Positions 1 to 64,000 of a stretch of 64,000 bases of DNA are shown piece after piece. Source of the stretch: Ignavibacteriales bacterium (GTDB lineage: Bacteria; Bacteroidota; Ignavibacteria; Ignavibacteriales; Ignavibacteriaceae). Both the position numbers and the translations under genes were made by a program. Each line of letters opens with the position of its first letter. The stretch's first letter is position 1. The stretch lies in the NCBI GenBank assembly GCA_015709675.1, contig CP054182.1:4133448-4197447 (forward strand). The letters are read 5' to 3'. The notes beneath the pieces were generated by a model. That model worked only from the letters and a program-made list of their open reading frames with translations. It was not told the DNA's origin and searched no databases.

Positions 1-3000
1 TTTGAAGTAAGCGTCTCCCGGAGCGACACCTCCCGTGCGGTTGTTAAAGTTGCGAAAGGACTCGGAACCTACGGCAGCGGTTTGGATTACCGGGGCACTG
101 AAATTTTGTTTTACGGGGAGATGGTTCCTGACCGCAACTGGATGATCATCACCAAAATGGATATTGATGAAGTATATAGCGGCATACGCGCAACATCCAT
201 TTTAATCTTTTTACTTCTCTCAGCACTGATCGCCATCAGCGGAGGTGCTCTTTATATTTTTACAAAACAGCAGAATCTGAGATCCCTGCAATACCAGGCC
301 GAATCAGCCATTGCGGTAGCCCAGCTAAATCGGCTCTATGAACTTATCAGTCTGGTTAACACCGCCATTGCCCGCGACACAAGCAAAAAAGAATTGCTCA
401 AAACCATCACCAGCATCTCGGTAGATAAAGGGGGATACAGTTATTCTGTGATTACCTTATCAGAATCAGAGGGAGGCCAGCCGGTTATCACCAGTTACTC
501 AGGACGCAATCCTGTACTGCCGAGCAAAGAACAGATTATATATGATCTTATTGCAGCAGCCAATCTGCTTACCGGACAGGACCAGAAAACCGTAATAGTT
601 AATAATGTAAGGCAGACTTCTCTTCCTGAATCATCCCTGCGGTTATTTGAAGCAAACAACATCTGCGCGCTGGCATTTTTTCCGCTTCATCCCGGCGGAA
701 AAAACAGCGGAGGATTCTATCTCTTCTCGGAAAACTGCGATCAGTTCAGTATGCAGGAAACCGCTCTGCTTGAAGAACTTGCTTCTGATGTATCCTTCGG
801 GCTGCACAGTATATCCGAGCATGAAAAAATTCAGCTCTCTGAGCAGATTATCAAAGATTCAGAGCTGCGTTATCGTAACCTGATAGAGAACTCGCCGGAT
901 GCAATTCTGATTAATCACCGGAATAAAATCATACTCGTAAACAAAGCGGCCGTTAAACTGTTCAAGGCTGCGCATGAAAATGATCTGGTTGGCAGGTCAC
1001 CTTTAAGTCTTTTCGCCGGCAATTATAAAGAGAGCATTGCAGACAGAATACGATTCATGAGAGATACCGGGTTAACAGTACAGCCTGCGGAAGAACAAAT
1101 CCGCTGTCTTGATGGTTCGTCAGCATACGTGGAAGTAGTTGCTGCACCTTACAAAATCGGTGAGGAACTTGCCATCCATGTTATTCTGCGAGATATTACC
1201 GGACGGAAAAAGCAGGAAGAAAAGCTCCGTGAAAGTGAAGAGCGGCTCCGGCTTTCTCTTGAAGCGGCAAATCAGGGTATATATGATCTGGATATGATTA
1301 CGGGTGAAGCAATTGTAAATGACCAGTATGCAACTATGCTCGGTTATGATCCCAGCGAGTTCCGGGAAACCAATGATGCATGGATTGAACGCATGCATCC
1401 TGATGACAGGGAACATACGTCAAAAGCATATCTTGATTATATCGGTGGGAAAATACCTGAGTATCGAATGGAGTTCAGGCAAAAAACCGCAGATGGCAGT
1501 TATAAATGGATACTCTCTCTCGGCAAAGTGATTGAACGTGACGAAAACGGCAAACCGCTCAGAATGCTCGGTACCCATACCGATATACACAAACAAAAAG
1601 AGGCGGAATACCAGCTTCTCCTGCAGTCAAGGATGCTTAATCAGGCGGGACAGATAATCACTGCAGTATCTACACGCGGACGCATTGTCTTCTGGAACAA
1701 TAAAGCGGAATCCGAACTTGGCTGGTCATCAGAGGAGGTAAAAGGCAAAAATCTGCTTGATATCCTCGTGCCGGAATACGAACAGCCGGATCTCAGGCAA
1801 ATTATACGTAATGCAGCATCCGGCAAATCATGGGACGGACAGCTTCTCCTGATGAGGAAGGACGGGACTGTGTTTACTGCCGAAATCCTTATCTCCCCGT
1901 ATTACAGTGGCACTGGTGAACTGCTAGGTCTTATTGCCCTTGGGCAGGATGTTACACAAAAGCTTGAAGACCAGCAGAAAATCAGGAACCTTTCCCGTGC
2001 TGTTGAGCAGAGCCCGGCCTCTATTGTAATCACTAAAACTAACGGAACTATTGTTTACGTCAACAATAAAGTTACTGAAGTAACCGGATATACCGGGGCA
2101 GAGCTGATCGGCAATAATCCCAGAATTCTCAGCTCGAATGAGATGAAACCTGAAGCATATAAACAGATGTATGATACCATTCTTGCCGGTAATGAGTGGC
2201 ACGGTGAGTTTCATAACAGAAAAAAGAACGGCGAGCTCTACTGGGAGGCTGCTTCAATAAGCCCGCTCCGCAATGAAAAGGGAGAGATTGTTTATTTCCT
2301 CGCGGTAAAAGAAGATATCACTGAGCAGAAAAAACTGATTGAAGAGCTTATTGAGGCACGCGACCGCACGGAAGAATCAAACAGAACTAAAACCAACTTC
2401 CTGGCTAATATGAGCCATGAGCTTCGCACACCTCTTATTGCCATACTCGGTTTCTCCGACATACTTCTTGAGAATGAAAATGATGAAGAGAAAATTGAAT
2501 TCCTGCGGAGCATTTATTCAGGCGGCGAACGTTTGCTGCAGACAGTAAATGCCTTGCTGCATTTTTCCAATCTTCATGAAGCCGGTCTGATGCTCACGCC
2601 GGTTGAATTTGATATTGAAGAAATCTGCAGCGAAATTGTTGAAAATTACCGCATAAAAGCAGTGAAAAAAGGCCTTCAGTTCATTCACCGGTGCGAAGGT
2701 TCAAAAAAGATTGTTACCGACAAGCTTCTCCTTGCTGACGCGCTCGGATATATCCTTGATAACGCGGTCAGATTTACACGGGAAGGCAGCATTGAACTAA
2801 CGATGACAAGCACGCCGGAACTGTTTACTTTTGCGGTGCGTGATACCGGTATCGGCATACCGCAGGATAAAATAAGGCTCATATTTGAAGAATTCCGGCA
2901 GGTCAGCGAAGGGCTCAGCCGGCAGTATGAGGGCTCAGGTCTGGGTCTCACTCTGGCAAGTAAATATATACAAATTCTCGGAGGTCACATAGAAGTTGAC

Positions 3001-3063
3001 AGCCGGGTGGGAGAGGGTTCTGAGTTCAGAATCATACTCCCGGTTAAACCAGAACAAAATTAA
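1..3063 (+). CDS. Multi-PAS sensor histidine kinase (5' end outside window)
   Basis: Membrane-bound sensor kinase that would autophosphorylate and pass phosphate to a response regulator, probably the one just downstream. The frame is open from base 1; the TTG at 82 is internal, and the residues before and after it look like the end of an extracytoplasmic Cache-type sensor, so the N-terminus lies upstream. Visible order: a transmembrane helix (about 190-261), a GAF-like region (about 325-820), four PAS/PAC modules (about 871-1200, 1240-1600, 1620-1960, 1980-2330), HisKA and HATPase_c. The H-box MSHELRTP has its phospho-accepting His at 2416-2418; the N-box (DNAVRF), G1 (DTGIGIP) and G2 (GSGLGL) boxes of the ATPase are intact. 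There is no receiver domain in the protein; the receiver is the separate next gene. The ligand cannot be told from the sequence. Confidence 0.93.
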   Translation, partial: FEVSVSRSDTSRAVVKVAKGLGTYGSGLDYRGTEILFYGEMVPDRNWMIITKMDIDEVYSGIRATSILIFLLLSALIAISGGALYIFTKQQNLRSLQYQAESAIAVAQLNRLYELISLVNTAIARDTSKKELLKTITSISVDKGGYSYSVITLSESEGGQPVITSYSGRNPVLPSKEQIIYDLIAAANLLTGQDQKTVIVNNVRQTSLPESSLRLFEANNICALAFFPLHPGGKNSGGFYLFSENCDQFSMQETALLEELASDVSFGLHSISEHEKIQLSEQIIKDSELRYRNLIENSPDAILINHRNKIILVNKAAVKLFKAAHENDLVGRSPLSLFAGNYKESIADRIRFMRDTGLTVQPAEEQIRCLDGSSAYVEVVAAPYKIGEELAIHVILRDITGRKKQEEKLRESEERLRLSLEAANQGIYDLDMITGEAIVNDQYATMLGYDPSEFRETNDAWIERMHPDDREHTSKAYLDYIGGKIPEYRMEFRQKTADGSYKWILSLGKVIERDENGKPLRMLGTHTDIHKQKEAEYQLLLQSRMLNQAGQIITAVSTRGRIVFWNNKAESELGWSSEEVKGKNLLDILVPEYEQPDLRQIIRNAASGKSWDGQLLLMRKDGTVFTAEILISPYYSGTGELLGLIALGQDVTQKLEDQQKIRNLSRAVEQSPASIVITKTNGTIVYVNNKVTEVTGYTGAELIGNNPRILSSNEMKPEAYKQMYDTILAGNEWHGEFHNRKKNGELYWEAASISPLRNEKGEIVYFLAVKEDITEQKKLIEELIEARDRTEESNRTKTNFLANMSHELRTPLIAILGFSDILLENENDEEKIEFLRSIYSGGERLLQTVNALLHFSNLHEAGLMLTPVEFDIEEICSEIVENYRIKAVKKGLQFIHRCEGSKKIVTDKLLLADALGYILDNAVRFTREGSIELTMTSTPELFTFAVRDTGIGIPQDKIRLIFEEFRQVSEGLSRQYEGSGLGLTLASKYIQILGGHIEVDSRVGEGSEFRIILPVKPEQN

Positions 3064-3085
3064 CATCTCAAAAAGGTGAGGATCA

Positions 3086-3484
3086 ATGGAAGAAAAACCG
3101 CTTAACCATACGGAGAGAATTCTCCTGGTGGAAAACGACAGTCTGAATATTGATGTTATATCAAAATATCTGCAGGGTGAATATGGATTTGATGTGGCGC
3201 GCAATGCAAAAGAAGCAGAGCAGCTTCTCATCAATAACAATTATCATCTTGTGCTTCTTGATATACATCTCGGAGACGGCATAGGAGGGCTCGGGCTTCT
3301 GAAATTTATCAGAGCATCAGAGAGTGTAAAACATGTTATCGTTATAGCCATTACCGCTTTCGCGGCAATGGAACAGCGCGATCATTTCATCCAGGCGGGA
3401 TGCGATGATTATATGGCAAAACCGTTTTACAGAAAAGACCTGCTTACTGCGGTCCGGAGAAATCTGGACAGCCGTCTTTCCTGA
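3086..3484 (+). CDS. Single-domain response regulator (CheY-like receiver)
   Basis: Stand-alone receiver of 132 aa, 22 nt after the sensor kinase and in the same operon, so the likely phosphotransfer partner. The receiver fold is complete: acidic pocket E16/D18, phospho-acceptor Asp59 in LVLLDIHLGDG, Thr in the ITAF segment and the conserved Lys in MAKPF. There is no output domain, so it must act by protein contact or as a phosphorelay intermediate. A GGTGAGGA ribosome-binding sequence precedes the ATG. One of the two usual N-terminal acids is Asn (ENDS rather than DD), a common variation. Confidence 0.93.
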   Translation: MEEKPLNHTERILLVENDSLNIDVISKYLQGEYGFDVARNAKEAEQLLINNNYHLVLLDIHLGDGIGGLGLLKFIRASESVKHVIVIAITAFAAMEQRDHFIQAGCDDYMAKPFYRKDLLTAVRRNLDSRLS

Positions 3485-3494
3485 CAGGAATACT

Positions 3495-3533
3495 AAAAAC
3501 TTCCCCGTACTGAATCAGCACGGGGAAGTTTTT
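3495..3533. terminator. Bidirectional intrinsic terminator
   Basis: A perfect 14-bp inverted repeat (arms 3495-3508 and 3520-3533, 11-nt loop) starts with five A and ends with five T. It can therefore terminate both the response-regulator transcript on the plus strand and the convergent TerB-like gene on the minus strand. Confidence 0.9.
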
Positions 3534-3537
3534 AATC

Positions 3538-3933
3538 CTACGCGGAAATCTTTTTCCCCTGCCGTATCCGTTCTGCTTTAAACTCTTCGAGAAATGACTC
3601 GAAGAGATCTTTTTCTATTTTGTTAGCCTCAGCAGTTTTTCTCAGCCAGTCAAGTTCTTTGGTATCAAAATCATCATCTGCAAATGCCAGTTTAAGTCCG
3701 TCCTGAAGAAACATTCTGGCAATTGCCGAGTCAGAAAAAACCACCGGGTCATCCCCGATATATTTATTGGCCATCAGACCTCTCATGGTTTCCTCATAAA
3801 AGTCCCTGCTAAACCCAAAGCGTGAAGCAATATCCCTGATGATATTCTTTTCAGTTTCCACCAGTTTGTTGTCTTTTTTAGCGAGCACCAGAAGTCCCTT
3901 GAGGTATGTGCTCCGGTCAACAACTGAAAACAT
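3538..3933 (-). CDS. TerB-like small cytoplasmic protein
   Basis: Small alpha-helical protein of about 131 aa resembling the TerB/tellurite-resistance-like fold: an N-terminal helix pair with the pattern YLKGLLVLAKKDNKLVETEK and a later acidic segment, FADDDFDTKELDWL, of the D-x-x-x-D-x-x-E-x-x-x-L type. The exact role of these stand-alone TerB-like proteins is unknown; metal binding or membrane-stress roles are proposed for the family. The start is the ATG at 3933 behind AGGAGG (3938-3943); a TTG one codon upstream is also possible. It converges on the response regulator and shares its terminator. There is no ter operon nearby, so tellurite resistance should not be inferred. Confidence 0.6.
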   Translation of the reverse strand: MFSVVDRSTYLKGLLVLAKKDNKLVETEKNIIRDIASRFGFSRDFYEETMRGLMANKYIGDDPVVFSDSAIARMFLQDGLKLAFADDDFDTKELDWLRKTAEANKIEKDLFESFLEEFKAERIRQGKKISA

Positions 3934-4068
3934 CAATCCTCCTTTTTTGCGAAAAGTTATTTTCTTTATTAAAAAATGGTATTTTGACCAGTCATCTGTT
4001 TTTGATTATTCAGGAGCAGACGACTGATTTTGAGTAATTATATTAATCAAACATAATAAAAAGACTTC

Positions 4069-5841
4069 ATGAAAAAGAGGACATTCGGCACACTTTTTCT
4101 CAGCTTCATCATTTTTTTGATTTTCACCTTTTCAGCGATTCCGCAGGAAAAAGTACCCGAAAAATGGATTACCTATTTCGAAAAATCCGGGTTTGCCGGC
4201 ACACCGTCATACCAGGAAAGCATTGAGTATTTCACCGAATTTACCCGTCATTCTGATTATGCAAAAATATCAGAATTCGGCACTTCTCCGCAGGGACGAA
4301 CTTTATGGTATCTTACCATTTCCTCCTCAGGAGATTTCACTCCGGCGAAGCTCAAAAATTCATCAAAACCGCTCCTTTTTGTGGTAAATGGCATTCATTC
4401 CGGAGAAATTGAGGGGAAGGATGCCTCGATGCTGCTTCTCAGAGAAATTCTAATAACCGGAGAAAAAAAGTACTGGCTTGACGGCGTAAATATTATCCTC
4501 ATCCCCATCTTTAGTGTTGACGGCCATGAGAGGAAATCAAAATATAACAGAATTAACCAGAACGGCCCGGAAGAGATGGGGTGGCGCACCACTGCTCAGA
4601 ATCTTAATCTGAACCGTGACTGGATGAAAGCCGATGCCCCGGAAATGCAGGCAATGCTCCGGCTTATTTCCTCACATAACCCTGATTTTCTGATTGACAA
4701 TCACACAACCAATGGCGCTGATTATCAGTACACCGTAACCTACGGACTTGAGAAATTCAAAAATCTGCACGATTCACTGGCATCCAGGGTTAACAAATCA
4801 TTTATCCCCTATATGGAGAAGTATGTAGAGAATCAGGGATTCCTTATCGCTCCCTATGTCGGTTTCCGAGGAGATACTCCCGAGAGCGGTCTGGTTGACT
4901 GGGCTGCATCCCCCCGCTTCTCAACCGGTTATATGGCAATACAGAACAGAATCGGGCTCCTGGTTGAAACTCACATGATGAAGCCTTATAAAGACAGGGT
5001 TTACTCAACAAAATCTATTATGGAAGCAGCAATTACCTGGCTGCTAAAGGAGGGAAAAAATCTTAAAGAACTTAACAGACTCGCTGATGAAGGTTCCGTT
5101 AAAGATTTTGTCGTAAACAAAAAACCCTTTCCGGTTGCTTTCAGGAATACAAACGATTCGGTTCTGTTCAGTTACAAAGGAATTGTTGTGCAGGAAGAAG
5201 AAAGTATAATTTCCGGATCAGTGAAAAATGTTTACACCGGTGAACCTTACACCATAACCATTCCGTTTTTTAATACCTCACTGCCTGCCGATTCGGTATC
5301 CGCTCCTTCAGCCTATATCATCCCGAAAGAATGGGGTATAATCACCGAACGGCTCAAGCTGCATGGCGTTGAAGTTCAGTCAATGCTTAAAGATACCGTC
5401 ATGCAAGTAACCCGTTACAAATTCCGGGATTTCCGGTTCAGTTCCGCTCCCTATGAAGGAAGGCAGACGGTTGCCACACAATATGATGTTTTTACGGAAA
5501 AAGCATTTATTCCCCGGGGAAGTTATATTGTATATACAAATCAGCGCGCCCTACGGGTCATTCTAACGGCACTTGAGCCAAAATCAGGCGATTCCTATCT
5601 CCGGTGGGGATTCATGAATTCCATATTTGAAAGAAAAGAATACTTTGAAGATTATGTAATGGAGCGTGTTGCACTTGAAATGTATTATCAGGATAGAAAC
5701 TTAGCTGAAGCATTTAATAAACGGCTCAGAGAAGATGCAAAATTCCGAGAAGATAAAAATGCCCGTCTCAACTGGTTCTACGAACGCTCCCCTTACTTTG
5801 ACAAGCAATACCTTGTATATCCGGTGATGAGACTGGAATAA
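4069..5841 (+). CDS. Secreted M14-family zinc carboxypeptidase
   Basis: Exported metallopeptidase of 590 aa. An N-terminal signal peptide (MKKR, a hydrophobic stretch to about residue 24, then the cleavage region) is followed by a Peptidase_M14 domain. The zinc ligands are visible as H110-S-G-E113 and H212 in the DNHTT segment, and the catalytic general base is E300 in LLVETHMMKP. The sequence RINQNGPEEMGWRTT and NLNRDW, typical of M14 substrate-binding loops, is also present. About 200 C-terminal residues follow the catalytic core and probably form a beta-rich accessory region, as in other Bacteroidota M14 proteins. It stands alone and is divergent from the TerB-like gene. The substrate is not predictable beyond peptide C-termini. 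Confidence 0.88.
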   Translation: MKKRTFGTLFLSFIIFLIFTFSAIPQEKVPEKWITYFEKSGFAGTPSYQESIEYFTEFTRHSDYAKISEFGTSPQGRTLWYLTISSSGDFTPAKLKNSSKPLLFVVNGIHSGEIEGKDASMLLLREILITGEKKYWLDGVNIILIPIFSVDGHERKSKYNRINQNGPEEMGWRTTAQNLNLNRDWMKADAPEMQAMLRLISSHNPDFLIDNHTTNGADYQYTVTYGLEKFKNLHDSLASRVNKSFIPYMEKYVENQGFLIAPYVGFRGDTPESGLVDWAASPRFSTGYMAIQNRIGLLVETHMMKPYKDRVYSTKSIMEAAITWLLKEGKNLKELNRLADEGSVKDFVVNKKPFPVAFRNTNDSVLFSYKGIVVQEEESIISGSVKNVYTGEPYTITIPFFNTSLPADSVSAPSAYIIPKEWGIITERLKLHGVEVQSMLKDTVMQVTRYKFRDFRFSSAPYEGRQTVATQYDVFTEKAFIPRGSYIVYTNQRALRVILTALEPKSGDSYLRWGFMNSIFERKEYFEDYVMERVALEMYYQDRNLAEAFNKRLREDAKFREDKNARLNWFYERSPYFDKQYLVYPVMRLE

Positions 5842-5849
5842 CCAATAAA

Positions 5850-6058
5850 CAATTATGAATTATGAAGGATGAATTATAAATTGATTCTATTAGATTGGAA
5901 TATTGACCTTCTCGTCCTGCGATATCTTACCATCGATCCTCTAAAAGATGGTCTATGAAACTATATCGAAAGTCAGCATTAAAAAATTATTTCATTAATG
6001 CAGACGAAAATACAATCAGTCCTTTCGCCCATTCATAATTCATAATTGATAATTATTT
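5850..6058. repeat. ATTATGAATT/ATTCATAATT microrepeats
   Basis: The gap between the M14 peptidase and the HAD gene begins with AATTATGAATTATGAAGG-type repeats (about 5850-5882) and ends with the reverse-complement form (about 6030-6056), which reaches into the stop of the HAD gene. The same heptamer-based repeat recurs at several other gene boundaries in this window. The central part has no ORF. Confidence 0.7.
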
Positions 6059-6703
6059 TATGATTTCTTTCAGTTCAGAAAGGCGGGTAACAAGAAAGTC
6101 CGGCTGTTCTTTCCGGAGAAGTTCTTCAGTACGATAACCATAGGTAACCGCGGCTGTGTGAGTCCCGGCATTTTTTCCGCAGCGTATATCCAGTTCAGAG
6201 TCCCCCACCATGAGGGTATCCTGCGGAGCAACCAGCAGTTCTCTCATGATATACTGAAGCGGTTCCGGGGAAGGTTTCACTGCCATACCCGGCCGTCTCC
6301 CCATAATAAGATCAAAATAGCCGTCCAGTTTAAACGAATGCAGAATCTTTTCCGCCTGATCCTGAGCTTTAGTGGTAAGCAGTGCGGTTTTACAATTGCG
6401 TTTTTTCAGATGATGTAAAATCTCTTCAGCACCCTCGTAAAGGGAAGTTTCCGGGAGGTAATCGAAGTAGAATCCTTTGTAAATATGTATGAAATCTTCA
6501 ACATTCCCGACATCAATATGCAGATCATCAAAGATTTCCTGGAAGTGAGCACCGATTCTTGCGTCAAGCTGCGTTTTCTCAATAGTATGATTCATCCCCA
6601 GTTCACGAAAAGTTCTGTGGGTTGATTTATATATCGTTGTTGAAGAATCGGTAAGTGTTCCGTCTAGATCAAAGACCACGAGTTTTGGGGAAATCCGGAG
6701 CAT
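6053..6703 (-). CDS. HAD-superfamily hydrolase, phosphoglycolate-phosphatase-like
   Basis: Cytoplasmic 216-aa phosphatase of HAD subfamily IA. Motif I is FDLDGTLTD, with nucleophile D12 and acid D14; motif II is the LLTTKA segment; motif III Lys lies near KPSPEP; motif IV is VGDSELDIRCGKNAG. The alpha-helical cap inserted after motif I matches the Gph/PpaX type. Its ATG overlaps the stop of the upstream DUF2203 gene (TGATG), so the two are translationally coupled. The real substrate could be phosphoglycolate, pyrophosphate or another small phosphate ester; sequence alone does not decide. Confidence 0.85.
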   Translation of the reverse strand: MLRISPKLVVFDLDGTLTDSSTTIYKSTHRTFRELGMNHTIEKTQLDARIGAHFQEIFDDLHIDVGNVEDFIHIYKGFYFDYLPETSLYEGAEEILHHLKKRNCKTALLTTKAQDQAEKILHSFKLDGYFDLIMGRRPGMAVKPSPEPLQYIMRELLVAPQDTLMVGDSELDIRCGKNAGTHTAAVTYGYRTEELLRKEQPDFLVTRLSELKEIIK

Positions 6704-7095
6704 CAGTTACTGCTGTAAAAAAACTCTTCCGGAATCATCCTGCGGTCTGCATAACCGGTATTTACGCCGTGATAATAGCGGATACTTTCTTCATCGCTTC
6801 GCCAGCAAAGATAGACTTCTTCTCCGTTTATCATGGCAGGGAAATCAACCAGACCGTACGTAAAATTCCAGTCCTTGTAATAGCAGCCAATTTCTTCAAG
6901 CTCTTTCAGATATTTATCAATCTGCTCAAGCCGTGCCAGCAGGCGCGGATCCTGATTGAGTTCCTCCTCAGCGAGTTCCTCAGCCAGCAGTTTAATTTCC
7001 TTCCCCTCGGTAAGAATATCGGCCACTATGCTGCGGACAAGCGGGAGAGTCCTGATTGCCTCAGCAGGGGTAAAATACTTTACATCTGTTGTCAT
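6703..7095 (-). CDS. DUF2203 family protein
   Basis: Cytoplasmic protein of 130 aa matching the DUF2203 family in length and pattern: an N-terminal FTPAEAIRTLPLVRSIVADI helix, a charged coiled-coil middle, and the conserved C-terminal block with G-L-V-D-F-P-A, E-V-Y-L-C-W-R and YHG. No biochemical function is established. It is first in a two-gene unit with the HAD phosphatase (one-base overlap of stop and start), which suggests a shared role, perhaps in metabolite repair; that is inference. Confidence 0.75.
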   Translation of the reverse strand: MTTDVKYFTPAEAIRTLPLVRSIVADILTEGKEIKLLAEELAEEELNQDPRLLARLEQIDKYLKELEEIGCYYKDWNFTYGLVDFPAMINGEEVYLCWRSDEESIRYYHGVNTGYADRRMIPEEFFYSSN

Positions 7096-7159
7096 GGTGA
7101 TTTTGCCATTAAATTCTAATTCAATAGCAAGATGAGGGATAAAGGAATGAAAGTCAAGT

Positions 7160-7201
7160 TAAAAAATTAATGGCGGCATCTTTAAGAAAAACACCGCCAT
7201 T
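7160..7201 (-). terminator. Intrinsic terminator, distal of two
   Basis: An 8-bp GC-rich stem (arms 7169-7176 and 7194-7201) is followed on the minus strand by AATTTTTT. It lies downstream of the GH13 gene as a second, back-up terminator before the DUF2203 gene. Confidence 0.65.
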
Positions 7202-7226
7202 TCGGCTCAAAAACCTGATCCCGGGG

Positions 7227-7262
7227 AGAAAACTGCACTCCTGCCAGTCCGCGGCAGGAGTG
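7227..7262 (-). terminator. Intrinsic terminator of the GH13 gene
   Basis: A ten-base perfect stem (arms 7236-7245 and 7253-7262, 7-nt loop), followed on the minus strand after a few bases by TTTT, sits just past the GH13 stop codon. Confidence 0.65.
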
Positions 7263-7267
7263 TCAGA

Positions 7268-9373
7268 TTACTTTTTAAGTCTGAGAATAAGACCGGTCAC
7301 CGGCTCCAGTTCTGCTTTACCGCTTACGGAGCGAAGCGGTGTAATTCCGGCTTTCAGGTGGTCAGCCAGAACCTCCCAGTTTCCTTTGGGTAATTTGAAT
7401 TCCTGTTTCTTGTTATGATTTGCATTAAAAAGAACGGCGAACTGTTCTCCCTCATGACTAACGGTATATCCCAATGCGAAATGGTTTTCTGCAGGTACCG
7501 GCATAAATACCACATCTTCATATTCCGCTCTGCGGAAAGATGCATGGGTATTCCGGATTGCAATCAATCCCTTGTAATAATCCAGCAGGCTTTTATTCAG
7601 ATCGGCATGATCATAATTAAGATAATTCGTTTCGTTATCCTTGTCATAGGTGTTATGATCAATCATCCCCTTATGTTTATCCTGTTCGGTTATAGTCATG
7701 GGAATAATTTTGGAGCGGGCATATTCCTGTCCCGAATGAATCATCACCATGCCTTGGGATGTCATCAGAAACATCGCCGCAAGTTTATTCAAACGGCTTT
7801 GAGGTAAAGAAAGCTTCCGTATATCATCGGGCTTTTCTATGGGTTTGTCATGAGGTGCTTCACCAGCTGCAATGCGGATAAAATCACTCAGTGTATATCC
7901 GTCATGTGATTCAAGATAATTGACCGAGTGTTCCTTCTTTATAAACAAACCATGTTTATCACGGGTGAGGGTGCCGTTAACATAGCTTTTAATTCTATCG
8001 GGATTGTTGTTTCCGTACCACTTCCCGAAAATCCAGCCGTGGCCGTTAAGCGGGTTTTCACCTTTAATACCGTTCCGAATCTGATCATTCCACGCACCCC
8101 ATCCGCGCAGAGAGAAGCCCTGCGGATCATAACCGCCTCCCCATGGTTCGCAGACGATAATAACATTCGGATTAATCTTTTTTGCTTCGCGGATAACAAG
8201 CTCAATGGTTTCCCAGTCGAGCAATTTGCCCAGATCAAATCTGAAGCCGTCAACATGGTACTCCTTCATCCAGTAAAGAATACTTTCTACAATCAGCCGG
8301 CGTGCCATCGGACGTTCGGTTTTGAAATCGTTACCGCAATAGCTTTCCGCTATAAAGTTTCCCTTTTCATCCAGACGGAAATAGTATTCCTTATCAATTT
8401 CCTTGAAGTTGCCGAACTCATACTCGGAAATATGATTATATACAACATCCATGATGACCGCGATTCCCTCTTTGTGAAACGCCTTCACCATCTTTTTAAA
8501 TTCATTAACCTGTCTTCCGGATTTGCCTTCCCACACATTCCAGGTAAGCTGTTTCCAGTCCTCGGCATAATATGCTTCTGGTGCGAAAAAAGCTGCTGTC
8601 ATATATCCCCAGTGATTCCGTTCGTAGGGATTCCAGGTGTTTTTTCTTCCCATAAACTCTTCGTTATAGGGAATTTCAATATTCGCGAATTCCATTGCCG
8701 GCAGAATCTCAACGGTGTTGACTCCCAGAGATTTTATATAATCAATACCGCCCCTTTTTCCTTTTTCAACCAGTCCGGCATAGGTTCCTTTTTTCCCGGC
8801 TCCTGATGTTGGATGAGCCGTCATATCGCGGATATGCATTTCGTAGATGATCAGGTCTCGCCAGTCCCGCTGAATCCAGGTATCACCTTCCCAATCAAAA
8901 TCCCCTTCTTTCATTACGATGCCCCTGCGGGTTCCTTTGTAGGTGTTAAAGGTAGTCACCGCTTTTGCGTAGGGATCAAGCACAATGGTTGTGTCCCCCT
9001 GCTCCCAAAGCCCCGGATTGTAAACCTTAAATCCGTAATAAAGCCCGTACTGCTCTCCTTCAACCGACACTTCCCAGACACCGTCATTGTCGCGGCTCAT
9101 GGGGTACTCACGCGGATTTTTCTGTTCCGGTTTTTCATACGTGCAGAGCGTTACTTTATCCGCCTGCGGGGCAAACAACCGGAAAACCGTATTGCCGGAT
9201 TCGGTAAAAGCGCCGAGTTTTTTATCGGAGTAGTACCGGTCTAATTCTTTATCTTTCTGGGATTTCTTGAAAGAATGCGAGGTGTGGCGTTGGGTATGGC
9301 TTTCAACAAAGGTCAAAGTTGCACCTGTGAATAATACAATAAAAATAGCTGCGAACAGAACGGCTTTTTTCAT
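7268..9373 (-). CDS. Secreted GH13 alpha-glucan debranching-type enzyme (type I pullulanase/isoamylase-like)
   Basis: Glycoside hydrolase of 701 aa expected to cut alpha-1,6 linkages in pullulan or branched alpha-glucans outside the cytoplasm. An N-terminal hydrophobic signal (residues 2-24) is followed by a CBM48-like beta domain (about 50-165, with FRLFAPQADKVTLCTYE) and the GH13 barrel. Conserved regions: YEMHIRDMT, region I DVVYNH, region II GFRFDL with nucleophile D380, region III VCEPW with acid E409, and region IV ESHDGYTLSDF. The YNWGYDP-type signature of classical pullulanases is replaced by WNPYERNHWGYM, so the exact subfamily is open. It is followed by two terminator hairpins and has no sus-like partner nearby. 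Confidence 0.85.
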   Translation of the reverse strand: MKKAVLFAAIFIVLFTGATLTFVESHTQRHTSHSFKKSQKDKELDRYYSDKKLGAFTESGNTVFRLFAPQADKVTLCTYEKPEQKNPREYPMSRDNDGVWEVSVEGEQYGLYYGFKVYNPGLWEQGDTTIVLDPYAKAVTTFNTYKGTRRGIVMKEGDFDWEGDTWIQRDWRDLIIYEMHIRDMTAHPTSGAGKKGTYAGLVEKGKRGGIDYIKSLGVNTVEILPAMEFANIEIPYNEEFMGRKNTWNPYERNHWGYMTAAFFAPEAYYAEDWKQLTWNVWEGKSGRQVNEFKKMVKAFHKEGIAVIMDVVYNHISEYEFGNFKEIDKEYYFRLDEKGNFIAESYCGNDFKTERPMARRLIVESILYWMKEYHVDGFRFDLGKLLDWETIELVIREAKKINPNVIIVCEPWGGGYDPQGFSLRGWGAWNDQIRNGIKGENPLNGHGWIFGKWYGNNNPDRIKSYVNGTLTRDKHGLFIKKEHSVNYLESHDGYTLSDFIRIAAGEAPHDKPIEKPDDIRKLSLPQSRLNKLAAMFLMTSQGMVMIHSGQEYARSKIIPMTITEQDKHKGMIDHNTYDKDNETNYLNYDHADLNKSLLDYYKGLIAIRNTHASFRRAEYEDVVFMPVPAENHFALGYTVSHEGEQFAVLFNANHNKKQEFKLPKGNWEVLADHLKAGITPLRSVSGKAELEPVTGLILRLKK

Positions 9374-9539
9374 AATGGTCGTTTCTTTTTTCTGAGCTCA
9401 TGAATTTCTTAAAAAAGCCTTAGAATTTACGTAAATCAGGGGGTTTTTTGAAGGGAAAAGTCTGACTCAACAGGATTTATAGTTTAGCCAATAATCTTGC
9501 AACTGAATGATGATCACCTCTACACTCAATTGCCGGGAA

Positions 9540-10913
9540 CTACATACTTCCCGGTTTTGACTTTTTTTTGTCCTTATACACTTGACCCTTGGCTGTTAGA
9601 CGGTATTTTTGCTTTCTGCTATTTGGCTTATCAGGGATTGTTAATTCAATTAACTTTTGTTCCAATGCAGGTTGGAGATATTTTTTCCTAAAGTTTTCCC
9701 TATGAGCTAAGCTTAGTTTTTCCTGCAATTCCAGTCGCGAATGTTCTCCGGTAAAAACACTCAGGAGCTCTTTTACTTGCGCGGTACTTGCGCGGTACTT
9801 GCGCGGTACTTGCGCGGTGACTTGAGAGATAGTCATAATAGATGATGGGAAAACCATTCTGGTAAAATTCTCGGTAAAATGAAAACACTCTTTATCGTAG
9901 TGTTCTAAAATTCTGGGAACTCCGGAACCAAGTTGTTCAACAAGTTCCAGATCCTTAAAGACCCTCATCAATTCCTTATTTCTAGGAATTGAAAAACCTT
10001 CGAAAAATTCGGTTTGGTTTAGCCCATCAGGCAAGGAACCTGCTGAGGTGATTTCGATTCTGTCAGAAAAAATCTCAAACTTTGGTGCTACTTCACGAGT
10101 ATAGTCATTATGAACAATCGCATTGATAATTGCTTCACGAATCGCAATAGGATTCCAAAGTCTTTGTTCTTTTCGTTCTTTGGGAGTAATGGAGGCAAAA
10201 GTTTTATTTTCTATCGTAATCTTATCTAATATACTTTGCGTTGCTTTAATGAGGGAACAATATCCATATTCATTATTTTCAATAAGTTCGTTCCGGTTGA
10301 ACGATTTATACTTTGCAAGTTTTATTGAAATATTATTTTCATCTGCCAGCAAATAAGCCGCATAGTTTAACGAACCATCTTCGGTTACTAATTCCAGGTT
10401 TTTCTTAAACTGCTTATTAAGTGGCTTTTTCTTTTCCTCATAATAGATACGAAGCTGCTGAAAACTTAAATCCTGCCGGTGCGATTTAATTAAGCCGATT
10501 GAATTGCGAGTACGGGTCGAGAATAATTTCTCAATCATTGTTTTTGGCATTGGTTCAGCAGCTGACCCAACCCTTATAAAACAGCCCTTTTCAGTCATTC
10601 CATATTTTCTTTTAAAATAGGGTTTTTCGCTGCCGCTGGCAACAATAATTTTAATCAGTTCTTTGCCACTTTTGTGTTCGGAAACCACATCAAATAGACC
10701 CATTGCTGAAGGAGAAATGTTGTTTTTAATTCGGTCTTTGATTTTGAGCATATCGCTGTCAATATCCGAAGCGCCAACCACATTGCCATGCTTATCAATA
10801 CCAATATATATTAAACCTCCTTCAGAATAATTCAGGAAGGCAATTACTTCTTTCTCAATATCAAGATCATTATTAAGCTCGCGCTTATATTCTATACGAT
10901 TAGTTTCTGCCAT
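9540..10913 (-). CDS. AlbA_2/Schlafen-AAA_4 domain transcriptional regulator-like protein
   Basis: 457-aa protein of the family often labelled RecG-like or putative DNA-binding. The N-terminal AlbA_2 domain contains EYKRELNNDLDIEKEVIAFLNYSEGG and YIGIDKHGNVVG. The middle carries the HATPase_c_4-like segment REAIINAIVHNDY and IFSDRIEITSAGSLPDG. A C-terminal winged-helix region ends the protein. Just before that last domain a TAQV-PRK-YRA-ST-AQV linker is encoded by four perfect 11-bp repeats, whose copy number sets the reading frame of the last about 75 residues. These proteins are mobile accessory genes, often near toxin-antitoxin loci, as here. A TATTTTTG -10-like box lies 29 nt upstream. 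The function is not established. Confidence 0.8.
   Translation of the reverse strand: MAETNRIEYKRELNNDLDIEKEVIAFLNYSEGGLIYIGIDKHGNVVGASDIDSDMLKIKDRIKNNISPSAMGLFDVVSEHKSGKELIKIIVASGSEKPYFKRKYGMTEKGCFIRVGSAAEPMPKTMIEKLFSTRTRNSIGLIKSHRQDLSFQQLRIYYEEKKKPLNKQFKKNLELVTEDGSLNYAAYLLADENNISIKLAKYKSFNRNELIENNEYGYCSLIKATQSILDKITIENKTFASITPKERKEQRLWNPIAIREAIINAIVHNDYTREVAPKFEIFSDRIEITSAGSLPDGLNQTEFFEGFSIPRNKELMRVFKDLELVEQLGSGVPRILEHYDKECFHFTENFTRMVFPSSIMTISQVTAQVPRKYRASTAQVKELLSVFTGEHSRLELQEKLSLAHRENFRKKYLQPALEQKLIELTIPDKPNSRKQKYRLTAKGQVYKDKKKSKPGSM
9775..9818. repeat. Four perfect 11-bp tandem repeats inside the AlbA_2 gene
   Basis: The unit ACTTGCGCGGT occurs four times head to tail (9775, 9786, 9797, 9808) with no mismatch. 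Eleven is not a multiple of three, so gain or loss of one copy shifts the frame of the remaining C-terminus. Confidence 0.97.
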
Positions 10914-10941
10914 TTTTCTGATTTAAGTATAAGGATCACTA

Positions 10942-10949
10942 CAAAAATA
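10942..10949 (-). promoter_or_regulatory. Candidate -10 box of the AlbA_2 gene
   Basis: On the minus strand TATTTTTG fits the Bacteroidota -10 consensus TAnnTTTG, 28 nt before the ATG. No clear TTG lies at the expected -33 distance, so this is weak. Confidence 0.4.
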
Positions 10950-11235
10950 TACAATTTCCCTATCCTTTCATAACGGGATTTTTCGTTTAATCATCTGTGT
11001 TATATCACTTTTGGTTAATCCTGACAATCTAAATCTTTAATTAGCGGCTGCTTTAGCGTTATTATAACTTTAGGATATTTTGCATCAGGAGTTAATTCGT
11101 TTCCTTCTTAAATTTAGCATGATAAACCCTTTATTCCATGACCATAACAATTAGTGCACAGATGACTTTTTCAGCAGCATACAAACTTTCAGGTACAAAC
11201 TCAATTTTACAGCCCCCTCTACATACTAAACAAAG

Positions 11236-11316
11236 CTATTGCCTAATATAATCTTCCCCATTCAAAAACTTTACGGTGCGCTGCACTTCTGGGGTGACTT
11301 GCGCGGTGCTTGTACG
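11236..11316 (-). pseudogene. Relic C-terminus of a second AlbA_2-type gene
   Basis: Directly after the TAA of the nucleotidyltransferase gene, the same frame stays open for 26 codons and reads R-T-S-T-A-Q-V-T-P-E-V-Q-R-T-V-K-F-L-N-G-E, then D-Y-I-R-Q and a TAG at 11236-11238. The STAQV core and surrounding DNA (CAAGCACCGCGCAAGTC) match the repeat linker of the AlbA_2 gene 1.5 kb away, and the T-P-E-V-Q run followed by L-N-G-E is what normally follows that linker in the family. It is therefore a fragment of a lost copy, fused to the end of the neighbouring gene. The rest of the 10914-11316 gap (about 400 bp) is AT-rich and shows no other gene. Confidence 0.65.
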
Positions 11317-11700
11317 TTACTTTTGGGGTGACTCCTTTAGTTCCTGTTTAGCTTGGCTGAGATATACGCTTGCCGGTTCGTTCAGTATAAACTCTTCCTC
11401 GCAGCTGTAAAAAACCTTCCCCACGCGCCTGATGTGATCAATCAAATCAGCATTTGTTATCATGGTAATTTGCGTCAGATCAATTTTATAGGGCAGCAGC
11501 AAATCGTCAAGCTGAGCATCAATACTCCCTAATACATTTCGGAGACTTCCATGATTTACAATGACCAAATCAATGTCAGAGGCAGGCCTGAAATTCCCGT
11601 TTGCCCTTGAACCATATATAATCACAAGTCTGACCTCACTGAATTTTGAGAATACTCCGTTTATAGCTGAAATATCTTTTTCGGAAAGTCCAAACATCAT
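11317..11700 (-). CDS. MNT-type minimal nucleotidyltransferase (antitoxin-like)
   Basis: 127-aa DNA-polymerase-beta-like nucleotidyltransferase. The catalytic signature G30-S-R-A-N-G then SDIDL (metal-binding D42 and D44) is complete. In MNT/HEPT pairs the MNT protein adenylylates a tyrosine of its HEPT partner and neutralises it. The start overlaps the stop of the HEPT gene by four bases (ATGA), so they are co-translated. The last residues (ESPQK) adjoin the AlbA_2 relic and may themselves derive from it. Confidence 0.85.
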   Translation of the reverse strand: MMFGLSEKDISAINGVFSKFSEVRLVIIYGSRANGNFRPASDIDLVIVNHGSLRNVLGSIDAQLDDLLLPYKIDLTQITMITNADLIDHIRRVGKVFYSCEEEFILNEPASVYLSQAKQELKESPQK

Positions 11701-12116
11701 GTTCTGCTCCCTAATTCCGTCATCGTTTCTTTTAAGGTAGCAAATAAAGGGAAATACAGTTCAACAATCTGAGCCTGAAGTTCAGAAACTATTTCTTCAT
11801 TATAGGTATGAGAGGATAAATTTCTGCTCCGGATCATTTCCATCCAGGTAACACCATCTGTAATAAGACCGCTTGAATATGCCTCTCTTACTGCATCTCG
11901 CGAGCCGGTTATCGAAGTAATACCCTGAAATTCCAGATAGTCTTTCATTAGATTCCAGGCAAGTTCATGGGTCAGTTCAAACCTTTTAATCAGACCCTCT
12001 TCTTCAAGATTACTTAGCTCTCTCTTACCGCTGAGAACCACCGCCTCCTCTAAAAGATTCAGCGCCTTTATATAATTATTTAATCGTTGTTTCCAACGAA
12101 TATCGGGATTATCCAA
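11697..12116 (-). CDS. HEPT-domain protein, HI0074 family (toxin-like partner of MNT)
   Basis: 139-aa all-helical protein of the HI0074 nucleotidyltransferase-substrate-binding family. It has the family pattern (RWKQRLNNYIKALNLLEEA near the N-terminus, FELTHELAWNLMKDYL, then SRDAVREAYSSGLI) and the R-x4-H-x-Y motif RNLSSHTY that, in HEPT RNases, holds the catalytic residues and the tyrosine modified by MNT. The start codon is TTG at 12116 with GGAAAGG nine bases upstream. The first gene of a two-gene unit with MNT. A host-protective or plasmid-style addiction role is known for some pairs and is only inferred here. Confidence 0.85.
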   Translation of the reverse strand: MDNPDIRWKQRLNNYIKALNLLEEAVVLSGKRELSNLEEEGLIKRFELTHELAWNLMKDYLEFQGITSITGSRDAVREAYSSGLITDGVTWMEMIRSRNLSSHTYNEEIVSELQAQIVELYFPLFATLKETMTELGSRT

Positions 12117-12302
12117 AAACGTTTACCTTTCCATAAACAGTTCTTATTTCCTTGCATTGAAAAATACTTAATTAACTCCATCCGAAAAAACTTTGGCAGC
12201 CCAGAAATCATCGGTACTGTAAAACCTGACTTCCGGTCAGCCGTACTTCGGAGAGCGCTCCCTCCCTTCCCGAAAAACCGGAATTTATTCCCCTTTTCAT
12301 GT

Positions 12303-12310
12303 TATTTTTG
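12303..12310 (+). promoter_or_regulatory. Candidate -10 box of the aldehyde dehydrogenase gene
   Basis: TATTTTTG fits TAnnTTTG and lies 20 nt before the ATG at 12331. No convincing -33 TTG is visible. Confidence 0.4.
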
Positions 12311-12330
12311 ATAAATTAATCCTGATTTTT

Positions 12331-13890
12331 ATGGAAAAACACACCATCTCGACTGACCCAGTTACCGGTGAAATTACCGGTTACACTAAAGAAAATACCA
12401 TTGAAGAACTTAACGAAACTGTTGCCAGGGCAATAATAGCTGCCCGTGAGTGGGCCTCACTCAACATTGATGACAGAAAAGAATATCTCCTTAAAGCCCG
12501 GAATTTTATAGTTGCCAATGCAGACCGCATTTCGCTTACCGTTTCCAGAGAAACAGGTAAAACCCGCTTCGATGCCATGAGTACTGAAGTCTCTAACGCT
12601 GCATTTGCCATTGACTATTATGCAAAAAACGCGAAAAGAGTTCTGAAAAGAAAACGGGTTAAAGGGGGCAATATCCTTTTCATTAACAAATATGCCTACA
12701 TTGACCGGGTCCCCTTTGGCGTGATAGGAATAATCAGCCCCTGGAATTATCCGTTCGCCATACCTTTTCATGAGGTGGCAATGGCACTCATGGCAGGAAA
12801 CGCGGTAGTGCTCAAAACTGCGAGCCAGACACTGATGTCCGGTAAACTGATAAAGGAAGCGCTTGAAGCAGCCGGTTTACCTGAGAATGTTTTTAATCTG
12901 GTGAATATGAAAGGCAGTATTGCAGGTGAAGCTTTTATCAATTCCGGCATAGGCAAACTCTTTTTCACCGGCTCGGTTGCGGTTGGTCAGGAACTGATGA
13001 AAAAAGCCGCGGACCGGCTGCTCCCCATTTCTCTTGAACTCGGGGGCAACGACCCTATGATCGTCTGCCGCGATGCTGATATATATCAGGCAGTTTCAGG
13101 CGCGCTCTGGGCAGGTCTTTCAAACTGCGGTCAGTCCTGCGCCGGTATTGAGCGGATTTATGTTGCGGAAGATATATACGATGATTTTGTTTCCCTGCTT
13201 AAGGAAAAACTTTCTTCACTCCGCCAGGGTCCTGATACTGATTTTAATGTTGATATCGGTTCCCTTACAACCGCAGGCCAGCTTGAAACCGTAAAAAAAC
13301 ATGTTGAGGATGCAATTGAAAAAGGAGCCAGAATTACTCTTGGCAGCAAGCCCCTTTCAGACAATCCTCTATATTTCAGACCGGTGCTCATTGAGGATCC
13401 GACTGATGATATGCTGACCATACAGGATGAAACCTTTGGCCCGGTGCTGGCGATACAAAAAGTAAAAGATACGGAAGAGGCGGTCAGGAGAGCGAATGAC
13501 AGTCAGCTTGGTCTGACTGCATCGGTCTGGACTCAGAACAGGCAGGAGGCTCACGCCATTGCGTCCCGCATCGAGGCAGGAGCGGTAACCATTAACGATC
13601 ATCTAATGAGCCATTCCCTTGCCCATACACCCTGGGGAGGGTTTAAAACCTCAGGCCTCGGGCGCACTCATGCTGAATTTGGCCTTGAGGCGATGACTCA
13701 GCCAAGAGTGGTGATTGATGATCTGTTGCCAGGCAGAAAAAGAAATATGTGGTGGTATCCGCATGACCGCAGCGTATATGAAGGACTTAAAGGCGGACTA
13801 AATTTCCTATATACTCCTTCACTTGAACAAAAATTTGAAGGAGCCGCCGCTCTGATTAAAACATTCCTGAGAAGTTTCAGAGCTGATTAA
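12331..13890 (+). CDS. NAD(P)-dependent aldehyde dehydrogenase
   Basis: 519-aa soluble enzyme of the ALDH superfamily that oxidises an aldehyde to the acid. The catalytic Cys is C270 in NCGQSCAG; the general base is E236 in LELGGNDP; the cofactor loop FFTGSVAVGQ and the ISPWNYPF substrate-channel motif are present. Overall pattern is closest to succinate-semialdehyde/medium-chain aldehyde dehydrogenases, but with an extra C-terminal segment (about residues 465-519, including WWYPHDRSVYEGLKGGLNFLY). It is followed after 57 nt by a nucleoside phosphorylase, with a hairpin (arms 13897-13904 and 13916-13923) between them; co-transcription is likely. The aldehyde substrate is unknown. Confidence 0.9.
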   Translation: MEKHTISTDPVTGEITGYTKENTIEELNETVARAIIAAREWASLNIDDRKEYLLKARNFIVANADRISLTVSRETGKTRFDAMSTEVSNAAFAIDYYAKNAKRVLKRKRVKGGNILFINKYAYIDRVPFGVIGIISPWNYPFAIPFHEVAMALMAGNAVVLKTASQTLMSGKLIKEALEAAGLPENVFNLVNMKGSIAGEAFINSGIGKLFFTGSVAVGQELMKKAADRLLPISLELGGNDPMIVCRDADIYQAVSGALWAGLSNCGQSCAGIERIYVAEDIYDDFVSLLKEKLSSLRQGPDTDFNVDIGSLTTAGQLETVKKHVEDAIEKGARITLGSKPLSDNPLYFRPVLIEDPTDDMLTIQDETFGPVLAIQKVKDTEEAVRRANDSQLGLTASVWTQNRQEAHAIASRIEAGAVTINDHLMSHSLAHTPWGGFKTSGLGRTHAEFGLEAMTQPRVVIDDLLPGRKRNMWWYPHDRSVYEGLKGGLNFLYTPSLEQKFEGAAALIKTFLRSFRAD

Positions 13891-13947
13891 AAATCCAGCG
13901 GAGCCCTTCTCTGCTGCTCCGCTAAACCGAACCATGAAAGAAAATGT

Positions 13948-15252
13948 ATGAATACTATTGAACTTATCCGCAAAAAAAGAAACCGTGAGGAACTTACTTC
14001 AGGTGATATAGAACAGCTCATTAACGGTTACACCAGAGGAAACGTACCGGACTATCAGTTCTCCGCTTTCCTTATGGCTGGTTTCCTTAACGGATTCACT
14101 GAAGCTGAAACTGCCGCTCTTACCTCGGCCATGCTTCACAGCGGAAAGGTTCTTGATCTTTCAGCAATAAAAGGCATCAAGGTTGACAAACATTCAACCG
14201 GCGGAGTGGGAGATAAAACTTCCCTCATTATTGCTCCTGTTGCAGCAGCCGCAGGGGTTCCGGTACCAATGATTTCCGGCCGAGCGCTTGGGCATACCGG
14301 CGGTACTCTTGATAAACTGGAATCTATCCCCGGTTTCCGTACCGATCTGAATCTTGCTGAATATAAAAAGGTGTTAAAGAAATGCGGTGCTGTTCTAATT
14401 GGTCAGACAAAAGAGATTGCTCCGGCGGATAAGGGTATATATGCTCTCAGGGATGTTACCGCCACGGTTGAATCAATCCCCCTGATTACCGCCTCGATCA
14501 TGAGCAAAAAACTCGCCGAAGGTATTGATGCATTAGTCCTTGATGTTAAAACAGGAAACGGGGCCTTCATGCGCTCATATTCTGATGCACAGAAGCTTGC
14601 GGAATCACTTGCTAAAACAGCTAAAAGATTCGGCAAAAAGGTGATCGCATATATAACAGACATGAATCAGCCCCTCGGCAGATTCACCGGCAACTGGCCA
14701 GAGGTTTATGAATCTCTGCTGGTGCTTCAGGGCTACCATTCCCCGAGGCTGACGGAACTCTCCATTGAGCTTGCCGGTGCAATGATCTGGCTTGGCGGAA
14801 AAGCAAAGAATCTTTCAGAAGGAAAATTCATCGCGGCGGAAATGATTACCTCCGGCAAGGCCTTTGAAAAATTCCTGCAGATTGCAAAATTGCAGGGTGC
14901 AAATATCCGGTATCTGGAGAACCCTGACTCCTTCCCGAAACCTCGTTACTCGGCAGAATATCTGGCCGCCCGCGAGGGATATGTTAATTATGACTGCTTC
15001 CACACAGGAATGGCAGCTGTTGAGGCGGGTGCCGGACGCCTTACCAAAGATGATAAACCGGATAAAAAAGCCGGCATTATTACCGGAAAGCTTAAAGGTG
15101 AAAAAGTTAAAAAGGGAGACCGCCTGGCAACTGTCTTTGGTGATAATAAGGAAAAAGTCCTGAAAGCAATGCAGAGAATGCCGCTGGCGGTAACAATTTC
15201 TTCAAAGCCGGTACCAAAAGATAAGCTGATCAGGAAGGTTATTACCGGATAA
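13948..15252 (+). CDS. deoA: Pyrimidine-nucleoside (thymidine) phosphorylase
   Basis: 434-aa enzyme of nucleoside salvage: phosphorolysis of thymidine/uridine to the base and (deoxy)ribose-1-phosphate. Family signature VDKHSTGGVGDKTS (K81-H82-S83 contact phosphate) and SGRALGHTGGTLDKLESIPG are present, along with the lysine/serine pair in ATVESIPLITASIMSKKLAEG. The usual three parts (helical domain, alpha/beta domain, C-terminal PYNP_C from about 345) are complete. Length and motifs fit both thymidine phosphorylase (deoA) and the broader pyrimidine-nucleoside phosphorylase (pdp); specificity cannot be settled here. Confidence 0.92.
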   Translation: MNTIELIRKKRNREELTSGDIEQLINGYTRGNVPDYQFSAFLMAGFLNGFTEAETAALTSAMLHSGKVLDLSAIKGIKVDKHSTGGVGDKTSLIIAPVAAAAGVPVPMISGRALGHTGGTLDKLESIPGFRTDLNLAEYKKVLKKCGAVLIGQTKEIAPADKGIYALRDVTATVESIPLITASIMSKKLAEGIDALVLDVKTGNGAFMRSYSDAQKLAESLAKTAKRFGKKVIAYITDMNQPLGRFTGNWPEVYESLLVLQGYHSPRLTELSIELAGAMIWLGGKAKNLSEGKFIAAEMITSGKAFEKFLQIAKLQGANIRYLENPDSFPKPRYSAEYLAAREGYVNYDCFHTGMAAVEAGAGRLTKDDKPDKKAGIITGKLKGEKVKKGDRLATVFGDNKEKVLKAMQRMPLAVTISSKPVPKDKLIRKVITG

Positions 15253-15310
15253 CAACATGAAATTATTATATTCTTTGAATGATTGATAAGTAACTAAGAG
15301 AGAGTAAACT

Positions 15311-16186
15311 ATGATTCTGTTTTTGATTTCGCTGCTCGCCGCAGTGGTTGCGTTTGTCGTTTACAAAAGTGCAAAGCAGAGATACAGTAAAAATGAAGCT
15401 TCCTTTGCCCTTACCGGATTTGTTGTTGCCATTATCATCAGTATAATGCAATGCTTTACCGTCATCCCTGCGGGTGCGGTTGGCGTTGTTGATTTTCTGG
15501 GTATGGTAAGTGAGAACACGCTCAAAAGCGGTGTTAATATGGTAAATCCGCTGGCCAACGTAATTAAGTTCAGTATTAAAACCCAGGAATTCAAGGAAGA
15601 GATGAACGTACCTTCAACCGAGGGACTGAGTGTGCAGCTTGAGATAAGCCTGCTCTACCACCTGAATCCTGAGAACGCAAATAATATATATCGTACCGTC
15701 GGTGAGGATTACGCGAACCGAATTCTTATTCCCCAGTTCCGTTCTGTGGTGCGCGGTGTTACGGCAAAATATGAGGCAAAGGCGCTTTATACATCAGGTA
15801 GAGAGGTTCTTTCAAAAGAAATTGAAAGTGAACTGAACAAACTGGTAAACGGACGCGGTATTGTGGTAGAAGCCGCGCCGCTGCGTCAGATTATACTTCC
15901 TCCAGGTTTAACCAGCTCAATTGAAGAAAAACTGAAAGCTGAACAGGAAAGCCAGAGAATGCAGTTTATCCTGCTTAAGGAAAAACAGGAAGCAGACCGC
16001 AAAAGAATTGAAGCTCAGGGTATATCCGACTTCCAGAATATTATCGCAAGAGGATTAAGCGAACAGCTTCTGAAGTGGAAGGGCATTGAAGCAACAGAGA
16101 AACTGGCAAATTCACAAAATGCTAAAATTGTAGTCATCGGTTCAGGAAAGGATGGCCTGCCGATAATCCTGAACACGGATAAATAA
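15311..16186 (+). CDS. Prohibitin/SPFH-family membrane protein
   Basis: 291-aa membrane-anchored scaffold protein. Two N-terminal hydrophobic segments (about residues 2-18 and 36-56) precede an SPFH/Band-7 domain (about 60-235: VPAGxxGVVDFLG-like start, SKRGVN-like KSGVNMVNP, then EFKEEMNVPSTEGLSVQLEI), followed by the charged coiled coil KLKAEQESQRMQ...KEKQEADRKRIEAQG typical of prohibitins. It probably oligomerises on the cytoplasmic membrane and may modulate FtsH-type proteases, as known for prohibitin/HflKC relatives. The transcript ends at the hairpin at 16214-16240. Confidence 0.88.
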   Translation: MILFLISLLAAVVAFVVYKSAKQRYSKNEASFALTGFVVAIIISIMQCFTVIPAGAVGVVDFLGMVSENTLKSGVNMVNPLANVIKFSIKTQEFKEEMNVPSTEGLSVQLEISLLYHLNPENANNIYRTVGEDYANRILIPQFRSVVRGVTAKYEAKALYTSGREVLSKEIESELNKLVNGRGIVVEAAPLRQIILPPGLTSSIEEKLKAEQESQRMQFILLKEKQEADRKRIEAQGISDFQNIIARGLSEQLLKWKGIEATEKLANSQNAKIVVIGSGKDGLPIILNTDK

Positions 16187-16213
16187 ATCCCGTCATAATA
16201 ATCTTTCCCAATT

Positions 16214-16240
16214 GTGCCTGCGTCAGCAGGCACTATTTTT
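16214..16240 (+). terminator. Intrinsic terminator of the prohibitin-like gene
   Basis: Perfect 8-bp stem GTGCCTGC/GCAGGCAC (16214-16221 and 16226-16233) with a four-base loop, followed by TATTTTT. Confidence 0.85.
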
Positions 16241-16254
16241 ATATACAACCTTAT

Positions 16255-16656
16255 TGAGACACGAATCGGGGTGCCTGTGCGGGATTATTGCAAAAATTAG
16301 TTCATGTAAGGTGCATTATGGGGTTAGGACAAGTCACGACTTGTCCCTACGGAAAAATCAAATGAATCTAAGCTTTGTAGAGACACGCCGCGGCGTGTCT
16401 GTACGGGAGTACGGCAAACATCAAACATGTAAGGTTGCACAATGGGGTTAGGACAAGTCACAACTTGTCCCTACGGAAAAATCAAAGGAATCTAAGCTTT
16501 GTATAGACACGCCGTGGCGTGTCTGTACGGAATTCGCGCAAACATCAAATCATGTAAGGTTGCACAATGGGTTTAGGACAAGTCACGACTTGCCCCAAGG
16601 AGAGAATCAAATAAATCTAAACGTTGTACAGACACGCCGAGGCGTGTCTCTACAGA
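16255..16656. repeat. About 125-bp tandem repeat array with two palindromes per unit
   Basis: Three units plus a diverged half unit fill almost the whole 473-bp gap between the prohibitin-like gene and comB. Each unit holds GGACAAGTCACGACTTGTCC (starts 16327, 16451, 16576; spacing 124 and 125) and GACACGCCGCGGCGTGTC or a one-base variant. Compensated differences occur at the centres of the palindromes (CGCG, CGTG, CGAG), while arms are kept. No ORF is convincing. Similar GACACGCC palindromes are known as dispersed intergenic repeats; the role is unknown. Confidence 0.9.
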
Positions 16657-16659
16657 GAA

Positions 16660-17385
16660 TCAGTGGACTTCTTTAATTGAATTATTCTTAAATGAAGGCA
16701 CTACATCCGTAATGTCAATCTGCGAACAATAATCTATATCCCCTTCAAATCCGTTTTCGACAAGAATCTGTCCGTGCTCTGTGTTGCGCATCATTCCCGG
16801 TATATCTTTTTGCTTCATTTCAAATAAGCTTAGTGCAGCCGCAGCAGAATCCGTAAGATTATAATCCCCGTTTATCTTCAGAATTTCGCTTACCAGTTTT
16901 CCTGCACAAACCGTATCTTCCAGACTGAATTCATTATTCCTCCCCGAGCAGATTATTTCAAGTGATTCGCCGGTTTCCACCAGTCTTTTAGCTGATGCAC
17001 TGATGTTCAAAAAAGAGGCGATTATCAGATTCGTTGAAAACTTGGCTCTTACTATTGCCTTGGTACCGTTTGTGGTATACAACACAACAGTTTTTCCTCC
17101 GATAACCTCCGAAGTGAATTCAGAAGGTGAATTTCCCAGATTAAAGCCATCTACCTTTTTTGTGTTTTTCTCACCACAAAGCAGCGTCTGCCCTCCGAAC
17201 ATTCCTCCGGAGACTTTTACTGCAAATTCAATACTTCCAACCGGTATAATTTCTTTTGCACCATTCATCACTGCCGTTACGATGGTTGATGAAGCGCGAA
17301 GCACATCAATTACCGCTGCAGTCTTTGAACTGAAATATAACTCATCAACACCAACTGGTGAAAACAACACATTGATCCTGGTCAT
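16660..17385 (-). CDS. comB: 2-phosphosulfolactate phosphatase family protein (ComB)
   Basis: 241-aa protein matching the ComB family: VIDVLRASSTIVTAVMNGAKEIIPVGSIEFA, LLCGEKNTKKVDGFNLGNSPSEF, TTNGTKAI and ICSGRNNEFSLEDTVCAG. The characterised enzyme hydrolyses 2-phospho-3-sulfolactate to sulfolactate, a step in coenzyme M synthesis and sulfolactate metabolism. No ComA, ComC or other sulfonate gene is next to it, so its pathway here is uncertain. It is followed upstream (on its strand) by gcvT, 51 bp away. The start ATG at 17385 is preceded by TGAGGGAATGA. Confidence 0.85.
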   Translation of the reverse strand: MTRINVLFSPVGVDELYFSSKTAAVIDVLRASSTIVTAVMNGAKEIIPVGSIEFAVKVSGGMFGGQTLLCGEKNTKKVDGFNLGNSPSEFTSEVIGGKTVVLYTTNGTKAIVRAKFSTNLIIASFLNISASAKRLVETGESLEIICSGRNNEFSLEDTVCAGKLVSEILKINGDYNLTDSAAAALSLFEMKQKDIPGMMRNTEHGQILVENGFEGDIDYCSQIDITDVVPSFKNNSIKEVH

Positions 17386-17436
17386 TCATTCCCTCAAAAA
17401 ATAATACAACTAAAAAAATTTACTAAGATCTGCCGG

Positions 17437-18519
17437 TTATTTTTGTATAAAAGGCAGTTTGACAACTGTAACAGGAACTTCTTTTCCTCTGACCAGGAAA
17501 TTAAGTTCGTTACCTTCTTTTGCATATTCGCTGTCAATATATGCAAGCGCGATACCTTTTTCAAGCACAGGGCTGACCGTACCGCTGGTTATATATCCTA
17601 TGTTTTTTCCATTCAGCACAACCTCGTAACCATGCCGGGGGAATGCTTTTTCCTCGCAAAGCAGTGGTGTAAGTTTTCTTCTGTTCGCAGAAGCCTTAAT
17701 ATCAAGAATGGCATCTCTTCCGATGAATGAGGGCTTTTTGAGCTTTGTAATCCATGCAAGCCCTGCATCAAGCGGATTGGTCGTGTTATCTATATCATTT
17801 CCATATAAACAATATCCCATCTCAAGACGCAGCGAATCACGCGCGCCAAGACCACACGGCATTATGCCAAACTCTTCACCGGCCCTGAAAATTGAATTCC
17901 AGAATTTTTCGGCCAGCGCCTGGTCTCCCCGGAAATAGAGTTCATAACCGAGTTCACCAGTGTATCCGGTGCGCGAAAGTATCACTTCAGTTCCTGAATA
18001 GGAGGTCATCTTAAAATGATAATATTCTAAATCAATATTCTCATTGAATACTTTCTCCAGCACCTTGCGTGAATGAGGTCCCTGCACTGCCAGAAGTGAA
18101 TAAGAGTCACTCAAATCAGTAATGGTCACACCGTGACTGTTGTTTTGCCGCATCCATGCAACATCTTTTTCCAGATTAGATGCATTAACAACCAGCATAT
18201 ATTTGGTATCAGTAATCTTATAAACAAGAAGATCATCTACAATACCGCCGTCCTCATAACACATTGCGGAATACTGCACTCGGCCGGGATACAGCACCGC
18301 AGCATCATTCACGGTAATATACTGAATAAAATCAAGCGCCTTTTCGCCTTCAATGAATACCTCACCCATGTGGCTTACATCGAATACACCGACGGTGCTG
18401 CGCACGGCCTTATGTTCGGCTATTATGGAGCTGTACTGCACCGGCATCTTATATCCGGCAAAGTCAACGATCTTTCCGCCGATTTTCTGATGCAGGTCAT
18501 AAAACATTGTTTTTTTCAA
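17437..18519 (-). CDS. gcvT: Glycine cleavage system T protein (aminomethyltransferase)
   Basis: 360-aa folate-dependent aminomethyltransferase. It takes the aminomethyl group from lipoylated H protein and gives 5,10-methylene-THF and ammonia. Family landmarks: FAGYKMPVQY, VGVFDVSHMGEVFIEG, VNASNLEKDVAWM, LLAVQGPHS, SRTGYTGELGYELYF, PCGLGARDSLRLEMGYCLYGNDID, and the C-terminal barrel domain from about residue 275. It is full length and intact. The gcvH and gcvP genes are not in the window. It lies 11 nt downstream of the transaldolase-like gene on the same strand and is probably co-transcribed with it. Confidence 0.95.
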   Translation of the reverse strand: MKKTMFYDLHQKIGGKIVDFAGYKMPVQYSSIIAEHKAVRSTVGVFDVSHMGEVFIEGEKALDFIQYITVNDAAVLYPGRVQYSAMCYEDGGIVDDLLVYKITDTKYMLVVNASNLEKDVAWMRQNNSHGVTITDLSDSYSLLAVQGPHSRKVLEKVFNENIDLEYYHFKMTSYSGTEVILSRTGYTGELGYELYFRGDQALAEKFWNSIFRAGEEFGIMPCGLGARDSLRLEMGYCLYGNDIDNTTNPLDAGLAWITKLKKPSFIGRDAILDIKASANRRKLTPLLCEEKAFPRHGYEVVLNGKNIGYITSGTVSPVLEKGIALAYIDSEYAKEGNELNFLVRGKEVPVTVVKLPFIQK

Positions 18520-18530
18520 AGCCGGATTCC

Positions 18531-19178
18531 TTACTTTTTGTTTGCTTTGTTCCAGTCAGCAAGAAACTTCTCAAGACCGATATCGGTAAGAGGATGCGCG
18601 TAAAGTTTGTCAATTACGCTGAAGGGCATAGTGCAGACATCCGCGCCGATCAGGCAGGCCTCAACAAAGTGAAGCGGATGACGCACACTTGCAACCAGAA
18701 CTTCTGTGTCATAATTATAATTACGGTATATACCAACGATCTGGTTGATAAGTTCCATGCCATTGGTGCTCACATCATCAAGACGGCCCACAAAGGGGGA
18801 AATGTAGGTTGCACCCACTTTTGCTGCCATTACCGCCTGAGACGGTGAAAAACACAGGGTAACATTTGTCCTGATTCCCTCTTCTGAAAATGTTTTTACT
18901 GCTTTAATTCCTTCTTTTATCAAAGGAACTTTCACCACAATATTGTCATGAATTTTTGAGAGCTCTCTTCCCTCTTTTACGATGCTTTCATAATCAGTGG
19001 AAATCACTTCAGCGCTTACCGGCCCGTCAACTATTGCCAGAATTTCATCGAGCAGTTTTCTGAAATCCCTTCCTTCTTTGGCAACCAGAGAGGGATTGGT
19101 TGTTACACCGTCCAGAATTCCGAGAGCAGCGGCTTCGCGGATTTCATCAATACTTGCGGTATCAATAAATATTTTCAT
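18531..19178 (-). CDS. Transaldolase / fructose-6-phosphate aldolase-like protein
   Basis: 215-aa TIM-barrel class I aldolase of the short transaldolase (TalC/FSA) subfamily. Landmarks: FIDTA near the N-terminus, [16 protein letters not shown] with Schiff-base lysine K83, [11 protein letters not shown], and [11 protein letters not shown]. Short family members act either as transaldolases of the pentose phosphate pathway or as fructose-6-phosphate aldolases; sequence length does not separate the two. It lies between rng and gcvT in a compact minus-strand group. Confidence 0.9.
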
Positions 19179-19198
19179 ATGGAGCTCCTTTTATTATG

Positions 19199-20767
19199 TT
19201 AATCTCTGCTGAACTGATCTTCAGTAATTTCTTTTTTGGTTGATTTCAGATAAAATCTGAACTGATCCATATTCATCACGGTATCTTCCTGAATTTTTAT
19301 CAGGCAGAAATATTTCAGCTGAAGCCTGGTAAGGATACTGATATAACCTTCCTTCAGTTTCAGGGAAACATTCGGATGACACTTCAGAATATAGGAACGT
19401 TCCTTAAAGTTTTCTCTGATTTTTTTAAGCGTCTTCTCAATATCGTAAAGAATATGGGACTGTTTTGTGAGCAATCCGGTTCCGGAACAGTAAGGACACA
19501 AATCATTGGTCACCTGCCGGATATTCTGGCGGATTCTCTGTCTGGTTATCTGAATCAGGCCAAAATCTGACATTGGGAGGATGCTTACCTTAGCACGGTC
19601 TTTCCGGAATTCCTTCCTCAGTTCATCAAAAATTTTACGGCGGTTTTTTTCATCTTCCAGATCAATAAAATCCACCACTATCAGTCCGCCGATATCACGC
19701 AGGCGGAGCTGGCGGGCTATTTCACGGGCTGCCTCAAGGTCAGTTTTCAGGGAGTTTAGCTCCTGCTCTTTGCTGGCGGCATATTTTCCGCTGTTCACAT
19801 CAATCACCACCATTGCTTCTGTATGTTCGATGATGATGTAACCGCCGTTTTTGAGCGCTACCTTTCTGCTGAAGAGTGAGTTAATCTGCTCATCAATTCT
19901 GAACGCATCAAAAACACTTTCTTTATCGCGGTAGAGTTCAACTTTTTCAGCAAGTTCCGGATGAACAGTCGAGATGTAATCCTTGATCAGTTTATACTGC
20001 TTTTTGTTGTCAATATAAACCCGGGTAATATCTTCGGTAAAAAGATCGCGGATAACGCTTGAAGTGGTATTCAAATCCTGGTGAATCAGTGAAGGCGGTT
20101 CTTCTGTTTTTGCCTTCATCTCAATAGTTTCCCAGGTTTTTTTCAGGTTCTTCAGATCTTCAAGAAGACTTTCTTCCGCCTGATTTCGGGCAACGGTTCT
20201 GATAATCAGTCCGTAGTTTTTGGGAAGTATGCTGCGGGCAATAGAGCGAAGACGGCGGCGTTCCTTAAAATCGGTAATCTTTTTCGATATGCCAATCTTG
20301 TTATCAAAAGGAAGCAGCACACAGAACCGGCCTGCAATAGAAATTGAGGATGAGACCCTCACTCCTTTATTGCTGACTGGCTCTTTGGTAATCTGAATGA
20401 GAATCGGCTCTCCTTTTTTAAGAACAGGCACGCCATTTATGGTCTGCACCTGTTTAATGAGGCGCTCCTTCTGTTCGGGGCGGTTTTGATTTTCTTCTTC
20501 TTCATCATCATCTTCGAGCATGGACTGGAATTCCTTCGTCCGCTCGCCGATGTCGGAAAAATGCAGGAAAGCATCATGCTTCATGCCTATATCAATGAAG
20601 GCGGCTTTAATACCCGGAAGTACCCGCGCAACCTTTCCGAGATATATATCCCCCACCATTCTCCTGTTTTCGGGATAATCTACGAAGAAATCAACAAGGG
20701 AGCCGTCCTCGGTGATGGCTACCCGGGTCTGTTCTCCGGAAGAGTTGATAATAATTTCTTTTAACAT
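19199..20767 (-). CDS. rng: Ribonuclease E/G family endoribonuclease
   Basis: 522-aa RNase G-type enzyme for rRNA maturation and mRNA decay, cytoplasmic. It has the S1 domain (about 38-125) interrupted by an acidic insertion (EDDDEEEENQNRPEQKE), the catalytic core with the metal-binding Asp residues in VVIDVNSGKYA and GLIVVDFIDLEDEKNR, and the zinc-link CPYCSGTG that builds the dimer. It lacks the long C-terminal scaffold of RNase E. It sits 320 bp downstream of pnp, itself part of RNA decay, and just upstream of the transaldolase gene. A 16-bp palindrome lies 18 nt before the ATG. Confidence 0.94.
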   Translation of the reverse strand: MLKEIIINSSGEQTRVAITEDGSLVDFFVDYPENRRMVGDIYLGKVARVLPGIKAAFIDIGMKHDAFLHFSDIGERTKEFQSMLEDDDEEEENQNRPEQKERLIKQVQTINGVPVLKKGEPILIQITKEPVSNKGVRVSSSISIAGRFCVLLPFDNKIGISKKITDFKERRRLRSIARSILPKNYGLIIRTVARNQAEESLLEDLKNLKKTWETIEMKAKTEEPPSLIHQDLNTTSSVIRDLFTEDITRVYIDNKKQYKLIKDYISTVHPELAEKVELYRDKESVFDAFRIDEQINSLFSRKVALKNGGYIIIEHTEAMVVIDVNSGKYAASKEQELNSLKTDLEAAREIARQLRLRDIGGLIVVDFIDLEDEKNRRKIFDELRKEFRKDRAKVSILPMSDFGLIQITRQRIRQNIRQVTNDLCPYCSGTGLLTKQSHILYDIEKTLKKIRENFKERSYILKCHPNVSLKLKEGYISILTRLQLKYFCLIKIQEDTVMNMDQFRFYLKSTKKEITEDQFSRD

Positions 20768-20784
20768 TTTGGGTAAAACTTCTT

Positions 20785-20800
20785 TTTACGTTAACGTAAA
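20785..20800. promoter_or_regulatory. 16-bp perfect palindrome upstream of rng
   Basis: TTTACGTTAACGTAAA is a perfect inverted repeat in the leader of the RNase E/G gene, about 17 nt before its start. It may be an operator or a 5'-UTR element for RNase autoregulation. The 320-bp rng-pnp gap that contains it shows no gene otherwise. Confidence 0.5.
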
Positions 20801-21087
20801 TATCATCAGCAAGACACAGGTCTGATAAAACGGAACTGCATAATGCGGCTCCGGGCCGCATGGGCTCTGGAGCAAAGAACAATATATATAATGCCTGTAA
20901 TAGTATCACTGATGAATGTGTTTAAATTTCAAGGAACAATGAACAAAAAAAGGGAAACGGACATCCCGGAAACGCGGCTCTCCGGTGCTGCCGGATGCTG
21001 TTCTGCTGTCCTGAAGATGTTCGCTTCCCTTCATACTAACGTGTTGCCTGATTATGTAACCGGCTTATTCCTGAACTGCGGGCCTGC
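20801..21087. other. Gene-free stretch between pnp and rng
   Basis: I see no convincing ORF or RNA gene in the remainder of this gap. On the minus strand the T-run at about 20945-20952 follows GC-rich sequence with two CGTTTCC copies, but I cannot form a strong terminator stem. Confidence 0.6.
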
Positions 21088-23223
21088 TTATTCCTGTTCG
21101 GCCTTTTCTCCGATGCCTTCCGCAGGCTGTTCAGGTTTTCTGGGCTCTTTTTTAATGAGCTGTTTTCTGCTCAGACTGAATTTGCCCCCCTCCATCTTGG
21201 TAAGGATAACGCGCACTTTGTCGCCTTCCTTAAAGAAGTCTCCTACTTTTTCCACTCTCTTGTGGTCAATTTCGGATATATGGAGGAGTCCGGTTTTACC
21301 CGGCAGGAATTCAACAATAGCGCCGAAATCCATCAGTCGGGCTACAACGCCGTCATAGACTTCACCGACTTCAGCCGTCTGCATCATTCTCTTGATATGA
21401 TCCTTGCACTCCTGAACCCACATGTTGTTCGGGGATGCAATGCTTACGGTTCCGTCATCTTCAACGCTGATTTCGCAGTTGAAATCTCTCTGCATTTTCT
21501 GAATGGTTTTTCCGCCAGGGCCAATAAGAGCGCCAATCTGATCAGTCGGAATTTTAATGCTAACGATTCTTGGTGCATAGTCAGAAAGATCAGCCCTCGG
21601 CTTATCAATCGCCTGATTCATAATACCAAGAATATGCATCCTTCCTTCTTTTGCCTGATGAAGCGCTTCTTCCATAATCTTGAAGGATATACCTTCAATC
21701 TTTATATCCATCTGGAAACCAGTGATACCTTTTGAAGTACCGGCAACTTTGAAATCCATATCACCAAGATGATCTTCATTGCCAAGGATATCAGAGAGAA
21801 CAGCATAGCGTTCACCTTCTTTGATAAGACCCATTGCAATACCTGCAATTCCTTCGCGAACCGGAACACCGCCATCCATCATAGCCAGCGAGCCTGAGCA
21901 GACTGAAGCCATTGATGATGAGCCGTTTGATTCAAGGATATCACTGGTAAGACGCATGGTATACGTGAAAACATCTTCAGCCGGAAGCAGTGCCTTAAGT
22001 GAACGTTCTGCAAGATTACCGTGGCCGATTTCTCTTCTGCCAACACCTGTCATTCTGCCAACTTCACCAACGCTGAACGGAGGGAAGTTATAGTGAAGGA
22101 TAAACTTCTTTGTATATTCTTCACCAAGACCGTCAATCAGCTGTTCGTCATTCTTGGTACCAAGGGTAAGAGTGCAAAGACTTTGTGTTTCACCCCGGGT
22201 GAAGAGTGCTGAACCGTGCGCTCTCGGAAGAACACCAAGTTCAATAGTGATGGGACGTATCTGACGTGTATTTCTGCCGTCAAGACGGAGTCCGTCTTTC
22301 AGGATTCTTTCACGCATCTCTTCTTTTTCTATATCATGAAGCAGTGCAGCGATTGTTTTTTCCTGCTCCGGATATTTTTCAGCAAGAGCTTCTTTCACAC
22401 TGGTATTCAGCGCTTTATTAGCCGCTGCACGCTCCTCTTTACTGAGAACCTGGGCAACTATTTCGCGGTATTTATCTCTTGCGAGTGCATTAACATCCGC
22501 AATCAGTTCGGCTGCAATCTCTTTTGGCTTTACTTCCATTTTAGGAACGCCTGCTTCAGCCATCAGTTCTTTCTGCATCAGAACTAACTTCTGAATAGCT
22601 TCATGAGCAACACGGAGAGCGGTGAGCATCTCTTCTTCAGATACTTCTTTTGCATCACCTTCAACCATCATGATTGAATCATGTGTGCCTGCAACAACCA
22701 GCTCCATATCGCTTGCTTCAACTTCAGCGAATGTCGGGTTAACAATATACTTGCCATCAACACGTGCAACCCTTACCTCACCGATCGGCCCGATAAAAGG
22801 AATATTTGAAATTGAAAGCGCAGCAGATGCACCTAAAGCTCCGAGAACATCAGGATCATTTTCACCATCATATGAAAAAACGGTTGCTACAATCTGTGTT
22901 TCGTTTCTGTACGCATCCGAAAAGAGCGGACGAATTGGTCTGTCAATTAATCTGGCGCTTAAGATTTCTTTTTCAGTAGGTTTACCTTCACGCTTAAAGA
23001 ATCCGCCCGGGAATTTTCCGGCAGCGGAATGCTTTTCGCGATATTCAACCTGCAAAGGGAAAAAATCTATATCTTCCTTTGCTTCCTGAGCAGCAACTGC
23101 GGTTACCAGCACCATGGTATCGCCTGAGCGCACCATAACAGCTCCGTTTGCCTGACGGGCATAACGGCCTGTTTCAATGCTTATTTTCTTGCCGTCAATT
23201 TCTACTTCTTTGACTACTATCAT
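21088..23223 (-). CDS. pnp: Polyribonucleotide nucleotidyltransferase (PNPase)
   Basis: 711-aa 3'-5' phosphorolytic exoribonuclease. Order: first RNase PH domain (about 10-145), helical linker, second RNase PH domain (about 310-540, with LFTRGETQSL, VGRREIGHGNLAERSLKALLP and GSLAMMDGGVPV), KH domain (GPGGKTIQKMQRDFNCEI) and S1 domain (GEVYDGVVARLMDFGAIVEFLPGKTGLLHISEI). All domains are complete. It follows rpsO by 13 nt, the classical rpsO-pnp arrangement, and forms part of the minus-strand translation/RNA-decay block. Confidence 0.97.
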   Translation of the reverse strand: MIVVKEVEIDGKKISIETGRYARQANGAVMVRSGDTMVLVTAVAAQEAKEDIDFFPLQVEYREKHSAAGKFPGGFFKREGKPTEKEILSARLIDRPIRPLFSDAYRNETQIVATVFSYDGENDPDVLGALGASAALSISNIPFIGPIGEVRVARVDGKYIVNPTFAEVEASDMELVVAGTHDSIMMVEGDAKEVSEEEMLTALRVAHEAIQKLVLMQKELMAEAGVPKMEVKPKEIAAELIADVNALARDKYREIVAQVLSKEERAAANKALNTSVKEALAEKYPEQEKTIAALLHDIEKEEMRERILKDGLRLDGRNTRQIRPITIELGVLPRAHGSALFTRGETQSLCTLTLGTKNDEQLIDGLGEEYTKKFILHYNFPPFSVGEVGRMTGVGRREIGHGNLAERSLKALLPAEDVFTYTMRLTSDILESNGSSSMASVCSGSLAMMDGGVPVREGIAGIAMGLIKEGERYAVLSDILGNEDHLGDMDFKVAGTSKGITGFQMDIKIEGISFKIMEEALHQAKEGRMHILGIMNQAIDKPRADLSDYAPRIVSIKIPTDQIGALIGPGGKTIQKMQRDFNCEISVEDDGTVSIASPNNMWVQECKDHIKRMMQTAEVGEVYDGVVARLMDFGAIVEFLPGKTGLLHISEIDHKRVEKVGDFFKEGDKVRVILTKMEGGKFSLSRKQLIKKEPRKPEQPAEGIGEKAEQE

Positions 23224-23236
23224 TTAAAAACCTTTT

Positions 23237-23500
23237 TTACTTTCTTATGTTCAACGCTTTAATAATTGCTCTGTAACGCTCGATATCGCGTGAGGCCAGA
23301 TAGTCCAGAAGTCTTCTTCTTTTTCCCACCAGCATCATCAGTCCGCGTCTTGAGTGATGATCTTTCTTGTGTTCCCCGAAATGTGAGGTCAGATCGTTAA
23401 TCCGCTTGGTAATAAGCGCAATCTGAACTTCAGCTCTTCCTGAGTCCTGCTCGTTAGTTCCGTATTTCTTGATTATCTCAAGTTTTTCTTCTTTGGTCAT
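23237..23500 (-). CDS. rpsO: 30S ribosomal protein S15
   Basis: 87-aa primary 16S rRNA-binding protein. Matches the family throughout: [22 protein letters not shown], the conserved [11 protein letters not shown] rRNA-contact motif and the [12 protein letters not shown] segment with [13 protein letters not shown] at the end. GGAGAA precedes the ATG. It lies between ribF (59 bp) and pnp (13 bp). Confidence 0.98.
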
Positions 23501-23559
23501 TGGTATTTCTCCTTTATGATTCGATACTACCCCAGCCGGAGCCGGGATATATTAGTTAG

Positions 23560-24492
23560 TTATAATTTTTTCAGCAGTTCTGCTGCAGTCTGCCGGTCTG
23601 CTTCTATCTGTTTTTTCAGTTCTTCAACTGAAGTAAATTTCTTTTCATCGCGGATCTTGACCAGCGGAAAGACGCAAAGTTCTTCACCGTATATATCAGC
23701 ATCAAAATCCAGCAGATGCACTTCGGGCACCACCACCGGCTCATCGTTAAATGTCGGCCTGATGCCTATATTCATCACCCCGCCGTGATTTATGTTTCTT
23801 CCCTGTACCCGTACAGCATAAACACCGTTTCCGGGAATCATTTTGTTTTTCTCTTTTCCTGCGATATTCGCGGTCGGGAATCCAAGAGTTCTGCCCCGTC
23901 TGTTTCCCTCTACCACCTCACCGCAGAACGAGAAGCGGTAACCAAGATACTCATTTGCAAGATCTGTTCTTCCCTGCGAAAGAAATCCGCGGATAAGAGA
24001 TGAACTCACCGTCACATCATCTTTCTTATACTCAGGAACAGACGCAAATGAAAAACCTTCTGCTGCCGCAAATTCTTTAAGCATTACCGCATCACCCCGC
24101 CTGCCTCTGCCAAACCGGAAGTCATAACCGACTACCAATGCTCTGAGCCCTATTCCTTTAAGAATATAGTCCTTCAGGAACTCTTCTGAGCTGACATTTG
24201 CGAATTCATGGGTGAAATTAATAACCAGAACAGCATCAATACCAGCTTCATCCAGAAGCCGGAGTTTCTCCTCAGTAGTCGTTAAAGCCGGCAGCTGGTT
24301 GTGGGGCACCAAAACTGCTCGGGGGTGAGGGTCAAACGTTATAACAAATGTCCTCAGATTGTCTTTTTTCGCCTGCTGTTTCAGAAGACTGAAAAGCTGC
24401 CTGTGGCCGAGATGCACTCCGTCAAAGGTTCCGAGTGTCAGGGCAGTATTAATGTCGTATTCCGCTTCAGTAATATCTCTGTAAACCCGCAT
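23560..24492 (-). CDS. ribF: Bifunctional riboflavin kinase / FAD synthetase
   Basis: 310-aa enzyme that phosphorylates riboflavin to FMN and adenylylates FMN to FAD. The N-terminal FMN adenylyltransferase has LGTFDGVHLGHRQL; the C-terminal flavokinase has GNRRGRTLGFPTANI and NIGIRPTF. I place the start at ATG 24492 rather than TTG 24507, because a strong -10 box (24512-24519) would put the transcript start near 24505. It is first in a ribF-rpsO-pnp unit with its own promoter, separated by the fic gene from truB. Confidence 0.95.
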   Translation of the reverse strand: MRVYRDITEAEYDINTALTLGTFDGVHLGHRQLFSLLKQQAKKDNLRTFVITFDPHPRAVLVPHNQLPALTTTEEKLRLLDEAGIDAVLVINFTHEFANVSSEEFLKDYILKGIGLRALVVGYDFRFGRGRRGDAVMLKEFAAAEGFSFASVPEYKKDDVTVSSSLIRGFLSQGRTDLANEYLGYRFSFCGEVVEGNRRGRTLGFPTANIAGKEKNKMIPGNGVYAVRVQGRNINHGGVMNIGIRPTFNDEPVVVPEVHLLDFDADIYGEELCVFPLVKIRDEKKFTSVEELKKQIEADRQTAAELLKKL

Positions 24493-24511
24493 ACTGCCAA
24501 AAGTCAAATTA

Positions 24512-24519
24512 CAAAGATA
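24512..24519 (-). promoter_or_regulatory. Promoter -10 box of ribF-rpsO-pnp
   Basis: TATCTTTG on the minus strand is an exact TAnnTTTG match, 19 nt before the ribF ATG. It shows that this half of the operon can be expressed independently of the fic insertion. Confidence 0.6.
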
Positions 24520-24742
24520 GGTATTATTACTGTAATATAAAAGAAGAGAGTTGGGTCACTCATCCCCAATTACCTATCTCCTAAGTCTTTGATTTATAAG
24601 GGTTTATGGAGAATTTGGGAATTGTCTCACTCCGGAAAGATGGGACACCTGAAACAACAATAATACCCTGGCCTTTTAGGAAAGGATGGGTGAGAATGAC
24701 CCTGCCAGAAACGAATTTTTCAAGCCGCTTAGCCGGCACTTC

Positions 24743-25879
24743 CTATCTCCTAAACAACTTCAAATATTCTTCAAACACATACATCCGGTTCCTTTTATTA
24801 CCAGAGACTTCCTTTATGATGTTTAATCTTATAAAGTCCCTGATCACAGAGTTTGCCGTTGGTATGCTGATCTGCAATTCTTCTGCAAGATAGGCCGCCG
24901 TAAAAACCGGATACCGGTAGAGATAATTAAGTGCGGCTTTTGCATTGGTGAGTTTTCTGCCAAGAGATAATAATTTTTTCTCTTCAATTTCATTGCGTAA
25001 TTGCAATATCTTTTGAAAAACCTCAACTCCATGAGAAGCTGTTTCAATTACTCCAGCCAGAAAAAACTTAATCCACTGCGAGAGATCATTATGCGTTCTC
25101 ACCAGAGTAAGGTTATCATAATACAACTGTCTGTTCCTCTCAAAAAAATCCGAGAGATACAAAGTCGGTTTTGAAAGCAGTCCGTTAGCCACCAGATAAA
25201 GCGTAATAAGCAGCCGTCCAACTCTGCCGTTACCATCTAAAAAAGGATGTATGGTCTCAAACTGATAATGGGCAATTGCTATCTTTATCAAATGAGGAAC
25301 ATGGATTTCCGTGTTATTCAGAAAGTTTTCAAGATCACTCATTAAATCTGATATTTCCTGATGATGAGGCGGAATAAAAACAGCATCATGTAACGTAGCT
25401 CCCCCAATCCAGTTTTGACTGCTTCGAAACTCTCCAGGGAGTTTACCTGTGCCTCTTGCTCCTTCAAGCAGCAGCAAGTGCGCCTGCTTAATAAGCCGGG
25501 TTGATACCGGAAGAGTCAAGAGTGAAATCATGGCATTATTCATAGCAGAGATATAATTCTGTACTTCTTTCCAGTCATCTCTCTTTTCAGGGTTGATGTC
25601 ATTTTCCCTTAAAATCGCTTCGTCAATATGGGTCTGAGTCCCTTCAATGCGGGAGGAAGTAGTTGCCTCCTTAACCACATGCATTCTGATGAAAAGATCC
25701 ACATCCGGGACAATTAGCGAGAAGGCATTCAGCTCCCCAAGCCGTAGGTTTGCCTCCTCCAGCATCTTATTAACCGCCGGGTCGCTTACCTGCCATTCCC
25801 GGTTCACCTTTTCCGGGAGGAAGCTCTTATACTGAAACTGAGGCACATATTTGCCAGATCTGAAATTCCGTATGTCCAT
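24743..25879 (-). CDS. Fic-family AMP-transferase with C-terminal winged helix
   Basis: 378-aa class II Fic protein, expected to AMPylate (or otherwise modify) a hydroxyl side chain of a target protein. The catalytic motif HPFLDGNGRVGR is complete with H211; the autoinhibitory S-x-x-x-E-G motif is seen as S75-SRI-E79-G80 in an N-terminal helix. A flexible ILPPHHQ-like flap (VFIPPHHQEI) is also present. The last about 70 residues form a winged-helix domain (TAAYLAEELQISIPTANSVIRDF), which suggests DNA binding and autoregulation. It interrupts the ribF/truB neighbourhood of the translation operon, with its own promoter and palindromic upstream region, so it is probably an insertion. The target is unknown. 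Confidence 0.9.
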   Translation of the reverse strand: MDIRNFRSGKYVPQFQYKSFLPEKVNREWQVSDPAVNKMLEEANLRLGELNAFSLIVPDVDLFIRMHVVKEATTSSRIEGTQTHIDEAILRENDINPEKRDDWKEVQNYISAMNNAMISLLTLPVSTRLIKQAHLLLLEGARGTGKLPGEFRSSQNWIGGATLHDAVFIPPHHQEISDLMSDLENFLNNTEIHVPHLIKIAIAHYQFETIHPFLDGNGRVGRLLITLYLVANGLLSKPTLYLSDFFERNRQLYYDNLTLVRTHNDLSQWIKFFLAGVIETASHGVEVFQKILQLRNEIEEKKLLSLGRKLTNAKAALNYLYRYPVFTAAYLAEELQISIPTANSVIRDFIRLNIIKEVSGNKRNRMYVFEEYLKLFRR

Positions 25880-25898
25880 ATCAATTATAATTTTACCC

Positions 25899-25990
25899 CA
25901 AATTTAACTAAAAACTTCCACTAATTAAAGAAAACACATTTTCTTTAACTAAGAATTTCTGTTAGTTAAAGAAAAGCCGTTTTCTTTTAC
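25899..25990 (-). promoter_or_regulatory. fic promoter with two palindromic operator-like repeats
   Basis: A TAAATTTG -10 box (25899-25906, minus strand) is 20 nt before the fic start. Upstream lie two copies, 42 bp apart, of an inverted repeat TTAAAGAAAA-N4-TTTTCTTTAA (25925-25948; second core 25968-25987), each flanked by CTAA/TTAG. The first copy covers the expected -33 position. The winged helix of Fic is a candidate ligand. Confidence 0.55.
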
Positions 25991-26123
25991 TAAGAATACA
26001 AGTAACTAAAGGTTTTAGGGTTGGGTTTAAAAGCAGAGGGTTACGCTTAAAGGAAAGTAAGGACTAAAAAGACAGGAACGACAGCGGGGAATTAAATGAA
26101 AGTCAATTCTCATTTTTCAACTT

Positions 26124-26840
26124 TCAATTTTCCACTAACAACTCAATTCTCTCCATTTTCCGCAGTTCGTGGATGGTAAACGCATCTTCCACGTGGTAGT
26201 CTCCGATGGCAGTACGGCGGAGTTCAGAGAGGTAACCCCCGCAGCCGAGCCGCGCTCCCAGGTCATGAGCAAGTACCCGGATATAGGTCCCCTTAGAACA
26301 CTCCACTTCAAATTTAACTTCGGGGAGGTTAATCTCAGTGATTTCAAATCTCGTGACGGTAACCTTACGCGGTTCGCGGTGGACGGTCTTTCCCTTTCGG
26401 GCGATTTCATAAAGCTTCTTTCCGGCATAGTTTACTGCACTATACATCGGCGGCACCTGTTCAATCTCTCCGGTGAACTCAGGCAGTACTGCGCGGATTT
26501 TCTCTGCGGTTATTCCATCAAGAGAAAACTCTGCATCCGGCTGAGACTCCGCATCCATGGTGGGGGTGCTTTTGCCTAAGGTTATGGTACCGGTATATAC
26601 TTTGGGAAGATTCTGAAAGGTGTCAATCTGTTTGGTCATTTTGCCGGTGCATACAATAAGCAGACCAGTGGCCAGCGGGTCAAGGGTGCCAGCGTGCCCC
26701 ATTTTGCGCAAGCCTGCAACCTTGCGGAACTCATGTATTACCTTAAAGGATGACCAGCGGTAGTCCTTATCAATCAGAATTGCTTCACCGCGCGCGAATG
26801 CGTTCTGGTCAAGCTTCTGAGTTGTCTTGCGGTTTATCAT
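26124..26840 (-). CDS. truB: tRNA pseudouridine-55 synthase
   Basis: 238-aa enzyme that makes pseudouridine 55 in the T-loop of tRNAs. Catalytic Asp is in the GHAGTLDPLATGLLI motif; also present are YTGTITLGKSTPTMD, QVPPMYSAVNYAGKKLYEIARKG and the GTYIRVLAHDLGARLG segment. The C-terminal PUA domain is absent or very short, as in Bacteroidota-type TruB. Its ATG lies inside the end of rbfA (32-bp overlap), indicating translational coupling. Confidence 0.95.
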   Translation of the reverse strand: MINRKTTQKLDQNAFARGEAILIDKDYRWSSFKVIHEFRKVAGLRKMGHAGTLDPLATGLLIVCTGKMTKQIDTFQNLPKVYTGTITLGKSTPTMDAESQPDAEFSLDGITAEKIRAVLPEFTGEIEQVPPMYSAVNYAGKKLYEIARKGKTVHREPRKVTVTRFEITEINLPEVKFEVECSKGTYIRVLAHDLGARLGCGGYLSELRRTAIGDYHVEDAFTIHELRKMERIELLVEN

Positions 26841-27177
26841 CCTTGTGAATCTGGCGGATCAGTGAATCAATCTTCTCAACATAGTCAAGCGTGTCGTCTA
26901 TAAAAAACTTCAGTTCCGGCACGTACCGCAGACTCACCCGGTGGGCAAGCTCGGTTCTTATGAAGCCGGTTCTGTTTTTTATTTTTTCAAGAACATGTTC
27001 ACGCTTCGCTTTGTCAAAAACGGATATATATATCTTTGCCTGTTTTATATCCGGTGAAACTTTTACGTTTGTTATGGTTATAAAGCCAAGCTCAGGATCA
27101 TTCATCCTGGTCAGAAAGATCAGACTGATCTCTTCTTTGATCAGGTTTTCAACCTTTTCAATTCTGTGTGATGGCAT
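26809..27177 (-). CDS. rbfA: Ribosome-binding factor A
   Basis: 122-aa KH-like 30S maturation and cold-shock factor. Landmarks: RIEKVENLIKEEISLIF, GFITITNVKVSPDIKQAKIYISV, and the C-terminal LRYVPELKFFIDDTLDYVEKIDSLI. It lies between infB and truB in the standard order and overlaps truB by 32 bp. Confidence 0.96.
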   Translation of the reverse strand: MPSHRIEKVENLIKEEISLIFLTRMNDPELGFITITNVKVSPDIKQAKIYISVFDKAKREHVLEKIKNRTGFIRTELAHRVSLRYVPELKFFIDDTLDYVEKIDSLIRQIHKDDKPQDNSEA

Positions 27178-27232
27178 AGCTTTCCTTTCGCGGCAAAGAA
27201 GTCAGGGCAATTAAGCCCCCAACAAAAACTTC

Positions 27233-30175
27233 TTAGTCCAGTTTCTTCTTTGTCTCTATCAGTTTATAGGCTTCAATGATATCGCCTATTTTGATATCAT
27301 TATAATTAGCGATACCCATACCGCACTCAAAGCCGGCATCAACTTCCTTAACGTCATCCTTAAACCGCTTAAGCGAGGTAAGTTCTCCGTTAAAGATTAC
27401 GATGCCATCGCGAATGAGGCGTACCTTGTTGCTGCGCTGTATCTTTCCTTCAAGAACGTAACAGCCGGCAACGGTTCCCACTTTAGGCACTTTAAAGGTT
27501 TCGCGTACCTCAACAGAGGCAGTGATTTCTTCACTGACAATCGGGGCAAGCATTCCTTCAAGTGCTGAACGGATTTCGTTAATCGCATCGTAAATTACGT
27601 TATATATCTTTATTTCAACCCCTTCTGCCTCCGCGCTCTTGCGTGCATTCAGATTCGGACGCACGTTAAAGCCGATGATAATCGCGTTAGATGCTGCCGC
27701 AAGAATTACGTCACCTTCAGAGATTGCTCCCACTCCGCGGTGGATAACACGTACCACCACTTCTTCGGTTGAGATCTTCATCAGTGAGTCAGCCACTGCT
27801 TCAACTGAGCCGTCCACGTCACCTTTAACGATGATCGGAAGCTCTTTAACGCCGCCAATGCTTATCTGACGTGAAATTTCATCAAGCGTTATGTGACGAA
27901 CCTGACGGTTATCCTGCTCGCGCTTGAGCTGCTGGCGTTTTATAGCCACTTCACGTGCCGCGCGTTCTGATTCAACCACGATAAACTGATCACCTGCCTG
28001 AGGGGATGACTCAAGACCAAGCACCAGAACCGGAGTTGAAGGACCTGCTTTAAGCACTTTGTTTCCCCGTTCGTCAAACATGGCACGAACACGGCCGTTA
28101 TATATACCGGCAACAAACGGATCTCCGATACTGAGCGTTCCCTTCTGAACCAGCACCGTTGCAGTCACGCCGCGGCCTTTGTCCAGTTTGGATTCCACTA
28201 CAACGCCGCGTGCCATACGATCAGGGTTTGCCTTCAGATCAAGCACTTCGGCTTCAAGCAGAATTTTTTCGAGCAGAAGATCAACGTTCACGCCGGTCTT
28301 TGCTGAAAGTTCAACACTCTGATACTTGCCGCCCCATTCTTCAACAAGAACATTACGTTCAGCAAGCTGCTGCTTAATTCTTTCGAGATTCACGCCCGGT
28401 TTGTCAATCTTATTTATTGCAACTACAATGGGCACATTAGCCGCTTTTGCGTGGTTGATAGCTTCAACCGTCTGAGGCATAACTGCATCATCCGCCGCGA
28501 CAACCAGCACCACAATATCCGTCACCTGAGCACCTCTTGCGCGCATTGCGGTAAAAGCTTCGTGACCAGGAGTATCAAGGAAGGTGATGGTTTTGCCGCC
28601 GCCTACTTCTACTTTGTATGCACCGATATGCTGCGTAATACCTCCTGCTTCACCGGCAACCACATTGGCGCGGCGTATATAATCAAGCAACGAGGTTTTG
28701 CCATGGTCAACGTGACCCATGATGGTGACAATAGGACTGCGGAACAGAAGTGTTTCCTCTTCATCAACCGTATCTTCCAGCTCGGTAGCTGAATACTCTT
28801 TTTCGAAATCAACCTGGAATCCGAATTCATCAGCTACCAGAGTAATGGTCTCCATTTCAAGGCGCTGATTAATGGATACCATAAGACCGAGCCCCATACA
28901 TTTTGCTATTACATCACCAACCTGCACTCCCATCAGATTGGCAAGTTCGCTTACTGCAATAAACTCAGTAACGGTAATTCTGTTGCCCTCGGCCAGTTTA
29001 ATCTCTTCACGGCGTTCCTCTTCTTCAATGCGCTCTTTTTTCTTTTTCTTGCGCATTTGTGCACGGTTTCCGAGTGCCGAGTCATCCATGTTAAGAAGGG
29101 TTTTACGGATATTATCCTTTACTTCCTTCTCATCAATTTCGGTTTTCTTTGCCTTGTGGCGTTTCTTTGAAGGATGTTCTTCTTTTTCTTTTTCCTTGGC
29201 TGCCGATACCGGAGCTTCCTCGTAAGGCTTGCTCTTTACTTTAATCTTCTTTTTCTTCGGTTTGCCGTCTGCATCAGTACCCTGGGCAGGAGCAATGCTT
29301 ACAGTTGATTTAACACCAACACCTTTATCCTGCCTTGGTGCAGGTTTTGGAGGAGTCAGATCAATCGTGCCTTTTACAACCAGACCTCGCGCGGCTCCCT
29401 GTCTGCGGGTGCGTTCAAGCGGATCTTCAATGGTCTTTGTTTTAGGTTTCCCCTCTGCTTCCGGTTTTGCCGTTTCAGCAGGTTTAGCAGCTTCGGCAGG
29501 TTTAACCGGTTGAGGTTTAACTTCTTCTGCCTTAGGATGTTTAGAAGTTTCTTTGTCTTTGGGTTTTTTATCCGATTTTGCCTTGGCTTTTTCTTCTTCC
29601 CGCTGCTCCCGGGTTTTTGGTGCAGTGGTAATTTTCTTATCCGCTGAAGCATCAGCAAAGATTTCAGTCTGAACAACAGGCGCTTCATCAGCGGGCTGTG
29701 GTTCTTGCACTGCAGAGGTTTCCGCTGCTTTAGGAGTTTCTTCCGCCATTACCTCCGGCTGAGGTTCCGGTTCTTTTGCAACCTCCTGCTCAAGCCGGGC
29801 AGCTTCTTCTGCCTCTTTTGCTTCCTGAGCCAGCCGTGCTTCTTCAGCTTCTTTGGCTAATCTTGCCTCTTCAGCTAAACGTGCCTCCTCGGCTTTTCTT
29901 GCCTCTTCAGCTTTTTTGGCTTCTTCAACGGCCGGATCAATATTACCGCGCTGCTCATCAAGCTTCCGCATCTTTTCCCGGTGCTCTTCAAGCTTTTTAC
30001 GGTCTTTCATATACTGAGCGTAAGCCGTTTCTATCATCTCATCCGTAACGGGCGAGTTGATAGTTTTCACTTCAAATCCCTTATCCTTCAGGAACTTGAG
30101 CATCGCATCAGAGGGCTGATTGCACTCTTTTGAGAGGTCGGAAACTCTTTTTTTCTTTTCTTTTACTTCAGACAT
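27233..30175 (-). CDS. infB: Translation initiation factor IF-2
   Basis: 980-aa GTPase that brings initiator tRNA to the 30S subunit. An N-terminal IF2_N module (VSDLSKECNQPSDAMLKFLKDKGFEVK) is followed by a long charged region with E-A-R-L-A-x-E-A type repeats (about 85-145) and Lys/Pro-rich sequence (to about 380). The G domain starts near residue 480 with GHVDHGKTSLLD (G1), DTPGHEAF (G3) and NKIDKP (G4), then the domain II-IV beta barrels and the C-terminal fMet-tRNA-binding domain. It is full length and lies directly downstream of nusA (12 bp). Confidence 0.97.
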   Translation of the reverse strand: MSEVKEKKKRVSDLSKECNQPSDAMLKFLKDKGFEVKTINSPVTDEMIETAYAQYMKDRKKLEEHREKMRKLDEQRGNIDPAVEEAKKAEEARKAEEARLAEEARLAKEAEEARLAQEAKEAEEAARLEQEVAKEPEPQPEVMAEETPKAAETSAVQEPQPADEAPVVQTEIFADASADKKITTAPKTREQREEEKAKAKSDKKPKDKETSKHPKAEEVKPQPVKPAEAAKPAETAKPEAEGKPKTKTIEDPLERTRRQGAARGLVVKGTIDLTPPKPAPRQDKGVGVKSTVSIAPAQGTDADGKPKKKKIKVKSKPYEEAPVSAAKEKEKEEHPSKKRHKAKKTEIDEKEVKDNIRKTLLNMDDSALGNRAQMRKKKKKERIEEEERREEIKLAEGNRITVTEFIAVSELANLMGVQVGDVIAKCMGLGLMVSINQRLEMETITLVADEFGFQVDFEKEYSATELEDTVDEEETLLFRSPIVTIMGHVDHGKTSLLDYIRRANVVAGEAGGITQHIGAYKVEVGGGKTITFLDTPGHEAFTAMRARGAQVTDIVVLVVAADDAVMPQTVEAINHAKAANVPIVVAINKIDKPGVNLERIKQQLAERNVLVEEWGGKYQSVELSAKTGVNVDLLLEKILLEAEVLDLKANPDRMARGVVVESKLDKGRGVTATVLVQKGTLSIGDPFVAGIYNGRVRAMFDERGNKVLKAGPSTPVLVLGLESSPQAGDQFIVVESERAAREVAIKRQQLKREQDNRQVRHITLDEISRQISIGGVKELPIIVKGDVDGSVEAVADSLMKISTEEVVVRVIHRGVGAISEGDVILAAASNAIIIGFNVRPNLNARKSAEAEGVEIKIYNVIYDAINEIRSALEGMLAPIVSEEITASVEVRETFKVPKVGTVAGCYVLEGKIQRSNKVRLIRDGIVIFNGELTSLKRFKDDVKEVDAGFECGMGIANYNDIKIGDIIEAYKLIETKKKLD

Positions 30176-30187
30176 AGATAGTCTTGC

Positions 30188-31438
30188 TTATCCTTCACTT
30201 TCGGTTAGTTGTTCGGTAAGGATTCTGAAAAGCTCATCAATAGAGTCAGGATCAATACCTTCAATCTGTGCAATTTTTTCCTTGCCGGCGCGGAGAACGT
30301 CAAGCGCTGTGTCATATCTGTTTTCGATAAGCAGATTGACCAGCTCCTCGCCGAGTTCTTCACGAAGTTCCGGAAGCTCGATATCCTCATCAAGTTCCAG
30401 GATGGATTTTTTCTCTCTGATCAGTTCTATATCATAACCGGTCAGGCGGGATGCAAGATTGATGTTTACAGCACGGAGACCCACAATGGTTCCCGCCTGT
30501 TTTTCTTCAGCATATATAATTGCTTTTTTGTTGGCTGTGTCAAGTTCGATATTCTTTATCTTGCCGGGGTTAAGAGCGCGGATAATAAGAGTCTTTATAT
30601 CATCAGACCAGTTGAATACGTCTATATTTTCGCCGTTCAGTTCTTTAACGATTGAAGTGATGCGCACACCCTTCATGCCGATACAGGCCCCGACTGCATC
30701 AACACGTTTATCAGTGCTTTCAACAGCCACTTTGGCGCGCATACCCGGCTGGCGGGCAATTGCTTTAATTTCAATAACGCCGTCAAAGATTTCCGGAATT
30801 TCAATTTCAAACAGCCTTCTCAGGAATTCATTATCCGCACGGCTGATAATAACCTGCGGATTCCCTTTATCGCGTCTGATTTCTTTGATTACCGCGCGGA
30901 GTATTCTTCCCTTTATATATTTTTCACCCGGAATCTGTTCATTCTTCGGGAGTACCAGTTCATTTTTGTTATGGTTGACCAGTATATCATGCTTGCGGTT
31001 CTGATAGATTTCACCGATAACAATATCGCCGATTTTCTTTTTATAGTCGGCAAATATCACTTCCTTTTCAATGTCGCGGATCTTCTGGTTCAGTGTATTT
31101 TTTGCCAGAAGAACCAGGCGTCTTCCGAATGAACTGAGAGGAAGGATTTCTATATAATCATCACCCAGGTCAAGTTCATCTTCATTACCGCGTGAGTTTA
31201 CTTCATCAAGACTGATTTCCAGGTCAGGATTTCCGACCGTTTCAACAATTACGCGTGAAAGCTGGCACTCAATATCACCGCGGTCCATATTAACGATTAC
31301 TTCAAAGCGGGCTTCTTCTCCGAAACGTTTCTGAAGAATGGTCTTGAATACCTCTTCAACAACGCCGATAAGATAGTCACGGTCAATGCCCTTTTCTTTG
31401 GCAATCATTGAGAAGGACTCAATTATTTCAGAATTCAT
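30188..31438 (-). CDS. nusA: Transcription termination/antitermination factor NusA
   Basis: 416-aa RNA polymerase-associated factor. The N-terminal polymerase-binding domain (from ESFSMIAKEKGIDRDYLIGVVEEVFKT) is followed by S1 (about 135-200), KH1 (about 230-300, GACIGMKGVRITSIVKELNGENIDVF) and KH2 (about 305-370, IIYAEEKQAGTIVG). A short helix-hairpin-helix-like tail (NRYDTALDVLRAGKEKIAQIEGI) closes it; the double acidic AR repeats of E. coli NusA are absent, usual outside proteobacteria. Confidence 0.96.
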   Translation of the reverse strand: MNSEIIESFSMIAKEKGIDRDYLIGVVEEVFKTILQKRFGEEARFEVIVNMDRGDIECQLSRVIVETVGNPDLEISLDEVNSRGNEDELDLGDDYIEILPLSSFGRRLVLLAKNTLNQKIRDIEKEVIFADYKKKIGDIVIGEIYQNRKHDILVNHNKNELVLPKNEQIPGEKYIKGRILRAVIKEIRRDKGNPQVIISRADNEFLRRLFEIEIPEIFDGVIEIKAIARQPGMRAKVAVESTDKRVDAVGACIGMKGVRITSIVKELNGENIDVFNWSDDIKTLIIRALNPGKIKNIELDTANKKAIIYAEEKQAGTIVGLRAVNINLASRLTGYDIELIREKKSILELDEDIELPELREELGEELVNLLIENRYDTALDVLRAGKEKIAQIEGIDPDSIDELFRILTEQLTESEG

Positions 31439-31454
31439 GCTTATAACTCCTTTA

Positions 31455-31916
31455 TCACTTAAAACTTATTTTAACAACTGCTTTGCGGATCCGGCTGAAC
31501 TCTAATACCAGTTCGCTCTTATCCTTCAGTTCAAAAACCAGGGTGTCTTCTCCGGCGGATTTGAGCTTAGCAGTTACGGAAACGGTTTCATCACCGCTGC
31601 CGGAGTAATCAATCTGAAATGTCCGGCCGGCATGTTTTTTAAATTGTCTTATATCTGTCAGCGGGTTATCAGCCCCGGGGGAAGAAACATCAAGCCGGTA
31701 AGAAAAACCGGGATCAAGTTTTTGTTCAAATTCCTCTGAGATAGCGGTACTGATGCGGGCGCAATCTTCAATCGTAAGTGAGGTTTCTGCATCAGCATAG
31801 ACCTCAATAATCCTGGAGCTTTTGCTTCCGCGGAACTTAACATCAATGAAGATGAATCCGGCGGAGAGCACTGCCTGCCGGCAGATAGTATGTATGGTAG
31901 CTTCTAAATCTGTCAT
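31455..31916 (-). CDS. rimP: Ribosome maturation factor RimP
   Basis: 153-aa 30S maturation factor with the N-terminal alpha/beta domain (IEVYADAETSLTIEDCARISTAISEEFE) and the characteristic YRLDVSSPGADNPL loop followed by the SH3-like C-terminal domain. I choose ATG 31916; a longer frame reaching 31985 would start upstream of the predicted transcript start and has no family similarity. First gene of rimP-nusA-infB-rbfA-truB. A terminator-like hairpin lies immediately before the start. Confidence 0.92.
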   Translation of the reverse strand: MTDLEATIHTICRQAVLSAGFIFIDVKFRGSKSSRIIEVYADAETSLTIEDCARISTAISEEFEQKLDPGFSYRLDVSSPGADNPLTDIRQFKKHAGRTFQIDYSGSGDETVSVTAKLKSAGEDTLVFELKDKSELVLEFSRIRKAVVKISFK

Positions 31917-31921
31917 AAAAC

Positions 31922-31943
31922 AAAAAACGCCCTTTTTAGGGCG
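31922..31943 (-). promoter_or_regulatory. Terminator-like leader hairpin before rimP
   Basis: On the minus strand a six-base stem CGCCCT/AGGGCG (31928-31933 with 31938-31943, 4-nt loop) is followed by six T (31922-31927), then GTTTT and the rimP ATG. It fills almost the whole predicted 5'-UTR. NusA is known to control its own operon through leader terminators in Bacillus subtilis, so an attenuator is a reasonable inference. A purine-rich GGG in the stem is the only ribosome-binding candidate, so it could act on translation instead. Confidence 0.6.
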
Positions 31944-31954
31944 AACTGAGAGTC

Positions 31955-31986
31955 CAAAATTACAATTATTCCGTGAAAATAGCAAA
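31955..31986 (-). promoter_or_regulatory. Promoter of rimP-nusA-infB-rbfA-truB
   Basis: On the minus strand TTTG (31983-31986) and TAATTTTG (31955-31962) are separated by 20 nt, an exact fit to the Bacteroidota consensus. The transcript would start near 31948, directly ahead of the leader hairpin. Confidence 0.65.
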
Positions 31987-32330
31987 TAATTTAAATTATT
32001 GCCTGATGGCGGGGATAATGTGCAATTTACAATCTACAACCCGCGGGGAGCCAAGTATTCTGCGTTAATCTGCGTAATCTGCGGGGGACTCTTTGTGGCT
32101 TAACGCAGGTTTCAGGGAACTTGGGGACTCTGACGACAATGAGGACACTGGGGTTTAATCCTCTATGAAACTTTGCGCCTCACTTTGCTTTCCGCCACGG
32201 TGGATTACGTTAAAATCTTCTTTGTATCTTAGCGCGGGACTTTGGAACAATGGGCTGATACCAGATAAATATTCACAATTCACAATTCACAATTCACAAT
32301 TCACAATTCACAATTCACAATTCACAATTT
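31987..32330. repeat. Gene-free stretch with repeat debris and an ACAATTC heptamer array
   Basis: No ORF is supported. About 32060-32260 resembles dispersed repeat debris (for example the recurring TCTGCGTTAATCTGCG phrase). At about 32272-32330 there are eight head-to-tail copies of the heptamer ACAATTC ending at the stop codon of the next gene. Confidence 0.8.
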
Positions 32331-33374
32331 TCAATTGATTTTCACCACTCTGAACCCGACATCATGAGAATAGTAGTCCGGATTCATGTTCTGACGGTTA
32401 AAGACCCGGCAGTTTGCGGCACTGCTGCGGTATGAGCCGCCCCGGAGGATTTTATATACACCGCTGACCGGCCCGCGCGGATTGGTAACCTCTGCCGAAT
32501 CCAGACATTCCTGATAATATGATGCCGAGTAGGAATCCTGCACCCATTCCCAAACATTGCCGCTCATATCAGCTATGCCAAGCCGGTTTGAAAACTTCCC
32601 CTGCACCGGATAGGTTTTTCCGCCGCTGTTATCAAGATACCATGCATAATTCATTAGCTGTGCTGTTTCATTGGTTCCGCTGTAGCGGGTTGAATCTCCT
32701 CCGCTCCGGGCGGCATACTCCCACTCCGCTTCCGTTGGCAGCCGCACCACAATACCCTGATGAAAGGAAATCCATTTGCAGAACGCGTCAGCATCAAGCC
32801 AGGTTATGTTCACCACAGGTCTTGCGCCGCGGATGCCGTTATCACGAGGCAGAGGCCTTCCTGTCTGCTGGCAGAATTCATCATATTGTATATACGTGAT
32901 TTCAAATGTACTTATGGAAAACGGGCTGAGCCGCACCGGATGGACGGGAAGTTCGTCTGCATCCCCCTCCTGATATATATCCCCCATGGCAAAGACACCG
33001 CCGGGGAGTTCGGACCAGCTGAAGGTGATTCCTGAGGTCACTTTATTCATGATAATATCATTTTGCGTTACCTTGCCTCTTCGTATATAAAAGGTGCGGG
33101 ATTCCACATGATATCCAGGCAGTGAAGCAGTCACCGTATAGGTGCCCTGCCCCAGGTCGTAGAATGCATAAGATCCGCTTTTATCCGTGGTGACGGGATT
33201 GCGCCACGGATCTATGGTGATAGTAACCCCCTGAAGTGTTTCACCCGAAGTGTTCATAACCACCCCCTTAATGGTTGCGTAATCCGATACGGGAAGAAAC
33301 ATACCGGGATCACACGCCTGAAACAGGTAAGATGAAAAAAGAAGGACGATCAGCAAACCGGCAGAATATCGCAC
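32331..33374 (-). CDS. Lipoprotein with CarboxypepD_reg-like and FGE-sulfatase (SUMF1) domains
   Basis: 347-aa exported lipoprotein. An N-terminal hydrophobic stretch ends in a lipobox (LFQAC). Then follow a carboxypeptidase-regulatory-like beta domain (about 35-110: IKGVVMNTSGETLQGVTITID, YTVTASLPGYHVESRTFYI) and a formylglycine-generating-enzyme-like domain (about 125-347: GGVFAMGD, VNITWLDADAFCKWIS, RLPTEAEWEYAAR, GNVWEWVQD, ending GFRVVKIN). Such proteins are often non-catalytic or modify unknown partners; no sulfatase is nearby. I choose the GTG at 33374, with GGAGG five bases upstream and a -10 box at 33416-33423; the ATG at 33446 lies upstream of the predicted transcript start and would bury the signal peptide. 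Confidence 0.85.
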   Translation of the reverse strand: MRYSAGLLIVLLFSSYLFQACDPGMFLPVSDYATIKGVVMNTSGETLQGVTITIDPWRNPVTTDKSGSYAFYDLGQGTYTVTASLPGYHVESRTFYIRRGKVTQNDIIMNKVTSGITFSWSELPGGVFAMGDIYQEGDADELPVHPVRLSPFSISTFEITYIQYDEFCQQTGRPLPRDNGIRGARPVVNITWLDADAFCKWISFHQGIVVRLPTEAEWEYAARSGGDSTRYSGTNETAQLMNYAWYLDNSGGKTYPVQGKFSNRLGIADMSGNVWEWVQDSYSASYYQECLDSAEVTNPRGPVSGVYKILRGGSYRSSAANCRVFNRQNMNPDYYSHDVGFRVVKIN

Positions 33375-33415
33375 AAAACCTCCGCACCTTCTGAAAAGTA
33401 TTGTTAATGTAACTT

Positions 33416-33423
33416 CAAAATTA
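33416..33423 (-). promoter_or_regulatory. Candidate -10 box of the SUMF1-domain lipoprotein gene
   Basis: TAATTTTG on the minus strand fits TAnnTTTG and would give a leader of about 35 nt to the GTG start at 33374. Confidence 0.45.
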
Positions 33424-33459
33424 CCCTTCCCGCTTTTCAGAATCAATCACCTATTTAAT

Positions 33460-33600
33460 GGATAAGGGACAATGGATAATGGATAATTGATAAGGGAGAA
33501 TTTTTGTTGGATTGTGTTTTCACAATTCACAATTCACAATTCACATTTCACATTTCATACTTCATACTTCATAATTCATAATTCATAATTCTTAATTAAT
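33460..33600. repeat. ATTCACAATT/ATTCATAATT microrepeats at the left edge of the phage-like cassette
   Basis: The gap between the lipoprotein gene and the phage-like genes contains GGATAATGGATAATTGATAA (about 33470-33495) and then a run of CACAATT, CATTT and CATAATT heptamers (about 33520-33597). No ORF is seen. Confidence 0.8.
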
Positions 33601-33679
33601 GCCGATCCGGCTTGACTTGGCTAAGTTAATTACTTAGGTTGTGCCCCAGAATACAAATATTTTACTTAGGAACATTGAT

Positions 33680-34270
33680 ATGAAAATTTCAGCAAAACTT
33701 TCCTCCGCCTCCTCCATTTTTCAGCTTGCTCTGAACAATAATGCCCGCTCACCGCTTCATCCTGAGACCGCATCCTGGAAAGGAAGGCTGGCATCTGAAG
33801 GATATTATATCAGCAAAACCCGCCTCAAAGCAGCTGACCGGCTTATCAAATCCCTCTACAAGGAAGATCTCCGGGATGCCTTCCTCCACTTTTCTCTGTT
33901 TGATGACAGTTCAATAACCGGGTGCAGCGTGCCTCTCTTTTTTAATCAGAACGGCAGTCAGGAACCGTTTGAAGGGCATCTGAACCTGATTATTGGCAGC
34001 TCTCCGGAGAACGAACCCGCGGAGATTTTTACTCTGCTTCCTCTCACCTCCCCCTTTCTGCTGATTAACACGGGAAAAGGGTTCTTTCTTCACTGTTCTG
34101 ATACCGGAGCCGTTCCCGGACTTTATATAGCAACAGCGCTTGATGAGGATATCCCCGGCAGAATCCGGCTTTCAGGTATCTCTTTCGGGAGGAAACTTAC
34201 CATGCATGAAGAGAAAACTTTCCGCACGGCACTCAGCCGTTTCTTCAGCAGCAAGGGAGGCCGGAAATGA
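33680..34270 (+). CDS. Unknown protein, first gene of the Mu-like cassette
   Basis: 196-aa soluble protein that I do not recognise. It starts at ATG 33680, behind AGGAA, rather than at the upstream in-frame start at 33641. The N-terminus is basic and polar (MKISAKLSSASSIFQLALNN), with YYISKTRLKAADRLIKSLYKEDLRDAFLHFSLF resembling a helical region and a beta-rich second half. Its stop overlaps the ATG of the portal gene (ATGA), so it is translationally coupled to it. The position before the portal suggests a packaging-related or Mu gp27/gp16-like role, but this is only context. Confidence 0.65.
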   Translation: MKISAKLSSASSIFQLALNNNARSPLHPETASWKGRLASEGYYISKTRLKAADRLIKSLYKEDLRDAFLHFSLFDDSSITGCSVPLFFNQNGSQEPFEGHLNLIIGSSPENEPAEIFTLLPLTSPFLLINTGKGFFLHCSDTGAVPGLYIATALDEDIPGRIRLSGISFGRKLTMHEEKTFRTALSRFFSSKGGRK

Positions 34271-35331
34271 ATCTCCCCCTCTTAACAAAAGAAATCGCCC
34301 TAAGGCAGTCGGCGGATTATTATCAGCGCTTTATGGCGGCTCTGCCCGACCCTGATCCGGTTCTGCAGAAAACCGGGAAAGGAATTGAGGCATACCGCGA
34401 ACTGACTACCGATGCGCATCTCTACTCGGTTATCCAGCAGAGAAAAGCCGGGGTGCTGTCGCTGCCGCGGGAGGTAACCGGAGAGTCATATATACAGCCC
34501 GTTATCGAATCGCTCCTTGAACGGCTTGATTCCGATACTCTTATATCCCAGATACTAAACGCGCCTCTGTTCGGCTATACCGTGCTTGAGATAACCTGGG
34601 AGCCGGTATATATAAACGGCAGAAAGTGGATACTGCCGGCGCGGGCTGAGGAAAAACCGCAGGAATGGTTCCGCTTTGATCAGATGAACCGGCTCCGGTA
34701 CCGCTCACTCAGCAGTCCGGAAGGCATTCCCCTGCCTGATAAAAAATTCCTGCTGGTGCAGAATGACGCCACATATATAAACCCCTACGGCGAAAAAGTG
34801 CTTTCAAGATGTTACTGGCCGGTTCTCTTTAAGAAAAACGGGCTGGAGATCTGGGTCAGCTTCACCCAGCGCTACGGACTCCCGTTTGTCATCGGCAAGC
34901 AGCCGGCATCATCAACCCCCGAAGCTTCCGCGGAACTGATGCAGACTCTTGAGGAAATGATTACCACCTCCGCGGCGGTTATTCCTGATAACACTTCGGT
35001 AGAAATTATCAGTTTCCCGAGCGGGGCATCAATAGATGCATACCGCTACTTTCTGGAATTCATGAATAGTGAAATTTCCAAAGCAGTACTCACACAGACT
35101 CTCACAACCGAACTTCAGCAGCGCGGTTCCTACGCAGCCGCGCGTACCCACAGTGATCAGCTTGCAAAGCTTCATCTTGCTGACGCGCGTCTCGCTGAAA
35201 AAACCATAAACCGGATGCTCAGATGGATAGCGGAGATAAATTCCCCCGCTGCTGATGCCGCATCAATCCCCCGCTTCCGGTTTGATATATCCTCACTCAT
35301 CCCTGAAACCAACAAGGAAAACCATGACTGA
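34267..35331 (+). CDS. Mu-like phage portal protein (DUF935/gp29 family)
   Basis: 354-aa protein resembling the DUF935 portal family of Mu-like phages, the ring through which DNA is packaged. Visible landmarks: TTDAHLYSVIQQRKAGVLSLPREV, LNAPLFGYTVLEITWE, FRFDQMNRLRY, ERYGLPF-like TQRYGLPFVIGKQP, and QTLTTELQQRGSYAAARTHSDQ near the C-terminus. It is slightly shorter than Mu gp29 (about 500 aa). Coupled at both ends: ATGA with the previous gene and an 8-bp overlap with the next. Confidence 0.8.
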   Translation: MNLPLLTKEIALRQSADYYQRFMAALPDPDPVLQKTGKGIEAYRELTTDAHLYSVIQQRKAGVLSLPREVTGESYIQPVIESLLERLDSDTLISQILNAPLFGYTVLEITWEPVYINGRKWILPARAEEKPQEWFRFDQMNRLRYRSLSSPEGIPLPDKKFLLVQNDATYINPYGEKVLSRCYWPVLFKKNGLEIWVSFTQRYGLPFVIGKQPASSTPEASAELMQTLEEMITTSAAVIPDNTSVEIISFPSGASIDAYRYFLEFMNSEISKAVLTQTLTTELQQRGSYAAARTHSDQLAKLHLADARLAEKTINRMLRWIAEINSPAADAASIPRFRFDISSLIPETNKENHD

Positions 35332-35563
35332 AATTCTTTCCCCCGAACTGATTAAGCTGGTGGTTAACGGCGGCGTGACGGCTGTTATCTTTATCATCTG
35401 GTATATATCCTTCACCCGGATCACCCGGCAGAATCAGGAAGCGATGGATCACCTCATCCGGCTCCTGCATGAGGATATTAAGTACAAGGAAATCCTGACC
35501 GGCCTGCTCAACAGGGTTGAACTGAAGCTGGATTTTCTTAATAAGCAGTATCCTCCCCACTGA
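35324..35563 (+). CDS. Small single-pass membrane protein in the phage cassette
   Basis: 79-aa protein with one membrane helix (about residues 12-32: LVVNGGVTAVIFIIWYISF) and a charged helical tail (HLIRLLHEDIKYKEILTGLLNRVELKL). It could be a holin-like or packaging-associated membrane protein, but there is no recognised family. Its ATG lies inside the end of the portal gene; its stop is directly followed by the AGGAGG of the terminase gene. Confidence 0.65.
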   Translation: MTEILSPELIKLVVNGGVTAVIFIIWYISFTRITRQNQEAMDHLIRLLHEDIKYKEILTGLLNRVELKLDFLNKQYPPH

Positions 35564-35574
35564 CAGGAGGCCTT

Positions 35575-36954
35575 ATAGCTGAAACTGACAATCCTTCCAG
35601 GGACTATCTTATCGGACTTGCCGCTCCTCAGCTTCTCCCCTACCAGCTCCGCTGGCTTACTGATCAGGCCCGGATTAAAATCTGGGAAAAATCAAGACGC
35701 ATCGGGGCTACGTATGTACAGTCACTTGAAGATGTGATAGACTGCCTCTCCGGACTTACCCCCGCGGTATGGTTCACCTCAACGGATGAATCAGCCGCGC
35801 GGGAGTATATATACTACTGTTCTGAATGGCTGCGTTCTCTGCATGAACTTCACCCGGGCGCCCTGCCTCCTCTCCCTTCCTCCCCGAAAGGAAAAACCAG
35901 ATCCCGTGAGATTAACTTCAGCAATAACACGCGCATACATGCTCTCTCAAGCAATCCCTCCGCCTTCCGCTCCAAAGGAGGAAAGGTAACCATTGACGAA
36001 TTTGCCCATCATAAAAACGATGCCCTGCTCTGGAAGGCAGCCGTTCCCTGCATCACTTGGGGTGCGCCCCTCAGGATTCTTTCCACCCACAACAGTAAAA
36101 ACTCCCTCTTCTATAAGTTTGTCGAAGATACCGCTAAAGGAAAACTCCCCTGGCAGCTTCACCGGACTGATATATATACCGCGGTATCGGAGGGCATTGT
36201 GGATACCATCCTGGGGCGCGCTGCTTCGGCGGATGAACGGGAGAAATGGGTTGCTGAACTCAGGAGCTACTGCACCACGGATGAGGTATGGCAGGAGGAA
36301 TATTGCTGCGTTCCGTCGGATGAGAAAACCGCTTTCATCCATTTTGCACTGATGGAGCCCTGTTATGGCCCGCCGGCAGAACTGAGTCCGCTTGACTCCC
36401 TTTATGCAGGCATTGATCTGGCACGATCGGGTGATCTAACCGTTATCTGGCGCCTGGTAAGCCGGAATAATATATTATATACAGTTGACCTGACCTGCAT
36501 GAGGAATGAACTCTACAGCCGTCAGCTGGAAATCATTCTTCCGCTTCTGAGAGTTCCCGCGCTGAGGAGAGTCTGCGTTGATGCTGCCGGCCTTGGGGGA
36601 ATGATGTCTGAACTGATCGAAAAAGAATTCGGCAGGGCCCGCGTTGAGAAAGTCACACCTTCTTCAAAAACAAATGAAGAACTTGCTTATGCAGTCCGCA
36701 GGCGTTTTGAGGACCGTACCATCATCATACCTTCCTCACCTGAAATCGCGGAGGATATTCACTCGGTAAAGAAGATTACCACCAGTGCAAAGAATATCCG
36801 CTACGATGCAAAAAGAAATGAAAGCGGACATGCAGACCGATTCTGGGCACTTGCGCTGGCAATCCATGCGGCAGAAAATGCTCCGCAGACAGGAGGTAAA
36901 ATCCTGACCTCAGGCCGTACCATCAGGGGAAAACTGCTTGAAGGATTTAAATGA
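35575..36954 (+). CDS. Mu-like terminase large subunit, apparent ATA start
   Basis: About 459-aa packaging ATPase-nuclease like Mu gp28. N-terminal LLPYQLRWLTDQARIKIWEKSRRIGATY matches the family's adenine/ATP-binding start; GGKVTIDEFAHH is a Walker-B-like region; the nuclease part shows AGIDLARSGDLTVIWRL, VCVDAAGLGGMM and GHADRFWALALA, with conserved acids. An ORF search would begin at GTG 35734 and lose the ATP-binding region. Reading upstream, the frame is open back to TAA 35542, and the only site with a good SD (AGGAGG at 35565-35570) is ATA at 35575; no ATG, GTG or TTG exists there. Its 3' end overlaps a small coupled ORF. Confidence 0.75.
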   Translation: MAETDNPSRDYLIGLAAPQLLPYQLRWLTDQARIKIWEKSRRIGATYVQSLEDVIDCLSGLTPAVWFTSTDESAAREYIYYCSEWLRSLHELHPGALPPLPSSPKGKTRSREINFSNNTRIHALSSNPSAFRSKGGKVTIDEFAHHKNDALLWKAAVPCITWGAPLRILSTHNSKNSLFYKFVEDTAKGKLPWQLHRTDIYTAVSEGIVDTILGRAASADEREKWVAELRSYCTTDEVWQEEYCCVPSDEKTAFIHFALMEPCYGPPAELSPLDSLYAGIDLARSGDLTVIWRLVSRNNILYTVDLTCMRNELYSRQLEIILPLLRVPALRRVCVDAAGLGGMMSELIEKEFGRARVEKVTPSSKTNEELAYAVRRRFEDRTIIIPSSPEIAEDIHSVKKITTSAKNIRYDAKRNESGHADRFWALALAIHAAENAPQTGGKILTSGRTIRGKLLEGFK

Positions 36955-37040
36955 AATTCGTGGAATTCGTAAGATTCATTGCAACAGTTTCCAGCAAAGC
37001 GATGCACTTGATAAAAGGATATAAACGATGCGCCGGATAA
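36951..37040 (+). CDS. Small 29-aa ORF coupled to the terminase
   Basis: Its ATG overlaps the terminase stop as ATGA. It reads MKFVEFVRFIATVSSKAMHL plus nine residues and ends in TAA. No family is recognised; coupling is the only support. Confidence 0.3.
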   Translation: MKFVEFVRFIATVSSKAMHLIKGYKRCAG

Positions 37041-37132
37041 AATCGAAAAGCTATTCAAAACTCTATGCCAGTTCGCTTTTACACTTTTTCCCCGGCGTAA
37101 GGGATTTTTATACCGGCAACATTACTCATTAA
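37028..37132 (+). CDS. Small basic 34-aa ORF at the end of the phage cassette
   Basis: Starts at ATG 37028 behind AAAAGGA (about 8 nt) and is very basic at its N-terminus (MRRIKSKSYSKLY). It overlaps the end of the convergent arr-like gene by four bases. No family is recognised. Confidence 0.3.
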   Translation: MRRIKSKSYSKLYASSLLHFFPGVRDFYTGNITH

Positions 37133-37557
37133 TCTTCTATTGCTTCTATCCCCTGTTCTTTCAGCCGTTCAAGGTGATCTTTCATGGTTTTAAGCTGTTC
37201 AGGCGAGTGTCCCTGCCACTCTTTAACTTCACTAACCACTCTGAAAGGATGCATTGAGCGGTATGACTTTGTCGGGTTACCGGGGAATTTTTTATCCGTC
37301 AGGTTAGGATCGTCTTCAATGGGGCCCGTCGGCTCAACAATATATATTCTTCCCGGCCCTTCACCCTGTGCCAGTTCCGCACCCCAGATTGCCGCGTCAA
37401 GCGTGGCTGTCAGATAAATGTATTTTGCTTTTCGTCTGCTCCCGTAATTTGAATTGAAACCCGGTTCGATCATGTCTCCGGGTTGTAAGTCTGCCTTGGT
37501 GCCGTGATAAAAAATTTGCGCATAACGCTCATCTGACGAATCAATTGTTTTACTCAT
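37129..37557 (-). CDS. arr: Arr-type (rifampin) NAD+-dependent ADP-ribosyltransferase
   Basis: 142-aa enzyme of the Arr family, which inactivates rifamycins by ADP-ribosylation. Family pattern: FYHGTKADLQPGDMIEPG near the N-terminus, YIYLTATLDAAIWGAELA, GRIYIVEPTGPIEDDPNLTDKKFPGNPT and YRSMHPFRVV. His in YHG, Tyr in YLT and the Asp of TLDAA are the usual NAD/substrate residues. It is full length. It sits 15 nt downstream of a DUF1990 gene and probably belongs to the same transcript. Chromosomal arr homologues in soil and water bacteria may have other physiological substrates. Confidence 0.85.
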   Translation of the reverse strand: MSKTIDSSDERYAQIFYHGTKADLQPGDMIEPGFNSNYGSRRKAKYIYLTATLDAAIWGAELAQGEGPGRIYIVEPTGPIEDDPNLTDKKFPGNPTKSYRSMHPFRVVSEVKEWQGHSPEQLKTMKDHLERLKEQGIEAIED

Positions 37558-37572
37558 TTGCCTCTTATTCGT

Positions 37573-38157
37573 TTAGTTTGATGTGGTTAATATTTTTTCT
37601 GCCTGACGCTTTACATATTTCAGCGCTTCATTAGTGCAGTACGTCTGATACGGAACCGAAAACACCGGAGCAAGCAGCTGTGTTATCAGAATTCCGGGTT
37701 TTGAGAGGGTGTGAATTCTGAATACTGTTTTACCCTGAATCTCCTCAAGTGTAAACGTTGAAATACCTTTTTCAACATGTCCTTCCAGTGTTTCATAACT
37801 AAAACCTTTTTTATCCGGCTGATCAATGATTTCCTTAATTCTCACGCCAAATATGATTTTCTGTGAAAAGTTTCTCAGAGGAGGAAGGTATATCTGCTGT
37901 GCGATGGTATCACCGGCTCTCATTGTCCTTTTCTCGGCTTCCCACTCTGTTTTAAAAATCATTATAGCTGGCGGAAAGATTTGATAATTAAAAAGAAATT
38001 CGCCTTGCAGCGGGCCGGGGATAGCCTTTGAATTAATCTCAATTTCAGAAATTTTTTCCGTCAGACGGCTTACCTCATAGTTCATAACCTTCTTAGTCTT
38101 GAGATACTCAAGATGCTGATTAAGAGAGTGCTTCTGATCTTTAAGAAAAATCTTCAT
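37573..38157 (-). CDS. DUF1990 family protein (copy A)
   Basis: 194-aa cytoplasmic protein of the DUF1990 family. The key block GFSYETLEGHVEKGISTFTLEE is family-typical, and the C-terminus (PYQTYCTNEALKYVKRQ) is shared with copy B at 38865-39440. The two copies are plainly paralogous from the common N-terminus (MKIFL/MKIYL) to the end. The function of the family is unknown; a START/SRPBCC-like fold is likely. It lies between the SRPBCC gene and arr on the same strand. Confidence 0.75.
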   Translation of the reverse strand: MKIFLKDQKHSLNQHLEYLKTKKVMNYEVSRLTEKISEIEINSKAIPGPLQGEFLFNYQIFPPAIMIFKTEWEAEKRTMRAGDTIAQQIYLPPLRNFSQKIIFGVRIKEIIDQPDKKGFSYETLEGHVEKGISTFTLEEIQGKTVFRIHTLSKPGILITQLLAPVFSVPYQTYCTNEALKYVKRQAEKILTTSN

Positions 38158-38241
38158 ACCCTGGGTGCAGAATACACTAATGCTTTTGTATGATTGTATA
38201 TCATGAGAGGAGTTTTTTAGCTTCCCGTGGATATCTGTTCA

Positions 38242-38709
38242 TTATTCATTCCCTTTCATCTTTAGTAACTCTTCCTCAAGCCGGTCAAAAACTTCATCAT
38301 TTTTACCGACCGTGTAACGCTTTATTTTTTCACACTCCTCTGCTGTTTCAAAAATCTGCCTGAAAACAACTCGTGTCTCATGTTCTGAAACTTTTTCAAA
38401 CGCGGCTGACACATGAAAAAGAGGATTCGTGTGCCTTCTCCACTCAATCAAATATGGTTTTTGAATATGGATAAACTCACACTCGTTCACATAATTCCCT
38501 TTCTCCGGACCATGCATCACGAAACGCCACCTGCCTCCAACCCGGAAATCGAACTCATGAAACGTATTTGTAAATCCTCTTGGACCCCACCATATCCGCA
38601 GGTGTTCCGGTTCCGCCCAGGCCCTGAATACCAGCGCCTGCCCTGCTTTAATCACACGGATGGTTACAATTTCCTTTTCGGAAAATGATGTGATGTTTTG
38701 ATTAGTCAC
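38242..38709 (-). CDS. SRPBCC/AHSA1-domain protein
   Basis: 155-aa protein with the AHSA1/START-like fold: VFRAWAEPEHLRIWWGPRGFTNTFHEFDFRVGGRWRFVMHGP is the typical N-terminal part, then LIEWR and RVVFRQIFETAEEC. Such proteins bind hydrophobic ligands or Hsp90-like partners; the ligand is unknown. The start codon is GTG at 38709, fixed by the promoter at 38732-38762. Confidence 0.85.
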   Translation of the reverse strand: MTNQNITSFSEKEIVTIRVIKAGQALVFRAWAEPEHLRIWWGPRGFTNTFHEFDFRVGGRWRFVMHGPEKGNYVNECEFIHIQKPYLIEWRRHTNPLFHVSAAFEKVSEHETRVVFRQIFETAEECEKIKRYTVGKNDEVFDRLEEELLKMKGNE

Positions 38710-38731
38710 TATAAGCCGCTTTTTCTTTACG

Positions 38732-38762
38732 CAAAGTTATCGAAACGACATATCATTTCAAA
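38732..38762 (-). promoter_or_regulatory. Promoter of the SRPBCC gene
   Basis: On the minus strand TTTG (38759-38762) and TAACTTTG (38732-38739) are 19 nt apart, a full Bacteroidota-type promoter; the transcript would start near 38725. Confidence 0.65.
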
Positions 38763-38864
38763 GATTGCGCGATTCCTGCAACCACAGTCCGTATGGTTTA
38801 TACAAGATGGCGCGGAAGGAGGCACAATAATACTGCCTCAAAATCAAAACATCACCGCATATAT

Positions 38865-39440
38865 CTATCTCTGTTTTTTTTCGAGCTGCCGTTTTACATA
38901 TTTTAACGCTCTTTTAGTACAATAGGCCTGATAGGGTCCTGAAAAAACAGGATTAAGCAATTTGATAAAAAAATTGCCCGGTTTAGAGCAGGTCTGAATT
39001 TTAAATATCAGTTTCTCATCAACCTGCTCAAGTGTAAAAGTTGAGATGCCGTTTTCAACGTGTCCTTCAAGTGTTTCATAACTGAACCCTTTTTTGTCCG
39101 GCTGGTCAATGATTTTATTGATTCTCACTCCAAATACCACTTTTTGTGAGAAACCGGCAACAGGCGGAATATAAACCTGCTGTGCAATGGTGTCCCCAAT
39201 CATCATCTCACGGTTTTCCTCAGCCCATTGGGCTTTATGTTTCATAATACTTCCGGGAAATATTTTAAAATTGAAGATAAAATTAAGATCGTCCTGACTG
39301 GGTTTTACCGGCGGGTTAATATCAATTGTGGAAATTTTTACTTTGAGCGGTACGTTATAATAGTTCATAGCCTCACTTGCCTTGAAAAATTCAAGGTGCT
39401 GTTTAAGGTGTTGTTTTTGATCTGACAGATATATTTTCAT
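38865..39440 (-). CDS. DUF1990 family protein (copy B)
   Basis: 191-aa paralogue of copy A (37573-38157). The shared blocks are GDTIAQQxYxPP, QKxxFGVRIxxIIDQPDKKGFSYETLEGHVE and ALKYVKRQ. It is separated from copy A by the SRPBCC gene, suggesting a tandem duplication of a DUF1990-containing segment or insertion between the copies. Function unknown. Confidence 0.75.
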   Translation of the reverse strand: MKIYLSDQKQHLKQHLEFFKASEAMNYYNVPLKVKISTIDINPPVKPSQDDLNFIFNFKIFPGSIMKHKAQWAEENREMMIGDTIAQQVYIPPVAGFSQKVVFGVRINKIIDQPDKKGFSYETLEGHVENGISTFTLEQVDEKLIFKIQTCSKPGNFFIKLLNPVFSGPYQAYCTKRALKYVKRQLEKKQR

Positions 39441-39615
39441 AGCCGTTCACATGTTTAATCTTTCTGCTGCAATCACTGCATCAATTTGACAATTTTTATT
39501 CTTTTGAATAGTGGATTTAGATTGAATTTAGTTTTGCGGCTCCCGCGGCAATTATTTCTCCTTATTGTTTAGCTACAAATTGTGTTTAGCTTTTATTCTG
39601 TGAAAAAGATTCCCC

Positions 39616-40560
39616 TCAACTCTCCCCCGCAACATCCCTTACTTCAACTGATAATGTTGCTTTCATCCTGTTCAGAAGTTCAGAACGGTCAAGCCAGCCG
39701 CCTGAGTACCGGTAATCCTTTTCAACCGGATAAAACGGATTCACGGTGACCATTCTCAGCTCCGGACGGTGCATATAAGAAACTCTTACCCCGCTCTGCT
39801 CCGCTGCACTCAGAAAAATCTCTGCTCCTTCAAGTCCGCAGGCAATCAGAATCTGCAGCGGGGAATCAAAAACCAGATCATCTGTCTCTTTCATCTGCAT
39901 CAGGTGATACAGCGCCTTATCGGAGAAAAACGATGAGATATACAATGAGCGTTCATTCGGGGGAATTCCACAGGCATCTTCGGAACTGTAGAGTGATTTC
40001 ACTTCGTAAAGCTTATCCGGGCGTAAGCTGTTCAGCGAAAAACGAAACAGCTGTTCTGCATATTTCATTTCGGAGGCAAGCTGAACTATATCCCTGCTCC
40101 GTGCACCGCCTGTTGCAAAGATAATTTCATCCATCAGGTACATAGGTGACATCCGGTTGAGAGAGCCGTCAACCAGAAGGGTTTCCGTTCCCGTATGTTC
40201 TATATAGTTCATCACAATTTTAAGATCGGCCGCACGGTTTGGGCCGGCTATCACCACCAGACCTGGTCTTGTAATTCTCGCGACAATAATTTCTCCTAAG
40301 GCAGTTATAATACCCGTCCCCGTAATTATTTCACAACCCGCCTCAGAGGCCGCAAGACATTTTTCGGACGTGGCTACTATTGCTCCCGGCTCAAACCGCA
40401 GCCGCGGCTTTGGAAGACCGGTTATATTATCCCGCTCTTCACCGTCATACCCGATACCTGTTACTGCAACTCTTTCACTCCCCTGCCGCTTCATCAGCCA
40501 GTTAAGGGTTGTGGTTTTGCCCGTATTTTTGGCAGTACCGATTATGCCGGTGGATTTCAT
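39616..40560 (-). CDS. P-loop NTPase-like protein, candidate B12-enzyme reactivase, last gene of the mutase operon
   Basis: 314-aa protein with a Walker A motif at the N-terminus (G8-TAKNT-G14-K15-T16-T17, then LNWLM). A segment near residue 60-90 (EPGAIVATSEKCL) and the VLVIAGPNRAADLKIVMNYI stretch look like a nucleotide- or metabolite-binding fold. Adenosylcobalamin mutases of the glutamate, lysine 5,6- and ornithine 4,5- classes have ATP-dependent reactivase partners that repair inactive cofactor; the position directly after the mutase (13 bp) makes that the best guess. This is inference; the protein does not show the actin-like motifs of GlmL. Confidence 0.55.
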   Translation of the reverse strand: MKSTGIIGTAKNTGKTTTLNWLMKRQGSERVAVTGIGYDGEERDNITGLPKPRLRFEPGAIVATSEKCLAASEAGCEIITGTGIITALGEIIVARITRPGLVVIAGPNRAADLKIVMNYIEHTGTETLLVDGSLNRMSPMYLMDEIIFATGGARSRDIVQLASEMKYAEQLFRFSLNSLRPDKLYEVKSLYSSEDACGIPPNERSLYISSFFSDKALYHLMQMKETDDLVFDSPLQILIACGLEGAEIFLSAAEQSGVRVSYMHRPELRMVTVNPFYPVEKDYRYSGGWLDRSELLNRMKATLSVEVRDVAGES

Positions 40561-40573
40561 TATATATATGCGC

Positions 40574-42376
40574 TTACTCTGATGCTGTCACGGTACCGCT
40601 GCCAAATGTACCCGGATATGCTCCGTCTTCCTGACTTCCGAGGTAACCTTTACTGATGGCATCAGCCAGATGATCGGCAGAAGCGGCAAGGCGAAGAGTT
40701 TCCCTTATCTTCTCCGTCATCATTTCAGAATATATATCCGCCTGTTTTGTGGGCTGGTAAGAGGCATTACCCATAAAACGGAGCGATTCAGCAGCCGCAC
40801 GGATTGAATCTATGCGGGAGGTAACACAGATCGGACCTCTTGAGTATGCTTCATCAGTTGAGGCAATGGTCACCGCATCAGCGCCGAGACCGGAGGCAAG
40901 TGCTGCGTGGGTTCCTGTGGCAGTGGCTGACTGTACCCGCTCTTCAGACTGGGTCATGAATGCAACCGGCTCTCCCGGCCAGACCGGTGCGCTGACCAGT
41001 TTCCTGAGTGTATATATCTTTGCTGCGTTATAATCAACAAAGTTCTGCTTCATCAGTCCGTTAATCACAATATGAGGGCCATAGCAGAACAGGGGTTTCA
41101 GAATTCCTTTTGCTCCGAGTTTCTTTCCCATCATCACATTTATCAGCAGACCTGCTAACGTTTTCCATGAGGGAACTCCGCTCAGTTCATCATTGCCGGG
41201 TATATCAAACGGCAGTCCGTAACCCGCGGCTGTTTTCATTGCTTCTATGCCGTCAATCAGAAGACGCACGGGATCGGTACCCGCACCGAGTGAACCATAG
41301 ACCAGATTAATCTTTACCAGATCAGCGCCTGCCAGTCCGGCAAGTTCAACCGTTTCCGGGGTATTCAGCCCGCGGTGCGCTCTCACGCTCAGGAGTGTTC
41401 CCTTATCAAGGGAGTTTCTCATCAGTTCAATGTTCTTCAGCGATGTAATGGTGCCGTCATTTTCGTGCGTGAGGCATCCTTCAATCAGTCCTTCATATCG
41501 TGCTTCCCATGATGGATTGATAATCAGAAATCCGTCCACACCGTAGCGCTCACAGATTTTAGCGTGCGCTAAATCCATCACCGGACATCCGCTTCCCAGG
41601 AACTTAAAAAACAGCGGATGTTTATCATGATGCTGTATCTTAGCCGGATATACCGGTTTCCGTTCATTAGTAAATTTACCAAGCCAGTGCAGTTCCTCCC
41701 GCGAAACCGGACGTACTCCCTTTATATATCTGCCCCGGTTAGATTCCGCGATCTCTGTGTCGCATAACAAAAGATACTCTTTCCGGAACTGTTCTCCTGC
41801 CGCCCCTTCATTCCGTGCAATTTCCCTCCGGAGCCTTGCCCGCTTTATCCCCGGCGAGGTTTTCCCTTTTGCCCATGCAATGGATTTCTCCGCTATTATT
41901 TCAAGCAGCGTTTGTATCTCGCTGTCATGAAAGGTATAATCATAACCCGCAGTAATATCCTTTTTCACACGGTTCAGTCCGCCGCCGCCAGATATATATT
42001 CCCGCCCCTCAATATAAGCGATAACCTCCTCAACCGATGAGTGTTCGCCAAATCCCTTATCAAACCCGAGTTCGGCTGCCAGTTCAGGAGTAATCGGCTT
42101 TCCGCCGATGATGATTTTGGCGTAATCGCGGACTCCGGCAGAGTCCAGCATGTCAATAAATCTTGCAAGCAGTTCAGCCACGCCATAACCAAGCGTCCGG
42201 CTGACCATAATAAAATCATACTTTACCGATGCGGCTTCTTTAACAATCAGTTCGGGAGCAAGATCAGGACTGAGCAGTTTTGTGTTATGCCCCCTGCTGT
42301 CTAGTTCTGCTTTGATGATTTTTATGCCGACATCATGTACCGGATCAAACGGAACGCAGAGAATCTGCTTTTTCAT
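40574..42376 (-). CDS. Adenosylcobalamin-dependent mutase/aminomutase-like protein: B12-binding domain fused to TIM barrel
   Basis: 600-aa fusion. The N-terminal about 130 residues are a B12-binding Rossmann domain: IL-CVPFDPVHDVGIKIIKAEL contains the His-x-x-Gly of the cobalt-ligand motif (H14, G17), though Asp11 is three rather than two before His; the end DYAKIIIGGKPITPELAAELGFDKGFGEH resembles lysine-5,6-aminomutase beta (KamE) and OraE B12 domains. From about 260 a TIM-barrel-like domain (LAHAKICERYGVDGF, LAGADLVKINLVYGSLGAG, GADAVTIASTDEAYSRG) and a C-terminal tail similar to glutamate mutase E. Known glutamate mutases keep S and E separate and OraE has the B12 domain at the C-terminus, so the order is unusual. 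Strong SD AGGAGG; ATGA overlap with the small gene upstream. Substrate unknown. Confidence 0.65.
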   Translation of the reverse strand: MKKQILCVPFDPVHDVGIKIIKAELDSRGHNTKLLSPDLAPELIVKEAASVKYDFIMVSRTLGYGVAELLARFIDMLDSAGVRDYAKIIIGGKPITPELAAELGFDKGFGEHSSVEEVIAYIEGREYISGGGGLNRVKKDITAGYDYTFHDSEIQTLLEIIAEKSIAWAKGKTSPGIKRARLRREIARNEGAAGEQFRKEYLLLCDTEIAESNRGRYIKGVRPVSREELHWLGKFTNERKPVYPAKIQHHDKHPLFFKFLGSGCPVMDLAHAKICERYGVDGFLIINPSWEARYEGLIEGCLTHENDGTITSLKNIELMRNSLDKGTLLSVRAHRGLNTPETVELAGLAGADLVKINLVYGSLGAGTDPVRLLIDGIEAMKTAAGYGLPFDIPGNDELSGVPSWKTLAGLLINVMMGKKLGAKGILKPLFCYGPHIVINGLMKQNFVDYNAAKIYTLRKLVSAPVWPGEPVAFMTQSEERVQSATATGTHAALASGLGADAVTIASTDEAYSRGPICVTSRIDSIRAAAESLRFMGNASYQPTKQADIYSEMMTEKIRETLRLAASADHLADAISKGYLGSQEDGAYPGTFGSGTVTASE

Positions 42377-42606
42377 GATTTTTCCTCCTCCAGCCAGCGG
42401 TAGCGGCTGCCCGGGCGGTATATATATTTGCGGAGCCGTACCCGAACACCAAAACCATCAAATTCCTCAAACATGATATCCACTTCACCCAGATTCATCT
42501 CCGTTCCCAGCTGCAGCGCGAGCTGCCTCCCCTCCTTCTGATCTGAACAGACGATATAGGTTTCGATGTCTATGGCATCCATCACTGCTTCCATGGCGCG
42601 TTTCAT
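42373..42606 (-). CDS. Small unknown protein coupled to the mutase
   Basis: About 77-aa protein, start at ATG 42606 (AAAGG upstream) or in-frame ATG 42621. It has an acidic central part (MNLGEVDIMFEEFDGFGVRVRL) and a basic, aromatic C-terminus (YIYRPGSRYRWLEEEKS). Its stop overlaps the mutase ATG, so it is made in step with the mutase, like the small S subunits of split B12 aminomutases; no sequence match to OraS or GlmS is apparent. It may be a mutase subunit or activator. Confidence 0.6.
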   Translation of the reverse strand: MKRAMEAVMDAIDIETYIVCSDQKEGRQLALQLGTEMNLGEVDIMFEEFDGFGVRVRLRKYIYRPGSRYRWLEEEKS

Positions 42607-42631
42607 TGTTTTGCCTTTCATATATAAAGCA

Positions 42632-42666
42632 AAGGCATGCCCTGCTGTTTATGCAAGGCATGCCTT
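42632..42666. promoter_or_regulatory. Inverted repeat between the PLP gene and the mutase genes
   Basis: AAGGCATGCC (42632-42641) and GGCATGCCTT (42657-42666) form a ten-base perfect stem with a 15-nt loop, each arm containing a palindromic GGCATGCC. It lies in the only sizeable gap inside the operon except for those near the PLP gene start. No T-run follows, so RNA processing or stabilisation is more likely than termination. Confidence 0.5.
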
Positions 42667-42680
42667 AAAGAGTTCACGGT

Positions 42681-44147
42681 TTATTCCCACATGCCGGAGT
42701 GATTGCAGATAATTTCAATCAGCATCACCAGTCCGCGTACTGCCATTCTTGTGCGGTCTTCAATGATCTGCCCTTTGCTGTCGGTCGTGCCGAGTCCGGG
42801 AGAAACAAAGATATTCGCGTCATAAGAGATGGTCGGGATTATGCCCATCTGCGTGCAGCCATCCTGCAGCAGATTTGAACCGGAATACATATCTTCAATT
42901 GAGAAGATGGGAATTCCCATTTTTCCGCCTTCCCAGCTCTTTTCATAATTGATTTCAACCGTGCCGCAATTTCTGCTCTTGGTAATAAGGAAATAAGGAC
43001 GGATTCTTTCATCTATACGGCTGAATTCATCCGTTACGATATCATAAAGATCATCAATCGGTTTGGTAAGAACTTCAGGATTGTTTTTGATAACTCTCAG
43101 TGCTGCCAGCTGACCGGTAAGACCTTCTTTGCCCGGATCAAGTGTTACATAAGCAGCTTTGCCGTAGGAGGAAGCCGTACCGTAACGCGCGCCGTGATAG
43201 CCCATCGAGCGGCGTATCGGAACCATAACTTCTTCCTTACCGATAACCAGCGCGCTTGTGGCAGAACCGGTCGCCTTATCCATACTGAAAATCATAACAT
43301 CAGCGCCGACATCCTTTATGCTTGTCCCGATAAAAGGAATGCCCCATGCGTTATCAATCACATAAGGAACGTTGAATTTTTTTGCTATATCAGCAATTCC
43401 CTTTGATAGTACCGGCGCGCCGTTTTTCTCTTTTTCACCATAACCGTAACCGATGGTGTCATATCCTATCGAAGCAAAACCGGTGAGCATGGTGGCATGA
43501 AGGTTTGCTGCCTCTTCAAGTTTCTTTAATGATTCTTTTGATTTTACATTTTTCAGCAGCGGAACCGGATGATAGTTAATGCCGTGCACAGGATATTCAG
43601 CTCCTTCAAGAGGAACAAACACGGTATCAAAATTATTCTGGCGCTTTCCGCTAAAGCCAAGCTCTCCTGCTGTTGAACCGCGTTCAGCCAATATATCCTT
43701 ATACTTTGCCGGGAACGGACGTCCGTAGCCCCCCTGATGATGAATGTGGCGCTCAAGCGGAGCTATATATCTTGCGCGGTAGTTATCGCCTCTGCCGGTA
43801 AAAGGAGGGGTCATCAGTGTGTCAAAGGTAAGCCAGAGCCCGCCTTCGCAGGTGTTAACCGGCGCTGCATCGTAATCATCACCGTAAACTGATTTAACTT
43901 CCTCCCGGATCTGATCAACATAGACGTTAAGGGGCACCACTTTTTTTGATTCCTGCGCCATGAAATGTTCAATATCATCACGAAGAGGTGAGGGGCAGCC
44001 GGAGATGGCTCCGGTCAGTCCAAATGCACCTTTAAGCTCAGCTGGTATGCCTATGGTCTCTGCTGCTTTTTTAGCCTCAGCATATATCTGGGGGATTCTC
44101 TGCTGAAGCCGTTTATACATCTGAAATTTGAATTCTGGTTTTGCCAT
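42681..44147 (-). CDS. Fold-type I PLP-dependent-like enzyme of the mutase operon
   Basis: 488-aa protein with a fold-type I aminotransferase-like pattern: HHQGGYGRPFPAKYKDIL, GYDTIGYGYG, VPYVIDNAWGIPF with the PLP-pyridine-type Asp (D265), and FSMDKATGSATSALVIG with the candidate Schiff-base lysine K291. The region after it (SYGKAAYVTLDPGKEGL) and the overall pattern recall SepSecS/selenocysteine-lyase-like members rather than OrtB, which is fold type II. No exact family can be named. It probably acts on the amino acid handled by the mutase, for example by elimination or cleavage; that is inference from the operon. Confidence 0.6.
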   Translation of the reverse strand: MAKPEFKFQMYKRLQQRIPQIYAEAKKAAETIGIPAELKGAFGLTGAISGCPSPLRDDIEHFMAQESKKVVPLNVYVDQIREEVKSVYGDDYDAAPVNTCEGGLWLTFDTLMTPPFTGRGDNYRARYIAPLERHIHHQGGYGRPFPAKYKDILAERGSTAGELGFSGKRQNNFDTVFVPLEGAEYPVHGINYHPVPLLKNVKSKESLKKLEEAANLHATMLTGFASIGYDTIGYGYGEKEKNGAPVLSKGIADIAKKFNVPYVIDNAWGIPFIGTSIKDVGADVMIFSMDKATGSATSALVIGKEEVMVPIRRSMGYHGARYGTASSYGKAAYVTLDPGKEGLTGQLAALRVIKNNPEVLTKPIDDLYDIVTDEFSRIDERIRPYFLITKSRNCGTVEINYEKSWEGGKMGIPIFSIEDMYSGSNLLQDGCTQMGIIPTISYDANIFVSPGLGTTDSKGQIIEDRTRMAVRGLVMLIEIICNHSGMWE

Positions 44148-44274
44148 GATTGTTTGTCCGTTTCTGTGTTAGTGTTTTGTAATTTTTTCTGTTTTCCGCC
44201 TCAGTGCAGACTGCATGAAGAAATCCGGTTACAGAGCAGGCCGCGATTAAAGCCGGGGCTTGCTAAAATAAATT

Positions 44275-44721
44275 TTACATATTTCCGGGTAACCGGTTTT
44301 TAATGATTATATCATCGTTAATCTTTAAGCCGAGGTTTTTTCCTGAAATCCGTTTTTCCATTTTTACAATAGTGTTCTGATGATTGGGCATGTGTGTGTC
44401 ATCGTAGCCTGCTATATATCCTATGGTTTGGCCGTTCCAGATGACCGCGTCGCCGGTGAGGAGAACCCCGCTGTTTTTCAGGACGAGAAATCCCAGATAA
44501 CAGATACGCTGCACGCTTCCTCCGGGGACAGCGCTTTCCTCATCAGTTCCGATCAGTTCAATGATGCTGTGTTTCGGAAACGCGCGGGAAATCGGCTTAA
44601 TCAGGTCAAGACCCCGGTCGTCAAGCATGCCGTCCAGCACCACGGCAACGGAGGTGTATATATCAACTTTATCGTGATAAAAGAAATGCCCCGCTTTGCC
44701 CTGTGAATACGGATCAGCCAT
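44275..44721 (-). CDS. Unknown 148-aa protein of the mutase operon
   Basis: I do not recognise the family. The start is ATG 44721 behind AGGAGC; a longer frame reaching 44781 lies inside the ddh-like gene. The protein is mixed alpha/beta with VDIYTSVAVVLDGMLDDRGLDLI, IIELIGTDEESAVPGG and VLLTGDAVIWNGQTIGYIAGYDDTHMPNHQN segments, rich in His and Asp near its C-terminal third, which might bind metal. It is located between the dehydrogenase (10 bp) and the PLP protein (127 bp). Confidence 0.6.
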   Translation of the reverse strand: MADPYSQGKAGHFFYHDKVDIYTSVAVVLDGMLDDRGLDLIKPISRAFPKHSIIELIGTDEESAVPGGSVQRICYLGFLVLKNSGVLLTGDAVIWNGQTIGYIAGYDDTHMPNHQNTIVKMEKRISGKNLGLKINDDIIIKNRLPGNM

Positions 44722-44731
44722 TATTCTGCTC

Positions 44732-45658
44732 CTACACGATTTTCTTAATAAAATCTTCAAGTTCACCGAAGAGGAAATCAATAACGGGAACTTCTATCAT
44801 GGTATAACATCCGGGACGCTGCTTTACCGCAGCGCGGGCTGCTGATACCATCACCTGTGAGGTGAGTGCGGGGTTGTCAATCCGCATTTCAAATTTCAGC
44901 ATCTGATTATGAGTGCCGCCTGATACCCCTTTCCGTTCCATCAGCACGCCATGCCCCATATCAATGAGCTGATCCACATCAGGGACTTCATATACATACG
45001 TTTTATCCTTTACGAAATAAGGATCCGTTTTAATGCGTTCCTCCACGGTCTTGAAGTCATGCCCCTCTTGAAGTTCTATATATACCATGCGCCGGTGAAT
45101 TCCCATGCCGGCCGGTACGGTAACCGAGAGTGCGTTTTTCACTCCCTCGATTGCTTTTACCGCGACAGTGTGTCCCATGGACATTCCGGGGCCGTAATTA
45201 GTATAAGTAACTCCGCGCGGAGCCATTGCAAGGAACCAGCCGCGTATGACGGAATCAATTCCCGGATCCCATCCGGCAGCTGTTATAGATACTTTTCCAT
45301 ACTGCTTTGCGACAGCATCAAGATCTTTTTTGAGCTGGGGAATTTCTGTATGTATATCAAAGCTGTCCACGGTGCAGATGCCCTGCGCAAGATATTCACT
45401 TACAATCTCTTTTACCTTGCGTGACGGAGCGCAGATGATGGCCACATCAATTTCTCCGGCATCTTTTATATTATTAAACAGGGGCACTTTTGGACTCAGG
45501 CAGTTGCAGCGTCCGGGGTTTAATTTTGAAACAATATTCTGCACCGGTGCGGTATCAATAATGCCGGCAAATTCCATATCCGGCTCACGGAGTATTGCTT
45601 CAAGAGCCATTGCACCTACGTTTCCGAATCCTGCGATAGCTGTGCGTATTTTGTTCAT
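44732..45658 (-). CDS. meso-Diaminopimelate-dehydrogenase-like oxidoreductase
   Basis: 308-aa NAD(P)-dependent enzyme resembling meso-diaminopimelate D-dehydrogenase (Ddh). The N-terminal Rossmann fold has GFGNVG. The family signatures follow: CTVDSFDIHTEIP, SITAAGWDPGIDSVIRGWFLAMAP (compare STGWDPG...) and YGPGMSMGHTVAVKAIEGVKNALSVTVP (compare GPGxSxGH). Known Ddh converts meso-DAP to 2-amino-6-oxopimelate with ammonia release. In this operon it more likely oxidises an amino group of a diamino acid made or used by the mutase. It starts 9 bp after the regulator gene, so it is the first structural gene. Confidence 0.75.
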   Translation of the reverse strand: MNKIRTAIAGFGNVGAMALEAILREPDMEFAGIIDTAPVQNIVSKLNPGRCNCLSPKVPLFNNIKDAGEIDVAIICAPSRKVKEIVSEYLAQGICTVDSFDIHTEIPQLKKDLDAVAKQYGKVSITAAGWDPGIDSVIRGWFLAMAPRGVTYTNYGPGMSMGHTVAVKAIEGVKNALSVTVPAGMGIHRRMVYIELQEGHDFKTVEERIKTDPYFVKDKTYVYEVPDVDQLIDMGHGVLMERKGVSGGTHNQMLKFEMRIDNPALTSQVMVSAARAAVKQRPGCYTMIEVPVIDFLFGELEDFIKKIV

Positions 45659-45667
45659 GACGGGTTC

Positions 45668-46360
45668 TCAGTTCTTTGTAACGGGTTGTTGGTTTTTCTG
45701 GATAAAATCATAAAGCGCGAGCCGTGCTGTTTCTCCGTGCACCCTGATAAGCTGTTCAAGTTTTTCGCCATTTTTTTCTTTTATATAACGGATTATGAGC
45801 CAGTGTTCGTCAACCGACTGCTGCAGATGGGAAAGAAGGGAAACATATATATAGTTATAGCGCAGAGTCTGTTTCCTGAGAGTGGTAATGATTTTAATCA
45901 GTTTCTGATTTTTGGAGAGCTCGCAGAGATTATGGTGAAAACGGGAGTTCAGATCAAGAAACCTGCGGTAATTTTTGGATTCAGACCGGGCAATCTTTTC
46001 CATCTGGCGGTTAAGCGCTTCAAGATGTTCAATTTCTTCCTCCTCTGCGTAATCCATGGCAAGGCGTCCGGCAAGAGCTTCAAGGGCCCCTTTTATCAGA
46101 TAAGTCTCCTGGGCATCCTGCAAAGAGAGTTCAGTCACCACGGCACCTTTGCGCGGGTGGACAGTCAGGAATCCCTCCTGCTCAAGCTGGAGAAATGCTT
46201 CCCTGATCGGGGTCCGGCTTACGCCAAGGGAGCCGGCAATTTCATCTTCGGTAACCCTGCCGCCGGGTTTAAGTTTCCCCTCAATCACGGAATCACGCAC
46301 CAGGGAGGCAATCCTGTCTCTCAGGGGTTTCAGTTCGGGGCCGATTGGTTCAAATTTCAT
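45668..46360 (-). CDS. GntR-family regulator with FCD domain (FadR type)
   Basis: 230-aa transcription factor, first gene of the mutase operon. N-terminal winged helix with DEIAGSLGVSRTPIREAFLQLEQEGFLTVHPRKGAVV; C-terminal all-helical FCD ligand-binding domain (about 85-225) with RFLDLNSRFHHNLCELS and the metal-ligating Asp/His pattern. It likely senses an organic acid or amino acid and controls the downstream genes. The promoter and an ATTGTATACAAT palindrome lie immediately upstream. Confidence 0.92.
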   Translation of the reverse strand: MKFEPIGPELKPLRDRIASLVRDSVIEGKLKPGGRVTEDEIAGSLGVSRTPIREAFLQLEQEGFLTVHPRKGAVVTELSLQDAQETYLIKGALEALAGRLAMDYAEEEEIEHLEALNRQMEKIARSESKNYRRFLDLNSRFHHNLCELSKNQKLIKIITTLRKQTLRYNYIYVSLLSHLQQSVDEHWLIIRYIKEKNGEKLEQLIRVHGETARLALYDFIQKNQQPVTKN

Positions 46361-46374
46361 GCACTTTTCTGTAT

Positions 46375-46425
46375 ATTGTATACAATCTACAATCCAAACA
46401 TACCGGTTTCGCCATTAACGGGCAA
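46375..46425 (-). promoter_or_regulatory. Promoter and GntR-type operator of the mutase operon
   Basis: On the minus strand TTG (46423-46425), 20 nt, TATGTTTG (46395-46402) is a full Bacteroidota promoter. The 12-bp perfect palindrome ATTGTATACAAT (46375-46386) covers the expected transcript start and lies 15 nt before the regulator ATG. TNGTNNNACNA-type palindromes are typical FadR-subfamily operators, so negative autoregulation is inferred. Confidence 0.75.
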
Positions 46426-46640
46426 GGGAAATCAATGTACAATGAACAATGTACAGGGGTGTGGTTTTAAGAGAAACTCAATTCGGAGTAACTTGGGCTG
46501 GTACAAGGATGGCAGGGACGGCATGGACACGATGAACGGTAAGGAAGACCGCATTTTCACCCCCTGGCTGTACGGAAAGCAAACCATATTCAGATTACAA
46601 AGCGGCGGTAATGAGCGGGAACTTAATTGCACAGGAAAAT

Positions 46641-46674
46641 AAATTTTACTTATAAGTAAAATTTCTTATCTTTG
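46641..46674 (+). promoter_or_regulatory. 24-bp palindromic operator and -10 box of the toxin-antitoxin pair
   Basis: 46641-46664 is a perfect inverted repeat with half-site AAATTTTACTTA. Directly after it, TATCTTTG (46667-46674) is an exact TAnnTTTG box 12 nt before the toxin ATG. A regulator bound to the palindrome would block the promoter; the XRE antitoxin of the pair is the obvious candidate. The rest of the 46361-46671 gap has no gene. Confidence 0.65.
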
Positions 46675-46686
46675 CTGCAGATTTTT

Positions 46687-47163
46687 ATGCGATTTACGTT
46701 ACAGAAAATTGAAGCTTTATCCGGAATGAAGGCCTCCTGCTATTCGGTGGTAGTTGAAAACGAGGAAAAATCTCTGTTTGAAAAGTTTCTTGAAGAAAAT
46801 TCTGTTTTACACAAAGATGAAATTCTGGATATTCTTGCAAGATTGAACACTATCGCTCAAACTACCGGTATAAGAAGGGGCTTTTTTAAAGAATTCGAAG
46901 GCAACCCAGGCGACGGAGTTTGTGCCCTTTATGATGAACCCTCCAGAAAGCTAAGACTCTATTGCATTCTTTTTGGAGAAAAGATAATTGTTCTCGGGGG
47001 TGGCGGCAGGAAATCTGTACAAAAGCTTCAGCAGGATGCTAAACTAAAAGCAGAAAACTTTCTGCTGAGAGAAGTTTCTAAAACAATTACACGTGCTATC
47101 ATCACAAAGGAGACCGCTTTCACCGATGATATGCTTGAGTTCACCGGTGATCTTATTTTTTGA
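46687..47163 (+). CDS. HigB/RelE-like toxin-type protein
   Basis: 158-aa protein, longer than typical RelE toxins. The central FFKEFEGNPGDGVCALYDEPSRKLRLYCILFGEKIIVLGGGGRKSV follows the pattern of Gp49/HigB-like toxins, which are mRNA interferases. It has an extra N-terminal helical segment and a C-terminal extension (KTITRAIITKETAFTDDMLEFTGDLIF). The start is ATG 46687, placed by the -10 box; an in-frame TTG at 46672 is within the promoter. It is followed by an HTH gene after 15 nt, in the toxin-first order of HigBA pairs. Confidence 0.75.
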   Translation: MRFTLQKIEALSGMKASCYSVVVENEEKSLFEKFLEENSVLHKDEILDILARLNTIAQTTGIRRGFFKEFEGNPGDGVCALYDEPSRKLRLYCILFGEKIIVLGGGGRKSVQKLQQDAKLKAENFLLREVSKTITRAIITKETAFTDDMLEFTGDLIF

Positions 47164-47178
47164 TTGAGACATACTATT

Positions 47179-47607
47179 ATGAAAAACAAAACTGAAAACC
47201 TGCTTCCCTCACTTCTTGAGGAAATAACTCCCGGCCGTCAGAAGCAAACTGACGCAAAAATGGTAATCGCCGCAAAGATCGAAGATGCTATGCGGGCAAA
47301 AGGATGGAAGCACAAGGATCTTCTTCGTGCCATGAAAAAAGAAAATCCGGCGTTGGTTACCAGATGGCTTTCCGGAACTCATAATTTTACTGTGGAGACT
47401 CTGGTTGAGCTCGAAACAGCGCTGGATATTAAGCTATTAGTCCGGGAAATTGAAGGACCCGTTCATCAAGTTCATGATAAAAAACGGGATCATGAAAGGA
47501 TATATACCGGCAGCATTCCGCCCCAGCCAGAGAAAAAAGCATTGCTGAAAAATGATACATTGCCGCCCCTTCCAACGAGAAGGAAAAAATCAAAAATACA
47601 TGGTTGA
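47179..47607 (+). CDS. XRE-family HTH antitoxin-type protein
   Basis: 142-aa protein with a helix-turn-helix at about residues 30-90 (AKIEDAMRAKGWKHKDLLRAMKKENPALVTRWLSGTHNFTVETLVELETALDIKLL). The C-terminal tail is charged and flexible (HQVHDKKRDHERIY, ending KKSKIHG), suited to binding the toxin. Start ATG 47179; a TTG at 47164 adds five residues. It probably binds the palindrome in front of the operon. Confidence 0.8.
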   Translation: MKNKTENLLPSLLEEITPGRQKQTDAKMVIAAKIEDAMRAKGWKHKDLLRAMKKENPALVTRWLSGTHNFTVETLVELETALDIKLLVREIEGPVHQVHDKKRDHERIYTGSIPPQPEKKALLKNDTLPPLPTRRKKSKIHG

Positions 47608-47707
47608 TACTTTTTTCGAGAGAATCTATCGCAGACGGCAATAAACGAAAAATATTTTGCCTGCCGCCATAATTGAGCAGCAGGCAGATTAATACTTATC
47701 CCCCTGC

Positions 47708-48268
47708 TTAAAAGAACCCGATAATTCCTGCCGCAATCATAGGGCCGCTGGTCAGGTTCAGCCCGGATTCATCAAGAACATTCCCGCCGGTGACATATGA
47801 CATTCCAAACGATAGCATCGCCCTTACATTAAATTGAAATGACCGCGCGATAGGCGTAATAAATTCAAACCCTCCGTTCAGACTGCTGTATGATCCGCCG
47901 ATATCACGGTCACCGCTGAAAAACCCGATTGTGAGCTCTCCCACCGGGCGGATTTCTGTATTGAAGTTCCGGCTGTCTGACGGAGTTTCTATACCCAGGG
48001 TAAACGTATAAAGCCCAACTTCATTTTTCCTGTTTCCGAGATACTGGTCACCCATTGAGGCGGATGCATAACCAAAAGAAAAAACCAGCATATCGCCAAA
48101 ACCCACCCTGTATCCCGTGAAATTACCCTTTTTATCCAGCTTTTTCCCCGCGAATCCGTCATTATTAACATGAATATATTCGGCATTCAGTTTATAATAT
48201 ACTTCCTGCGAAAAAGCCATGCCGGAAAGAATTGTACAACAAATCACCAATAAAAGAGATCTTACCAA
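47708..48268 (-). CDS. Exported outer-membrane beta-barrel-like protein
   Basis: 186-aa protein with a signal peptide (hydrophobic VRSLLLVICCTILSGMAFSQ) and alternating hydrophobic/polar beta strands rich in Gly and aromatic residues (GYRVGFGDMLVFSFGYASASMGD, FTLGIETPS, GELTIGFFSG, FNVRAMLSFGMSYVTGG), ending in IIGFF, a C-terminal aromatic as in outer-membrane proteins. The start is TTG at 48268 with AGGAGG six bases upstream (48275-48280), not the more distal start. No function is known. Confidence 0.65.
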   Translation of the reverse strand: MVRSLLLVICCTILSGMAFSQEVYYKLNAEYIHVNNDGFAGKKLDKKGNFTGYRVGFGDMLVFSFGYASASMGDQYLGNRKNEVGLYTFTLGIETPSDSRNFNTEIRPVGELTIGFFSGDRDIGGSYSSLNGGFEFITPIARSFQFNVRAMLSFGMSYVTGGNVLDESGLNLTSGPMIAAGIIGFF

Positions 48269-48481
48269 CAAACACCTCCTGTTAAACAAAAAAATTGTAT
48301 CCCGGAAGATAGAAAGCACCGGGAAACGGGGCAAGACCTCTGCCCCGCACCAGATATAGTTCCCTGCTCCCTGAAGTACCTGCGCTCCGGAAAACTCTCG
48401 CTGTTTCAGCCGGAAGCTACTTGAGGGTCCGGTCTAATGCACAATTACTGAAACGCGCGGAGTACCCCTGATACCCAATTC

Positions 48482-49612
48482 CTATGCAATATGATATATT
48501 TTCTGAAACTGCCTCCGGGTTACAAATTCAGGAATGCATTTGAGTGCAAAGTTTCTCAGAGGAATAAGCAGCTTGTTATCCGCCTGAGCGATTTGGCCGA
48601 GCCGCCTTGATGTGTCTATGATGTAAGCAGCTTTTTTTATTCTTCTCTTTTCAAAAGAACTGAACGCATCGTGAAGTTCTCTTCCGGATGCAATCTCCTG
48701 ATGAAGCACCATCACATCCTCAATGGCCTGACATGCTCCCTGGCCAAGGTTAGGTGTGGTTGCATGTGCAGCATCACCAATGAGCAAAACCCTGCCGAAT
48801 GCAAAACGGCTGAGGGGCAGTATATCACAGATTGAATTCATCAGCATTTCACTGTCAGAGGATACATCTAACACATGACCGATAAGAGGATGATAATCAG
48901 CGAAGTGATCTCTGAGACCTCTAACCGTAACATGTTTCATCCGTACATCATACTGGCTGCTGTTTATGACAGCGAACCAGTAGAGACGGTTTCCGTTTAC
49001 AGGTACGATGCCAAACCTGCCTCTGCTGCCCCAGGTTTCAGTTGCTTCCTTAATCTTCAGATCCGCATTACTGATAACACTCCGCCAGCATAAATATCCT
49101 GCGTATCTCGGCTTTGATTCAGGGAGCAGCTGCATACGGATTGGGGAGTGTATCCCGTCAGCGCTGATAAGATAATCTCCCTCTTGCTCAGTGCCGTCAT
49201 CAAAGCGGAGACTCACAGAGTTCTCCGTCTGGCTGAATGAAACTGCCTTCCTGCCGGTTCGATATATATCATTAGGAAGAAAACTCTGCAGCAGGCCGTG
49301 AAGAGTCTGGCGGTGGATGGCAAATCCCGTGAATTGCTCTCTAAATCGGGCAGATGGTCTTTGTTCCTTAATCACCCTTCCTCTCTGGTTAAGAATCGCG
49401 AGCTGATCTATTGGATTTGCCGATTCAATAAACTGATCAGCAATACCAAAATATTCAAGCGCTTTCAGAGCGTTCGGCTGGATGACAAGACCCGCTCCGG
49501 CAGCAGTTATCTGCGGCGCTGATTCAAAGATTGTTACTGAAAATCCTGATTTGATAAGAGCAATAGCTGCTGTCAGTCCGGCAATTCCGCCGCCGTTAAT
49601 AAGTACTTTCAA
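48482..49612 (-). CDS. FAD-dependent monooxygenase (PHBH/TetX-like)
   Basis: 376-aa flavoprotein hydroxylase. GGGIAGLTAAIALIKSGFSVTIFE is the N-terminal ADP-binding motif; GLVIQPNALKALEYFGI, and the second FAD motif VLLIGDAAHATTPNLGQGACQAIEDV are intact, and DYLISADGIHSPIR holds the DG motif for NADPH/FAD. Small-molecule aromatic or antibiotic hydroxylation is the usual chemistry; the substrate is unknown. The start is a TTG at 49612 with AAGGA about ten bases upstream. Followed by the Crp/Fnr-type gene upstream on the same strand. Confidence 0.88.
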   Translation of the reverse strand: MKVLINGGGIAGLTAAIALIKSGFSVTIFESAPQITAAGAGLVIQPNALKALEYFGIADQFIESANPIDQLAILNQRGRVIKEQRPSARFREQFTGFAIHRQTLHGLLQSFLPNDIYRTGRKAVSFSQTENSVSLRFDDGTEQEGDYLISADGIHSPIRMQLLPESKPRYAGYLCWRSVISNADLKIKEATETWGSRGRFGIVPVNGNRLYWFAVINSSQYDVRMKHVTVRGLRDHFADYHPLIGHVLDVSSDSEMLMNSICDILPLSRFAFGRVLLIGDAAHATTPNLGQGACQAIEDVMVLHQEIASGRELHDAFSSFEKRRIKKAAYIIDTSRRLGQIAQADNKLLIPLRNFALKCIPEFVTRRQFQKIYHIA

Positions 49613-49719
49613 TTTGTAGTATCCTTCTTTTTTTACAAAGCAAAATTACCCTGTTCAGAAGAAGAGATTATTTACAAATGTTAAATTTTACCGGCTGAAT
49701 GATTAACAAATGTTAAAAA

Positions 49720-50286
49720 CTACTGAATGCCTGCACGAATCCTGCTCACGCTTACCTGAGTCATTCCAAGATATGATGCAATATGCCTGAGCGGTGCCCG
49801 GCTGATAATACCCGGAAACTTTTTTTCAAACTCATAGTAACGCTCTCTGGCGGAAAGAAACCTGATGCTTTCAATTTCCGTTTGACATTCAATAAAGGCC
49901 ATGATGGCAAGTTTTCTCCCGCAGTGCTCTATCTGATGATACTCCCCGCAAAGTTTCTCAAATTCATGATTATATATTTCAATCAGCATGGTATCTTCAA
50001 GCAGTTCAATTCCCTTATGCGAGGGCTCCCCGGTGAAGTAGCTTGGAATTCCCCCGAGGAAATTCATATCCATGGCAAAATAGTCAGTAGTATCATTGCC
50101 ATCACGGATATAATATACTCTTCCCAGTCCTTTCAGGATAAAGTAGAGCTTGCGTGAAATTTCACCCGGTATAAGAAGCTGAGTACCTTTTTTGAGGGAT
50201 TTTTCAGAGCAGATTCCCGCAAGCGCCTCCTGCTCCTTCTGTCCGAGGGGGGCAAGTTTAGTTAACAGCTCAATCATTGCATTCAT
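49720..50286 (-). CDS. Crp/Fnr-family transcriptional regulator
   Basis: 188-aa regulator. A cyclic-nucleotide-binding-like beta domain (LKKGTQLLIPGEISRKLYFILKGLGRVYYI) and a C-terminal helix-turn-helix (RAPLRHIASYLGMTQVSVSRIRAGI) are visible. Start ATG 50286 follows AAGGAGCG. The position 107 bp upstream of the FAD monooxygenase gene on the same strand suggests that it controls that gene. The effector is unknown. Confidence 0.85.
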   Translation of the reverse strand: MNAMIELLTKLAPLGQKEQEALAGICSEKSLKKGTQLLIPGEISRKLYFILKGLGRVYYIRDGNDTTDYFAMDMNFLGGIPSYFTGEPSHKGIELLEDTMLIEIYNHEFEKLCGEYHQIEHCGRKLAIMAFIECQTEIESIRFLSARERYYEFEKKFPGIISRAPLRHIASYLGMTQVSVSRIRAGIQ

Positions 50287-50328
50287 GTAACGCTCCTTCG
50301 GTTATAACCAATATATATCTGAAACCGG

Positions 50329-50661
50329 TCAGCTCCCCGGTTTTCTCAGGGCTCTTTCGACTTCTGGGTCCCTGCCAAGTGTTCTTTTAAGAACATCATT
50401 TTCGCGGCGGAGCTTATCAATCTCTGTTTGCAGTCTTTGTGCCTCCGCTTTTAATCTCCCGATTTCTGCTTTCCTGCGAAGGGCTTTACGCTCATCCTCT
50501 TTATCGGTAATAGCTGCAATTACAATCTCCTGCCACTCCTGCAGCAAGGATACCGGGATATCATACTTTGCCGAGATAACATTTTCATCCACCCCCTCCT
50601 GCAGATACTCCTTAAGTATTGCTGTCTTCTCATCCGGGGTAAAATCCGAATCTTTTTTCAT
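50329..50661 (-). CDS. Orphan transposase-OrfA-like protein
   Basis: 110-aa protein. An N-terminal helix-turn-helix (FTPDEKTAILKEYLQEGVDENVISAKYDIPVSLLQEW) resembles IS3-type OrfA, and a long leucine-zipper-like coiled coil follows (KAEIGRLKAEAQRLQTEIDKLRRENDVLKRTLG). No OrfB with a DDE domain, no terminal inverted repeats and no frameshift site are visible. It may be a degenerate insertion-sequence remnant or a domesticated DNA-binding protein. GGAACAGGC precedes the ATG. Confidence 0.6.
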   Translation of the reverse strand: MKKDSDFTPDEKTAILKEYLQEGVDENVISAKYDIPVSLLQEWQEIVIAAITDKEDERKALRRKAEIGRLKAEAQRLQTEIDKLRRENDVLKRTLGRDPEVERALRKPGS

Positions 50662-50919
50662 GCCTGTTCCTGTTATGGTTAAAATGAAAATAATGATTGT
50701 AATATTTTATGATGTGCCGAAAAATAAGAATAATCACAAAAATCATACATTCGCTGAGGAGCCACACACAATCTAAAAGACAGACCAAGAACAGAATTCA
50801 TATTATATTTCCAGTTCATGAAGCATCTGTCTTCAAATCACCTCTGCAGCCCTGAACTAGATAACTTGTGAGGCAGAAGATATTTGTGTCTCACTCCAAT
50901 GATGCACAAAATCAGTATA

Positions 50920-52170
50920 CTACTGGATAGTCAGAGCAAATTCCGCTTCATTATTCAGCATATTAATTTTTTGCACGAGGCGAACAACGTACCCTGCAAA
51001 TTGGACATTAGCTTCGCCGCTCGAAAGTTTAAAGGAGCTTACAACATTCTTAATGGTAGATTTTTGTTCCGCGCTCAGTTCATCTATAACTAACAGCACT
51101 CTTAGATTTGATTTAAATGCATCTATCAGAAGTTTTTCAATTTCTCTTTCGATGGCGCGTTCTTTAATTTGAGGGTTTATCTCCTTAATCCATCCTATAA
51201 ATTTGGACGACTGTGACTCATATTGATTTATATACTCAATAATTTTGTCCACCCAGCTATTAATTGTTTTTACTCTTGTCTGCTCATCAGTGATTATGCT
51301 GAATGATGACGCGAATCTCATTAACTGCGGGATAACCATACTGTTAAGATAGCTGGATTTGTCAATTTCCTTTTGTTTGCGCTCTCCGAAACACTCATAT
51401 TCTATCAGATTTATCCTGAAAGGATCATTAATTTTTTTATTAAACTCAATTAAAATTCCGTCCGGGATAGTTCTGATTCCCTGCACATTATTGCCATCAA
51501 CTTTGAATCCCTTAGTTTTAAATAGTCTGTTTTCCGGTATTAATAACGTCTTTGCCTCGGGAAACTGCGGAAACAGAGAGTAAAAATTTTCATTAACAAG
51601 AGTTTCCAATCCTTTAATTTTATCAGTTTCATTTGAAAACTGTACCGTCTGAAATGTTCCCATGATATTTACCTTAACATCTGGTATTTCCCGTGCAAGC
51701 TGATTTAGTTCATCTTCATCTTCAATGGTAGTCTTGTCTTCTTCCGGGTTTTCCGGCTGTGACGGCTGATCAAAAATATACATCTTGTCAGATTTATTTC
51801 TTAAAAATTCCTGATCAATCAGACTAATAGCGTATTCATCATTAAACGGCTTCGCCCCCTGAACATATTTCATCGCCCAATATTTGCCACCAGCAGCTGA
51901 AAGGAATGAAATTTCAAAGGGATTGCAATATTCAATATCTTTGATCGTTAACGCATTAACATATATTTCTGAATTCTCCCACGGTTTGGTATCCGTTGGC
52001 TCATCGAGGACAAACCTTGCACCGCAGAGGCTTTTTTTCCCAATTTTAACCACAAGATAAATCAAATCACCAGTTTTAGGCCCGCGGTTATTAAAGCCAG
52101 CCACTTTTTCATGCAAACATAGATAGTAATTCGTTACTGAGTTCGAACAATGCAGTATTCTTACATTCAT
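50920..52170 (-). CDS. Unknown 416-aa protein, possible nuclease-like
   Basis: I do not recognise the family. The gene is richer in A+T than its neighbours. The N-terminal part (GDLIYLVVKIGKKSLCGARFVLDEPTDTKPW) recalls EVE/PUA-like modules, and the middle (PDGILIEFNKKI then INLIEYECFGERKQKEID) could be a PD-(D/E)xK-like core (D-G ... I-E-Y-E ... K). A C-terminal helical region (QSSKFIGWIKEINPQIKERAIEREIEKLLIDAFKSNLRVLLVIDELSAEQKST) ends it. A role in host defence or mobile-element biology is possible. A 70-aa ORF lies 4 bp upstream on the same strand. Confidence 0.55.
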   Translation of the reverse strand: MNVRILHCSNSVTNYYLCLHEKVAGFNNRGPKTGDLIYLVVKIGKKSLCGARFVLDEPTDTKPWENSEIYVNALTIKDIEYCNPFEISFLSAAGGKYWAMKYVQGAKPFNDEYAISLIDQEFLRNKSDKMYIFDQPSQPENPEEDKTTIEDEDELNQLAREIPDVKVNIMGTFQTVQFSNETDKIKGLETLVNENFYSLFPQFPEAKTLLIPENRLFKTKGFKVDGNNVQGIRTIPDGILIEFNKKINDPFRINLIEYECFGERKQKEIDKSSYLNSMVIPQLMRFASSFSIITDEQTRVKTINSWVDKIIEYINQYESQSSKFIGWIKEINPQIKERAIEREIEKLLIDAFKSNLRVLLVIDELSAEQKSTIKNVVSSFKLSSGEANVQFAGYVVRLVQKINMLNNEAEFALTIQ

Positions 52171-52174
52171 TATT

Positions 52175-52387
52175 TTACTCGCTTTCCATTTGATTATTAC
52201 CCGCCTTAATTCTGGTTTGAAAAACGCCAGGTCTTGGGATTTTGAAGTTCATTATAAATCTACGAGGTGCCTTTTGATTTTTTTCATTCCTTCCAAAATT
52301 AGTCAATTGATTAATATTCACAAGCCGGAATATTATCCTCCTTGCCTGAGTTGTTGAAAACCGGGTATGGGAGTTTTTACTATTCAT
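52175..52387 (-). CDS. Small unknown protein upstream of the 416-aa gene
   Basis: 70-aa basic ORF ending in KAGNNQMESE, 4 bp before the 416-aa gene on the same strand, suggesting co-transcription. It includes RFSTTQARRIIFRLVNIN, which could be a short helix-turn-helix. No family is recognised; a spurious ORF is possible. Confidence 0.35.
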   Translation of the reverse strand: MNSKNSHTRFSTTQARRIIFRLVNINQLTNFGRNEKNQKAPRRFIMNFKIPRPGVFQTRIKAGNNQMESE

Positions 52388-52772
52388 GACCCTCGGTAAC
52401 GAAAATCTTTGGCCAGAATCTGCTTCATTCGCGTTAAAAATGCGGAATACAAACCAAAGGCATCACATAACTGCAAACTCAATTTTTCATAAAAAGCCCC
52501 TCAAGTAGTCAGATACGGATTTAGCTGATACTCCGCAATTACCGCCGCGATTCACACCTCCCAATTCATACTTCATAATTCATACTTCATAATTCATACC
52601 CTTATCTTTCGTCTTCATAATTAGCCCATAATTTAATATCTTTCCGAAAAGCTCTTTTGCAGATTTTATAGCTCGTTCCCCCTCCCCTTACCGGCGGCGG
52701 GGCGGTCTATGGTTTCTGCCTGCGCCGGCATTGTTTTAGTGGTCTTGTCCGGTGTTCAATAAGTATTTTCCC
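52388..52772. other. Gene-free stretch with ATTCATACTTCATAATT repeats
   Basis: The 385-bp gap before the giant signalling gene holds CATACTTCATAATTCATAC repeats at about 52566-52600 and a GC-rich hairpin-like run near 52681-52705. No other element is clear. Confidence 0.6.
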
Positions 52773-55700
52773 ATGGGCGCAAAAGAATATAAGCTGTTTT
52801 CCGTTATAAAGCCGAACAGACTCTTTGACAACATCCCGGAGTCCCAGCTCAGCTTCAAAATTTCTCAGAAGGACTTTGTCAACTTCGAGGAGGGGGATAT
52901 TATTTTCCAGAGCGGCGACCAGGCAGATATTATTTACCTGATTGTTGAAGGGCGTGTTAAGATAAAATACAACGCCAATGTGGACGGACAGCGGTATTTT
53001 GAAAAAAGCGACCAGGAGTTTTTCGGGGAACGTGAGTTTATTCAGGGAATTAACCGCTCCTCTTCTGCCGTAGCCGAAACCCCGGTACGCGCTTTTGTAA
53101 TGACCAAGGATGTGGTAAACCAGCTGATCCAGAAAAATCCGGAACTGCTCCACAATCTTCAGGCAATTGACCCGATGAAGGATGTTGCCCGCTTCGGTAT
53201 GACCACCCAGTTCCACTCCGATGAGTTTGATGCACTGATGCGCTCGGTTAAGCAGTCTGCCGGAGGTGACCCTTACAGCACTACGGAAAGTATGCTGATT
53301 AACCCGGACATGGTGCCGGAGTCATCCTATCAGGTGCCGGATCTTCCCTATCAGATTCCCGAAGAACCTGAAACGCAGGATTATACGGGCAATTTCCAGC
53401 CCGCTCAACCGGATGATCAGGATCAGTTTAACCCCCATTTCACGATGGAAATTCTTGATCCCTCTGAGGGTGCTCCCTATACCATAACGGACAACACATT
53501 CGCAACGAATGATGATTTCCGTCTTCCGGAGCAAACCGCTGATGCCGGCGATCAATTTCAGATCAATCCGGACCTGTTTAAGACCGGACAGGTAAGCAGT
53601 TTTGTCTACCCGGGAAGCGGCACCCCAAAACAGGAAGAGCCGGAGGATACTCCATTCCGGTTCGGAGCAGAAGATATACCAGAAGACGCGCTCCCTCTGC
53701 CTGAGAACAACATTTACGATGATATATACGGGGATGACCGCCAAAAGACAGCAGAAAGTGATGACGCTTCTTTTTCATTTGATCTTCTCTCGCTCCCTGA
53801 TGATGACGAAATTAAACGTGAGGGCTCTTTGGATGAGTACCTCGCCGAACATCCTGAAGAAGCAGCCAGCATTCCCGCACCTGAGGATATTTCACCAGAA
53901 CTGAAAGAACTTCAGCAGATGTTTGATCAGGAGGGCTTTGGCAAACTCCCCGATGGCTTTGCGCAATCTCTGCTTGATTCGGACCTCCTTTCAAAAACGC
54001 CTGAAGAACTTGAAGCAATTATCCGGGCGGGAGGGCAGATTCCGCCGCAGGAGTCAGAAGCTCCGGCTAATAATGCTCAGGAATTCAGCTGGGATTTTCT
54101 CCCCCCTGATGCTCTCGCAGGAGAATCAGAAGGAAATGATGAAACTCCTTCACAGGCTGCACCATTCACTATTCCGGAAGGATTCACCTTTGATGAGGAG
54201 ACGCCGCTTCCCGCCGGATCAGCGGATGAGCAGGATACGGCGCCGTTCCATTTAAATATTCCCGCTTCTTCTGATGAAGAAACCGGCACGTTTCCTGATT
54301 TCGGTGAATTAACCGATACCGAAGAAGTCTCCGGCACCCCCGGAGAAGGCGCTCCCTCATTTCATCTGCATCTGCCGGGAGATTCTGAGGAAGAACCAGC
54401 CGCGTTCCCTGATTTTTCAACTGAGAAAGATTCATCCTCCGAAGCCGGAGGCGAGGAGCCTGCTCCTGCAGCGGGCGATATATATACAGAAGAGCCGCCG
54501 TTTCATCTGAGTCTCCCCCCTGAAAGCAGGGAAGAGCAGGCAGCATTTCCTGATTTTATCACCCAGGAAGAACCAGCCGCCGCACCGGCAGATCAGGAAT
54601 CTGTTCCGGCTGAGAACGATATATACACTGAAGAACCCCCTTTCCATCTGAGTCTCCCCGAAGATTTTAACGCAGCACCTTCAGCCGAAGAAGCTGTTCA
54701 GCCCGGCGAAGCTGATGCTAACGAGCTTTACCCCCAGGATCTCCTGCCTCTGAATGAACATGAGGATCCGTTTGCGCCGTTTCAGGTCAGGATTACCGGC
54801 GAAACTTCTTCAGCAGAAGTGTCAGCCCCCGCAGAATCTGAAGTAATTGGCGAACCCGAAGCTGCGGATACCGGAGATATTCCTGAACCGGAGGAAACAG
54901 CCGGCGAGTGGAGCGGATGGAATTTTACCGGTGACCCGGAAACCGGAAGCCGTGACCAGGAGACTCCGTTACCGGACGGCGATATATACTCCGCTGAGTC
55001 AGAGGGAAGCCCGGAAGAATTTGAAGTGCTCGAACCTCAGCGTGATGAAGCTGAACTTCCCGATCTTAGTGATGAGACTCCGCCCAAAGAACGCGGCTCT
55101 CTTCTGAACACACTCTTTGGCAAGAGCACCGCAAGCCGCGAAAAGCAGCCGGAGCAGCAGATGCCGCCTCCTGAAGATGAACAGTCGGGAGAATATATAT
55201 GGGACTTCGAAAAAAATGAGTTTGTAAAACTTGAGCCCGGCAAAATTGAAGAAGCCATTCCGGAAAAAACCGGACCAGATAAGCAGGATTTTTCCAGGAC
55301 CCTTGCTGATGAAGCCCCTCCTGAGCCGAGAAGTACCGCGATGACCGGTGAATTCACCACCGCTGATTTCGTCTGGGATCCGGAAAAAGAAGAGTTTGTA
55401 AGCGTTGCCGAAAGTGCTGCTGAAAAAACTGCTATTACCGCAGACGGTGATAGTGATGCAGACCTTACTGCAGGAACAGGAAGTGACTTAGATACCTTTT
55501 CTCCGCCTGCAATAACAGGCGAGGTGGTTACCGCTGACTTTATCTGGGATCCCGATAAACAGGAATTTGTTTCAGCATCGGAATTAGAGCCGGTATCCTC
55601 TCCGAATGAAGAAGAATTTCAGCCGGAGCAGGGAGCAGACTTTTCCTCCTTCGATGAAAGCCGGGAGCAGGAACACGAAGAAGAAGAGGAATTCCGGGGA

Positions 55701-57758
55701 TTCAGCAGCCAGGATTCTGAAGATATATTTAAACTTCCGGTAGATTTTGCCTCCGGTGATTTCAGCCGGGATGAAGATATATATCCTCCTCATGAACAGA
55801 ATATACAGGAAGATTTTCCGCCGGATGAAACGCCCGCTGAAGATGAAGCCATTGAGGAAACGGCAGAAGGGGGACTCTGGGATTTTTCTGATGAAGAAGA
55901 GACACCACAGAAAATTACCCCGCCGGTTCAGGAACAAAGTGAACCGTTGCCGCAGAGGGAACTGAAACTGCCGGCGCTGAATTTTCTTGATGATTCGTCT
56001 GCCGGAGGTAATATATCATCAGAAGAACTTCCCGCTGACGCGCTTGAACAGGTTAAATCATGGATTGATACCGCAAGTGACCATGACCTGATGAATCTGC
56101 TCAGCACCATGGGTAAAGCTTTTGAAACGAATGAACAACTGCAGGCAGATCAGGATTCCGCCTCCCATACAGACTCCGGACGGGAGACTGAAGATATATA
56201 TAAGGACACAGAACGCACCTTAAGGGACACAATGGAAAACACCTCAAACCAGGATAATAAAAAATCACTGCGCTCACTCTTCAAGGTAGTCTCAGAAAAG
56301 ACGCCTCCGCCTGAGTTATCAGAACCGCAAAATGTTTTTGATGCCGGAGATGCATTCTGGGGAACACCAGATGACACCGCGGAGAAAGAAAGCTTCCTGC
56401 AGGAAGACAGCACTTCAGCAGATCAGAGCATGGGAGCAGAACTAGGGAACGAATTTACTTCTCCTGATACACCCGCTGCTTTTATAAAACGCAATGAACC
56501 CGATTTTAAAACCCCACTGAAGAAAACATCCGCGCTGGACTCTGTGCAGATGTCCTCAGACCGCGAGCATAGTCTTTCCGAAGAACAGCTCCGCATGATT
56601 ATTGAAGCGGCAAAAACCGTAAACTCAAACGTAAAACTGGATGAAGCGCTTACCACCATCGTGGTCACGGCATCCAACCTGACCAAGGCAGACCGCGGAA
56701 CGTTATATATCGTTGACCGTGAGACTGATGAACTCTGGTCAAAGGTAATGAAAGGCGAGCAGATTGAAGAAATCCGGCTGAAGATAGGACAGGGTATATC
56801 CGGCTGGGTAGCCCGCAGCGGTGAAATTCTTAATCTGAAAAATGCCTATGAAGACGCGCGTTTTGAAGCATCGTTTGACAGCATTACCGGATATAAAACC
56901 AGTTCCATGCTCTGCTATCCGATAAAAGACAAACACAATAACGTGATCGCCGTTCTGCAGCTCCTTAACTCGCATCAGGGTACGTTCAGCCGGCTTGACG
57001 AAGAGATGATCAGCGCTCTTTCTTCCTTCATTGGAATCACAATTCAGAATGCCGAACTGATTGAAGGCATGGTGCAGGGTGACCGGCTTAACAGTCTGGG
57101 CAAGGTTGCCAATTTCATTATCTCTGATATTAAGAAACCAATCCTTACCATCAAGCATCTTGCTGAACACCTCCGCACCAAGAAAGACCTTCCGCGGGAT
57201 GTCCGATCGGTTCTGAAGATGATACTTGACCAGTCCATTATTGTAGGCGATCTTATCCTCACTACGCTCAATTATTCACAGGGCAAAGTAATCCTGAATA
57301 AGAAGCTGGCTAAAATTAATTCCGTGCTGGATGAAATCCTCGGTATGCTTCAGGACGCCATTGAATATAAGAAGGTGCAGATATTTAAGAAGTATGACCG
57401 GGATGTTTTTGTGATGGTTGACCGGAAGGAGCTGTATCAGGCATTCTTCCAGATTACCAAAAACGCCTGTGATGCAATGCCCGGCGGCGGCAAGCTGCAG
57501 GTTACCACCAAAGTGATTGATGAGGATGGCACCATCGAGATTTCCTTTAAGGATTCAGGAATGGGAATTCCTGATGCCATAAAGGAGAAGCTTTTTGAAC
57601 CATTCTTTTCACAGGGAAAGAAAAACGGCATCGGGCTCGGGCTTCCCATTACGGAAAAAATTATCCGCGAGCATGGGGGCACCATTTCCGTTGAAAGCGA
57701 ACTGGGCAGCGGCGCTAATTTCGTCATAACGCTTCCGCAGGTTACCCGGGTAGGGTAG
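52773..57758 (+). CDS. Giant cNMP-binding / GAF / histidine-kinase-like signalling protein with acidic repeats
   Basis: About 1661-aa cytoplasmic protein. Order: a cyclic-nucleotide-binding domain (about residues 30-125, FEEGDIIFQSGDQADIIYLIVEGRVKI); about 1100 residues of acidic, Pro/Glu-rich low-complexity sequence; a GAF domain (about 1270-1435, SKVMKGEQIEEIRLKIGQGISGWVARSGEIL); and HATPase_c with N-box NACDAMP, G1 DSGMGIP, G2 GIGLGLP. The linker holds three repeat families (W-D-x-x-K-x-E-F-V, P-F-H-L-x-L-P and FPDF). In the H-box position (57117-57140) the sequence is IISDIKKPIL, so the His expected for autophosphorylation is Ser (57123-57125). Start is ATG 52773 or the weak GTG 52752. 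It is followed by a terminator. Confidence 0.8.
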   Translation: MGAKEYKLFSVIKPNRLFDNIPESQLSFKISQKDFVNFEEGDIIFQSGDQADIIYLIVEGRVKIKYNANVDGQRYFEKSDQEFFGEREFIQGINRSSSAVAETPVRAFVMTKDVVNQLIQKNPELLHNLQAIDPMKDVARFGMTTQFHSDEFDALMRSVKQSAGGDPYSTTESMLINPDMVPESSYQVPDLPYQIPEEPETQDYTGNFQPAQPDDQDQFNPHFTMEILDPSEGAPYTITDNTFATNDDFRLPEQTADAGDQFQINPDLFKTGQVSSFVYPGSGTPKQEEPEDTPFRFGAEDIPEDALPLPENNIYDDIYGDDRQKTAESDDASFSFDLLSLPDDDEIKREGSLDEYLAEHPEEAASIPAPEDISPELKELQQMFDQEGFGKLPDGFAQSLLDSDLLSKTPEELEAIIRAGGQIPPQESEAPANNAQEFSWDFLPPDALAGESEGNDETPSQAAPFTIPEGFTFDEETPLPAGSADEQDTAPFHLNIPASSDEETGTFPDFGELTDTEEVSGTPGEGAPSFHLHLPGDSEEEPAAFPDFSTEKDSSSEAGGEEPAPAAGDIYTEEPPFHLSLPPESREEQAAFPDFITQEEPAAAPADQESVPAENDIYTEEPPFHLSLPEDFNAAPSAEEAVQPGEADANELYPQDLLPLNEHEDPFAPFQVRITGETSSAEVSAPAESEVIGEPEAADTGDIPEPEETAGEWSGWNFTGDPETGSRDQETPLPDGDIYSAESEGSPEEFEVLEPQRDEAELPDLSDETPPKERGSLLNTLFGKSTASREKQPEQQMPPPEDEQSGEYIWDFEKNEFVKLEPGKIEEAIPEKTGPDKQDFSRTLADEAPPEPRSTAMTGEFTTADFVWDPEKEEFVSVAESAAEKTAITADGDSDADLTAGTGSDLDTFSPPAITGEVVTADFIWDPDKQEFVSASELEPVSSPNEEEFQPEQGADFSSFDESREQEHEEEEEFRGFSSQDSEDIFKLPVDFASGDFSRDEDIYPPHEQNIQEDFPPDETPAEDEAIEETAEGGLWDFSDEEETPQKITPPVQEQSEPLPQRELKLPALNFLDDSSAGGNISSEELPADALEQVKSWIDTASDHDLMNLLSTMGKAFETNEQLQADQDSASHTDSGRETEDIYKDTERTLRDTMENTSNQDNKKSLRSLFKVVSEKTPPPELSEPQNVFDAGDAFWGTPDDTAEKESFLQEDSTSADQSMGAELGNEFTSPDTPAAFIKRNEPDFKTPLKKTSALDSVQMSSDREHSLSEEQLRMIIEAAKTVNSNVKLDEALTTIVVTASNLTKADRGTLYIVDRETDELWSKVMKGEQIEEIRLKIGQGISGWVARSGEILNLKNAYEDARFEASFDSITGYKTSSMLCYPIKDKHNNVIAVLQLLNSHQGTFSRLDEEMISALSSFIGITIQNAELIEGMVQGDRLNSLGKVANFIISDIKKPILTIKHLAEHLRTKKDLPRDVRSVLKMILDQSIIVGDLILTTLNYSQGKVILNKKLAKINSVLDEILGMLQDAIEYKKVQIFKKYDRDVFVMVDRKELYQAFFQITKNACDAMPGGGKLQVTTKVIDEDGTIEISFKDSGMGIPDAIKEKLFEPFFSQGKKNGIGLGLPITEKIIREHGGTISVESELGSGANFVITLPQVTRVG

Positions 57759-57770
57759 TATTTCATTTTA

Positions 57771-57808
57771 GGGGACTGCTCTGCCTGAGGAACAGTCCCC
57801 CGGTTTTT
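57771..57808 (+). terminator. Intrinsic terminator of the giant signalling gene
   Basis: GGGGACTG (57771-57778) pairs with CAGTCCCC (57793-57800) over a 14-nt loop, and a CGGTTTTT run follows. Confidence 0.85.
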
Positions 57809-57994
57809 CCTACCTCCCCCCTCTCAAAACCCGGCAGTTCCTGTGGGAAACTCCGTTCTGAAAGTACTTTCCTGATATAAATCACTTTTTTGTATATAAC
57901 CTGAGCGAATTTTCCGTTCTGTATCACAACGGGGTGAGGGATTTTTTTTAATTTTCATAAATGATTTTCCTTCAATACTGAAAGAATATACAGC

Positions 57995-58663
57995 ATGTAT
58001 TTAAAGAATAAGCCGGTATGCACTATAGTTGGAGCCGGACCGGGAGTCGGTTTATCGGTTGCAAAACGATTCGCAAAAGAAGGTTTCCGCATCGCCCTGA
58101 TCGCAAGACGTCAGGATATGCTTGATGAATACAGAACTGAGCTTACCCGTCAGGGAGCGGATGTTCATATCTTCTCCGGAGACGCGGGTGATTTTGAGTC
58201 GCTGATTCAGGCATTCAAAAAGATCAACGGGTCACTGGGTGACACTCATGTTCTGGTCTATAATGCAGCCATAGTCCGATCATCTCTCCCCTCGGAGTGC
58301 TCCCCCGCACGTCTGCTTGAGGATTTTAAGGTTAATGTCGGAGGTGCGCTGCAGGCAGCACAGTTAGTAATACCGGCCATGAAGGAAGCCAAAAAGGGAA
58401 CCATCCTTTTCACCGGCGGCGGACTGGCACTGGATCCAATTCCGCAATACACATCCCTCGCCATCGGAAAAGCAGGAATCCGCAGTCTGGCCTTTACTCT
58501 GTTTGGGGAAATGCTCACGCAGGGGGTTCACGTCGCCACAGTTACCATAGCCGGTATCGTTAAGCCCGGCACAAAGTTTGACCCCGATCTGATTGCCAAT
58601 GAATACTGGAGACTCCACAGCCAGCCCCAGGGCAAATGGGAAAAGGAAATCATCATAAGATAA
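57995..58663 (+). CDS. Short-chain dehydrogenase/reductase (SDR) with atypical catalytic site
   Basis: 222-aa NAD(P)-binding enzyme. GAGPGVGLSVAKRFAKEGFRIALIAR is the Rossmann motif, GDAGDF and NAAIVRSS (replacing the usual NNAG) follow. In the catalytic block, the S of GTILFTGGGLA-like and the Y-x3-K are shifted: YTSLAIGKAG places Tyr seven residues before Lys, and Leu occupies the usual Tyr position. This is a known variant branch whose substrate is not known, or the enzyme lacks classical catalysis. Confidence 0.82.
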   Translation: MYLKNKPVCTIVGAGPGVGLSVAKRFAKEGFRIALIARRQDMLDEYRTELTRQGADVHIFSGDAGDFESLIQAFKKINGSLGDTHVLVYNAAIVRSSLPSECSPARLLEDFKVNVGGALQAAQLVIPAMKEAKKGTILFTGGGLALDPIPQYTSLAIGKAGIRSLAFTLFGEMLTQGVHVATVTIAGIVKPGTKFDPDLIANEYWRLHSQPQGKWEKEIIIR

Positions 58664-58713
58664 TTATGAATTATGAAGTATGAATTTTCGTAGAGACGAT
58701 CTAAAAGAATTAT

Positions 58714-58758
58714 GAATTATAAATAGGTTTATAAATTCATGTAAAGACGATGCAAACG
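58714..58758. repeat. Left 45-bp direct repeat flanking the 506-aa gene
   Basis: It pairs with 60447-60491 at 40 of 45 positions (both contain GGTTTATAAATT and GACGATGCAA). The surrounding 58664-58800 sequence is dense in ATTATGAATTATGAAG microrepeats and has a second partial GTAGAGACGAT unit at 58690. Confidence 0.8.
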
Positions 58759-58835
58759 AATTATGAATTATGAAGTATGAAGTATTAGATAACGAGTAAA
58801 ATTCTTCGCAAAAGTGAAAGAAAAATTATATGAGT

Positions 58836-60356
58836 TTAGGCAACTTTACTGAGAATAGCCGGTAACTCTAATTCGCGTATATAAAGACCACAAGGAATAG
58901 TGCTGAGTCCCAGTTTTGTTAAATGGTAACAATGGGTATTCGGCACTTTTTCTATAAGGTTGTGTTTTCTCAGTCGAGTTAGTATACGTGATACTTTTGC
59001 AGAACTGTAGTTATCACCGAGATTCTTACGCAAGGTTTTGTTTCTGATTCCATTGAGGGTATTACTCCCACAATGAACAGCAATAAGCACATCCTGTTCC
59101 TGCTTGTCAAAGAAGTTTATCCCTTTAACTGAGCGGCCATTATCTTTGAGGGGATTGCTGAGTTGTTCTAAATTCATTCTACCGGCTGAGGTATCATCGA
59201 AGGAGGCAAGAAAATCAAGGTATCTGCTGTTTACCGCTGTACACTCTTTCCTGAGCGGATGGATACTGTAAATACTCTTTTTCATCTCTGCTTTTTTCCA
59301 GGTGATTGTTCCCTGACGGGTTTTCACCATGCGATAGATTCTAAATGCTTTGATATTATTCACCGTCGTCTCAATGCGGAGAACTCCTGGAGCTTTATCA
59401 TACATTTTAACACTATTTGCACCAATAGCGTGCTTAACGCGAGTTCCATGAATCATTTTATTATAATGAGTAGTGACTTCCTGTTCATAATGAGCAGCAA
59501 GCGACCGGTTAAAAAAGGTAGCTATGTTACCTGGTTTGACCAAATGAATACATCTGAGGATTAATTCGTCGTAAAGATGTTTCATTCGATGCTTGTCCTT
59601 GAAGACAATATCGGTGGCATATTCTGCCTGAGTAAAAGTCCACTCCGGCCACTGGCGATATTCGGCAAAAACCGGGAGATATCGCCGCATAAATGCTTTC
59701 AGCCCGGAGTGTAAATTACCTGCACTGATTTTATCACTGAGTTTTTGTGCTTTCTGAAAATCACTTAGGTAGGTAAAGACATTATCCTGAAGAATATACA
59801 TGATCCGGTTCTTACGGAGTTTATAAGCCAGAAGATTATGACCGTTAAAATACAACTGAACTTTGCAAGGCAGCCAGGTAGGAATACGAATAAAGCAAAG
59901 TCCAAGATATTTATCTAAGAAATACAAATAATAATGCAGGCATTTTGAGGATCGCGCACGAACATCTCCGGTATGAGTGATCTTGTTCCAGGTGGTCTGA
60001 TATCCGTCGCAAGATTCCATAATTGAGAAAATCGCAACAATGCCTTGCTTGAGGTTCTTTTCAGAAATGATTTTTTTGACTGTATTTTCTTTGTTGACCA
60101 GTCTCGGACTCCTGATATAGACAATAGGAACCCGGGTTTTTGCACTAAGAGTCTCCATTTGTGCATTAATTTTATCACGGACGGATTTAGCAAATTTCGT
60201 ATAGTCCACAAACTTGATCTTGTGTTTGAGCAAAAAAAATTTCATTGCTCCCGGATATCTCCAGCCTGGCATTGTTCCACTGATAATAATCCGGTCAAAA
60301 CAACTTACAACACCGAGAATATTGTCTTTATATTTTTCCAGAAAAGCCGAGAACAT
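58836..60356 (-). CDS. 506-aa protein of a dispersed unknown family
   Basis: I recognise the pattern (N-terminal LGVVSCFDRIIISGTMPGW, C-terminal helix-turn-helix-like SSAKVSRILTRLRKHNLIEKVPNTHCYHLT) as a family of about 450-500 aa that occurs in many distant bacteria, often in several copies, with no proven function. The middle is basic and rich in Tyr/His; no clear DDE, HUH or recombinase motif is visible. The presence of 45-bp direct repeats on both sides and of dispersed palindromic arrays next to it suggests mobility. AAAAGGA precedes the ATG. It is intact. Confidence 0.6.
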   Translation of the reverse strand: MFSAFLEKYKDNILGVVSCFDRIIISGTMPGWRYPGAMKFFLLKHKIKFVDYTKFAKSVRDKINAQMETLSAKTRVPIVYIRSPRLVNKENTVKKIISEKNLKQGIVAIFSIMESCDGYQTTWNKITHTGDVRARSSKCLHYYLYFLDKYLGLCFIRIPTWLPCKVQLYFNGHNLLAYKLRKNRIMYILQDNVFTYLSDFQKAQKLSDKISAGNLHSGLKAFMRRYLPVFAEYRQWPEWTFTQAEYATDIVFKDKHRMKHLYDELILRCIHLVKPGNIATFFNRSLAAHYEQEVTTHYNKMIHGTRVKHAIGANSVKMYDKAPGVLRIETTVNNIKAFRIYRMVKTRQGTITWKKAEMKKSIYSIHPLRKECTAVNSRYLDFLASFDDTSAGRMNLEQLSNPLKDNGRSVKGINFFDKQEQDVLIAVHCGSNTLNGIRNKTLRKNLGDNYSSAKVSRILTRLRKHNLIEKVPNTHCYHLTKLGLSTIPCGLYIRELELPAILSKVA

Positions 60357-60446
60357 GAGAATCCTTTTGCAATTGAGTTCTCTATATTACGAAAATTCCC
60401 ATGAATTTGTTCGCTTACCATTTTGGTTCTGGCTACGCCAGCGTAT

Positions 60447-60491
60447 GAATTACAAATTGGTTTATAAATTTATGTAGAGACGATGCAATCG
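60447..60491. repeat. Right 45-bp direct repeat flanking the 506-aa gene
   Basis: Partner of 58714-58758, same orientation. Its right part is also the start of the first unit of the 110-bp array. Confidence 0.8.
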
Positions 60492-61010
60492 CCAGGAGAA
60501 ACCATTATATACAGCATTTTTTTGCGATTGCGTCGTCTCATCGAGTATCTGCGCCTTACACCTCAATAAATTCCTTTTCCTTTCAATATACGATGCAATC
60601 GCATGGACAGAACATTATACACGATATTTTTTTGCGATTGCGTCGTCTCATCAAGTATCTGCGCCTAACACCTCAATAAATTCCTTTTCCTTCCCTGAGA
60701 CAATGCAATAGCAAGGAGACACCATTATACACGATATTTTTTGCGATTGCGTCGTCTCATCGAGTATCTGCGCCTTACACCTCAATAGATTTCTATTCAT
60801 TCCCTTAGACGATGCAATAGCAAGGGAACACCACTATATACTGCAATTTTTTGCGATTGCATCGTCTCATCGAGTATCTGCGCCTTACACCTCAATAGAT
60901 TCCTTTTCCTTTACTGAGACAATGCAATAGCAAGGGAACACCATTATATACTGCAATTTTTTGCGATTGCGTTGTTTTATTGCGTATCTGCCCGATACAA
61001 ATTGGCCCCT
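60480..61010. repeat. Five-copy, 110-bp tandem repeat array with a hairpin in each unit
   Basis: Units begin with ACGATGCAATCG-like sequence at 60480, 60590, 60700, 60809 and 60919 (spacing 110, 110, 109, 110). Each unit holds an inverted repeat: GACGATGCAATCGC pairs with GCGATTGCGTCGTC about 28 nt further on, with a T-run in the loop. The end of the unit is the conserved CATCGAGTATCTGCGCC-ACACCTCAATA phrase. The last unit decays after the hairpin. The array fills most of the 60357-61109 gap; no ORF is supported. Confidence 0.93.
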
Positions 61011-61046
61011 TCCCGCATACTTTACTGATGCGATTCAATTTTTGCT

Positions 61047-61091
61047 AAAAATAAAAATCCCCCGGACCAGCATAGTGCCAATCCGGGGGAT
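61047..61091 (-). terminator. Intrinsic terminator of nhaA
   Basis: On the minus strand ATCCCCCGGA and TCCGGGGGAT (61082-61091, 61057-61066) form a ten-base perfect stem with a 15-nt loop, followed by TTTTTATTTTT. Confidence 0.88.
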
Positions 61092-61109
61092 ACTTAAGGA
61101 AAACGTTTT

Positions 61110-62300
61110 TTAAGCCTCTGCGGACTTCTTTTTATAATATAGTTTCAGTATGATAAATCCCGCCAGTCCGCTGATGATGGATGCGGTAAAGATGCTGATC
61201 TTTGAATAATCCAGCAGTGTTTCATTTCCGGGGAAGGCAAGCGACGCGATGAATAAACTCATCGTGAAGCCGATTCCTCCCAGCCAGCTTACTCCGTATA
61301 TACTCCTGATTGACATCCCGGCAGGAAGCTCAGCCATCTTTAGCTTAACGGTTATCCAGCTGAACAGAGTAATGCCAATCTGTTTCCCGAAAATAAGACC
61401 GAATGCAATTCCGAGGGAGACCGGTGTCATAAGAATTTCACCAAGAGAACCGGCAATGGTAACACCCGCGTTTGCCAAAGCAAAGACCGGCATGATCATA
61501 AACGCAACCCAGGGATGCAGCTTGTGTTCAAGATCCTTAAGCAGCGGCTTAACAGGAATAACAGTAGCAAGAAGCACTCCGCCGATGGTTGCATGCACGC
61601 CTGATTTCAGAATTGCCACCCAGAGAATTAAGCCAAAGAAAAGATAAAATCCCGTGCTCATGATCTTTTTGCTTCCGCCCCAGAAAAGAATCGCATAGGT
61701 CACCGCGCCGACCAGCAGTGAAGTCATGGAAATTGACTCGGTATAGAAAAAAGCAATCACCAGCACCGCACCGAGATCATCCACAATGGCGAGCGCCGTA
61801 AGAAACACTTTTAGCGCTATAGGTACAGATTTGCCAAGCAGACTAAGTATGCCCAGCGCGAATGCGATATCCGTTGCCATGGGAATTCCCCATCCGGCAG
61901 CGGCTTCTCCCCCTTTATTGAAGAATACAAAAAATAGCGCGGGCACCACCATACCGCCCAGTGCAGCAGCAGCCGGGAGCATCGCTTTTTTCACCGAAGA
62001 GAGTTCTCCCTCCACCAGTTCCCGTTTAATTTCCAGCCCTACCACAAAAAAGAAGATTGCCATCAGGCCGTCATTAATCCAGAGCAGCAGCGGTTTGGAA
62101 ATATTAAAGAAATCAAAACCAACGGTAAACTTCAGATTCAGAATAGTAAAATACTGGGATGCATAAGATGAATTAGCCAGCGCAAGCGCAATCGCGGCAC
62201 AAAACAGCAGAATGATACCACCGGCAGACTCCACCTTCACAAATGAGACCAGCGGATTGAGCACAGCCGAGCGGATATTTTTTTGTATTTTTGCAGACAT
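61110..62300 (-). CDS. nhaA: Na+/H+ antiporter NhaA
   Basis: 396-aa inner-membrane antiporter exchanging Na+ (or Li+) for protons. It has about twelve hydrophobic segments and the family signatures WINDGLMAIFFFVVGLEIKRE, MATDIAFALGILSLLG (with the paired TDIAFA Asp) and LAIVDDLGAVLVIAFFY (the two ion-binding Asp in VDD). Start at ATG 62300, with GGAGA upstream; the TTG at 62330 is within the promoter (TATATTTG, 62328-62335). It is divergent from the VCBS-repeat gene. Confidence 0.96.
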   Translation of the reverse strand: MSAKIQKNIRSAVLNPLVSFVKVESAGGIILLFCAAIALALANSSYASQYFTILNLKFTVGFDFFNISKPLLLWINDGLMAIFFFVVGLEIKRELVEGELSSVKKAMLPAAAALGGMVVPALFFVFFNKGGEAAAGWGIPMATDIAFALGILSLLGKSVPIALKVFLTALAIVDDLGAVLVIAFFYTESISMTSLLVGAVTYAILFWGGSKKIMSTGFYLFFGLILWVAILKSGVHATIGGVLLATVIPVKPLLKDLEHKLHPWVAFMIMPVFALANAGVTIAGSLGEILMTPVSLGIAFGLIFGKQIGITLFSWITVKLKMAELPAGMSIRSIYGVSWLGGIGFTMSLFIASLAFPGNETLLDYSKISIFTASIISGLAGFIILKLYYKKKSAEA

Positions 62301-62327
62301 CACGTTCTCCGTTTTTTGTTCAATTTT

Positions 62328-62335
62328 CAAATATA
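62328..62335 (-). promoter_or_regulatory. Candidate -10 box of nhaA
   Basis: TATATTTG on the minus strand fits TAnnTTTG, 28 nt before the ATG at 62300. It lies in the 56-bp divergent intergenic region. No clear -33 TTG is seen. Confidence 0.5.
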
Positions 62336-62356
62336 CTAATATCTTAATCCTCTTCT

Positions 62357-64000
62357 ATGAAAAATCGTTCTATCACAATCCTCTTTCTCGCTTTTTTACT
62401 TTCGTCAATACAAATCAGCATGCCCCAAAACTGGCTGAAAGTGGATTCCGTCTTTAATCCTTCGGGCGTATATGCCCTGAGTTTTTCCTGTCCGGCGTTT
62501 GCCGATATGGATGGTGACGGTAAAACAGATCTCTTTGTGGGAAACTCCACCAGGGCACAATACTTTAAAAATATTTCCGATTCAGGCATCACCTCATTCA
62601 GCTATGACGAGGCAATGCTGGCTTCGATATATACAACCAGCATCGGGGTTAACAATTATTATCCCCTCACCGCTGATCTTGACAATGACGGCGATAACGA
62701 TCTGATCATCGGCGGTTACAATGGCTTTATATACTACCGTAATGACGGCAACCCCGCTTCCGCAGTGTGGACAAAGATTGACACATTTTTTCAGGCGGTG
62801 AATCCCCTTATCGGCACCGATGCGCGCCCCGTGCTTGTGGATATTGACAATGACGGTGATCTGGATTTATTCGCCGGCATTGGCGAGTCACTGTTCGGCG
62901 GTCCCACGGCGGGCATTACCATCGGATTCAGAAATACCGGCAATAACACATCCGCCGTGTTCACGCAGGATAACACCCTCACAACCGGACTTCCTGATGC
63001 AGGGCTTAACTCTTTTCCCGCATTCGCGGATGTTGACGCAGACGGTGATTATGATCTCCTGATCGGGCGCGATATTGCCTCATTCCTCTTTTACCGGAAT
63101 ACCGGAACCGCCGCTTCACCGGTCTGGACGCGTGATTTTAATATGTTCAACACCATGGAAACCACCACATACTGGAAAGTTCCCGTTCTGTTTGATTACG
63201 ACAATGACGGCGATTATGACCTTATATACGGCAGCGATAACGGCCGCCTTACGGTCTATCAGAACACGGGCACGCCCACAGCTCCTGTATATACACGCAA
63301 TAATGATCTTTTCCGCGTGATAAAAAGCCAGGGAAGCGGAGCCACTGCCGCGCTTGGTGATTTTGATAACGACGGCGATTATGATCTGATAAGCGGTGAC
63401 TGGAGCGGCAAGTTTCAGTACTTCCGGAATAGCGGCGGACAGGTCTTCCCCTCGTTTGCTTCCGTTTCTTCCCCCCTGACCGTACTCGATCCCGGTTCCT
63501 ATTCATCCCCCACCGTGGTTGATCTGGATGGCGATGGCGATCTTGATGTGGTTGCCGGCGAATTGAACGGCAAACTCTACGGATATATAAATAACGGAGG
63601 AAGTTTTGCATCAAACAATGCTCCCTTTTCAGCAATAAATGTCACCGGTTTTTCGCATCCGGCTTTTGCTGATCTGGATGCCGATGGCGACCCTGATCTC
63701 ATCCTCGGCGCAGAGACATCATCCAACTGGCGCGCTTACCGGAATCAGGGTTCAATGACATTTGTTGAAGACAATACCCTTCTGACAGGCGTTACCACTT
63801 ACAGCAGAGGTAAACCGGCTCTGGCCGATATTGACCTTGATGGTGACTATGATCTGGTAATCGGCCGCTCATTTGGTGAGGTGGCTTTATTTGAAAATAA
63901 AGGTACAGCCCTGTCCCCCTCCTGGGTTTTGAATGACACCCTGTTCGCGGGCATCAAGGTCAAGCAAAGCGCCTCCCCCGCATTTGGCGATATGGATGGT
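62357..64000 (+). CDS. Secreted FG-GAP/VCBS repeat protein (3' end outside window)
   Basis: Open for 548 codons to the last base, with no stop in the window. A signal peptide (MKNRSITILFLAFLLSSIQI) is followed by repeats with the calcium-binding-like core D-x-D-x-D-G-D-x-D-L (for example ADMDGDGKTDLFVG at about 62504, ADLDNDGDNDLIIG, VDIDNDGDLDLFAG, ADVDADGDYDLLIG, FDYDNDGDYDLIYG, GDFDNDGDYDLISG, VDLDGDGDLDVVAG, ADLDADGDPDLILG, ADIDLDGDYDLVIG, and a tenth at 63986). The period is about 55 residues. These beta-propeller blades occur in cell-surface and secreted proteins; a C-terminal sorting domain would lie beyond the window. Confidence 0.88.
   Translation, partial: MKNRSITILFLAFLLSSIQISMPQNWLKVDSVFNPSGVYALSFSCPAFADMDGDGKTDLFVGNSTRAQYFKNISDSGITSFSYDEAMLASIYTTSIGVNNYYPLTADLDNDGDNDLIIGGYNGFIYYRNDGNPASAVWTKIDTFFQAVNPLIGTDARPVLVDIDNDGDLDLFAGIGESLFGGPTAGITIGFRNTGNNTSAVFTQDNTLTTGLPDAGLNSFPAFADVDADGDYDLLIGRDIASFLFYRNTGTAASPVWTRDFNMFNTMETTTYWKVPVLFDYDNDGDYDLIYGSDNGRLTVYQNTGTPTAPVYTRNNDLFRVIKSQGSGATAALGDFDNDGDYDLISGDWSGKFQYFRNSGGQVFPSFASVSSPLTVLDPGSYSSPTVVDLDGDGDLDVVAGELNGKLYGYINNGGSFASNNAPFSAINVTGFSHPAFADLDADGDPDLILGAETSSNWRAYRNQGSMTFVEDNTLLTGVTTYSRGKPALADIDLDGDYDLVIGRSFGEVALFENKGTALSPSWVLNDTLFAGIKVKQSASPAFGDMDG

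What the first reader, a model, noticed from the sequence alone, without database searches (positions are those of the whole stretch)
58714..60491. 506-aa unknown-family gene bracketed by 45-bp direct repeats: a possible novel mobile element
The repeats (58714-58758 and 60447-60491) agree at 40 of 45 positions, and the right one merges into the first 110-bp unit. Either the gene inserted within a pre-existing array, splitting one unit, or the repeats are substrate ends recognised by the protein. Known: the family is widely dispersed and often multi-copy, with no proven activity.
Basis: partly seen in the sequence, partly recalled or inferred. Interest (0 to 1): 0.6.

Follow-up and report, generated by a model that had tools for sequence, protein, structure and literature searches.

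The report
Unrecognised insertion sequence with Rep-like transposase
The unknown gene is the only gene of a small jumping DNA element, found across many bacterial phyla, whose enzyme appears to use the DNA-nicking chemistry of rolling-circle plasmids, not of any known class of transposase.

Summary
In detail: a 506-aa gene (58836-60356, minus strand) lies between two 45-bp direct repeats. The repeats are not the element's ends. Four copies in this genome (98.9-100% identical) share exact borders inside the repeats, 58784-60444 (1661 bp). All four sit in (TATGAAK)n tracts. Removing the element restores the tract and leaves the two repeats 72 bp apart. A congener has an empty site for one copy.

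About 180 homologous loci occur across many phyla, often multi-copy, mostly with one plan: near the 5' end CCT'AAC-CCGG(5 nt)CCGG-AACCAAA, with a covarying hairpin, and a 3' end in ...ACT'A. One Dorea copy has a 345/345-nt empty site with a single CCTAA. Gene-less MITEs of 78-200 bp carrying both ends occur.

No Pfam, NCBIfam, PHROGs or PDB entry matches the protein outside a C-terminal wHTH. Its predicted fold is TBP-like. Invariant residues (E245, K317-x-Y319-x-K321, R327-x-E329, plus near-invariant D21) match the Rep_trans/MOBT catalytic set, and the crossover T'A matches their CT'AA nic site. Profile comparison with Rep_trans is not significant, so membership is not claimed.

Verdict: a new IS family, probably using Rep_trans-like strand transfer (inferred). 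The heptamer target is a variant seen only in this lineage here.

The parts
58784..60444 (-). The insertion element, 1661 bp, in gene orientation ACGCTGG...TCTAAT, inserted between TTCAT and ACTTCATA of a heptamer tract
   Evidence: Four genomic copies share these ends exactly and diverge outside them; removal restores the heptamer register. The crossover is resolved to within the 3 nt ATA; T'A was chosen by analogy with the family.
58836..60356 (-). Transposase gene, 506 aa: TBP-like catalytic domain (about 1-360) and MarR-like winged helix (about 417-483)
   Evidence: 506 aa intact in all four copies; AlphaFold2 models; wHTH hits
60429..60441 (-). Hairpin at the gene-upstream (5') end, CTGGC-GTA-GCCAG, followed by AACCAAAA
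   Evidence: Folds as ssDNA, z -2.5; homologous hairpin covaries in 33 distinct sequences, 100% of cells paired, 0/500 shuffles
60417..60427 (-). Second small hairpin at the 5' end, ACCA-AAA-TGGT (family: AACC-AAANA-GGTT)
   Evidence: window and Anaerolineales member
58802..58822 (-). Weak hairpin near the 3' end, TTCTT-N11-AAGAA
   Evidence: -1.1 kcal/mol, not better than shuffled; family-wide support inconclusive
58784..58796 (-). Gene-downstream (3') terminus, CTCGTTATCTAAT, ending at the crossover T'A
   Evidence: Identical in all four copies; family equivalent TAAGRKACT'A
58759..58783 (.). Heptamer satellite tract (target site), left side
60445..60453 (.). Heptamer target, right side (ATGAATTAC)
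58711..58758 (.). Left copy of the 45-48-bp direct repeat; host repeat, not part of the element
60444..60491 (.). Right copy of the 45-48-bp direct repeat; host repeat abutting the element (first base shared)

Best explanation
58784-60444 is a one-gene insertion sequence of a family widespread in bacteria and also seen in a Bathyarchaeia MAG. Shown from sequence: it moves (near-identical copies, unrelated flanks, empty sites), inserts at a short target with the crossover at T'A, makes no target duplication beyond 2-5 bp of shared core, has no terminal inverted repeats, carries a conserved hairpin at the 5' end, and its two ends alone occur as MITEs. Inferred: the protein is a tyrosine nickase with a TBP-like fold resembling Rep_trans/MOBT enzymes. 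It would nick T'A at both ends, with Y319 bonded to the 5' phosphate and D21/E245/E329 holding the metal. It would then join the ends into a (probably single-strand) circle, reseal the donor without a scar, and reverse the reaction at a new (C)CT'A(A) target. In this lineage the target has changed to the genome's own TTCAT'A heptamer satellite.
For: Mobility: four copies, two pairs 0-2 nt apart, identical borders; congener empty site; exact 345/345 empty site with one CCTAA for a Dorea copy, and several for a second; 7 equally scoring full copies in one Anaerolineales genome. Ends act in trans: 64 and 34 left ends in two genomes, reversed-pattern control 0, with LE+RE MITEs of about 78-200 bp. 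Crossover: in five copies of one element (L097-L101) the 5' end is always CCTAA while the base after 3' CTA varies G/A/A/T/A. Enzyme: E245, K317, Y319, K321, R327, E329 invariant in 56/56 members down to 21% identity, and D21 nearly so; they lie on the strands corresponding to RepDE strands 1, 6, 10, 11 (versus PMC4797284). Rep_trans homologues show a similar S-x-x-[RK]-x-Y-x-K...RxE motif. Foldseek finds TBP folds (E 5.8e-5, prob 1.0), the pattern reported for Rep-Arvir (PMC13107129). Rep_trans/MOBT nic site is CT'AA (PMC9371924).
Against: Profile-profile comparison with 12 Rep_trans proteins is not significant, whole or for strands 6-11 only, and shuffled controls score as high. No Rep_trans structure appears in the 50 best PDB matches of either model. 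In MOBT the nic lies within the loop of the GC-rich hairpin; here it lies 5' of it. Flank GC skew shows no lagging-strand orientation bias (25/55). No circle-junction sequence was found. The 3' hairpin is weak. No biochemical data exist.
Confidence: 0.7

Rival explanations
1. The element is a mobile IS, but its transposase is a wholly new catalytic type (or a very divergent HUH/DEDD enzyme); the Rep_trans-like residues and CTAA are coincidence or convergence.
For: No significant sequence or PDB-fold match to Rep_trans. Other invariant residues (E114, H141-x-Y143-x-Y145, N171-G172-H173) are not explained by the Rep_trans model.
Against: The full catalytic set falls on the expected strands, and the crossover equals the known nic site of that enzyme class. 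No conserved HxH and no HUH or DEDD family match.
Confidence: 0.25
2. The 45-bp direct repeats are the ends (att-like sites) recognised by the protein.
For: They bracket the gene and one abuts the element.
Against: The other three copies lack them; shared borders are inside them; a related repeat occurs alone elsewhere.
Confidence: 0.01
3. The gene is an ordinary host regulator (annotated ArsR/MarR-like) duplicated by recombination between satellite repeats.
For: C-terminal wHTH; a plasmid homologue is annotated 'ArsR family transcriptional regulator'.
Against: Empty sites, sharp ends with unrelated flanks in many phyla, MITEs with both ends.
Confidence: 0.02
4. An IS200/IS605-type single-strand transposon with guide sequences that pair with the target.
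For: Hairpin near the 5' end, short target left intact, MITEs resembling REP-type repeats.
Against: No HUH motif or Y1 match; the candidate guide AGG is explained by the second hairpin stem and does not covary with the target; no lagging-strand bias.
Confidence: 0.02

Closest known systems
Rep_trans (PF02486) rolling-circle initiators and MOBT relaxases (RepDE, RelSt3, NicK)
   Same: TBP-like topology, D / D-or-E / E metal set, [RK]-x-Y-x-K, RxE, T'A at CT'AA, GC-rich hairpin beside the site, separate HTH-type domain
   Different: No significant profile match; nic outside rather than inside the hairpin; works here on a self-contained IS and MITEs, not on a plasmid origin or oriT
Rep-Arvir (PF25227), archaeal virus and plasmid Reps
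   Same: TBP-like catalytic domain plus wHTH; same Foldseek behaviour (TBPs of giant viruses, Inoviridae protein)
   Different: No PF25227 match among the families listed; Rep-Arvir starts replication; here the gene is an IS transposase mainly in bacteria
IS200/IS605 (Y1 HUH)
   Same: No terminal inverted repeats, no clear target duplication, end hairpin, short fixed target, seamless empty site, gene-less derivatives
   Different: 506 aa rather than about 150, no HUH, no supported guide, no detectable lagging-strand bias
REPINs and TnpA_REP
   Same: Tiny palindromic non-autonomous copies moved in trans
   Different: Different enzyme; here autonomous copies also move
IS110/IS1111 (DEDD), e.g. 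ISPpu9
   Same: Prefers repeated intergenic targets
   Different: No DEDD family match; no bridge or seek RNA was looked for

Membership tests
Insertion sequence (general) | Discrete element with defined ends, several copies at unrelated sites, own transposase gene, empty sites | tested here: met
   that this protein is the transposase is inferred from being the only gene and from conservation
Rep_trans (PF02486) | Sequence-profile match | tested here: not met
   No hmmscan match; hhalign prob 0.2%, sub-profile no better than shuffles
Rep_trans (PF02486) | Catalytic residues: Tyr in [RK]-x-Y-x-K, RxE, two further acidic residues | tested here: met
   E245, K317, Y319, K321, R327, E329 56/56; D21 49/50 near members
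Rep_trans (PF02486) | TBP-like crescent fold | tested here: inconclusive
   Strand order fits and TBPs are hit, but RepDE itself is not in the top 50
Rep_trans (PF02486) | CT'AA nic site | tested here: met
   Crossover at T'A of CCT'AA / ACT'A in the family; the window element uses CAT'AC / AAT'AC
Rep_trans (PF02486) | Nicking-closing activity | not testable with these tools
   Needs biochemistry
Rep-Arvir (PF25227) | Profile match | tested here: not met
   PF25227 not among the families listed for A4 members at E<=1 (the 25 commonest of 46 are shown)
IS200/IS605 (Y1 HUH) | HUH motif and Y1 transposase domain | tested here: not met
   no conserved HxH
IS200/IS605 (Y1 HUH) | Hairpins near both ends, guide-target pairing | tested here: inconclusive
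   5' hairpin supported by covariation; 3' weak; guide not supported
DDE-type IS | Terminal inverted repeats, target duplication, DDE family match | tested here: not met
IS110/IS1111 (DEDD) | DEDD_Tnp_IS110 / Transposase_20 domains | tested here: not met
Tyrosine or serine recombinases | Integrase or resolvase domain | tested here: not met

The most novel reading that the evidence does not exclude
A new catalytic class of transposase: a Rep_trans-like (TBP-fold) tyrosine nickase that moves an IS and its MITEs by single-strand transfer at CT'AA, linking rolling-circle Rep proteins and MOBT relaxases to transposition as HUH enzymes already do. The window lineage has re-targeted it to its host's heptamer satellite.
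Probability: 0.6. Interest if true: 0.88.

Novelty: new variant of a known kind. Interest (0 to 1): 0.74.

Why it matters
IS transposases are grouped as DDE, DEDD, HUH, tyrosine and serine types (stated in PMC8147514). A Rep_trans-like type would add a sixth and show that the second, non-HUH family of rolling-circle nickases also gave rise to transposons. The family is common, is annotated as 'hypothetical' or 'ArsR family regulator', and spreads MITEs (up to 64 left ends in one genome), so many genomes carry unrecognised mobile DNA. The tiny MITEs (about 78-85 bp) make the mechanism directly testable and might serve as tools.

Tried and rejected
(1) 45-bp repeats as ends: rejected by border comparison. 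(2) Guide-target pairing (CCT with AGG; CAT with ATG in the window): first looked promising, but AGG is the 3' arm of a second hairpin and does not covary with the target. (3) Lagging-strand orientation bias: none, 25/55. (4) Circle or tandem junctions: none in 299 Lachnospiraceae genomes or in viral contigs. (5) Profile comparison with Rep_trans, whole and partial: not significant. (6) PDB fold search with a second, higher-confidence model of the catalytic domain (pLDDT 92.9): no significant match. (7) Phage origin: no match in phage records, one partial match in viral contigs. (8) MITEs or solo ends in this genome: none, only four left ends. (9) Literature on this family or its terminal sequence: none found.

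Full report
OBSERVATION. The gene and repeats are as described: ORF 58836-60356 on the minus strand, 506 aa; repeats 58714-58758 and 60447-60491 with 40/45 matches, extendable to 48 nt. The repeats belong to a dispersed host family: a related copy stands alone at G000:C1:3459347. In the window, tandem TTCATAM heptamers occur 18 times where shuffles give 0.11.

BORDERS. The genome (one 4.21-Mb contig) holds four copies. Aligned in one orientation, all are 1660 bp from ATTAGATAACGAG to GCCAGCG and unrelated outside except for heptamer units. L003 and L004 are identical, L001 and L002 differ at 2 nt, and the two pairs differ at 17-19. All 17 differences between L001 and L003 lie in the first 397 and last about 47 positions, leaving roughly 1.2 kb without a difference. 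Adding one base for a crossover at T'A, the element is 58784-60444 (1661 bp). Its removal gives ...GAAGT^ATGAATTAC..., an unbroken heptamer register, with the two 48-bp repeats 72 bp apart. Heptamer tracts cover only 0.26% of the window, so four of four insertions there is far from chance. A same-genus genome has the L002 site without the element: CACAATATGGCTTAATGAAGTATGAATTGGG against CACAATATGGCGTGATGAATT[element]TATGAATT....

THE FAMILY. A profile scan of one genome per species found 183 loci encoding relatives, 80 of them kept: Lachnospiraceae, Acidobacteria, Anaerolineae, Bacteroidales, Planctomycetes, several proteobacterial groups and one Bathyarchaeia MAG. In contrast, only 10 of 116 relatives of the window's genome had any match. 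Copy numbers are high in places: 7 full-length, equally scoring copies (34 matches) in an Anaerolineales genome, 23 matches in Lachnospiraceae A4, 10 in Dorea sp. 5-2. Phage records hold none, viral contigs one partial copy.

ENDS. Across phyla the gene-upstream end is CCTAA[CG]CCGG-N5-CCGG-AACCAAANAGG. On 33 distinct sequences the four-pair stem is paired in 100% of cells with C-G/G-C and C-G/T-A exchanges; the covariation score and the count of double changes exceed all 500 shuffles and every slid register. Sequences were picked with a pattern that already required the inner GG...CC; the covarying pairs are the outer two, which the pattern constrained only loosely. The gene-downstream end is TAAG-N2-3-ACTA or GCCTA. 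The window element has the same plan, TTCAT'ACG-CTGGC-GTA-GCCAG-AACCAAAA and ...CTCGTTATCTAAT'A, with a different target.

CROSSOVER AND EMPTY SITES. Flanks of Dorea copies joined with a single CCTAA match a related genome at 345/345 nt, and four relatives hold empty versions of a second site. So one (C)CTAA becomes two on insertion. Which bases belong to the element can be read from variation: among five copies of one Anaerolineales element the 5' end is always CCTAA while the base after the 3' CTA is G, A, A, T, A, hence target-derived; in other members the third base of the 5' core varies (CCC, CTT) while the 3' core stays CT'A. This places the exchange at T'A.

MITEs. Gene-less copies with both ends exist: 197 bp in L187 and 150 bp in L186, about 78-80 bp in a gammaproteobacterium (L230-L232), and larger sets in genomes with 64 and 34 left ends, where the pattern read backwards finds none. 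The two ends therefore suffice for movement in trans. The window's genome has no such derivative.

THE PROTEIN. Only the C-terminal winged helix is recognised by Pfam, PHROGs or the PDB. AlphaFold2 gives confident models of the whole protein (pLDDT 89.4) and of an acidobacterial homologue's catalytic domain (pLDDT 92.9, pTM 0.89): two modules of a long strand followed by helices and four strands. Foldseek against viral models hits TATA-binding proteins (E 5.8e-5, probability 1.0) and an inovirus protein of unknown function; against the PDB nothing is significant, though an archaeal TBP recurs (probability 0.75). The same pattern led another group to the Rep_trans relation of Rep-Arvir (PMC13107129). 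RepDE has this topology, with metal ligands D46, D142 and E214, the tyrosine in R189-x-Y191-x-K193, and R212-x-E214 (PMC4797284). In the window protein D21, E245, K317-x-Y319-x-K321 and R327-x-E329 lie on the corresponding strands. Six of these residues are invariant in 56/56 sequences including members of 21-23% identity; D21 is present in 49/50 close members and in two of the four distant members that are aligned there. MOBT relaxases need the equivalent residues (PMC6499999) and cut at CT'AA beside or in a GC-rich hairpin (PMC9371924). Enzyme and site thus point independently to the same chemistry. Against this, profile-profile comparison with twelve Rep_trans proteins gives nothing, so homology is not shown.

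MECHANISM (inferred). Y319 attacks T'A at both ends, the 3' hydroxyl of the left flank is joined to the right flank and the element closes on itself, resealing the donor without a scar; the circle is inserted at another CT'A(A). Whether the intermediate is single- or double-stranded is open: no junction sequence was found, and there is no lagging-strand bias, which differs from IS608-like elements. Why the window lineage prefers TTCAT'A is unknown; a guide sequence was considered and dropped.

LIMITS. Membership in Rep_trans fails at the profile level; the claim is 'works like'. Papers held here do not describe the family, but subscription journals, bioRxiv and ISfinder were not searchable. 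One family copy (L037) lies in an Rhs/YD-repeat-like gene; its flanks were in the list joined before this was recognised; it was left out of the empty-site search and no conclusion rests on it.

Noticed in passing
window 60478-60991: A 110-bp tandem array (4.7 copies) whose units hold REP-like inverted repeats (GACGATGCAATCGC ... GCGATTGCGTCGTCTC); similar palindromes are dispersed in the genome (L004, L005). No sequence link to the element's ends.
   Followed up: partly
L001-L004 (four copies of the element): All 17 differences between the two element lineages fall in the first 397 and last 47 positions; about 1.2 kb between is identical, which suggests recombination or gene conversion between copies.
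   Followed up: no
G787 (genome of L082), G783 (genome of L065): 64 and 34 left ends of this family in single genomes; several inspected copies have no transposase gene within the stretch read. Some G787 copies contain another internal repeat (ACAGAGACACAGAGGCCACTGAGAAG).
   Followed up: partly
L230-L232 (G794): MITEs of about 78-80 bp and other left ends in this genome have CCC'AA rather than CCT'AA at the 5' end.
   Followed up: no
L179-L183 (Mycobacterium, Rhodococcus, Caballeronia and Paraburkholderia plasmids): A very distant branch (21-23% identity) keeps the catalytic residues; its ends were not mapped.
   Followed up: partly
protein residues E114, H141-x-Y143-x-Y145, N171-G172-H173: Invariant or nearly invariant residues in the first half of the fold, unexplained by the Rep_trans comparison; possibly a second active site or DNA contact.
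   Followed up: no
L185: A family-like 5' end in a viral contig with no transposase gene and no clear 3' end in the next 4.7 kb.
   Followed up: partly
window 16302-16653: Tandem repeat of a 124-bp unit (2.8 copies), not examined.
   Followed up: no
window 62487-64000: Gene region with repeated D-x-D-x-D-G-D motifs about every 150-165 nt (FG-GAP/VCBS-like by eye).
   Followed up: no
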